The position numbers were made by a program, and so were the translations under genes. From Candidatus Fermentithermobacillaceae bacterium (GTDB lineage Bacteria; Bacillota; Sulfobacillia; Fermentithermobacillales; Fermentithermobacillaceae): 33,139 nucleotides of DNA. Under the pieces are notes generated by a model that worked only from the letters and a program-made list of their open reading frames with translations, was not told where the DNA came from and ran no database searches. Shown here piece by piece: positions 1-33,139 of the stretch. The stretch lies in contig JAAZEL010000075.1 in assembly GCA_012512325.1 (NCBI GenBank), positions 1 through 33,139 on the forward strand, written 5' to 3'. How positions within the stretch are numbered: the stretch's first letter is position 1; every line of letters starts with the position of its first letter.

Positions 1-1537
1 CAGCTACGTCTCCCACGGCCAAGTCTTTAAACGCTATATGGTCGCCGTCATAGATGATCACCGCATCGGAATGCAGGGTAAGGGAACGCTTTCTGCCGGT
101 GTCCGTCTCGATCTCCAGGGTACGGGTGCTGCCCGAGGTTTGCTTGGCCTTGATGGTTCCGGTCAGATGGGTGCTGTCGTCCTCAAGTATCCTGATGTGG
201 TACAACTTGCCGTTGCGCAGTTTCCCGTGGATGACGTCTCCTACCGCAAGCCGCGAAGGTGAATACTCATAACGGCCGTCTGTGACCGTGCAAGCTGACT
301 CCAGGGTGAGGGTCTCCGAACCCTTTTCCGTCTTGACTGTAATCACAACTTCCCCTTTGCTTGTGGTCAGTTTGGCAACAATCGTACCGAGGATCTCACC
401 GGTCTTGACAGGTGCAGAGGTTCCGCGCTTGACTATGGTAATAAGCACTGCCACATCGGCCGGGTTGGTCAAGACCTTGACCGTGTCTCCTACTTTGATG
501 TCGCTTATCGAACCCTGCTTAGAGTCCTCCAGGAATACAACTGCATCCTTGGAAACGGGATACTCATAGACCCTGCCCGACGCAACCAGGATCTCAATCG
601 AGTTCCTCGAGATATCAACGACTGTTCCCGCAGTGTAGTAGGGCATCTCATCAGGGAGTTCAGCGTCAATGAGCCTGTCAAGTATGGCAGCCATCTCAGC
701 CCTGGTAACCGGCTTATTGGGCTGGAAGGTGTTGTCGGTGTAACCCTTGAACAGCCCCATATCCACTGCCTGTGCCACATAGCCCCAATAGCCGTTCGGG
801 ATGGCCTTGGCATCTTTGAAATCCAACCGGGCGTTCATCTTTTCTTCGGCAAGCTCCCCGTATCCGGCGGCCCTTACCAGGGCTTTTGCCACCCATGCAC
901 GGGTTGCCGGCTTTTCAGGGTCAAGGTCGTCCAGTTCCACCCAACCCTCATCCACAGCTACGAGGATATATCCCAAGGACCATCTTGCAGATACAGGTAC
1001 ATAGGGATACCAAGACCCGCTTGTATAGAACCACCCCGGGGAGTCATCATTGTACGTCCAGTAGTACCAGTGGTTCTTCAGTCTCTTGTTATCCTGCTGC
1101 TTCATGTCCTGATCCAGGCTCAGGTATATGCCTCCGAATCTCTTCTCCAGTTCCTGAGCTTCTTCTTCCAGGCCGAATGCCCTCACCATCATGGCTAAGG
1201 CTTCAGCTTGCTTCACCGGATTGTTGGGCATGAACACATTGCCGTCGTAACCTGCTATTATCCCGAATCCCCGCATCCTCAAAATGGACTCGAGCGCCCA
1301 GAAAGATGGCCCTATGTCAGCGAAACCCAGCTTGTTGGTATGTTTCCAAACTTTCTCTGCCTGCTTGATGAGTTTCTCTATAAGCTTGTTTATCTGCTTG
1401 TGTGAGTAGCCTTTAGCTTCGGCCAAGCCGGACATCCCGACCAAGAGTGACAGTGCCAATACCAAGACCAATGCAGTCCTGAACCGTGTCTTTGCCGATC
1501 GGGACAGCCGGTGCCTGAGGTTTTTGCCACCAGCCAA
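1..1537 (-). CDS. Secreted S-layer homology (SLH) domain protein, 3' end cut by window edge
   Basis: The minus-strand frame stays open for about 512 codons to the window edge, so the C-terminus is missing. The start is TTG at 1537, 8 nt after an AGGAGG site. A signal peptide is visible (Arg-rich first 20 residues, a hydrophobic stretch at about 21-38, likely cleavage near GLAEA). Three SLH modules follow at about 72-120, 180-226 and 238-290; the third is the most typical (FKDAK, then WGYVAQAVDMGLFKGY, then NKPVTRAEMAAIL). SLH triplets bind pyruvylated secondary cell-wall polymer and anchor proteins to the envelope. After residue 300 come three beta-rich repeats of about 70 residues, each ending in a D-(I/L)-x-V-G-D-x-(V/I) type motif, which recall the DUF5666 style of small beta modules. 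Surface anchoring is well supported; the role of the tail is unknown. Confidence 0.85.
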   Translation of the reverse strand, partial: MAGGKNLRHRLSRSAKTRFRTALVLVLALSLLVGMSGLAEAKGYSHKQINKLIEKLIKQAEKVWKHTNKLGFADIGPSFWALESILRMRGFGIIAGYDGNVFMPNNPVKQAEALAMMVRAFGLEEEAQELEKRFGGIYLSLDQDMKQQDNKRLKNHWYYWTYNDDSPGWFYTSGSWYPYVPVSARWSLGYILVAVDEGWVELDDLDPEKPATRAWVAKALVRAAGYGELAEEKMNARLDFKDAKAIPNGYWGYVAQAVDMGLFKGYTDNTFQPNKPVTRAEMAAILDRLIDAELPDEMPYYTAGTVVDISRNSIEILVASGRVYEYPVSKDAVVFLEDSKQGSISDIKVGDTVKVLTNPADVAVLITIVKRGTSAPVKTGEILGTIVAKLTTSKGEVVITVKTEKGSETLTLESACTVTDGRYEYSPSRLAVGDVIHGKLRNGKLYHIRILEDDSTHLTGTIKAKQTSGSTRTLEIETDTGRKRSLTLHSDAVIIYDGDHIAFKDLAVGDVA

Positions 1538-1887
1538 ACTTACCGCCTCCTATGTTGATTTGCGCTCCGGCTCATGTTGCCCCTGCAAAACCAAGGGAAA
1601 CCCAAGCCACAGTGGTTTCAGCTATACAATCGACGGGAGACGATGGCTTGTGGATCATAGATGCCATTTTTTGTGGTTGTTGCCTGTTTCTGTTCATCCG
1701 GAAGCCCTTCAATTGCCGAATCCCCGTTGCCGTAACGCCGTTGCCGTACCCTGATCTGGGTCCCAGCATCAGGAACGGGATTTGTAGGGGAAAGCTTCTT
1801 TAAAGCATACAAAAGAGCTTACCGGCATCCGGATCGCCCTTCACTCCAAAGGGAGACACCTTGATCCCTACAACGAGGCTTTCAGCC
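1538..1887. other. Intergenic region, no convincing gene
   Basis: This 350-bp gap lies between the SLH gene and the DUF1893 gene, both on the minus strand. The AGGAGG site of the SLH gene is at 1546-1551. An imperfect hairpin lies at 1750-1773 (arms CCTGATCTGGG and CCCAGCATCAGG) and a short direct repeat CCGTTGCCGTA occurs twice near 1723-1750. A 6-bp hairpin (GAGGCT/AGCCTC) straddles the stop codon of the DUF1893 gene. Neither hairpin is followed by a T-run, so I do not call a terminator. Short open frames here have no ribosome binding site. Confidence 0.5.
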
Positions 1888-2370
1888 TCAGTCCCCCTGG
1901 AGTTTTTTCAAGAGTTCCGAGTAGAATTGCCTGTCGCTTTTGCATGAAACCGCAAGCTGCTCCATGGGGCATAAGCCGTCGCCTGTACGGTTCAGGATTG
2001 ATGGCACAAATTCGCGGCCGTACACCGGTATTCCACGGGCAGCAGCCTCAGCCAGGGCGCGTTGGCTCACCAACCCGCCCCACATAGCCTGGGCACCCAT
2101 GAGCGCCCCCAGCCTGAAGGCGGCAAGCCCCAGCACCTTGTCGCCAAATACCAGGTCGGAATGGTTTGCCATTGCTCGGCCCATCCGCTGCAAGATCAGC
2201 AATGCCGGCCTTATCCCGCTACCTGTTTCACGGTCCAGCACCTGCCCGCCGGCAACGAGCACTGAAGCCCAGCCGGAATCGAGATCACGTTTAGCTACCT
2301 CAAGGCTGAGACGGATGTCTTTTCGGACTTGCGTACAATCCTTTGAATCTCCATGCATGAAATCTGCCAA
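1888..2370 (-). CDS. DUF1893 (TM1506-like) domain protein
   Basis: This 160-residue protein matches the DUF1893 family in my memory of its motifs: a core LVFGDKVLGLAAFRLGALMG followed by a hydrophobic strand, an ALAEAAARGIPVYGREFVP segment, and the diagnostic ending ILNRTGDGLCPMEQLA (family pattern I-x-N-R-x-G-x-G-x-C-P-M-E). The best known structure, Thermotoga TM1506, has a cytidine-deaminase-like fold, but no reaction is established. Cys and Glu of the CPME motif are present. The start is TTG at 2370, 8 nt after GAGGTG. The family domain is usually near 130 residues, so about 25 residues at the N-terminus are extra. It is divergent from the small membrane-protein gene at 2484. Confidence 0.75.
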   Translation of the reverse strand: MADFMHGDSKDCTQVRKDIRLSLEVAKRDLDSGWASVLVAGGQVLDRETGSGIRPALLILQRMGRAMANHSDLVFGDKVLGLAAFRLGALMGAQAMWGGLVSQRALAEAAARGIPVYGREFVPSILNRTGDGLCPMEQLAVSCKSDRQFYSELLKKLQGD

Positions 2371-2483
2371 GCTGCTTTCACCTCATGTCAAGTGTAGCGT
2401 ACCAAGCAGGCTTTGAACATCTGGATCGCTTTCAAGAACTCATAGGGTTTTCCTCCCTGTAATGGTTTTCAGGAAAACAAGAC

Positions 2484-2954
2484 ATGATATCTCTGAGGTG
2501 GTTGATGATGCGAAACCTATGGACCAGGGCCCTTTGGGGCGGCATCACCGGCATAGCGGCCATGGACATCATCCTCGGCATTGGCAGGAGCGCGGGCTTG
2601 GTAAAACTCAACCTTCTTGGGGGATTGGCTGACCTGGTGTCGACCGGGGGCATAGCCTATTCTACCAGCGGAGCAATCTTGGGTTTTGTCATCCATCTGC
2701 TCGCCGGCGTGTTGTGGGCGCTGCTTTTCGCCGTGATAGCGCGCAAGCTGCATTCCGGGCACAACCTGATCCTGGGGCTCATAAACGGGCTGGTGGTGTG
2801 GCTCCTGTGGGGACTGATCCTTCCGCCTCTGGGAATTACTCCACAACCGTGGAGTCTGGGGACGCCCAACACCATCATGACGTTGATAGCAAGCTTGGTC
2901 TACGGTTTGGCCACAGGGATTGCCACAAGCGAAGACCTCCTGGCATCAACTTGA
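2484..2954 (+). CDS. Small integral membrane protein of unrecognised family
   Basis: The 156-residue product is almost entirely hydrophobic, with about four predicted membrane segments: roughly 15-35, 60-85, 95-115 and 128-148. The second segment runs GAILGFVIHLLAGVLWALLF and the third contains GLVVWLLWGLILPPLG. A broad similarity to YagU/DUF1440 or YqhR type four-helix proteins is possible, but I do not recognise a signature and assign no function. Two starts are plausible: ATG at 2484 (AGGA 9 nt upstream) and ATG at 2508 (GAGGTG 7 nt upstream, a stronger site), which would remove eight residues. It converges on the YqaA-like gene and is the only plus-strand gene in the first 8 kb. Confidence 0.7.
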   Translation: MISLRWLMMRNLWTRALWGGITGIAAMDIILGIGRSAGLVKLNLLGGLADLVSTGGIAYSTSGAILGFVIHLLAGVLWALLFAVIARKLHSGHNLILGLINGLVVWLLWGLILPPLGITPQPWSLGTPNTIMTLIASLVYGLATGIATSEDLLAST

Positions 2955-2998
2955 GGGAACAAAGGGAATCTGCATTCACCGGCGCTCAGTGATATTGC

Positions 2999-3643
2999 TC
3001 AGTGTTTTGCGACACTCGAGCTCTTAGTAGCTTGCGTATCCTGCTCACCTTGGGAAACCGGTATGGACTTCTTCCGCGTGTACTGTGTTCGGAAGCGGTT
3101 TCCCAGCCAGGCCAATATCAGTACCGCTGCAGTAAGGCCAATTGTGGCCAGGTCGAAGTTACGGCCCAGCAATGAGGCGGCTTCTTCGCCAAGGAAGTAA
3201 ACCAATCCGCCTTCAAGGAAAAACCGTGCACCCCGGCCCACCACAGATGCAATGGTAAACGGCCAAAAACCCACCCTGAAGATGCCCCCGGTCAAAGTGA
3301 ACAGCTTGAAAGGAATGGGCGTGAAGGCCGCAATTCCCACCGCCCACCCGCCGTACTTGGAAAACAGCACTTCAATCGCTGAGATCTTGTCTTGCGGAAA
3401 AAACCTGTCAACAAGAGGCCTGCTTGCTTTTCTTCCAATCCCATATCCAACCATGGCTCCTGCAACCGACGCCACGGTAGTGAGCAGCGCATACCAGAGA
3501 CTCATCTCGGGCCTCATCATAGCCATAGGCAGCAACACGAAGTCAGGAGGTATGGGGAAAAACACGGACTCGCAGAATGCCATCAATGCGAGGCCCAACT
3601 GGCCGTATTCCAATATGATGTCCACTGTCTCGGGACTAAACAC
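2999..3643 (-). CDS. YqaA-like VTT (SNARE-associated/DedA-type) membrane protein
   Basis: This 214-residue protein starts at GTG 3643, 8 nt after AAGGAG. It carries the VTT-domain hallmarks: an N-terminal amphipathic stretch with the acidic-Pro motif ESVFFPIPPDFVLLPM (about 25-40), a GAMVGYGIGRKA segment (about 62-74) and the substrate-groove-like AFTPIPFKLFTLTGGIFR stretch (about 106-123), followed by further membrane helices. The short length and ESxFFPIPPD motif fit the YqaA branch rather than classical DedA. DedA/VTT proteins act in the cytoplasmic membrane, and several are linked to lipid-carrier flipping or proton-coupled transport; the substrate of this branch is not settled. The C-terminal 30 residues are polar and probably cytosolic. 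Confidence 0.85.
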   Translation of the reverse strand: MFSPETVDIILEYGQLGLALMAFCESVFFPIPPDFVLLPMAMMRPEMSLWYALLTTVASVAGAMVGYGIGRKASRPLVDRFFPQDKISAIEVLFSKYGGWAVGIAAFTPIPFKLFTLTGGIFRVGFWPFTIASVVGRGARFFLEGGLVYFLGEEAASLLGRNFDLATIGLTAAVLILAWLGNRFRTQYTRKKSIPVSQGEQDTQATKSSSVAKH

Positions 3644-3768
3644 GGTATTTTCTCCTTAACCCTCAACCAACACGGAGAATCCTTGAAGAGGTTATCGGGT
3701 TCTCATTTGAGAGCTTGATCGGTCGCATAACTTCCGCGCCAGACCGGCCAAAGAGCGTCCAAAGAAAC

Positions 3769-4174
3769 GGTAAGTAGGCCTATAAGCCGGGTTCTGTCGA
3801 GGGTAGTCATCTATCTGGGAGAAAGGTTACCCTTTCCCTCAAGCGGCCATACCCAGGGGCTCGGCGGGCCACGTCATCACCCCTCTATTCGGCCTTGCTC
3901 CGGGCGGGGTTTGCCTGGCCAGCCGGTCACCCGACTGCCGGTAGTCTCTTACACTACCATTTCACCCTTACCGCTGCCCGCGATTTCCCGCTCGGATTAC
4001 CAAGAGGCTGGGCATGCCTCCGGCAAAGCGGGGACCGCATGGCAGAGGCGGTATGTTTCTGTGGCACTTTCCCTAAGGTCACCCTTGCTGGGCGTTACCC
4101 AGCGCCCTGCCCTGTGGAGCCCGGACTTTCCTCAGGCGGCCCAAGGCCGCCCGCGACTACCTAGCCTGCTTACC
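3769..4174 (-). ncRNA. rnpB: RNase P RNA component, bacterial class A
   Basis: On the minus strand the 5' end GGTAAGCAGGC pairs with the 3' end GCCTACTTACC to form helix P1 with one mismatch, giving a 406-nt RNA. Conserved blocks are visible: GAGGAAAGTCCGGGCTCC in the 5' part (around 4113-4130), the CAGAA-containing 3' block GACAGAACCCGGCTTATAGG (3779-3798) that pairs with the GGCTCC region, and the CACAG context near 4109. The RNA is the catalytic subunit that removes 5' leaders from pre-tRNAs. Several apparent open frames across this interval are shadows of the RNA. Confidence 0.95.
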
Positions 4175-4181
4175 ACAAAAC

Positions 4182-4210
4182 AATATAACAAGGCCGGTGG
4201 AAGGCGTCAA
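4182..4210 (-). promoter_or_regulatory. Sigma-A promoter of rnpB
   Basis: On the minus strand, TTGACG (4205-4210) and TATATT (4182-4187) are separated by exactly 17 bp. Seven nucleotides after the -10 box lies the GG that begins helix P1 of RNase P RNA at 4174, so the predicted transcription start coincides with the RNA 5' end. Confidence 0.85.
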
Positions 4211-4425
4211 AGCGTCCAAACCGCTTGACATCCAGAAATACCGGCTACATCAGTCTACTTCTGCCTGGCTTCCTGTGTCAACCACCCCGGCCTGTTGTCT
4301 CTTTCCTCGGTAAACTTATAAATCCTGGTTGTCCAGAAGCTGGTGCCGTCTCCGACGAATGTGGGGCTTGCCCCGCGGGAAGGCGGTGGAACCCCCATCC
4401 GGTGTAGCCATGCAGTGCTTGGTTT

Positions 4426-4989
4426 CTAGAATTCCACTGAAGGCGCTTCTTCAGCCCCTTCTGCCATCTCAAAGTAGGTCCTTGGACCGAAACCCATGAG
4501 CCTGGCGATGACCACAGCCGGGAACTGTTTGATTCTCGTGTTGTAAACCCTGACCTGTTCATTGAACCTTAGCCGCTCCACGGCGATGCGGGTTTCAGTA
4601 CCGCTGAGCTCATCCATCAGCCTAATAAACTGGGCGTCCGCCTTAAGTTCGGGGTAGTTCTCAACGATCACCAACAACCTTGCAAGAGCTGACTCGATTT
4701 CGTTGCTCGCAGCCGTACGCTCTTCAGGAGTTACGGCCTGGTTAAGCCTGGCCCTTGCGTCTGCAATGGCGGTGAACACTTCTTCTTCGTGCTGGGCGTA
4801 ACCCTTGACAGTTGCCACAAGGTTGGGGATGAGGTCATGCCGCCTTTGGAGCTGGTTTTCCACTTGCGCCCACTGTCCGTCAATGGCTTCGCTCTGCTTC
4901 ACCAATCCGTTGTAGGTTGAAACCAACCAAGCTCCTATGACCACTACCAGTCCCAGTACCACAAGCAGAGTAATAGTACCTCTCTTCAT
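4426..4989 (-). CDS. lemA: LemA family protein
   Basis: This LemA protein has 187 residues from the ATG at 4989. A second in-frame ATG at 4995 sits only 2 nt from the GGGAGG site, while 4989 is 8 nt away, so I prefer 4989. A single N-terminal membrane segment (about 6-24) is followed by the LemA signature: YNGLVKQSEAIDGQWAQVEN and then QRRHDLIPNLVATVKGYAQH. The body is a long helical bundle, and the ending contains FP plus a GFGPRTYFE-like segment (family F-x-x-x-x-Y-F). LemA proteins are membrane-anchored with the bundle outside the cytoplasm; their function is poorly defined. It is directly downstream of a TPM-domain gene, a recurrent pairing in bacteria that suggests a joint envelope role. 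Confidence 0.92.
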   Translation of the reverse strand: MKRGTITLLVVLGLVVVIGAWLVSTYNGLVKQSEAIDGQWAQVENQLQRRHDLIPNLVATVKGYAQHEEEVFTAIADARARLNQAVTPEERTAASNEIESALARLLVIVENYPELKADAQFIRLMDELSGTETRIAVERLRFNEQVRVYNTRIKQFPAVVIARLMGFGPRTYFEMAEGAEEAPSVEF

Positions 4990-5112
4990 AGCCATTCCCT
5001 CCCGTTATTCGCCTTATCGAACCTGTCCCTTTGGTCGCATCCGTAGGTGTGAGGCGGTTGGATATCCCCAGCCCGCTTACGGGCCAATCCAATCCCATGC
5101 CAGGTGCATCAG

Positions 5113-6111
5113 TTACCATCTCCGGCTTGCACCGCCTCCGCCACTCCTGCCGCCGCCAAAACCTCTAGGCCCTAAAGAACCGCTCCTGCGGGATCCACGG
5201 CCTCCAAGTCCTCCGAAAAACGGCCCTGGCCCCCCGGTAAACGTGCCTGAATCCGACTGGACGATCGGCCTGGTCCTGTATTTCTTCTCATTGGAATATC
5301 CGCAAACGGGACACCTGTATGTCCGGACTGCCAGCCCGCCTATGGACGCGGTGGCTTCCTGGATTACCTTGTCGGCGACCACCAGCCTGGACCTGCACCT
5401 GGGGCACCGCCTCCTCTTTATGCCCAGATATGCCAGAACGGCCACAGGGAACAGGGCAACCATGGCGAGAAGCAGTGCCGCTTTAAGAGGAATCCCCCGT
5501 TGTATGGGTACTCTGTCCTCCGGAACCGCGGGCTTGTAGCCCTCAGGTGTCGTAATTACGAGTTCTACACCGGCGTCCTCGGCGATGTAATAGGCCGCAT
5601 TCAGAAGCCCTTCATATAGGCCTCTCCCATACTCCCCGTTCTTGAAATACGGGATCATGATGTCGAGGCATTCACCTGCCCGGCCGTCGGTGATAACGGG
5701 CTCAAGGCCGTATCCCACTTCCATGCGGAGTTCCCTTTCTTCCATGGAGACGAGCACCAGCAGGCCCTTGTCCTCACCCTCCTGGCCTATTCCCCATTTT
5801 TCGTAAAGCTTTACGCCGTAGAGCTCGAGGGACTCATCGCCGTGCCCGCTCACAATCGCCACGGCAAAGGTAACCCCCGTTTGCTCCAAGACGGCGTCTG
5901 CAAGGGCATTGAGGTTGTCAATGTCCGATTGGGTCAACACGCCTACATAGTCGTTTATGTTGCCCTTGGGATCCGGGTAGAAAGCTTCCTGATAGGCCGG
6001 AGAATCCGCCAGAAGTATAATCGCCAGGACCAGAACGACGATCCCGGCCGGTCGCGCGCCCTTCTTCCTGAACAATCCGGTTGCTGTCCCGTGAAATGTC
6101 AAGTTCAGCAT
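5113..6111 (-). CDS. TPM-domain (YgcG-like) membrane protein with zinc ribbon and Gly-rich tail
   Basis: The 332-residue product has a signal/anchor segment near 21-37, then the TPM domain: NDYVGVLTQSDIDNLNALAD, then TGVTFAVAIVSGHGDESLELYG, then GIGQEGEDKGLLVLVSMEER and the ELRMEVGYGLEPVITDGRAG block (about 50-190). A membrane segment near 208-228 is followed by a two-CxxC zinc ribbon (CPRCRS and CPVCGYS) and a Gly/Arg/Ser-rich C-terminus ending GGGGASRRW. TPM proteins are envelope-located; the domain is named after TLP18.3, Psb32 and MOLO-1, and phosphatase activity has been reported for some. The zinc ribbon between the membrane helix and the Gly-rich end is a frequent architecture of this subfamily. 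It is upstream of, and probably co-transcribed with, lemA. Confidence 0.88.
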   Translation of the reverse strand: MLNLTFHGTATGLFRKKGARPAGIVVLVLAIILLADSPAYQEAFYPDPKGNINDYVGVLTQSDIDNLNALADAVLEQTGVTFAVAIVSGHGDESLELYGVKLYEKWGIGQEGEDKGLLVLVSMEERELRMEVGYGLEPVITDGRAGECLDIMIPYFKNGEYGRGLYEGLLNAAYYIAEDAGVELVITTPEGYKPAVPEDRVPIQRGIPLKAALLLAMVALFPVAVLAYLGIKRRRCPRCRSRLVVADKVIQEATASIGGLAVRTYRCPVCGYSNEKKYRTRPIVQSDSGTFTGGPGPFFGGLGGRGSRRSGSLGPRGFGGGRSGGGGASRRW

Positions 6112-6219
6112 CTTAGTAGCCCGACCTCCCCCCTTTCAGCCTTGCCTTGCTAATGCTATCACCAATATATATGTTACGAAAGCCGGGTCGTATAGTCTCA
6201 AGGCTTGTTCCGGGTTCCG

Positions 6220-6633
6220 TCACGGTTGGGAGATTAGCTTGTGAAGGTCTAGGACAAGGTTGGACAAGGAGTCGGCACGCCGGTTCTGCTCCCTGGGTAT
6301 ATGGTGGATTTCCCATTTGGGGAAGTATCGCAGAAGGTATTTCACCCTGTTGTAAAGGGGAAGCAGATTCCCGCTGGAAACCTTGAAGGCACCCTTTATC
6401 TGCTCAACGCAAAGCTTGGAATCCGAGTAGATAGCCACTTCATCTGCTCCCAACTGCCTGGCCTGTTCCAGCCCTAGAATGACAGCTGAGTACTCTGCAA
6501 TGTTGTTGGTGGCATTCCCCAAGAACATGGCGCATTCCTTTTCAGGGAGGCCCTCAACCAGGATTACGGCAGAACAGGCAGCCGGGCCCGGATTGCCCCT
6601 GCAGGCACCGTCGGCGAAAATAGTGGCTTTCAT
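6220..6633 (-). CDS. rnhA: Ribonuclease HI family protein
   Basis: This compact 137-residue RNase H domain has all four acidic positions visible: D8 in FADGACRGNPGPA, E47 in NNIAEYSAV, D71 in IYSDSKL and D121 in RRADSLSN. A conserved-type His precedes the last Asp (HHIPREQNRRAD). The enzyme cuts the RNA strand of RNA:DNA hybrids with two metal ions. The protein lacks an N-terminal hybrid-binding domain. The start ATG at 6633 follows GGAGG by 7 nt. The gene appears to be monocistronic or to lead into the TPM/lemA pair about 110 bp downstream. The symbol follows the family; this is the short Gram-positive/archaeal-like RNase HI type rather than the E. coli form. Confidence 0.9.
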   Translation of the reverse strand: MKATIFADGACRGNPGPAACSAVILVEGLPEKECAMFLGNATNNIAEYSAVILGLEQARQLGADEVAIYSDSKLCVEQIKGAFKVSSGNLLPLYNRVKYLLRYFPKWEIHHIPREQNRRADSLSNLVLDLHKLISQP

Positions 6634-6786
6634 GGAATAACCTCCTCTGCCCTCTACTTTGACACAAACGGCCGGCTTCCTTCAACCATTTATCCTGCGC
6701 CTGAAACAACCGGAGTGGCCGGTCAAGACAGCCACTCCTCACTCCTCACTCCCCGTCCTGCCAATCCGCCACGACCCCTGTGGCAC

Positions 6787-8358
6787 TCACGATCTCTTCG
6801 ACACGACGGACAAGGCCATCCCAAGCAACCCTTTCTTCTGGGCAAAGATGTCCTCCAGGGCGTTGAGCACGTAGTCGATCTGCGCTTTAGTCACCACAAG
6901 AGGAGGCTCAAGCCTCATCACATTGGGATTGTTAAGGGTATACGCCGTGATCACCTGGTGCTTACCCAGGAGCTCTCCTGCAACCAGGGATGCGTAATAC
7001 TCCTTGGCAAACTCGTTGATGGCGCCGGCTGTAAGTTTATCAAGCAAGCCTTCCACCGGCTTGTCAAATTCAACGCCTATGAGAAGCCCCTTTCCCCTGA
7101 CTTCCTTCACCGTCTTGTAGGTTTGCTTGAGGGTCATAAGCCCTTCCAGGAAGTATTCGCCGAGCTCAGCGGCCCGGCCGGGGAGGTCCTCCTCAACCAA
7201 TTTGCTGACGGTCATCAAGCCGGCTGCGCAAGCCCTGGCGCCGCCGCCGAAGGTGGATGTGTGCAGGATGGCCTTGGACAGGCCCCCGTATGCCTTCTCC
7301 CAGACGCTTCTGCAGGCCACGGTGGCACCCAAAGGCATCACACCGCCTCCCAGGGCCTTGGCGAGACACATGATGTCAGGCACGACCCCCTCGTGCTCAC
7401 AAGCGAACATCTTGCCTGTCCTTCCCAGACCGGTCTGCACCTCATCCAGTACAAGAAGGGTATCGTAGGCCCTGGTGAGCTCCCTTACCTCCTTGAGGTA
7501 GCCTTCAGGGGGAACGACCACCCCTGCCTCGCCTTGAATCGGTTCCAGGATAACTGCCGCACATTTGTGCCGCTGCAACGCGCCTTCAAGCGCCTTGATA
7601 TCGCCGAAGGGCACCTCCACGCACCCGGGGACAAGAGGTTCAAAAGGAGCCTTGTATTTCAGGCGGCCGCCCACTGACAAGGCGCCAAGGGTCTTCCCGT
7701 GAAACGCCCCGGTGCAGTGCACAAACACCTGCTTGCCTGTGGCGATCCTGGCCATCTTGAGCGCGCCTTCAACGGCCTCCGCCCCGCTGTTGCAGAAGAA
7801 CGCCATGCTCAAGTCTCCCGGAAGGATGACCGCCAGGTCGTGGGCTAGGGCAGCCTGAAGCGCGCTAGCCTGGGCTTGAAGGTAGTTTGGACGGCTGCCA
7901 GCCTTGTCCAAGCCGGCCAGGATATCAGGGGGATTATGGCCGAAAGGCAAGCTCCCGTAACCCCCTAAGAAGTCAAGGTAACGGGTGCCGGCTTCATCGT
8001 AAACGAAGATCCCCTCCGCGGCCACGAAGTTCTTGTCAAACCCTATGGCTGAGAGCATGGTTTTCAAGCCGGGGTTCACATGTTTTGCGAATAAGCTGCC
8101 TGATTCTTTCCTGCTCAGCTTGAGGGCATTGTCAAGTCCTATGAGGCCGTATATACTCCTTTTGCCCGAGCCCTGATAATCAGGGCCGTCATGCGGACCG
8201 TCACCGGTCAATCTCATCCCAGCCATGTTATCACCGCTTTCCCATGTTTTCCACGTCCCATAGACCTTCCTCAGGCGGAACACCCGCGCAGGCAAACCGA
8301 GCAACCGGGCTTCCGACCGTCTGGATACGGTCTTGTGCACATTTTCGTGCACGTTCAT
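6787..8358 (-). CDS. Class III PLP-dependent aminotransferase (ornithine/putrescine aminotransferase-like)
   Basis: This 523-residue fold-type I enzyme has the class III landmarks: the phosphate-binding FCNSGAEAVEGALKMAR, the GAFHGKTLGALSVGG aromatic stacking region, EPIQGEAGVVVPPEGYL, the cofactor Asp in LLVLDEVQTGLGRTGKMFAC, the Schiff-base Lys in LAKALGGGVMPLGA and the Thr of the HTSTFGGGA loop. The family uses omega-amino groups of ornithine, acetylornithine, putrescine or 4-aminobutyrate. The overall pattern resembles the YgjG (putrescine) group, but substrate cannot be fixed by eye. ATG 8358 has GAGG only 4 nt away; an internal ATG at 8226 (GGTGA 4 nt upstream) would remove a basic 44-residue leader not typical of the family, so the start is uncertain. 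Confidence 0.87.
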   Translation of the reverse strand: MNVHENVHKTVSRRSEARLLGLPARVFRLRKVYGTWKTWESGDNMAGMRLTGDGPHDGPDYQGSGKRSIYGLIGLDNALKLSRKESGSLFAKHVNPGLKTMLSAIGFDKNFVAAEGIFVYDEAGTRYLDFLGGYGSLPFGHNPPDILAGLDKAGSRPNYLQAQASALQAALAHDLAVILPGDLSMAFFCNSGAEAVEGALKMARIATGKQVFVHCTGAFHGKTLGALSVGGRLKYKAPFEPLVPGCVEVPFGDIKALEGALQRHKCAAVILEPIQGEAGVVVPPEGYLKEVRELTRAYDTLLVLDEVQTGLGRTGKMFACEHEGVVPDIMCLAKALGGGVMPLGATVACRSVWEKAYGGLSKAILHTSTFGGGARACAAGLMTVSKLVEEDLPGRAAELGEYFLEGLMTLKQTYKTVKEVRGKGLLIGVEFDKPVEGLLDKLTAGAINEFAKEYYASLVAGELLGKHQVITAYTLNNPNVMRLEPPLVVTKAQIDYVLNALEDIFAQKKGLLGMALSVVSKRS

Positions 8359-8764
8359 CTTACCTCATTTCACATCGCAGGTACAATGGCTTTTCTCCAA
8401 GAGCCCGCGCCAAGGTGCCTATCATGTGACAGACAGGCCAGTGTCAGGCCTCCACCGCTGACTTTAGGGGGTAACCCCCGTTATTATGTCAACATACTGT
8501 GTATCAGTACATGAGGTCCGTGGCGCGGTTTCTCTCCTCCCCCGGAAATCGCGCCGCCCTTTCTCCCACATATCCCCGGCCCCGGCCTTGCGCATCTCCG
8601 GAGAGCGCCGGGGGTTAAGGGGCTGGGGGGCCGGGCCTTGTGGGTGAGTTCATACATGAGTTACGAGCTCATGCAGCCTTGATAAGTTTCTCCGTGAGTT
8701 CTGTAACCACGCCCCTGTTGTCAACATAAGATACCGTAGATTCTTTCCGATAGGAGGGGTACAA
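8359..8764. other. Structured GC-rich intergenic region upstream of the small peptide genes
   Basis: No gene of ordinary size is supported here. A 5+5 palindrome GGGGGTAACCCCC lies near 8466. A hairpin at 8522-8555 has arms GGCGCGGTTT and AAATCGCGCC, a complete 10-bp stem as plus-strand RNA with one G-U pair. A further stem joins 8578-8587 to 8629-8637, with the palindrome TCTCCGGAGA inside. The G-runs at 8610-8635 fit a G-quadruplex pattern. A small hairpin CATGAG/CTCATG is at 8655-8673. The base composition is distinctly more GC-rich than the flanks between 8520 and 8640. Confidence 0.55.
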
Positions 8765-8848
8765 GTGTCAGGTCTATCCTGCTTCAATGAACAGCTGGCG
8801 TTCATCATCTTCCTTATCCTGATTCTGCTCATCCTGGGTCTGGAATGA
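8765..8848 (+). CDS. Tiny hydrophobic membrane peptide (27 aa), YjcZ-like in appearance
   Basis: A GTG start at 8765 lies 7 nt after a perfect AGGAGG (8752-8757), the best ribosome binding site in this gap. The peptide begins MSGLSCFNEQ and continues with one hydrophobic helix rich in Ile and Leu (AFIIFLILILLILGLE), ending at TGA 8846-8848. Single-helix peptides with an N-terminal MSG or MSC and a short polar head are common in spore-forming Firmicutes, including the YjcZ-type sporulation peptides; homology cannot be proved at this length. A terminator-like hairpin at 8943-8978 follows, which supports a short plus-strand transcript. Function unknown; a sporulation or membrane role is inference only. 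Confidence 0.55.
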   Translation: MSGLSCFNEQLAFIIFLILILLILGLE

Positions 8849-8898
8849 GCCAAGGGCGCCCACGGGGTCTAATCTTGCTCATCTTGGGACTCGAGTAG
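8845..8898 (+). CDS. Possible second mini-peptide (17 aa) overlapping the first stop codon
   Basis: An ATG at 8845 overlaps the TGA of the preceding peptide in an ATGA junction typical of translational coupling. The frame encodes MSQGRPRG followed by LILLILGLE and TAG. The last seven residues, LLILGLE, are the same as the end of the upstream peptide although the codons differ at several third positions, so either the tail was duplicated and the codons drifted or this is a chance resemblance. No independent ribosome binding site is seen. Treat as tentative. Confidence 0.25.
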   Translation: MSQGRPRGLILLILGLE

Positions 8899-8942
8899 CC
8901 GCAGTTCACAGTTGGATGCCGGCAGCGAATGGCCCCACTCCG

Positions 8943-8978
8943 GAGAGGCAGAGCCCGATTACGGGGCTGCCTCTCTTT
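8943..8978 (+). terminator. Terminator-like hairpin after the small peptide genes
   Basis: The arms GAGAGGCAG (8943-8951) and CTGCCTCTC (8967-8975) form a 9-bp stem, extended by inner GCCC/GGGC pairing past a bulge, and are followed by TTTGG on the plus strand. The T-run is short. It sits between the plus-strand mini-genes and the convergent minus-strand hydrolase gene and could serve either. Confidence 0.5.
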
Positions 8979-9110
8979 GGTGCGAGCCCTTGAGCCTCCT
9001 CGCGCTCAGGTCCAACTGTGCAGGCTTTCAAAAGGAACCGGCATACCTGTTTCACAACATCTTGAGCCCGAGCTCAACAAAGACCATGCCCGGTTCAGTC
9101 TTCTCCGAAA

Positions 9111-9881
9111 TCATACACTGTATCTTCTTCCCTCACCAACGATCTCGCAGGAGTCAAAGCTTGTCCGGCATTCAGCCAAGAGCCGCCTTTCATCGTAGAA
9201 AGGCCAGATATGGGTGAGAAGTAGTCTTTTTACCCCTGCCTCCCGCGCGACTTCCCCTGCCTGGACGGCCGTCATGTGTCCCGCACTTGCGAACTCAGCG
9301 TCTTCTTCCAGCGCCGATGCTTCGCACAAGAATAAGTCCGCGCCTTTGGCGGCACTGTAAAGCCCCCGGCACGGGCGTGTATCTCCTGAATACGTAAACA
9401 CCTTGCCGTCGGGATCTTCGAACCGCACCGCGCACCCGGGGTACGGGTGTTCCACCTTGAAGAAGGACACCTTGATGTCGCCGATTGTCATCTCATATGC
9501 CGGAAAGGAAGCATCTGGGGTTTCATTGATGCCCAGACCGGGCACTGCCACAGCATCCACTCCCTTGTATGAAAGCATGCTGAAATTCTGTGACGGCTCA
9601 GGCGGCGCATACACGGTGATCCGGGGTGGAAGTTGCCGGTAGCGGCCGTCAGGGTTGGCCGCATACCTCAGCGCCAGAAAATCCGAAATATGGTCAAAAT
9701 GCAGGTGAGATAGGATCACTGTGGAGACTTGGGACAGGGGCACATGTTGCTGCAGCCTGGAGACCACTCCGGGCCCGCATTCGAGGAGTATACCCGTCGC
9801 CCCTGAGATAACCCAGTATCCGGAACAAGCCCCTCCTGCAGGAGGAAAGGGCGAATACTTGCCCAAAACCAGGACTTCCAT
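9111..9881 (-). CDS. MBL-fold metal-dependent hydrolase (RNase Z/YhfI-like)
   Basis: This 256-residue metallo-beta-lactamase-fold protein has the metal motif SHLHFDH at 58-64 (H59, H61, D63, H64), a third-site His in KVEHPYPGCAVRF, the bridging Asp in FTYSGDTRPC and a C-terminal His in LLLTHIWPFYD. The N-terminus LGKYSPFPPAGGACSGYWV and the GHMTAVQAGEVAREAGVKRLLLTH segment fit the YhfI branch, which is related to RNase Z but lacks the long exosite arm. The family hydrolyses phosphodiester or related bonds with two zinc ions; the substrate is not determined. ATG 9881 has only a weak ribosome binding site. It is downstream of the propeller fusion gene on the same strand, with an 82-bp gap. Confidence 0.85.
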   Translation of the reverse strand: MEVLVLGKYSPFPPAGGACSGYWVISGATGILLECGPGVVSRLQQHVPLSQVSTVILSHLHFDHISDFLALRYAANPDGRYRQLPPRITVYAPPEPSQNFSMLSYKGVDAVAVPGLGINETPDASFPAYEMTIGDIKVSFFKVEHPYPGCAVRFEDPDGKVFTYSGDTRPCRGLYSAAKGADLFLCEASALEEDAEFASAGHMTAVQAGEVAREAGVKRLLLTHIWPFYDERRLLAECRTSFDSCEIVGEGRRYSV

Positions 9882-9963
9882 ATTGGCGTTTTAAACATCC
9901 ACCTCAAAATTGGCGTTTTTCTTATTGTACACCAATCCGGATGGAATATTATCGCAGCTTGTG

Positions 9964-12441
9964 CTATGGCAACAAAGCGTTCTGGTAGTCAAAGATCATC
10001 CTGGAGATTTCCCCTATCTTTTCAAAGCCCGCCTCCACGTCTTCGTGGCCTTTCGACATTATGGACAAGATGTACGGCCGCTGGGCATATATGACGCCCA
10101 CGTCGTTGGCTACGCCCATTATGTCCCCCTCCTTGTGGGCCACCTGTACTTCGGTGATGTACCTGTTTAGCCCGGTGTTCCAGATGGTGTTGGCCAGGTC
10201 GAACATGAGCTTTTCGCCCTCGGGGTTGGTCTTGGAGAATAGCAGTGCCGCCTCCATATACGTGGCGTTGTCCCTGGGGGTGGATATGTTCTGACCGCCG
10301 GGATACACCGTCTGGCCGCCGATTTCCTTCATGAAATTGATGAGGTTGTCTTTCCCCAATCTGCGTTCGAGCATTTTCCAGGCGACGTTGTCGCTGTGGG
10401 TTATTGACTTCTCAGCCAGTTCCCTTATGGTGAAGGTGTCTCCGTCCTTGGCGGTGTATTGGATGACACCTGCCCCGCCACGCCAGTCCCGGGCGGAGAC
10501 ATAGGTGAGGGTCTCGTTCCAGGAAAGCTCGCCTCTTGATACCAAAATGCTGGTATACAGCACCACCGGAACCTTTACGGTGCTCGCAGCGGGCACTTGC
10601 AGGTCGGGGTTCACTCCGAATGTCTTGCCTGACGTAAGGTCCTTGAAAAACGCTCCCCATTCTTGTCCGAGGCCGGCGAGCTTGTTGATGTATTCCTCCA
10701 CTTGCGCCTGGATTTGAGTGTAGTCAGGATCCCATGTGGATGACTGGGCCTCAGGAACACCTCCCGGCGGCCCCTCAGCCACGCCTGGCTCGCCATCTCC
10801 GGATCCCGTAACCAAACCTGCTATCGATTGGATCAACGCCATACATTTTTCCCGGAAAACCTTGAGTTCCGACCGCTGAACCGATATTTTCCATACCGTC
10901 CCTGTGCCGGGAACACCGCGGTAAACCTTGCCGTCGTTTTCGATGACCCCGAAGTCTACGACGTACATGGACCCATCGGGCCCGAATTTCACATCCACCG
11001 GGTGGTTGAAGCCTGAGAGATTCCGGCCGGCGGGTGCCAGGGACTTGTTGTATGCAAATACTTCATGCTGTCCGGTGCTTATGTCCAGGGTGTATACGCA
11101 ACAGCCCACAGGCTTCCGGGTGTTGTCGCCCTCGTCTGCAGAAATCCCAGCAGTGGAACCCCTGGCCGTCGAAATTCCATGCTCAAGCCCTTTGGTCCCC
11201 TCAAGGGCACATGCAATGTCTCCCTCTCCGAAGGCGGCCACATACATACGCCCTGAACCATCGAAGACCCTGGGGGCAAATCCGAATTTCATGAGCCCGG
11301 TCCCCGGCTCAAACACGGCTATTGGTTTTTCTGGCTTGGGATGCTCTTGAAGCAAGCCGGCAAGGGGAGCGCTCTTGGTTTGGGGCATGAACTTGGGATC
11401 TGTAAGGGGCTCTCCTGCGGCAAAGTCAGGCCAGCCGTACCAAGCGCCTTGCTCTATGCGATACACCGGGTCCGGGGCGTTGGCCACAGGCCGTGAGCCC
11501 CGTTCCTGGTAGCCCTGATCGACGGCAATGAGAGTGCCGTCAGGCGAAAAACCAAGCCCAAAGGGGTTCCTCAATCCCCATGCATACACTTCAGCATTAT
11601 CCCCGTCCTGGGCAACCCTGTAGACTACTCCTCCGGCCTTGGATTTCCCGGAAATGTGTTGACCGGGCGTTGATTGGGTTCCAAAGGGCAAGAATGCTCC
11701 GGTCACGGCATTGTCGAAAGGATTTGCGGTCCTGGGATCCCGCGAAGTGAAGTTCATTCCGGCAAGCACAATGTCTTCCCCGGGTACATCGTGCATTTCC
11801 GGGAAAGCAGATACCCATCCTCTCCGGAAGTTGTCTTCACCTACAACACCTGAGTTTGTGACGGTCCCATGCCCAACATAGAGCGAGCCGTCAGGCCCGA
11901 AAGCAAGCTCCCCGGTGAAGTGATCCCCGAAGGGCAAGCCTTGGAGCAGATCCGTGCGTCTTGCGTTCCCTTCGTGAACAGGGGAAGATGGCGTTTGGTG
12001 CTCTGCCGCCCGGGCACTCGCAGCACCGTTTATGACTTCTATCGCTGATACGCAGTCTCTGTGGGCAACGTAGAACATCCCGTCCCGTATCTTCACATCG
12101 GTGACCGGAGAGTTCAGCCCGTCAACCACCACTTCGTGTACGTCGGGGCCGACGCGCACGATCCTTCCGACCACGTCCCCTGCTTGGCCCGCTAAAGCAG
12201 CTATGCTTGGTATGCCTCCGTCTGCGGGTACCGCCGCCTCGGAAACGTACATTACCCCCGATTCATCCCAGGCCACCCCAGTGGGGAACGTCAAACCTGT
12301 TATATACCGTTCAATCCTATACCCGGGAGGCAGGATTACCTCTGTAATCCCTTCTGCTTCAGTCTTGGCCGTGGCGAAGTACAAGAGGCACACAGCAGCA
12401 AAGGTTACCCCCAAGACCGTCAGGAATGCTTTCCTACTCAT
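9964..12441 (-). CDS. Secreted fusion: sugar-dehydrogenase-type beta-propeller plus serine beta-lactamase/PBP-like domain
   Basis: The 825-residue protein has an N-terminal signal or anchor helix (about 5-23). Residues about 36-530 form a propeller like the glucose/sorbosone dehydrogenase (GSDH/YliI) family: GLTFPTGVAWDESGVMYVSE, ELAFGPDGSLYVGHGT, AWGLRNPFGLGFSPDGTL, GWPDF and HPVDVKFGPDGSMYVVDFG. After a Gly/Pro/Glu linker (about 553-572) comes a class A beta-lactamase-like domain with S620-T-V-K623, S683-D-N685 and KEG at 770-772 in place of KTG. I see no ExxLN motif about 40 residues after SDN, so the deacylating Glu of true beta-lactamases seems absent; transpeptidase/carboxypeptidase-like or binding function is more likely. 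ATG 12441 follows AAGGA. Domain assignments are by motif recognition; the biological role is unknown. Confidence 0.85.
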   Translation of the reverse strand: MSRKAFLTVLGVTFAAVCLLYFATAKTEAEGITEVILPPGYRIERYITGLTFPTGVAWDESGVMYVSEAAVPADGGIPSIAALAGQAGDVVGRIVRVGPDVHEVVVDGLNSPVTDVKIRDGMFYVAHRDCVSAIEVINGAASARAAEHQTPSSPVHEGNARRTDLLQGLPFGDHFTGELAFGPDGSLYVGHGTVTNSGVVGEDNFRRGWVSAFPEMHDVPGEDIVLAGMNFTSRDPRTANPFDNAVTGAFLPFGTQSTPGQHISGKSKAGGVVYRVAQDGDNAEVYAWGLRNPFGLGFSPDGTLIAVDQGYQERGSRPVANAPDPVYRIEQGAWYGWPDFAAGEPLTDPKFMPQTKSAPLAGLLQEHPKPEKPIAVFEPGTGLMKFGFAPRVFDGSGRMYVAAFGEGDIACALEGTKGLEHGISTARGSTAGISADEGDNTRKPVGCCVYTLDISTGQHEVFAYNKSLAPAGRNLSGFNHPVDVKFGPDGSMYVVDFGVIENDGKVYRGVPGTGTVWKISVQRSELKVFREKCMALIQSIAGLVTGSGDGEPGVAEGPPGGVPEAQSSTWDPDYTQIQAQVEEYINKLAGLGQEWGAFFKDLTSGKTFGVNPDLQVPAASTVKVPVVLYTSILVSRGELSWNETLTYVSARDWRGGAGVIQYTAKDGDTFTIRELAEKSITHSDNVAWKMLERRLGKDNLINFMKEIGGQTVYPGGQNISTPRDNATYMEAALLFSKTNPEGEKLMFDLANTIWNTGLNRYITEVQVAHKEGDIMGVANDVGVIYAQRPYILSIMSKGHEDVEAGFEKIGEISRMIFDYQNALLP

Positions 12442-12858
12442 GTGAAATCCGTCCTTTCCCTTGCCTCTCCGCAGGCGCCCGGACCGTGTCTTGAGCTCCC
12501 ACCTCCGTGAGCTCCGGCGGAGTCCCGGGCTCCAACCGTGGAGTTCAATTCCTCCGGTTATTATTTGAGTCTTAGGCGCTTCCTAAACTCATTGGGAGGG
12601 CACGGGCGCAGATACATCGCGGATGTATGAGAGTAGTCAGGTGTACAAGAACAATCGGCTGACCCGGTGGTGCTGACCGGGCATGTAGTCATGCATAACG
12701 GATGCATAGGGTATATGGTACTTCCCCATGCCAAGGAGTCTTCGCGACGCCCGAAGACAATGCATAAGGCAGCCAGTACACAGCAATGGCAAGCAAGACA
12801 GAAGGTGGAACATGGCAAATTAATGCTCGGGGAACTTAGGGAAGAAGTGAGGGTTTAA
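12442..12858. other. Intergenic region with a cluster of short dyads
   Basis: This 417-bp gap lies upstream of the propeller fusion gene. From 12612 to 12707 there are four short perfect inverted repeats in a row: ATACATC/GATGTAT around GCG, CCCGGT/ACCGGG, GCATG/CATGC and ATGCAT/ATGCAT. Open frames of 63 and 85 codons in opposite directions here have no ribosome binding site and unusual composition, and I do not accept them. A clear promoter for the fusion gene was not found by eye. Confidence 0.45.
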
Positions 12859-12933
12859 TGGTGGGGACTACAGGGTTTGAACCTGTGGCCTTTCGGATGT
12901 GAACCGAACGCTCTACCGCTGAGCTAAGTCCCC
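12859..12933 (-). tRNA. tRNA-Val, anticodon CAC
   Basis: The minus strand gives a complete cloverleaf of 75 nt including an encoded CCA: acceptor GGGGACT with AGTCCCC, D arm GCTC/GAGC with loop AGCGGTA, anticodon stem TTCGG/CCGAA with loop TTCACAT (anticodon CAC), T arm ACAGG-TTCAAAC-CCTGT, discriminator A. CAC reads the GUG valine codon. Confidence 0.95.
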
Positions 12934-13073
12934 ACTTCAAACTGCCTTCGCACGAGACAGTATACCAAAATATCGTCCGACAAGCAATCGGATCTCTTCC
13001 AAGTGCCATCGGCCAGGAGTCGCTAAGGCCTCCCTCAGAACGGTATACCGGACGCACGGTTCCCCTCAATATC

Positions 13074-14378
13074 TCACAAGCCAAACGGTTCCAATGCCCT
13101 TTCGAGTATCCCTTTGGTATATGCAATAGCCATCCCGTAGTTCGTAATCGGAACCCCTGCAGACTCGGCAGCCTCTATCCTCGTCAGCATAGCCCGGCGG
13201 TTGAGCATGCATCCTCCGCAATGGATTATCACCTTGTACTCGCTGAGGTCTGCCGGATAATCTGTCCCCCTTTGCCAGGAGAAATCCAGAGGGCCTCCGA
13301 CCGTCTCCTGGAGCCACCTTGGAATCTTGACCGTACCGATATCGTCGGCAATGGGGTGATGGGTGCAGGCTTCTGCAATAAGCACTTTGTCATGGGGTTT
13401 TAGATCTGCCAGTGCCCTGGCGCCCCTGGCAAGTTGGGCAAGATCTCCTTTGTACCGGGCAAACAGGATGGAGAACGACGTTAGGGGGATGCTTGCCGGC
13501 AGTATCTCGTTCACTTCCTCAAACACCTGGGAATCAGTTATGACCAGGGCGGGAGGCCGTTTGGAGTTAGCCAGGGCATCTGGGAGATTTCCCGTCTTCA
13601 CCATGACGGCAGTGCATTCGTGGTCAAGCAGGTCCCTGATTACCTGGACCTGGGGTAGGATTAGCCTGCCCTTGGGAGCCTGCAAATCCAGGGGGACAAC
13701 GAGAAAAGCAGTGTCTCCGGGGCTAAGCAGGTCACCCACGATTGCAGGTTCTGCATCGCCGAAGGTGTGCTTGATGATCCGGCACAGACACGCGGTGAGT
13801 TCCCGGATCCCCTGGCCTGTGACGGCGCTCACTCCCAAGACCACCGGCGGAGACTCGGCTTTTGCGCTGCCGGCTGATCCTTTGCCCCCTGCCTTTGCAG
13901 GGTGTGCAGAACCCCCTGAGCCAGATTGGCTGAAAGCGGCTTTCACTTGGGACCGCACTCCATCCAAGGGAGATCTGCCGGCCCAAGTATCCTGCTTCGT
14001 AACCGCAGTCACCACCGGCATGGACCTGGAAATCACTTCCTTGATCAGAGTCTCCTCAGGCTCCCCAAAGCCTTCGAAAGGATCAATCACAAGCACAGCA
14101 ACATCCGTGCTCCCAAGTATCTTCAGAGCCCGTTCGGCCCTGGCCTGTCCCAGCCCTCCCACATCGTCTATGCCTGGCGTATCTATGAAAACCACGGGGC
14201 CTGCTCCCGGAAGCTCCATGGACTTGTACACAGGGTCGGTTGTGGTGCCGGGGGTGTCGGAAACCAAGGCCGTGTCCTGGCCTGTGATTGCGTTTATCAA
14301 ACTGGATTTCCCGGCATTCCGTCTCCCGAAGATGCCTATGTGGACCCGGTTGGCCCTGGGAGTCTTGCTTAAACTCAT
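13074..14378 (-). CDS. hydF: [FeFe]-hydrogenase H-cluster maturation GTPase HydF
   Basis: HydF has 434 residues from the ATG at 14378, which follows AGGAGGAGG by 6 nt; an upstream in-frame GTG at 14396 overlaps that site and is rejected. The GTPase domain shows the P-loop GRRNAGKS (18-25), the G2 region DTPGTTTDPV, the G3 IDTPG and the SAVTGQG motif. The C-terminal cluster-binding domain has the HydF signature CTH at 338-340 followed by HCGGC (386-390), the ligands of its [4Fe-4S] cluster. HydF is the scaffold on which HydE and HydG products assemble the 2Fe subcluster before transfer to HydA. An unusual low-complexity Gly/Ala/Ser/Lys stretch of about 25 residues sits inside the GTPase domain. 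It is the last gene of the maturation operon, 143 bp after hydG. Confidence 0.95.
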   Translation of the reverse strand: MSLSKTPRANRVHIGIFGRRNAGKSSLINAITGQDTALVSDTPGTTTDPVYKSMELPGAGPVVFIDTPGIDDVGGLGQARAERALKILGSTDVAVLVIDPFEGFGEPEETLIKEVISRSMPVVTAVTKQDTWAGRSPLDGVRSQVKAAFSQSGSGGSAHPAKAGGKGSAGSAKAESPPVVLGVSAVTGQGIRELTACLCRIIKHTFGDAEPAIVGDLLSPGDTAFLVVPLDLQAPKGRLILPQVQVIRDLLDHECTAVMVKTGNLPDALANSKRPPALVITDSQVFEEVNEILPASIPLTSFSILFARYKGDLAQLARGARALADLKPHDKVLIAEACTHHPIADDIGTVKIPRWLQETVGGPLDFSWQRGTDYPADLSEYKVIIHCGGCMLNRRAMLTRIEAAESAGVPITNYGMAIAYTKGILERALEPFGL

Positions 14379-14521
14379 TCTGATCCTCCTCCTCACTGTT
14401 CACAGCGCCGCCCATACCGTCGGGAAGCTTTTCTCTCAACGAGGCTTGTGCCAACCATAGAGGGTTCGCCCCCCGGTTCATTCGGTCGCCAGTTCTGCTG
14501 CCATTTCTTCCGCAAGCTCAA

Positions 14522-15928
14522 TCAGAAGTACAAGTCCCGTTCCCCTGCCCTGATCCTTTCGAGCCTGCGAACGCATTCGTTTCTGAGGGCTTCGTTGTCG
14601 ATCTCCATGAGCGCCTTCTCAATCGCCGGGAGTGCCCTTTCCATGGTGTCAGGGGATGCATAGTCGCACAGGTACTCCTGGAAGGTGAGGAGGGCGTTGG
14701 GTTGGCACATCTCGTGGATATGAGCGTTCTTGGCAAGGTCCATGAAACTCTCACCCGTCCTGCCCGTACGGTAGCAGGCAGTGCAGAAGCTGGGGATGTA
14801 CCCATCCGGAAGCAGGTCGCGGATGATCTCATCCAGGCTTCTGTGGTCGCCCACTTCAAATTGGGGGGTATCCGAATGGTCTTCTCTTGCTTTCCCCTCG
14901 CTGTACTCGCCCACACCCACCATTGACCCTGCGCTTATCTGCGAAATGCCGAGAGCGATTACTTCTTCGCGGGACACCGGTTCCTCCCTGGTTGACAGAA
15001 TCATGCCTGTATACGGTACGGCCAATCGCAGGGATGCTACGATTCGCTTGAACTCATCATCGCCCACAAGGTGGGGGAAGTTGTCAAGGGAGATGCCACA
15101 CGCCGCGCGCAACCGCGGGAAGGAGATGGTGTGAGGCCCTACCCCATACGTCTTATCCAGGTATTGAGCATGCATCAATAAGGCCACGGTTTCGAACCGC
15201 CAGTCGCAAAGCCCGTACAGGACCCCAAGCCCCACATCGTCAATGCCTGCGGCAAATGCCCTGTCCATGGCGGTTGCATGCCAGTCGTAATCCGCCTTGG
15301 GTCCTGAGTGCATTCTCTTGTACGTGTCTCGGTGATAGGTTTCCTGGAAGAGCACGTAAGTGCCAATACCTGCGTCTTTGAGCATCTTGTACTCATCGAC
15401 GGTGGTCGCCGCTATGTTGACGTTAATCCGCCTTATACAGGCATTGCCTGAAGTGGTGGCATATATCTGCTTCATGGCATCCACGATGTAATCGATGGGG
15501 CAGTGCACCGGGTCTTCCCCTGCCTCAAGGGCAATGCGCTTGTGCCCCATGTCAAGGATGACCTTGACTTCTTGGCTGATTTCCTCCATAGTCAGGCGAC
15601 GCCTGGGAAAGCGGTTGCCGGCTCTATACCCGCAATACCGGCAGTTGTTCACACAGTAGTTGCACACGTAAAGAGGGGCAAACAAAACCAGCCGCTTGCC
15701 GTATATGTGCTCTTTGATCTTCCGCGCGGCGTTATAGATCTCATGCTCAAGCTCCGGGTCGTCAACCCATAGCAAAGCTGCGAGTTCCTCAAGATCCAGC
15801 CCTTTGAGCTCAAGGGACTTGGACACCACATCCCTTACGGCAGAAGGGCTGTACCGTTTGCCCGCCTCCAGTACCTCCACGATTCTTGCCTCATCTATGA
15901 AAGTTGCTACTTGACGCTCGGCCTTCAC
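14522..15928 (-). CDS. hydG: [FeFe]-hydrogenase maturase HydG (radical SAM tyrosine lyase)
   Basis: HydG has 468 residues from the GTG at 15928, 8 nt after GAGGAG; a GTG three codons upstream overlaps the binding site. The radical SAM cluster motif CX3CX2C is at C92, C96 and C99 (VNNCRYCGYR context). The HydG-specific C-terminal CX2CX22C motif is at C382, C385 and C408 (FCTACYRTGRTG, then HEMCQPNA), which carries the auxiliary cluster with the dangler iron. HydG splits tyrosine to p-cresol plus CO and cyanide, delivered as an Fe(CO)2CN synthon for the H-cluster. The C-terminal extension distinguishes it from ThiH. It lies 38 bp downstream of hydE in the same operon. Confidence 0.96.
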   Translation of the reverse strand: MKAERQVATFIDEARIVEVLEAGKRYSPSAVRDVVSKSLELKGLDLEELAALLWVDDPELEHEIYNAARKIKEHIYGKRLVLFAPLYVCNYCVNNCRYCGYRAGNRFPRRRLTMEEISQEVKVILDMGHKRIALEAGEDPVHCPIDYIVDAMKQIYATTSGNACIRRINVNIAATTVDEYKMLKDAGIGTYVLFQETYHRDTYKRMHSGPKADYDWHATAMDRAFAAGIDDVGLGVLYGLCDWRFETVALLMHAQYLDKTYGVGPHTISFPRLRAACGISLDNFPHLVGDDEFKRIVASLRLAVPYTGMILSTREEPVSREEVIALGISQISAGSMVGVGEYSEGKAREDHSDTPQFEVGDHRSLDEIIRDLLPDGYIPSFCTACYRTGRTGESFMDLAKNAHIHEMCQPNALLTFQEYLCDYASPDTMERALPAIEKALMEIDNEALRNECVRRLERIRAGERDLYF

Positions 15929-15966
15929 AACGGACACTCCTCTCTTTCTTATCTAACCTTCCATGG

Positions 15967-17244
15967 CTAAACCTCAGACAAGTCCCATTGGGTCACGACC
16001 GGTGCCGGGCACCTTCCGCCTGCAAACCGGAGCTTCGGGCTGTCTCCCCTGCCGGGATCGATGTACATGCCCAACACCTCAACCATAGCCTTTGCCCTTC
16101 TTACGGCACCTGCCACCTCTCCCCCGTCCGACCCGGCTTTGCCCGGGTATATCTCATACGACTCCCTGAAGGTTTTTGGGGTTACGTCAGGCATGATCAC
16201 GTTGGCGCCGCAGGTAAGGGCCAGGGTCCTCGGATCGCTCCAAACGCCGGCGCAACTTCCATCGGCCGGATCTTGGTGCCTCGATCCGGCGGTGCTTCCA
16301 ATCCTCTCACGGACATAAGGGGCGGCCCAATGAACCCAGGCCCGCGAATCCTTCCCTATTACCCCCAAGGCAGTTGTCGCAGGGATATGGGCTAAAGGCA
16401 CCAGCAGGCGCGACAAGGCCACAGCCCGCAGAGTATCCCTGATTAGCCCCAAAGGATCAGCTTGGCCCCCGGGGACATGCGTTCCCAAGGGCGTATCGGG
16501 ATGGGGGATGAACGGCCCTATGCTGACCATCTCCGGGTCGATCTCGTGGAGGAGGGACAAGTCACGGATGACTATGTCCCTCGTCTGTCCCGGCAGCCCG
16601 AGGATGATCCCTGTTCCCACCTGGTATCCCAGCTTCCTCAGGCACATGAGGCACTCCAGCCGCTCGTCCAAGGTAGTGGTGGGTTTGAGCTCCCCGAACA
16701 AGTCAGGGTCAGAAGTTTCAAACTTGAGCAGGTACCTGTCGGCACCTGCCTTTCTCCACAGTTCGTAATCTTCATAGGGCCTCTGACCCACGCTGAGGGT
16801 CACGGCAGGCCCCATCCGCTTTATGGATTCCACTGCATATGCAATGGCGTCCGCGGGGTAGCCGGGGTCTTCACCTGACTGGAGCACAAACGTGCCGAAT
16901 CTGTGTACTTCCAGTGCCCGTACCGCCGCCTCCACGATCTGCTCCGGGGACATCCTGTACCTGCGCAGTTTGGCGTTACTTCTCCTGAGGCCGCAGAAAA
17001 GGCAATCCTGACGGCAGTAGTTGGAGAACTCGATGATGCCCCTCACTTGGACCGAGCGCCCTAGATTGTCTAGCCTGGCATTGTGGGCGGTGTGGAACAG
17101 GCTGAACTCCTCTTCCGGAGTTTGGGGCGACAAGACCGCATCTATTTCATCTGGTTCGGCGGAACGCCCCCGGGCGATCCTTCCCAGCGCTTCTTGATAG
17201 TCTCCCTGTATGCCTGTGCTCTTGCTCTCTTTGGCGGTTGTCAT
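15967..17244 (-). CDS. hydE: [FeFe]-hydrogenase maturase HydE (radical SAM)
   Basis: HydE has 425 residues from the ATG at 17244, which is 8 nt after GGAG. A TTG at 17298 and an ATG at 17292 are in frame but poorly served by ribosome binding sites, and the extra 18 residues are not family-like. The radical SAM motif CX3CX2C is C77, C81 and C84 (FSNYCRQDCLFCGLR). Further family features are FVLQSGEDPGYPADAIAYAV, the GERPYEDYE-like GQRPYEDYELWRKAGADRYL, GTGIILGLPGQT and GPFIPHPDTPLG. HydE acts on the HydG-derived iron synthon to help build the azadithiolate-bridged diiron unit. It follows the ACT-type regulator with about 59 bp between them. Confidence 0.94.
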   Translation of the reverse strand: MTTAKESKSTGIQGDYQEALGRIARGRSAEPDEIDAVLSPQTPEEEFSLFHTAHNARLDNLGRSVQVRGIIEFSNYCRQDCLFCGLRRSNAKLRRYRMSPEQIVEAAVRALEVHRFGTFVLQSGEDPGYPADAIAYAVESIKRMGPAVTLSVGQRPYEDYELWRKAGADRYLLKFETSDPDLFGELKPTTTLDERLECLMCLRKLGYQVGTGIILGLPGQTRDIVIRDLSLLHEIDPEMVSIGPFIPHPDTPLGTHVPGGQADPLGLIRDTLRAVALSRLLVPLAHIPATTALGVIGKDSRAWVHWAAPYVRERIGSTAGSRHQDPADGSCAGVWSDPRTLALTCGANVIMPDVTPKTFRESYEIYPGKAGSDGGEVAGAVRRAKAMVEVLGMYIDPGRGDSPKLRFAGGRCPAPVVTQWDLSEV

Positions 17245-17303
17245 CGGCCTCACTCCGCTGTTTTGACTGTCTCCTTGTGACTCTAAACCCATGCTCAAAC
17301 CCG

Positions 17304-17603
17304 CTACACCGTGATGGCCGTTCGCACTTTCACTCCGGGGATGCTTCCAAGTTTTCCGGTCATAGCCCCAAGGGTGTCCGTATCCCCGTCTACGATCAAA
17401 GCAATAACCGAAATACCCCTTTCCCTGTAAGGGATACCCATCCGCCCGATGATAATGTGGGCGTAGTCGCTGAGAACCCGGTTCACCCGGGGCGCTGTTT
17501 TCAACCGCTGGGTAACCGCAATCCCCACTACCGCAATTCTCCTGGCGTCGGCTTCTGCTTGGCGCCCTTCAGCTCCGGCAACTGACTCCTTATCCCTGCT
17601 CAT
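17304..17603 (-). CDS. TM1266-like iron-only hydrogenase system regulator (ACT-fold)
   Basis: The ATG at 17603 follows AAGGAGGG by 5 nt and gives 99 residues; the longer open frame begins inside the upstream hairpin and is rejected. The last 75 residues fit the TM1266 family: RIAVVGIAVTQR, then VNRVLSDYAHIIIGRMGIPYRERGI, then SVIALIVDGDTDTLGAMTGKLGSIPGVKV. This is a small ACT/NikR-C-like domain annotated as a putative regulator of iron-only hydrogenase systems and repeatedly found next to hydE/F/G. It has no DNA-binding domain, so a direct repressor role is not supported by sequence. It is the first gene of the maturation operon, immediately behind an attenuator-like hairpin. About 25 polar residues precede the domain. 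Confidence 0.88.
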   Translation of the reverse strand: MSRDKESVAGAEGRQAEADARRIAVVGIAVTQRLKTAPRVNRVLSDYAHIIIGRMGIPYRERGISVIALIVDGDTDTLGAMTGKLGSIPGVKVRTAITV

Positions 17604-17620
17604 CTTCACCCTCCTTAAGC

Positions 17621-17660
17621 CAAAACGGTCAAAGCCCGTCGCGAGGACGGGCTTTGACCG
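17621..17660 (-). terminator. Terminator/attenuator hairpin directly before the hyd operon ribosome binding site
   Basis: A perfect 15-bp stem: CGGTCAAAGCCCGTC (17646-17660 on the complement) pairs with GACGGGCTTTGACCG (17626-17640), with a 5-nt loop, followed on the minus strand by TTTTGG. The stem ends only about 10 nt before the AAGGAGGG of the first hyd gene, so it could stop transcription into the operon or shield translation. Confidence 0.75.
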
Positions 17661-17832
17661 GAGGTTCAATCAGTATCCGTTATCAGCAAAACACCTACGA
17701 ATATCTCCTAGAACGAAGCTTACCCAAGCTCCGTTAGGCTTCCGCATCAACATCCCTCAAGTTCAGGGACTTGGCCCCTCCCCGCAGGAACACACCCTGT
17801 TCAATTTTCAATGTGTGAACGCTATCACAATC
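17661..17832 (-). ncRNA. Candidate structured leader or small RNA ahead of the hyd operon
   Basis: A near-consensus promoter lies just upstream and a 15-bp hairpin follows, so the minus strand should give an RNA of about 170 nt plus the hairpin. Conspicuous helices: GUUCA/UGAAC and the overlapping alternative CACAC/GUGUG near the 5' end; CAAGU/ACUUG, alternative to UCCCU/AGGGA, in the middle; and an 8-bp hairpin CGGAGCUU-GGGU-AAGCUUCG. The block GGGGCCAAGUCCCUGAACUU resembles part of 6S RNA by eye, but the long apical arm is not obvious. It could equally be a riboswitch-type leader. The class is not identified. Confidence 0.5.
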
Positions 17833-17838
17833 TCTTAC

Positions 17839-17867
17839 ATTATACCCGAACCGGCTTCACCTGCCAA
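17839..17867 (-). promoter_or_regulatory. Strong sigma-A promoter driving the hyd leader RNA
   Basis: On the minus strand TTGGCA (17862-17867) and a perfect TATAAT (17839-17844) are separated by exactly 17 bp. The expected start is near 17832. It lies within the gap between gerW and the hyd operon and points towards the operon. Confidence 0.85.
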
Positions 17868-17883
17868 CGGGAAAAGGCAGAAT

Positions 17884-18321
17884 TCATCCCTCGGATGTTT
17901 GAGCCTCTTCCTTACCTTCCTCTTGGGCGACCTCACCTTTGTCCGCGTCGCCGTCTTCATCCCTGGTCTTGAGCTTCTTCGGCATTAGCAGGTTGACCTT
18001 GGATATCATCTCCGGGAGCCTTTCGATGAGCTTGTCGGCAATACCCCGGCCTTCAAAAGTGAAGACCTGCACGTCTCCGTCGTCTTTCACTGCGACTATG
18101 GCCAAAGGCCTGAGTACAGCGCCTCCGCCTGAACCTGCGCCTGCATTCAAGTCTTTTTCGCCCTTGTTCTGGCCGCTGCCCGAGCCAAAACCGAAGGACA
18201 CCGACTGAATGGGGATCAAGGTGACTTTGCCTGCAACCATAGGATTTCCAAACACGGTCCTGGTTGAGATAAACTTCTCAAGTTGATCGCCCAGCGCCTC
18301 AATTGAGTTTACATGTTCCAT
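17884..18321 (-). CDS. gerW: GerW/YtfJ family sporulation protein
   Basis: This 145-residue protein has the YtfJ pattern: an N-terminal helix (SIEALGDQLEKFISTRTVFG), then GNPMVAGKVTLIPIQSVSFGFGSG, a Gly-rich turn region, and GSGGGAVLRPLAIVAVKDDGDVQVFTF. The acidic C-terminal 30 residues are low complexity. In Bacillus subtilis GerW (YtfJ) is a sporulation protein needed for normal germination, and the family is a marker of endospore-forming Firmicutes. The start ATG 18321 follows GGGGAGG. It is preceded on the same strand by the DUF2953 gene with a 54-bp gap, the conserved ytfI-ytfJ order. Confidence 0.92.
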   Translation of the reverse strand: MEHVNSIEALGDQLEKFISTRTVFGNPMVAGKVTLIPIQSVSFGFGSGSGQNKGEKDLNAGAGSGGGAVLRPLAIVAVKDDGDVQVFTFEGRGIADKLIERLPEMISKVNLLMPKKLKTRDEDGDADKGEVAQEEGKEEAQTSEG

Positions 18322-18375
18322 TGTCCCGCCTCCCCTTTGTGTTTATATGATCCATACGCACCTGAGATTGGCAAG

Positions 18376-19233
18376 TCACGACGGACTCTTGCGGCGCCTT
18401 CGCCACCATAGCTTCCTGATCTCAGGGGCAAGCATGAAGCAAGCTCCGATGAAGAGGAAGTGCCACGGTATCATCCACACAGAACCACGACCCCGTGCAG
18501 CCATCCTCTGACCCTCGAAGTTGGGGTGAAGCCGAAGCCCGCTTATGCCCAGCGCGCCAGTGGCTGCCGAAAACATACCGAAAACCACAGCTGTATGATA
18601 GGGATCGAACAACCCCAACTCGATGTCCAGGTCCATCTGCACATGAAATATCCGAAACAGCGATTTCAGAAAACCCATTACCCTGGCCCTTACCGCCGGA
18701 GACAGGTATTGCTTGATTTCCCTGAGATCGATCCTCCTGCCCTTCCGGGCCTTGCCCTCTCTTGGTTTCTCAGGTTTGGGCTCCACCGGTTTATCTACCT
18801 GCTTGCCCTGCTTGTTCCGGTCCGCCTTGCCCGTCTTAGGTTCGCCCGGTTCTTCAAGGGCGTCTGCTTCGCCTGACTCGCGGGGTTCGCCTGAGCCCTT
18901 ATTCTCTGAGCCCCCGTGGTTGCCGGGCCTACTCAAGTGCCTCTTGATCCCTGCAAGCCGCAATTCGGGACCGGTTGAACCCGACATGGACACAATAACC
19001 AAGCCCAAGAGGGCCCTACACTTGACCTCAAAAGAGCCATCGTAGAGGAACAAGCCGATGTTGTCCAAGTCCTCTTCATCCAGCAGGTCCAGGGCTTGTT
19101 CCAGATTGCTCTCAATCGTCAGAGCGCAAGCAGCCGTGAGTGAAACAGGCAAGGCCAGAATGATTGCAATGGCAAGGAGAATTATAGCAATCAGCCAGCC
19201 GATATATTTCAGGGCCAGGATGAGAATTGCCAT
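18376..19233 (-). CDS. DUF2953 (YtfI-like) membrane protein
   Basis: The 285-residue protein has an N-terminal membrane helix (about 4-30), a beta-rich region (FEVKCRALLGLVIVSMSGS), a long charged Lys/Glu/Pro/Gly linker (about 100-168), then a helical and membrane-associated C-terminal part with FHVQMDLDIELGLFDPYHTAVVFGMFSAATG and GLRLHPNFEGQRMAARGRGSVWMIPWHF. The LDxELGLxDPxxTAxxxG and (V/L)xPNFxG patterns are typical of DUF2953. The family is encoded next to ytfJ/gerW in spore formers and is presumed to act in the same process; no biochemical role is known. GGGAGG lies about 14 nt upstream of ATG 19233, rather far, so the start could be slightly different. Confidence 0.85.
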   Translation of the reverse strand: MAILILALKYIGWLIAIILLAIAIILALPVSLTAACALTIESNLEQALDLLDEEDLDNIGLFLYDGSFEVKCRALLGLVIVSMSGSTGPELRLAGIKRHLSRPGNHGGSENKGSGEPRESGEADALEEPGEPKTGKADRNKQGKQVDKPVEPKPEKPREGKARKGRRIDLREIKQYLSPAVRARVMGFLKSLFRIFHVQMDLDIELGLFDPYHTAVVFGMFSAATGALGISGLRLHPNFEGQRMAARGRGSVWMIPWHFLFIGACFMLAPEIRKLWWRRRRKSPS

Positions 19234-19596
19234 GGTGTCGTCTCGCCAAACCTCCCCTTAGCTTTGCCCGTCTGATGCCACCTTGCGGAGCTTGCTTTGT
19301 AGAGCCACGAGTGGTTTCATCAGTCCTGCCATGCGGTCCGTCACGCCTGCCAAGCCTAGTGGTCAGTTCTACCACACACAGAGGTTTTCCTTTATGTTGG
19401 CCGGTTTACAGGGTCCCTTCGCTCCCACTTGCTCCGTGACAACTGTTCCGCTGCATCGTCAGAGATCGCGCGGCCTGCCGGCAACCCCATGGGGCTTCGA
19501 ACCTTGAGCAAGTAGTAAGCAGGATAAGCGCCGGAACCCGGAGAATCCCCAACAGCGTGAAGCATTATCACAAGATCATGAGGTGTTGACCTAGCA
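19234..19596. other. Divergent intergenic region, no gene recognised
   Basis: This 363-bp gap lies between the divergent DUF2953 and HAD genes and must hold both promoters, but no hexamer pair with good spacing stands out. An 86-codon minus-strand frame at 19392-19652 overlaps the start of the HAD gene and has no ribosome binding site; it is not accepted. Confidence 0.4.
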
Positions 19597-20559
19597 ATGG
19601 CATTATCCCAAACAGCAACACATGTATTCCAAGAGAGCGTCGCTACATCCAATCAAGCATCAAGAACATCCCGGGGCGCATCCGTGGACCCAAGGCAAGA
19701 ACCCTTCCATGCAGTGCTGTTCGACCTGGACGGTACCTTGCTCGACACAACCCAAGCCATATACGAATCCCTTCGGCACACTATAAGGCACTTCACCGGC
19801 AGAAGGCCCGAGGACCAGGAGCTGCACCCATACATGGGACGCCCGTTGACGGAGCAGATGTCCTTGCTTCTTCCGGGCATGGAAGCCCAAGCCGTTCAAA
19901 TATACGAGGCGCATAATCTGGCGATTCACAAAGACTACGTGAGACCGTTTCCCGGAGCCGTGGACGTCTTGCATACGCTGAAAGCCCACGGGATCAAGAT
20001 CGCGCTGGTAACTTCGAAAAAACGGAAAAACGCGCTGGTGGGGCTGGAGATCGCAGGTATCACCCACGTGTTTGACGCCGCAGTGTTTTGCGATGATGTG
20101 ACGGAACACAAGCCGCACCCGGCCCCTGTCCTCAAGGCACTGGAGCTGCTCGGATATATCCAAGATGGCGCAAACCCGAAACCCGCATTCCCATTCAGGG
20201 TCCTCATGGTCGGCGACAGCCCCTGGGATGTAGTTTCAGCCAAGCACGCCGAACGACTACTTAGGGACGGAGCAAACACCACAATCCCTTCAGGCACGAG
20301 CCCTGCCGTTGCCATTATAAGAACCGCGGGCGTCACCTATGGGGCTTTCCCAAAAGAAGCTATAGAGGCGGAGCATCCTGACTACATTCTGGACAGCATA
20401 TCCCAGGTTATTGCCTTGTGCGGGCTGGAGATGAAACCTTGCGACCTTGCAGGCGCGGCACATGAGACCCAGACGACAGGTATAGCACAGCAGGGCAACG
20501 CAGGCATGGCACAGCAGACCCGGCGACGTAGGCATAGCACAGCACACCCAGCAACGTAG
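19597..20559 (+). CDS. HAD superfamily phosphatase (PpaX/Gph-like) with repeat-derived C-terminal tail
   Basis: The 320-residue product has the HAD motifs in order: VLFDLDGTLLD (nucleophile D43, acid D45), VTSKKRKNAL (motif II), EHKPHPAPV (motif III Lys) and VLMVGDSPWDVVSAKHA (motif IV acids), with an alpha-helical C1 cap between motifs I and II. This arrangement fits pyrophosphatase PpaX or phosphoglycolate phosphatase types; substrate is not determinable. ATG 19597 has GAGGTG 11 nt upstream, but homologues start near residue 36, so the first 35 residues may be spurious. The last 35 residues (TTGIAQQGNAGMAQQ onward) are translated from a degenerate tandem repeat and look like run-through into non-coding repeats. 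The prolyl oligopeptidase gene follows on the same strand. Confidence 0.85.
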   Translation: MALSQTATHVFQESVATSNQASRTSRGASVDPRQEPFHAVLFDLDGTLLDTTQAIYESLRHTIRHFTGRRPEDQELHPYMGRPLTEQMSLLLPGMEAQAVQIYEAHNLAIHKDYVRPFPGAVDVLHTLKAHGIKIALVTSKKRKNALVGLEIAGITHVFDAAVFCDDVTEHKPHPAPVLKALELLGYIQDGANPKPAFPFRVLMVGDSPWDVVSAKHAERLLRDGANTTIPSGTSPAVAIIRTAGVTYGAFPKEAIEAEHPDYILDSISQVIALCGLEMKPCDLAGAAHETQTTGIAQQGNAGMAQQTRRRRHSTAHPAT

Positions 20560-20602
20560 GCATGGCACTGCAGACCACCGTAGGCGTAGCACTGTAGACA
20601 CA
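20476..20602 (+). repeat. Degenerate tandem repeat of about 22-28 bp, roughly five copies
   Basis: The unit approximates GTAGGCATAGCACAGCA plus 8-11 variable bases. Copies begin near 20476 (GACAGGTATAGCACAGCA), 20500 (GCAGGCATGGCACAGCA), 20528 (GTAGGCATAGCACAGCA), 20556 (GTAGGCATGGCACTGCA) and 20580 (GTAGGCGTAGCACTGTA). The first three copies supply the C-terminal codons and stop of the HAD gene. Confidence 0.75.
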
Positions 20603-20708
20603 AGCACGGCAAATATGAGTCACGCCCGTACCAAGGCCGGAATTCCAGGGGCTTGAGTGCAACAGTCTGGAGATTAGCCGTAAAGGCGCACAGAAGGGAT
20701 GGATTGCA

Positions 20709-22832
20709 GTGGCACATACATGTGAAGTACGGGTCCCTGATCCGCCAAACACTCCTAAGCGAGTTGTGGTTGACACAGTCCACGGTGTCAAGATTGAGGA
20801 CCCCTACCGTTGGCTTGAAGACGGCCTGTCCGCCGAAGTGCGGGAATGGACCCACGCTCAGAATGCAAGGACAAATGCTGTATTCCGACAGCTTCCTGAA
20901 CGCCGGCAGATGGCTCAACGCTTGTTGCAGCTGATGTCCCGGGACATGGTGGGCTCGCCGGTGCTCCGGGGCGGCAAACTGTTTTTCACCAAGCGGATAC
21001 ATGGCAAGAACCAACCGGTTCTCATGGTCATGGAGCCTCCACATCTCCAAGATGCCAAGAGCAGCCCTCGGGTGTTGGTGGACCCAAACCGAGCAAGCGC
21101 CGAAGGAATAGTGGCACTTGACTGGTGGCATCCGTCTCCCGACGGGTCAATGCTGGCGTACGGGCTATCAGAAAGGGGAGACGAATGGAGCGTCCTCCAC
21201 ATCCTGGACGTGGCAACAGGTGAGCTGCTCCCCGAGACCATTGAGAGAGCCAGGTACGCGGGAGTCACGTGGAAGCCCGACAACCAGGGATTCTATTACG
21301 GAAAATATCCCAAACCAGGTGAAGTGCCGCCAGGAGAAGAGAACTACAACCGGCACATCTTCTTTCACAAGTTGGGAACGGACCCGGAAAACGACCCCAA
21401 GGTGTTCGGAGAGGGCCGACCCAAGGAACAATCCTACGGCACATCCCTTTCAAACGACGGCAAGTACCTGCTGCTCACCGTAAGCCACGGCTGGAACAGC
21501 ACCGACCTCTTTTTCAGGAGGGAGGACATCCCCGGAGCTGAGTTTATTCCCATAGTTGAAGGTGAAGATGCCAGCTTTTACGGCCGTATCATCGGCGAAA
21601 CGCTGTATATGGCCACAAACCTCGAAGCTCCCAAGTACATGGTGGTTGCGGTTGACCTCAATAATCCTGCTATGGAAAACTGGAAAACTATCATACCCGA
21701 GTCCGACGACATGACCATCGACAGGATAGAGTTTGCAAAAGGCCACATAATCATATCCGGATTGAGACACGCCGTGTCCCACATGCATATCTACACCCTT
21801 GACTGGAAGCATGTGAGGGAGGTGCCCCTGCCCACCCTCGGAACCGTCACAGGGATAACCGCGAGCCTGGACAGCAGTACCTTCTACTTCCGATTTGAGT
21901 CGTTCCTAATACCGCCTGCAATTTACCGTTTCGGCATTGACAGGGATGAAACACCTGAGGTTGTACTGGAAAGCGCCACAGGGGTGGATCCGGGGTTGGC
22001 CTCGTTAGAGCAGGTGTTCTACCATTCCAAGGACGGAACCAGGGTACCCATGTTCATCGTCAAGCGCCGCGGATTGGATCTTTCAGAAAAACAGCCTGTC
22101 CCCACAGTGCTTTCAGGGTATGGCGGCTTCAACATAAGCAGAACCCCTGAGTATTCGCCGGCGATCCTCCCGTGGATTGAAGCCGGCGGAATCTACGCCT
22201 CTGCCAACTTGCGAGGAGGCAGCGAGTACGGGGAAGACTGGCACAGGGCAGGTATGCTCGGGAACAAACAAAATGTGTTCGACGACTTCATATACGCCGG
22301 CAAATACCTGATAGAAAAAGGATATACAGACGCTGAACACCTGGGTATATTGGGACGCAGCAACGGCGGTTTGCTTGTAGGAGCCGCCCTCACCCAGCGC
22401 CCGGACTTGTTCCGAGCGGTTGCTTGCGGTGTGCCCCTGCTTGATATGGTGCGATACCACAAGTTCCTCATAGCATATCTGTGGTGTTCGGAATACGGGG
22501 ATCCGGATGATCCCCAAGCGTTTAAGTGGCTCTACGCATATTCCCCGTACCATAATGTCAAGGAAAACGTGTCATATCCTGCCACATACATTTACACCGC
22601 TGAATCAGATACCAGGGTGGATCCCATGCATGCGCGCAAGATGACTGCGTTGCTCCAGGATGCATCTTCGAGGACTCCGTCCAAAGGCCCTATACTCTTG
22701 ACTGTGGAAGCCGATGCCGGCCACGGTGTAGGCAAACCTCTGCACAAAGTGGTTGACGAGCAGGCTAATATCTGGGGATTCTTTGCGTGGCAGCTTGGTC
22801 TGGAACTTGGGCAACACGCCCATGGGCTTTGA
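20709..22832 (+). CDS. Prolyl oligopeptidase (peptidase family S9A)
   Basis: The 707-residue protein is collinear with classical prolyl oligopeptidases. The N-terminus VHGVKIEDPYRWLED is the S9A signature. Residues about 70-410 form the seven-bladed propeller that filters substrates. The C-terminal alpha/beta hydrolase domain contains SGYGGFNISRTPEY, ANLRGGSEYGEDWH and the catalytic triad S551 (GRSNGG, where GGSNGG is usual), D634 (SDTRVDP) and H672 (DAGHGVGKP). The enzyme cleaves short peptides after proline. No signal peptide is seen, so it is predicted to be cytoplasmic. The GTG start at 20709 follows AGAAGGGA. A hairpin terminator at 22878-22906 closes the unit. Confidence 0.94.
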   Translation: MAHTCEVRVPDPPNTPKRVVVDTVHGVKIEDPYRWLEDGLSAEVREWTHAQNARTNAVFRQLPERRQMAQRLLQLMSRDMVGSPVLRGGKLFFTKRIHGKNQPVLMVMEPPHLQDAKSSPRVLVDPNRASAEGIVALDWWHPSPDGSMLAYGLSERGDEWSVLHILDVATGELLPETIERARYAGVTWKPDNQGFYYGKYPKPGEVPPGEENYNRHIFFHKLGTDPENDPKVFGEGRPKEQSYGTSLSNDGKYLLLTVSHGWNSTDLFFRREDIPGAEFIPIVEGEDASFYGRIIGETLYMATNLEAPKYMVVAVDLNNPAMENWKTIIPESDDMTIDRIEFAKGHIIISGLRHAVSHMHIYTLDWKHVREVPLPTLGTVTGITASLDSSTFYFRFESFLIPPAIYRFGIDRDETPEVVLESATGVDPGLASLEQVFYHSKDGTRVPMFIVKRRGLDLSEKQPVPTVLSGYGGFNISRTPEYSPAILPWIEAGGIYASANLRGGSEYGEDWHRAGMLGNKQNVFDDFIYAGKYLIEKGYTDAEHLGILGRSNGGLLVGAALTQRPDLFRAVACGVPLLDMVRYHKFLIAYLWCSEYGDPDDPQAFKWLYAYSPYHNVKENVSYPATYIYTAESDTRVDPMHARKMTALLQDASSRTPSKGPILLTVEADAGHGVGKPLHKVVDEQANIWGFFAWQLGLELGQHAHGL

Positions 22833-22877
22833 GTTGAGACCCGCCGGCTGAACCGCTCCATGTTAGAAGATAACCGA

Positions 22878-22918
22878 AAGAAGCTTCAGCCAACCTGAAG
22901 CTTCTTGCTTGATCTTTT
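22878..22918 (+). terminator. Rho-independent terminator after the prolyl oligopeptidase gene
   Basis: A perfect 12-bp stem (AAGAAGCTTCAG at 22878-22889 and CTGAAGCTTCTT at 22895-22906) with a 5-nt loop is followed by GCTTGATCTTTT on the plus strand. A second small hairpin (GGATGT/ACATCC) lies just beyond. The convergent GNAT gene ends at 22989. Confidence 0.75.
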
Positions 22919-22988
22919 GGATGTCCAAACATCCGAGCAAGGCTTCCAAGAAGCAAGGTTTCATATTAGCTACGCTTCCAACAACTTG

Positions 22989-23552
22989 CTATGCCATAGC
23001 CTGGCTGCACCATTCGTTCCTGGTTATCTTCATCAAGATAAGGTGTTTTGAAACGCCGGGGACCGTACTTCTCTCAGGGGAGAACTTGATGCGCCCTACA
23101 GGCCTAAATCTTGCCTTGGCGTAGCATCTCCTAGCCCTGTAGTTTTCCTTGTCTACCCTGAGATAGATGGTGTCAATCGAATACGTCTCAAAAACCCACC
23201 TGGTAAAGGTAACCACAGCGTCCGTGCCCAAGCCCTTGTTCCAGTGATCCTTCTCGCCTATGACCACCCTCAATTCCCCTGTATGTAATCTCCAGCATAT
23301 GTTTAGGATCTCAATCTCGCCGATGAGTTCGCCCTCCAACGTCTCGATCACAAAAGTTCTCTTGTCAGCGGGGGGCTTGTCCAGATACCAGTTCCTGGCT
23401 TCCGCCCTGCATGAGAACTTCTTTCCGGCCCACCTTGAGACCTCCTCGTCCCCATCCCATTCCAGCAATTTCGCCAGGTCGCCCTCGGTAACCGCCCGCA
23501 AGCGGACCATGGCGCCTGTCAGTACAATGTCCGGATATCTGTTTTTTCCCAA
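22989..23552 (-). CDS. GNAT family N-acetyltransferase (RimJ/RimL-type)
   Basis: I place the start at the TTG at 23552, 5 nt after GGGGGAG, giving 187 residues; a GTG at 23615 is in frame but has no ribosome binding site and would add a Cys/Gly-rich leader not seen in the family. The domain begins LTGAMVRLRAVTEGDLAKLLEW, continues with FVIETLEGELIGEIEILNI and the acetyl-CoA motif A region ELRVVIGEKDHWNKGLGTDAV (Q/RxxGxG/A-like KGLGTDA), and ends with IYLRVDKENYRARRCYAKARFRPVG (the N-x-R-A-x-x-x-Y-x-K-x-G/R-F motif). These enzymes acetylate N-termini, amines or antibiotics; the substrate is unknown. It converges with the peptidase gene. Confidence 0.85.
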   Translation of the reverse strand: MGKNRYPDIVLTGAMVRLRAVTEGDLAKLLEWDGDEEVSRWAGKKFSCRAEARNWYLDKPPADKRTFVIETLEGELIGEIEILNICWRLHTGELRVVIGEKDHWNKGLGTDAVVTFTRWVFETYSIDTIYLRVDKENYRARRCYAKARFRPVGRIKFSPERSTVPGVSKHLILMKITRNEWCSQAMA

Positions 23553-23938
23553 AACAACTCCCCCAAGAAATAAGGGGCCACCTCCCTTCGATGCCGCCGG
23601 ACAGCAAATTCGCACCTAGAGCGGCATTCCTGCGACTTAGTGAGTTTCGACATGCCATGCTTATTACCTTCCTGTTCAGAGGTGCAATTCCGGGAAGGGA
23701 TAACATTAGCTTCCTATGGAAGGCAGTTGCTGGAATCCTGAACTCGGCGAACCGGCATTCGCACACCTCAGGTAAGACTAGCTTCCCGTGCCAGGCAGTT
23801 AGTGGAATGCATGCCCCTTGCGTTTGAAATCAAAATATGACCCTTGCAGGCACGCTACACCGCCTGCAAGGGTCAGCTACCGCTTACCGGACTGTTCAGC
23901 CGAATTCTGATGCCCAGGGCTTCACCATGCCCATGGGT
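23553..23938. other. Intergenic region between GNAT and lon, with a 31-bp direct repeat
   Basis: The gap holds the lon terminator (23831-23875) and two copies of an imperfect 31-bp direct repeat 72 bp apart, at 23708-23738 and 23780-23810 (both begin AGCTTCC and contain AGGCAGTT followed by TGGAAT; 24 of 31 positions agree). No gene is supported here. Confidence 0.5.
23831..23875 (-). terminator. Rho-independent terminator of lon
   Basis: The arms TGACCCTTGCAGGC and GCCTGCAAGGGTCA form a perfect 14-bp stem at 23838-23875 with a 10-nt loop; on the minus strand it is followed by TATTTTGATTTC. It lies about 65 bp after the lon stop codon. Confidence 0.85.
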
Positions 23939-26344
23939 CTAGCTTACATGATTTACCGCCACGTCTTGGCTCTGCTTCAAGTCCCCGAGACAAGCAAATG
24001 CCTCAAGTTCCCCGTTATCAACATCGGCCAAGGCTATGGCGAGTACCTGGTCCATGTGGGATACCATTTCAACGTCGATGTCTTCGCGCACGTTGGAGGG
24101 GATATCCTCCAGATCCTTCTTGTTGTCCAGAGGCAGTATCACCTTGGACACGCCCGCCCTGTGGGCAGCCAACACCTTTTCTTTGACTCCGCCTACAGGC
24201 AGCACCCGCCCCCTCAAAGTTATCTCCCCTGTCATGGCCAGGTCGTGTCTGACCGGCTTGCCCGTGAGGGCAGACGCAATAGCGCATGCCATGGTTATGC
24301 CTGCGGACGGCCCATCTTTGGGGATGGCTCCTTCAGGTATGTGGACGTGGATGTCCACTGCCTCGTAGAAATCCGGCTCCAACCCAAGGTCCGCGCTCCT
24401 GGATCTCAGGTAGCTCAGGGCCGCCTGGGCTGATTCCTTCATGACGTCTCCCAGCTGCCCAGTCAGGGTGAGTTTGCCTTTACCCTTAACCACGCTCACT
24501 TCGCAGGGCATCACGTCGCCGCCGAACTCGGTGACTGCCAGGGCAAGGGAAACACCCACCTGGTCTTCCTTTTCGGTTTGCCCGTGCCTGAACTTGGGGA
24601 TGCCCAGATACTTGCTGACGTTCTTAGCTGTAACCACAGCCCGCTTCTTGTTCCCTGCAACCACGTCCTTGGCGGTCTTCCTACAGATGGTTGCAATCTG
24701 CCTTTCCAGGTTCCTCACCCCGGCTTCGCGGGTATATGACCGGATAATCTCCTTGAGCGCATCCCTGCGTATGGTAAGGTTTGCCGGGGTCAGCCCATGT
24801 TCCTTAAGCATCTTGGGAACCAGGAACTGGCTTCCAATCTCGATCTTCTCTTCTTCAGTGTACCCAGGCAGGTTAATCACTTCCATCCTGTCCAGAAGCG
24901 GCCTGGGGATGGTATGGCTCGAGTTGGCCGTAGTGATGAACATCACCTTGGACAGATCAAAGGGGATCTCGAGATAATGATCTGAGAATTGATGGTTCTG
25001 CTCGGGGTCCAGCACTTCCAGCAGGGCCGCCGCTGGATCGCCCCTGAAATCAGACGCCAGCTTATCTATCTCATCCATGAGAAACACCGGGTTCTTGGAA
25101 CCTGCGTTTCTTAGCCCCTGGATGATCCGCCCCGGGAGCGCCCCGATATAAGTGCGCCTGTGACCCATTATCTCGGCTTCATCCCTCACTCCGCCAAGGG
25201 ATATCCTGACGAACTTGCGCCCCAATGCCCTTGCTATGGACTTGCCCAATGAAGTCTTCCCCACTCCCGGAGGGCCTACAAAGCACAGAATAGGCCCCTT
25301 GGGCTTGCCTACCAGTTTGCGGATGGCCAGATACTCCAGTATCCGTTCCTTAGGCTCGTCAAGCCCGTGATGATCCTCATCCAGGATTTCCTTGGCGCGC
25401 TCAATGTCTATCGTATCCTCGGTCATTACATTCCAGGGCAGAGAAACCAGCCAATCCAGGTACGTCCTTACCACTACCGCTTCAGCAGAAGCCTGGGGCA
25501 TCTTCTCCAAACGGGCAACTTCCCTCAAAGCACGTTCTTTTGCGTCATCGGGAAGGCCGGCTCGCTCGATCTTGTCCCTGAATTCCTCAGTTTCGCTCGG
25601 GCCGTCGCCTCTGTCTCCCAGTTCTCTCTGGATGGCCTTCATTTGTTCCCGCAGCCAGTACTCTTTCTGGCTCCTTTCAATCTGCCTGCGCACACGCAGG
25701 TTGATCCGCTTCTCCAAACCTGCGAGTTCTATCTCCCTGGTAAGGATGTCCAGAATCCTTTCAGACCGCTCGATTATGGAAACCGTCTCCAGCAATTCTT
25801 GCTTTTCGGAAATGGCGATGGGTATCTGGCTTGCAATGGTATCGCACAGACGGCCTGCTTCACCGATCCCTGTGATCGAAATAAGGGTCTCGGCCGGCAC
25901 GTTTCTGGTAACTCCCACGTATTCCTCATACTGTTCCATGAGGCTCTTGACCAAAATCCGGTTTTCCTCCATCCCCGGATGCCTCTCCGGCAGGTCTTCC
26001 ACAGTAACCATGTACGCCGGTTCTGAAGCAATATACGAGGAAACCTTTATGCGCCTGGTCCCCTCGACGACTATCCGGAAGTTACCCGAGGCCGTCTTGG
26101 CAACCTCCTTGATAACTCCCAGAGTACCCACGGTATATATGTGTTCAGGCAAGGGATCAGCAATATCAGTGCTCTTCTGCGCGCACATGACCAGCTCCAT
26201 CCCTGAAGCCCTGGCGATGTCCACAGTTTTGACCGATTTTGGCCGTCCAACCTCTAGGGAAATGGTTATGCCCGGAAACACTAACACATTTCTTAGCGGC
26301 AAAAGCGGGTAGGACCTCCGTTCCACGTCTCTTGCTTCACTCAC
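23939..26344 (-). CDS. lon: ATP-dependent protease Lon (LonA, family S16)
   Basis: The protein has 801 residues, the usual LonA length. The N-terminal substrate-recognition domain starts [14 protein letters not shown]; a coiled-coil linker includes [19 protein letters not shown] (about 226-244). The AAA+ module has Walker A GPPGVGKT (357-364) and the FLMDEIDKL Walker B. The C-terminal protease has the dyad S680 ([10 protein letters not shown]) and K723 ([13 protein letters not shown]). Lon degrades misfolded and regulatory proteins in the cytosol. GTG 26344 follows GGGAGGTGG by 6 nt. It is the last gene of the quality-control block, separated from lonB by 422 bp, and ends at a strong hairpin. 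Confidence 0.97.
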
Positions 26345-26766
26345 TTTTGACCACCTCCCGCATTATCCTCATTATCCCGTCACATCATATTGCCTCGGTA
26401 AAAGGCTGAGTGACACAGTCCAAACGTATTTCTGGCATTCTTCCGTATTCTCTTTACAGCAACAGAAGTCCTTCAATTGCCCGTGTCAAAATTGGGAATG
26501 CCTACCAGTTTATTCGTCCGCTTGTGTATTACCCATTCAGTCACTGGATTTTCCTGTGTTCTTCAACTGCCGCTGCACAATGCCGGCCGAGCCGGCCCAA
26601 CATCCGCCCATGCTTGTCCTCGGTCAGCCTGCAACAACTTCTTCCATAGATGATGACTCGGGAGTATTATCGAGCAGCCGGGGTTGCTTCTGTAACGGAT
26701 GCCGTGCAGTTTCCGCCAGGTTACTGAATCGTTACCGTTTTGTTACTGTACTACGTATATAGTAGT
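26345..26766. other. Intergenic region between lonB and lon
   Basis: This gap of 422 bp probably holds a separate promoter for lon and the 3' end of the lonB transcript. Near the lonB stop there are three direct repeats, GTTACTG, GTTACCG and GTTACTG, starting at 26720, 26731 and 26742, exactly 11 bp apart. A TTGACA hexamer occurs on the minus strand near 26484-26489 but has no good -10 partner. No CIRCE or tandem CtsR site was found. An apparent 79-codon plus-strand frame is not accepted. Confidence 0.45.
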
Positions 26767-28407
26767 TTAACCCAAACCTGAAGGGATGGCCATAGCGGGG
26801 TTGGAAAACACCAGTTCGATACATTGGACCAGAGACCTTACGGGCACCACCTGGATGCTCCGTTCCACATATCTTTCCTGCCAATTCGCCTCGGGGATGT
26901 ATACACACCTAAGGCCTGCGTCTTCAGCGGCGCACAACTTCTGTTCAATCCCGCCCACAGCTCTGATTTCCCCGCGCACGGAGACCTCGCCTGAAAAACC
27001 TGAAAGCGCCGTGATGGGTGTTCCAGTGACCGTTGAACAGATGCTCATGGCTATGGCAAGCCCGGCTGAAGGGCCGTCTACAGGAGTTCCCCCGGGGAAA
27101 TCCACATGCAGGTCGTAGTCGTGAACCCTAATGCCGGTATGGCAAGCAAGGGCTGTGATCACGTTTTCCACGGATGATGCTACCATGCTCTTTCTCTTGT
27201 AAGTATGCCCTGTTCTTCCAAGCTGCTCCTCTTCGATTACGCCTGTGACAGTCACCCGCCCCCTGGCTGTGTGCTGCGTTGGGATTGCCTGGCTTTCCAC
27301 TTCGATCACCGTGGCAGTCCCGGGGCCGGACACGGCAAGTCCCAGGGCTAAGCCCGGAACAGGTAGCTTTGGCACTCTGATTTCAGGCTTCATGGAATAG
27401 CGCCCTTGGGACACGATCCATTCGGCATCCTGCAAAGTTATTGCTTTCCGGTTTTCCACGGCAACCAGGCCGGCTCCTAATTGCACGAAGTTAACCGCCT
27501 CTCTGCCGTTTTGAGCGTAGCGTTTGATCACTTCCAAAGCTTGCGGCTCAATGTCCACACCTGCCTTTTGAGCCGCGCCTTGGGCAACGAGTCCGATTTC
27601 TTCAGATGACAACGCCCGGAAAAATATCTCCAGGCAGCGGGAACGCAGGGCAGGCGGGATGTCCTCAGGCGAACTGGTGGTGGCTCCCACCAGCCGGAAA
27701 TCTGCAGGAAGCCCGTTTTGGAAGATGTCGTGCACATACTCAGGGATATTCGGGTTGTCCCGTGAGTAGTATGCGCTCTCAAAAAACACCCGCCTGTCTT
27801 CTAATACCTTGAGGAGTTTCTGCATTTGAGCAGGGTGCAATTCCCCGATTTCGTCCAGGAACAAGATTCCCCCGTGGGCACGGGAAACCGCCCCGGGTTT
27901 GGGTCGGGGAACGCCTGCGATCCCGAGAGCCCCTGCTCCCTGGTAGATAGGGTCGTGGACTGAGCCTATCAAGGGATCTGCGATGCCTCTTTCGTCAAAC
28001 CTCACGATGGTAGCATCCACCTCAACCATTACTGCATCGGATTTGAAAGGAGATGCAGGGTTTTTCTTGGCTTCCTCAAGCACCAGTCGAGCGGCTGCGG
28101 TCTTTCCCACTCCGGGAGGGCCGTACAGTATCACATGCTGAGGATTTGGCCCGCAAAGGGCGGCCCGAAGGGCCTTTATGCCTTCAGCCTGGCCTATCAC
28201 TTCATCCAAGGTCCGGGGTCGGGTTCTTTCCGTCAAGGGTTCGCTGAGCCTTATTTGCCTGAGCTGTTTGAGCCGTTCCAGTTCCTTGCGGGATTCCTTC
28301 CCCATGACCGCATTCCGGCCTTCCTGTGATTTCAGGAGATTCCAAAGGTAAAGCCCCATGACTGCTGTGAAAACCAATTGAAGACAGACAAGCACACCTG
28401 AGTTCAT
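26767..28407 (-). CDS. lonB: ATP-dependent protease LonB (sporulation-type Lon-like, membrane-anchored)
   Basis: The ATG at 28407, after GGGGCGG, gives 546 residues beginning MNSGVLVCLQLVFTAVMGLY, which matches the membrane-anchored N-terminus of Bacillus LonB; the in-frame ATG at 28443 has no such support. After the anchor comes the conserved SLSEPL-like IRLSEPLTERTRP segment, Walker [10 protein letters not shown] (about 95-103), Walker B GGILFLDEIGEL and the protease dyad S447 (PVDGPSAGLA) and K490 (GGIEQKLCAAEDAG). The Lon N-terminal substrate domain is absent. In B. subtilis LonB is forespore-associated and linked to sigma control. It lies between clpX and lon, the conserved order. Confidence 0.94.
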   Translation of the reverse strand: MNSGVLVCLQLVFTAVMGLYLWNLLKSQEGRNAVMGKESRKELERLKQLRQIRLSEPLTERTRPRTLDEVIGQAEGIKALRAALCGPNPQHVILYGPPGVGKTAAARLVLEEAKKNPASPFKSDAVMVEVDATIVRFDERGIADPLIGSVHDPIYQGAGALGIAGVPRPKPGAVSRAHGGILFLDEIGELHPAQMQKLLKVLEDRRVFFESAYYSRDNPNIPEYVHDIFQNGLPADFRLVGATTSSPEDIPPALRSRCLEIFFRALSSEEIGLVAQGAAQKAGVDIEPQALEVIKRYAQNGREAVNFVQLGAGLVAVENRKAITLQDAEWIVSQGRYSMKPEIRVPKLPVPGLALGLAVSGPGTATVIEVESQAIPTQHTARGRVTVTGVIEEEQLGRTGHTYKRKSMVASSVENVITALACHTGIRVHDYDLHVDFPGGTPVDGPSAGLAIAMSICSTVTGTPITALSGFSGEVSVRGEIRAVGGIEQKLCAAEDAGLRCVYIPEANWQERYVERSIQVVPVRSLVQCIELVFSNPAMAIPSGLG

Positions 28408-28763
28408 GTTCCGCCCCTGATTGCCCAGCCGTTTGCTTGGCATTTGTCAATCGACTGTCAGCAGGTTTAGTATGGCCGGAGCAGGCTGACAAGATGTAGT
28501 AGACTCATAGGCGTTCACATGGTACACCCGCAGGGCCTCACGGTAGGGCCGGCAGTGCCCATAACAAGGCAACCCCGGCAGCCTCACAGTGAGCTGGTTG
28601 GGGCCCGGAACGAACCAACCCGGGCAACCCATAGTGATCTGATTGGGGCCCGGAAGGAACCAACCCCGGCACCTCTCACCGATCTGCCGGGGTTGGAAGC
28701 TTTTCGATCGTCTGCCCCGCGACGTCATAGGACACCCTGTCACATGGTGCTGCAGGCAAGACT
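28408..28763. other. Intergenic region between clpX and lonB, with degenerate repeats
   Basis: This gap of 356 bp carries a three-copy repeat with a 45-bp period (listed separately). No gene is supported; the apparent frames here run through the repeats and lack ribosome binding sites. The lonB promoter presumably lies between the repeats and 28407. Confidence 0.5.
28545..28690. repeat. 45-bp degenerate tandem repeat with inverted arms
   Basis: Two clear copies, at 28595-28620 and 28640-28665, read TGGTTGGGGCCCGGAA then CGAACCAACC, and TGATTGGGGCCCGGAA then GGAACCAACC, with starts 45 bp apart. Each has outer inverted arms (TGGTT/AACCA). A more diverged copy precedes (near 28550-28580, sharing AAGGCAACCCCGGCA) and a fragment CCGGGGTTGG follows. 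The flanks AGTGAGC and AGTGATC are also repeated. Confidence 0.7.
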
Positions 28764-30029
28764 TCAGGCAGTCTCTTCCTTTGGCCTCGACTTCCTATCC
28801 GCAGTAACCAGCACCGGCGACGCTTTGGACAGCACAACGTCCTTTGTAATCACGCACTTGGCGATTTCGGGCCGGGAAGGCAGATCGTACATGATCTCAA
28901 GCATCGTATCTTCGATCACTGCCCTGAGCCCTCTGGCACCTGTATTCCTGCGGCTGGCTTCGTGAGCTATTGCCCTGATCGCTTCGTCTTCGAATTCCAG
29001 GCTCACACCGTCCATCATGAACATCTTCTGGTACTGCTTTATCAAGGCATTCCTAGGCTCAACCAGTATCCTTACAAGGTCATCATCGCTCAGGGCATCC
29101 AGGGTTACTATTACAGGAACCCTGCCTACAAACTCAGGAATCAAGCCGTACTTGAGCAGATCCTGGGGTTCAATCTGCGCCAGAATCTCACCGATGGAAG
29201 TATCCCTGCGGGATCTGGGCACCGACGTAAACCCCATGACCTTCTGGCCTATACGGCTCTGGATGATCTTGTCTATCCCCTCAAAGGCGCCTCCGCAGAT
29301 AAACAGTATATTGGCCGTATCCATCTGAATGAACTCCTGATGGGGATGCTTCCTGCCACCCAGAGGAGGCACGTTTGCCACGGTGCCCTCCAGGATCTTC
29401 AACAGAGCCTGCTGGACGCCTTCCCCGGAAACATCCCGGGTTATGGACGGATTCTCAGACTTGCGCGCTATCTTATCTATCTCATCGATGTAGATGATGC
29501 CCCGTTCCGCCCTTTCAATGTCATAGTCTGCAGCTTGAATGAGGCGCAACAGGATATTCTCCACATCCTCACCCACATACCCTGCTTCGGTAAGGGTAGT
29601 GGCATCGGCGATGGCAAACGGCACGTTGAGGAACTTGGCCAGACACTGCGCCAAGTACGTTTTCCCGCATCCGGTAGGGCCTAACATCACTATGTTGGCC
29701 TTCTGGAGCTCAATGTCGTCGTCGGCACCGCTCCCAAACCTGCTTATGCGCTTGTAGTGGTTGTAGACAGCCACTGACAGTATCTTCTTAGCCCTCTCTT
29801 GCCCAATCACATATTGGTCGAGGAAGGCTTTGATTTCCTTGGGCTTAGGAACGTCCTTCAGATCGTGTTCCGCCTCTTCGTTCAGTTCTTCTGCTATTAT
29901 CTCGTTGCACAGTTCAATGCACTCGTTGCAAATATACACACCGGGGCCGGCGATAAGCCGGTTCACCTGGTCTTGATACTTACCGCAAAACGAGCACTTC
30001 AGACCCTTATGTTCCTCGTACTTGGACAT
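28764..30029 (-). CDS. clpX: ATP-dependent Clp protease ATP-binding subunit ClpX
   Basis: The 421-residue protein has the N-terminal zinc-binding domain with C12, C15, C34 and C37, Walker A GPTGCGKT (117-124), the pore-1 loop GYVG (150-153), Walker [12 protein letters not shown] (D182, E183), the [14 protein letters not shown] segment and sensor-2 context [10 protein letters not shown]. The ClpP-docking loop reads KVMGFT, so the usual IGF tripeptide is MGF here. ClpX hexamers unfold tagged substrates and feed them to ClpP. ATG 30029 follows GGGGTGA. It starts 15 bp after the clpP stop codon, so the two are almost certainly co-transcribed. Confidence 0.98.
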
Positions 30030-30044
30030 CCTTTCACCCCAATT

Positions 30045-30656
30045 TTACTTAGCCGACTTGGACGACTTGGGATCGGGAAGGAGGATCTCGTCGACAAGGC
30101 CGTAAGCTTTGGACTCTTCCGCGTTCATCCAGTAATCCCTTTCAGTGTCCCTCTCGATTTTTTCAAGAGGCTGACCTGTATGTTTGGCCAACAATTGATT
30201 GATCCGCTCCTTGGTCCGGAGGATCTCCTTTGCCATTATCTGGACTTCAGTCGCCTGCCCCTGGACCCCGCCTAAAGGTTGGTGAATTAGGGTCTTGGCA
30301 TTGGGCAAACAGAACCTGCGCCCGGGAGCCCCTCCGGCCAGGATTACCGCCGCTATGCTGGCAGCCAGCCCCACACATATTGTGGATACCGGCGGCTCAA
30401 TATGCTGGATCGTATCGTAAATTGCCAATCCGGCGGTGACTGAACCCCCCGGTGAGTTGATATATATCGACACTTCCTTGTCAGGGTCTTCTGCCTGTAG
30501 GAACAACAACTGGGCCACCACAAGGTTAGCCATTTGATCGTCTACAGGAGCACCTACAAATACTATTCTATCCTTAAGGAGCCGCGAGTATATGTCATAC
30601 GCTCTCTCGCCGCGTCCGGTCTGTTCGACAACCACAGGTACCAAGTAGTTCTTCAC
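30045..30656 (-). CDS. clpP: ATP-dependent Clp protease proteolytic subunit ClpP
   Basis: From the GTG at 30656 (6 nt after GGGGGTG) the protein has 203 residues and begins [20 protein letters not shown], close to the canonical ClpP start; a TTG at 30686 would add ten residues. The catalytic triad is S100 ([13 protein letters not shown]), H125 (TLIHQPLGG) and D174 ([11 protein letters not shown]). [16 protein letters not shown] and [16 protein letters not shown] are the expected motifs. ClpP forms the double-ring peptidase chamber that partners ClpX. An extended -10 promoter lies upstream at 30727. Some homologues have M at the position after the catalytic Ser; here it is Ile. Confidence 0.97.
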
Positions 30657-30726
30657 AAGTTGCACCCCCAATCTAAGGTTTCCCAATCAAATTCCCGCTA
30701 GCGCATTTTGAGAAATTTCAAATACT

Positions 30727-30735
30727 ATTATACCA
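30727..30735 (-). promoter_or_regulatory. Extended -10 promoter element for clpP-clpX
   Basis: The minus strand reads TGGTATAAT: a perfect TATAAT (30727-30732) with the TGN extension. The -35 region is weak (CAGTCA with an 18-bp spacer). It lies about 70 bp upstream of the clpP start and within the tig-clpP gap. Confidence 0.65.
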
Positions 30736-30818
30736 CTACACGTAGAAGATTGACTGCCTCAGAGCCACTCCAAGGTAGTACTTCAAGTAGTGGCTACGCA
30801 AAAGGGAACCCGCAAGAG

Positions 30819-32228
30819 CTAAATGTCCCCTGTTTCAGGCTGTTCTGCTTCTGGCTGTTCCGCTTCAGGCTGTTCTGCTTCAGATGCAGTGTCTGCTTGG
30901 GTACACGCCTCGCATTGACAGTGGTCGTGATGGACCTCGGGCAAGGGGGTCCCCGCATTCTCCGCAGCCCTTGACGCTATCAGGTTCATGGCTTCCATGC
31001 GCCTGAGCTGGCCACGTATGTCGTCAAGCGCTCCTCTGATTTCCAACGTGGTCTTGACCGCCTTGGGATCCTGGTTCATTTCTGCGGCCAGCTCTTCCAT
31101 CACTCTGTCAACCGTTTCTTCAGACACCTGGATATCTTCTTGATCAGCCAGGGCATCTAGCACCAGTTCTCGCTTCACATCATGCTCAGCCTGCTTGTTG
31201 AACTCAGCCTGGAGTTCATCCCATGACACCTGGTTTAGAGCCATGTAATCCTCGAGTTTTGTCCCCGCATTGGCAAGCCTGTTCATGAACCTTTCCATGA
31301 GGGTTCTGGCCCGCTGGTTCACCATAACCTCCGGGATTTCCAGCTGAGCGAGTTTGAACAGTTCTTCTTCAACCTTGTCGGAATGCTCTTCCCGGGCCAT
31401 TCTCAACCGCATTTCCATGAGCTGTTCCTTTATGTCATTGCGCAGTTCGTCTGCTGAAGACTTGCCTACGTTGTTGGCTATCTCCTCGATATCCTCAGGA
31501 AGGTGTTTCTCGTACACTTCCTCGACTTCAACCTCAAACTCAACGGTCATGGCTTCCTCACCCTCCCTGGGAGGATAAGTAGCGGTGAAACGCTTCACTT
31601 CGCCCTTGTTCATACCAACAAGGGCCTCCCCCAGGCCCGGGATGAAGTTGTAATCACGTCCTACTTCCAGGTAATTGAGGTCCTGTTCGAACTCAACCTT
31701 GTTCGAATCCGGTGATTTCACATGGCAAGTGGCGTAGTGGCCCGCTTCCAAAGGCTTCTCTTCTTCCATAGGCCTCAATTCTGCCATACGCTGTTTCAGC
31801 ATTTCGACTTGCCCGTCAACGTCTTCCTCAGAGACCGTAGGAGCGTCAAACGGGACCGAAATGGAGTTGTAGTCCCCCAGCTTGACTTCGGGCTTAACGT
31901 AGACTACTGCCTTGAACCACAAAGGCTCACCCTCAACGAAATGAATGTCAGCAAACTCGGGATCATCTACGGGAATAATATCTGTTTCTTCAACTGCCTT
32001 CATGTACTGCTGCGGCACAGCCTCGTTGACGGCTTCGTCAAACAGCTCAGCGCCGTAGTACCGCTGTACCAGGCTCCGCGGCGCTTTGCCCCGGCGGAAA
32101 CCGGGAATGGTCACCCGCCGTACTAGTCTCCGGTATGCGCTTTTCAGGGCTTCTTCCACTACATCACTGGGACATTCGACCTCGAGCGCAATTCTGGAAC
32201 CTTCAAGTTTCTCTGTAGTAACCTTCAC
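30819..32228 (-). CDS. tig: Trigger factor (ribosome-associated chaperone) with Cys/His-rich tail
   Basis: From the GTG at 32228, 8 nt after AAGGAGG, the protein has 469 residues; a longer open start lies inside the leader and is rejected. The ribosome-binding N-domain contains the GFRRGKAP signature (about 43-50). A FKBP-type PPIase domain follows (about 145-235, with FIPGLGEALVGMNKGEVKRF), then the helical chaperone arms. The C-terminus is unusual: HHDHCQCEAC at about 433-442, then acidic EAEQP repeated three times before the end. Standard trigger factors are about 430 residues and lack such a tail. It is the first gene of the tig-clpP-clpX block. Confidence 0.96.
   Translation of the reverse strand: MKVTTEKLEGSRIALEVECPSDVVEEALKSAYRRLVRRVTIPGFRRGKAPRSLVQRYYGAELFDEAVNEAVPQQYMKAVEETDIIPVDDPEFADIHFVEGEPLWFKAVVYVKPEVKLGDYNSISVPFDAPTVSEEDVDGQVEMLKQRMAELRPMEEEKPLEAGHYATCHVKSPDSNKVEFEQDLNYLEVGRDYNFIPGLGEALVGMNKGEVKRFTATYPPREGEEAMTVEFEVEVEEVYEKHLPEDIEEIANNVGKSSADELRNDIKEQLMEMRLRMAREEHSDKVEEELFKLAQLEIPEVMVNQRARTLMERFMNRLANAGTKLEDYMALNQVSWDELQAEFNKQAEHDVKRELVLDALADQEDIQVSEETVDRVMEELAAEMNQDPKAVKTTLEIRGALDDIRGQLRRMEAMNLIASRAAENAGTPLPEVHHDHCQCEACTQADTASEAEQPEAEQPEAEQPETGDI
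30834..30882 (-). repeat. 15-bp tandem repeat in the 3' end of tig
   Basis: Three in-frame copies of a 15-bp unit (plus strand TTCAGGCTGTTCTGC and close variants with CTTCTGG and TTCCGC) encode the EAEQP triplet near the C-terminus of trigger factor. The period keeps the reading frame. Confidence 0.8.
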
Positions 32229-33113
32229 AGTCTGGTCCTCCTTACACCTTCCACGGATAAACACATCTTTTCATCATCCACGAATCTATTCCATAACATC
32301 GACTGGACGCAAGTGTTCTACAAGCTTAAGTATCTTACCAGAAAACACTAATGCAAGGAATGGCAAGAACGCGCCGCCGGAACCCCAGAGACCAATTCTA
32401 AGGGATTTGAGTTGGAATTCGCCGGTTGTAAGGTGCACCTGGTCTCGATCTGAGCAGCCGATAGCCATACCTGGGTTGAAATTGGCCACTCATCCCGTAG
32501 ATCTGGTCAGAGTTTGACCATATCGGTCTACAGGAAGGCACATAGTGGTTCCGATTTGACCAGTTCGGAGCCGGAATTGGTCAGAGATTGACCGCTTCAC
32601 GGCGAAAACTGGTTCGGAATTGACCGGTTCCGATTCCTGGAGGCTCAGACCGGTCTCAAATTAGCCAATACCGAGTCTGATCTGGCTTTGGATTGGCCAC
32701 TTCCAACCGAGACCTGGTTCAGAATTGACCAACAGAGCCCTCAGCCTTAACGGCAATGGTCTGGAATTGTCCAGTCCGGCTGGAGACCTGGTCCGAAATT
32801 GGCCACTTCCAAAGCAAACCTGATTCACAATTGACCAATGTTGCCGTTAGGCGCACCGGCAGTGGTCTGGAGTTGTCCAGTCAGGCTCAAGAGGTGGTCT
32901 GAAACTGGCCACTTCCAACCCAAACCCGGTTTAGAATCCACCAGTACAACCATCGACAGACCGGGAGTGGTTTGGAATTGCCCAGTTTGGCTCAAGACCT
33001 ATGCAATCCATACTGTCTAAATGAGCCAGTGCTCACAGCAAGAAATCACTAACACAGGTCTTCGGCGGCCGAAATCAGGTCCACTATACTTCGCGCTTAT
33101 AGGAGGCCTATAC
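32229..33113. other. Long intergenic region between tig and tRNA-Leu
   Basis: There is no gene in these 885 bp. The stretch 32229-32397 should hold the tig promoter, though no strong hexamer pair is seen. From 32440 to 32984 it is filled by the dyad array listed separately, which is not coding because its period of 105-106 bp is not a multiple of three. The stretch 33029-33113 shows nothing recognisable. Confidence 0.6.
32440..32984. repeat. Array of sixteen 17-bp imperfect dyads in a 105-106 bp higher-order tandem repeat
   Basis: Elements start at 32440, 32472, 32504; 32546, 32578, 32610; 32651, 32683, 32715; 32757, 32789, 32821; 32863, 32895, 32927; and 32968. Every copy is 17 bp and follows TGGTYYGRAATTGRCCA with few deviations; examples are TGGTTCAGAATTGACCA (32715) and TGGTCTGGAATTGTCCA (32757). 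Spacing is 32, 32, then 41 or 42 bp, so three dyads make one unit of 105-106 bp and there are five units plus the start of a sixth. The outer TGG and CCA are nearly invariant, while the 15-bp and 24-25-bp spacers vary widely between units. Diverged traces may continue at both ends (near 32408 and 33012). Confidence 0.9.
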
Positions 33114-33139
33114 TGGTGCGAGGGAGGGGATTTGAACCC
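33114..33139 (-). tRNA. 3' end of a tRNA, probably tRNA-Leu, cut by window edge
   Basis: The minus strand reads GGG-TTCAAAT-CCCCT (T arm), CCCTCGC (acceptor 3' strand), discriminator A and an encoded CCA. The acceptor end CCTCGCACCA is characteristic of many bacterial leucine tRNAs (5' end GCGAGGG expected), but the anticodon lies outside the window. Confidence 0.75.

Follow-up and report, generated by a model that had tools for sequence, protein, structure and literature searches.

A leader of about 210 nt before a maturase operon

How the supply of H-cluster maturases is matched to hydrogenase demand beyond control by Rex is poorly understood. At the locus analyzed here, a long RNA leader precedes a maturase operon. 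In the window (the whole stretch of 33,139 nt that was analyzed), the operon lies on the minus strand and comprises a TM1266-family gene (17304–17603; 99 residues, ATG at 17603, profile match to PF21699/TIGR03959), hydE (15967–17298; TIGR03956), hydG (14522–15937; TIGR03955) and hydF (13074–14396; TIGR03918). The annotation of TM1266, for which there is one solved relative (2NZC), goes no further than ‘putative regulator’. A GerW/YtfJ-like gene upstream (17884–18321, minus strand; weak TIGR02874 match below cut-off) marks the boundary and lies outside the unit. Elsewhere, the window carries an RNase P RNA (RF00010; 3767–4172, minus strand), a tRNA (12862–12933) and an 825-residue frame (9964–12441, minus strand) whose N-terminal part resembles ScyD/ScyE and PQQ dehydrogenases and is followed by a domain similar to class A beta-lactamases (residues about 596–819), with matches below curated cut-offs.

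Transcription is expected to start near 17832, behind a sigma-70-type promoter, TTGGCA-17-TATAAT (17839–17867, minus strand). The initial annotation had called this promoter near-perfect, and indeed it matches the consensus at 11 of 12 positions, both hexamers are kept in genus relatives, and it is the best of three promoter-like sites in 1.2 kb, where 0.5 would be expected. The leader, also on the minus strand, is some 210 nt long, 172 nt of which precede an intrinsic terminator (17622–17660) consisting of 15 perfect pairs around a loop of five (17660–17626) and TTTT (17625–17622). The resulting U-tract is short, with only four U, while the arm and loop are nearly invariant in relatives. The Shine-Dalgarno sequence of TM1266, AAGGAGGG (17609–17616), starts 5 nt after the TTTT, again as first described, and this gap leaves no space for a further promoter. 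The predicted fold of the leader beats 200 of 200 shuffles (z = −3.3) and, by alignment and consensus fold, includes a hairpin region kept in the genus, AACGGAGCUU-GGGU-AAGCUUCGUU (17712–17735).

These features are those of a transcription attenuator that acts in cis on the TM1266-hydE-hydG-hydF operon, and we consider it probable that the leader is one. The earlier proposal of a riboswitch or protein-controlled attenuator gains support from the conservation of the leader, its place before TM1266, a terminator/antiterminator pair and the occurrence of a similar element elsewhere, each of which is set out below.

A conserved core hairpin complementary to the terminator

The proposed sensor element is a conserved core hairpin, CCUGCGGGGAGGGGCCAAGUCCCUGAACUUGAGGG (17754–17788, minus strand), recognized by alignment, by pattern scan and by a match to the layout descriptor described below. 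Its strands pair as an outer CCU/AGG, a middle GGG/CUU and an inner GGGG/UCCC stem, of which the middle one is weak in the window, with two G-U pairs. In computed folds the hairpin forms when the terminator is forced, and it forms spontaneously in the leader of one family relative (G008).

The 5' strand of the core, GCGGGGAGGGGC (17785–17774), is complementary to GCCCGUCCUCGC (17652–17641), that is, to the 5' arm and loop of the terminator. The initial annotation had seen no obvious antiterminator; this was an oversight, since the two segments are predicted to pair. The duplex in the window is computed at −24.9 kcal/mol, and nowhere else in the leader does the arm find a better partner (P = 0.005 against shuffles). 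Across nine leaders from about eight species, the values range from −18.6 to −29.5 kcal/mol (P between 0 and 0.12 against shuffled leaders), the core being the arm's best partner in seven; in the other two (G007 and G010) a partner better by 0.4 kcal/mol exists, whose duplex ends near the same core. Complementarity for an alternative pairing that would exclude the terminator was thus computed in all nine family leaders, and pairing of the loop with the core would account for the conservation of this loop. The terminated and antiterminated states lie 0–9 kcal/mol apart in computed folds: G003 and G004 adopt the antiterminated form when folded without constraints, in G001 and G008 this form lies some 1 kcal/mol above the minimum, and for the window the prediction favors the terminated form by 8.5 kcal/mol. 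Leader-peptide attenuation was rejected, because the 27-codon frame in the window is, by eye, not kept in relatives.

Conservation within the family

The window genome (G000) belongs to a class that we take to be called Limnochordia, of which 154 genomes were searched; four of these (G001–G004) are of the same genus. Comparison upstream of hyd operons in relatives, which had been proposed as a check, revealed a leader that is conserved in the family (G001–G004, G007, G010, G008 and loci L010–L015 and L017) and a similar element in Clostridia. In every relative that has the leader, it lies directly upstream of TM1266. An extra reading frame parts the GerW-like gene from the leader at L015 and L017, so the leader stays with TM1266 and not with GerW. 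Conservation is highest in CCUGCGGGGAGGG...CUGAAC...AGGG and in the arm and loop of the terminator (AAGCCCGUCCUCGCGACGGGCUU). The core pattern occurs in 8 of the 154 class genomes, all of the window's family, with one copy each. In G002 the leader has some 250 nt more, and about 130 nt separate its terminator from the gene; at this locus (L014, 2342–2670) the stretch from core to terminator is much longer, at about 260 nt.

A length near 200 nt, an own promoter and a terminator are also what 6S RNA has, and one block, GGGCCAAGUCCCUGAAC, looks by eye like the template strand in the bubble of E. coli 6S RNA, a likeness that is a lead only. The Rfam search suggested with this resemblance gave no RF00013 match in the leader or in the window genome, whereas a canonical copy over cut-off is found elsewhere in the genomes of 12 of 13 family relatives; that the leader is a 6S RNA is therefore extremely improbable. 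The lack of a 6S RNA in the window's own genome, as against 12 of 13 family relatives, is probably an assembly gap. The weak Rfam matches that did appear (P9, CRISPR-DR28, miRNA models and, for the most part, rnk_pseudo) fall on the terminator hairpin and were set aside.

A similar element in Clostridia and other Limnochordia

Most Clostridia TM1266 leaders have terminators, and before these lies a shared motif, CCUGAUUGCAAGGA...UCUGAGCAAAAGGGG. Its consensus fold is one nested hairpin, YCU-GA-middle stem-AA-GGA...UCY-GA-middle stem-AA-GGG; in general terms, the element is an imperfect, almost twofold symmetric hairpin (YCU-GA-stem-RA-RGG repeated) that usually has a terminator after it and, across Clostridia and Limnochordia, sits before TM1266, hydE, hydF or hydG. 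In 16 sequences of the Clostridia form, 98.1% of cells pair. A model built from these 16 (R1) found two further loci (L044 and L053), and with L175 and L190 the alignment comprises 20 sequences, in which 98% of cells are paired and two-sided changes occur in six of ten pairs (11 such cells). None of 500 shuffles was as good, and the covariation lies above all slid controls. These four additions come from model searches, which favor structure; their middle stems are nevertheless changed on both sides, with positions fixed by conserved flanks. Variants of the middle stem include UUGC/GCAA, UUAC/GUAA, UUAU/AUAA, CUGU/GCAG and AUGU/ACAU.

The two CCUGA-AGG units near a terminator recall the target of ANTAR proteins, which consists of two 3-bp hairpins with hexaloops carrying A1 and G4 (PMC3369931). 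A dual-hairpin antitermination site of this type is nonetheless very unlikely: the units pair together in one nested hairpin backed by covariation, and A1 and G4 are not kept in the hexaloops. Once the consensus fold was in hand, the idea of two independent kissing hairpins, or of an ANTAR site, gave way to a single nested hairpin.

Copies in Clostridia lie upstream of TM1266-hydE/hydG, TM1266-hydG (L170) or hydE alone (L171), and C. bowmanii has two, before TM1266-hydF (L167) and hydG (L172). A scan of 245 Clostridia genomes with R1 recovered the seed genome plus a single strong new match (L175, 32 bits, before hydG). The other twelve matches (up to 28.6 bits) have no hyd context, most lying inside reading frames, and were discarded, as was L173, a chance match within a gene. 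A class-wide pattern scan of the 154 Limnochordia genomes listed nine places, three of which (L200, L203 and L204) are one tandem repeat and were removed; the six others, in six genomes and including two new places (L201 and L202), all lie before TM1266. hydE follows in the fetched DNA at five of these six, the sixth (L199) being on a short stretch. At three loci, a frame resembling the catalytic subunit of [FeFe] hydrogenase by eye lies just upstream of the leader (L131, 1–1249; L201, 1–1386; L174, 3–1415, turned so that TM1266 is on the plus strand).

In both genome-wide scans, chance and repeat matches aside, the element is thus found only at TM1266/hyd operons. This distribution bears on whether the leader could be a free-standing, trans-acting sRNA whose terminator leaks enough to supply the hyd operon. 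An own promoter, a strong terminator and the terminator placed about 130 nt before the gene in G002 would suit such an RNA, but its restriction to these operons, the complementarity of the terminator arm and loop to the core, and the presence in C. bowmanii of one copy at each of two hyd operons would not; we regard this reading as unlikely.

The antiterminator logic recurs, less uniformly, outside the window's family. Clostridia terminator arms can usually pair with the 3' strand of the hairpin, with individually weak values (P = 0.01–0.62); among Limnochordia, it is strong at L133, L136 and L201 and weak at L134, L137 and L202. No such complementarity was found at L131, L135 or L175.

A shared-layout descriptor (YCU-GA-stem-RA-RGG, two similar strands), written after both groups had been seen, matches the window, G001, G003, G004, G008 and many Clostridia leaders. 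It also matches seven of the ten TM1266 leaders from other Limnochordia, including the previously unrecognized L130 and L131, against a background of about 1% of shuffles and of 2.6% (Limnochordia) or 0.8% (others) of random windows. In its strict form it misses the leaders of G002, G007 and G010, and R1, which models the Clostridia form, has no match in the window. The window and Clostridia versions are alike in layout, context and logic. Because R1 misses the window, common descent of the two rests on layout and context, and given these misses of both descriptor and model it is, judging from sequence, likely though unproven.

Association with TM1266 and an ECF transporter gene

The initial annotation had the leader governing hydE, hydG and hydF. 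This holds for the window genome, but the element tracks TM1266: in G008, where hydG has no match, the leader precedes TM1266 together with a gene for an ECF S component (PF12822). The element precedes TM1266 and an ECF transporter gene in three genomes altogether (G008, G187 and G059), the copy in G187 (L190) being the second in the genome that also carries L175. The gene that follows TM1266-ECF there (L190, 2259–3233) resembles epoxyqueuosine reductase (QueG) by eye. A second TM1266-ECF locus exists in the window genome (L145, G000:C63, TM1266 cut by the contig end) and in G001 (L144, G001:C31, TM1266 truncated); the leader element was not seen at either.

TM1266 was found in each of the four tested genomes that bear the motif and was not found in any of seven genomes that have hyd genes but gave no motif at their hyd loci, although four of these seven are of one genus and not all of the loci were scanned with R1. 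This co-occurrence is suggestive of a link to TM1266. Of two refinements of the attenuator, the one that we rank first, still with less than even confidence, treats the core as a site bound by a protein, most probably TM1266, which would either stabilize the hairpin and promote termination (autoregulation) or release it on a signal. The element accompanying TM1266 even where hydG was not found (G008) and preceding TM1266-ECF in three genomes fits this reading, and the near-twofold symmetry of the hairpin would suit an oligomeric protein. On the other hand, no RNA binding is known for TM1266, the co-occurrence would fit a pathway riboswitch equally well, and several TM1266 genes are motif-free (L140–L142, L188 and L189). 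In two Thermoanaerobacterium genomes, TM1266 lies, by eye, between a DivIVA-like gene and ileS, with no motif there.

The attenuator could alternatively be refined as a metabolite or metal riboswitch whose ligand is tied to H-cluster assembly and the ECF cargo, a possibility that we entertain more tentatively. Internal loops of conserved purine-rich sequence (GA/RA) that separate the covarying stems, a terminator as output and the co-regulation of maturases with a transporter gene are all typical of riboswitch regulons. No Rfam class matches: searches against the riboswitch and leader families of Rfam 15 gave no match over the gathering score in the window or its relatives. However, the core is small (about 36 nt), the sequence of the middle stem is free to vary, nothing in the sequence points to a ligand, and a strict tie to one protein family would be unusual.

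A Rex-like operator and a model for control

A palindrome resembling an operator, TTGTGA-N6-TCACAC (17813–17830, minus strand), lies over the expected start site and is putatively of Rex type. TGTGA-N6-TCACA is kept in the genus and in G007 and G010 while the N6 varies, and is absent over the G008 start site; only three such sites occur in the window genome, which has one rex gene. Compared with the Rex consensus TTGTGAA-N4-TTCACAA, the outer TTGTGA/TCACA is kept and the inner A or T not always. One of the other two sites in the window genome (L104, G000:C6 near 8890) is a perfect consensus box, before an NADH_4Fe-4S/Pyr_redox_2 gene that is probably hydrogenase-associated; it has matching sites in G001, G003 and G004, with the gene context read in G000 and G001 only.

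In C. bescii, Rex is described as binding a site 181 bp before an operon of a ‘CopG regulator’ and hydG, for which the rex mutant shows a shift of just −0.2 log2 (PMC6391272). We would guess that this ‘CopG regulator’ is TM1266 and that its operon carries the leader element; the element may then help to explain why the operon is not raised by rex deletion despite Rex binding (PMC6391272). The operator and rex gene of the window, together with the C. bescii site, could also be taken to mean that a Rex-controlled promoter is followed by a fixed, unregulated terminator and nothing more. We think this improbable, as it leaves the covarying core, its recurrence and its complementarity to the terminator unexplained.

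At the level of sequence and comparison, the promoter, the terminator, the complementarity of core and terminator, the conservation of the leader, the recurrence of a similar element at operons of this kind and the covariation of the Clostridia form are established, and the following attenuation model is what they suggest. Transcription would start near 17832 from a promoter that is probably blocked by a Rex-type repressor, and the nascent RNA would fold the conserved core hairpin (17788–17754). As long as this hairpin is held, the terminator (17660–17622) could form and stop transcription before TM1266; when it opens, its 5' strand would pair with the 5' arm and loop of the terminator, and polymerase would read on. 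Because hairpin and antiterminator compete, a stabilizer of the hairpin is predicted to turn the operon off. A metabolite or protein that recognizes the core may set the balance, with TM1266 as the leading protein candidate.

No entry for the element was found in Rfam or in the literature searched, which covered papers outside subscription and a minority of preprints, and we would class it as a new family of the familiar attenuator-leader kind. On balance we lean toward a new regulatory RNA class of Clostridia and Limnochordia that controls H-cluster maturation and a linked ECF gene, sensing an H-cluster-related signal either directly or via an RNA-binding TM1266. The shared leader element offers a testable target, and it ties an uncharacterized ECF transporter gene to hydrogenase assembly.

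Comparison with known systems

Riboswitch and T-box attenuators likewise combine a sensor fold, an antiterminator and an intrinsic terminator before a biosynthetic operon, and share one element across the operons of a pathway. The window leader differs in having no Rfam match and in its core, a single short, near-symmetric hairpin whose own strand antiterminates. ANTAR dual-hairpin systems (EutV, NasR and AmiR; PMC3369931) also place two similar units upstream of a terminator, whereas here the units pair with each other and the A1/G4 hexaloops are not kept. With 6S RNA (RF00013) the leader shares size, promoter and terminator, but it does not match the model, and true 6S RNAs lie elsewhere in relatives. 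The C. bescii Rex regulon of [FeFe]-hydrogenase genes resembles the window in its Rex site upstream of a hydG operon, at a distance that would leave room for a leader of similar length; unlike our reading of the window, the passages concerned mention no attenuator, and the window operator differs from the Rex consensus given there at the inner bases (PMC6391272).
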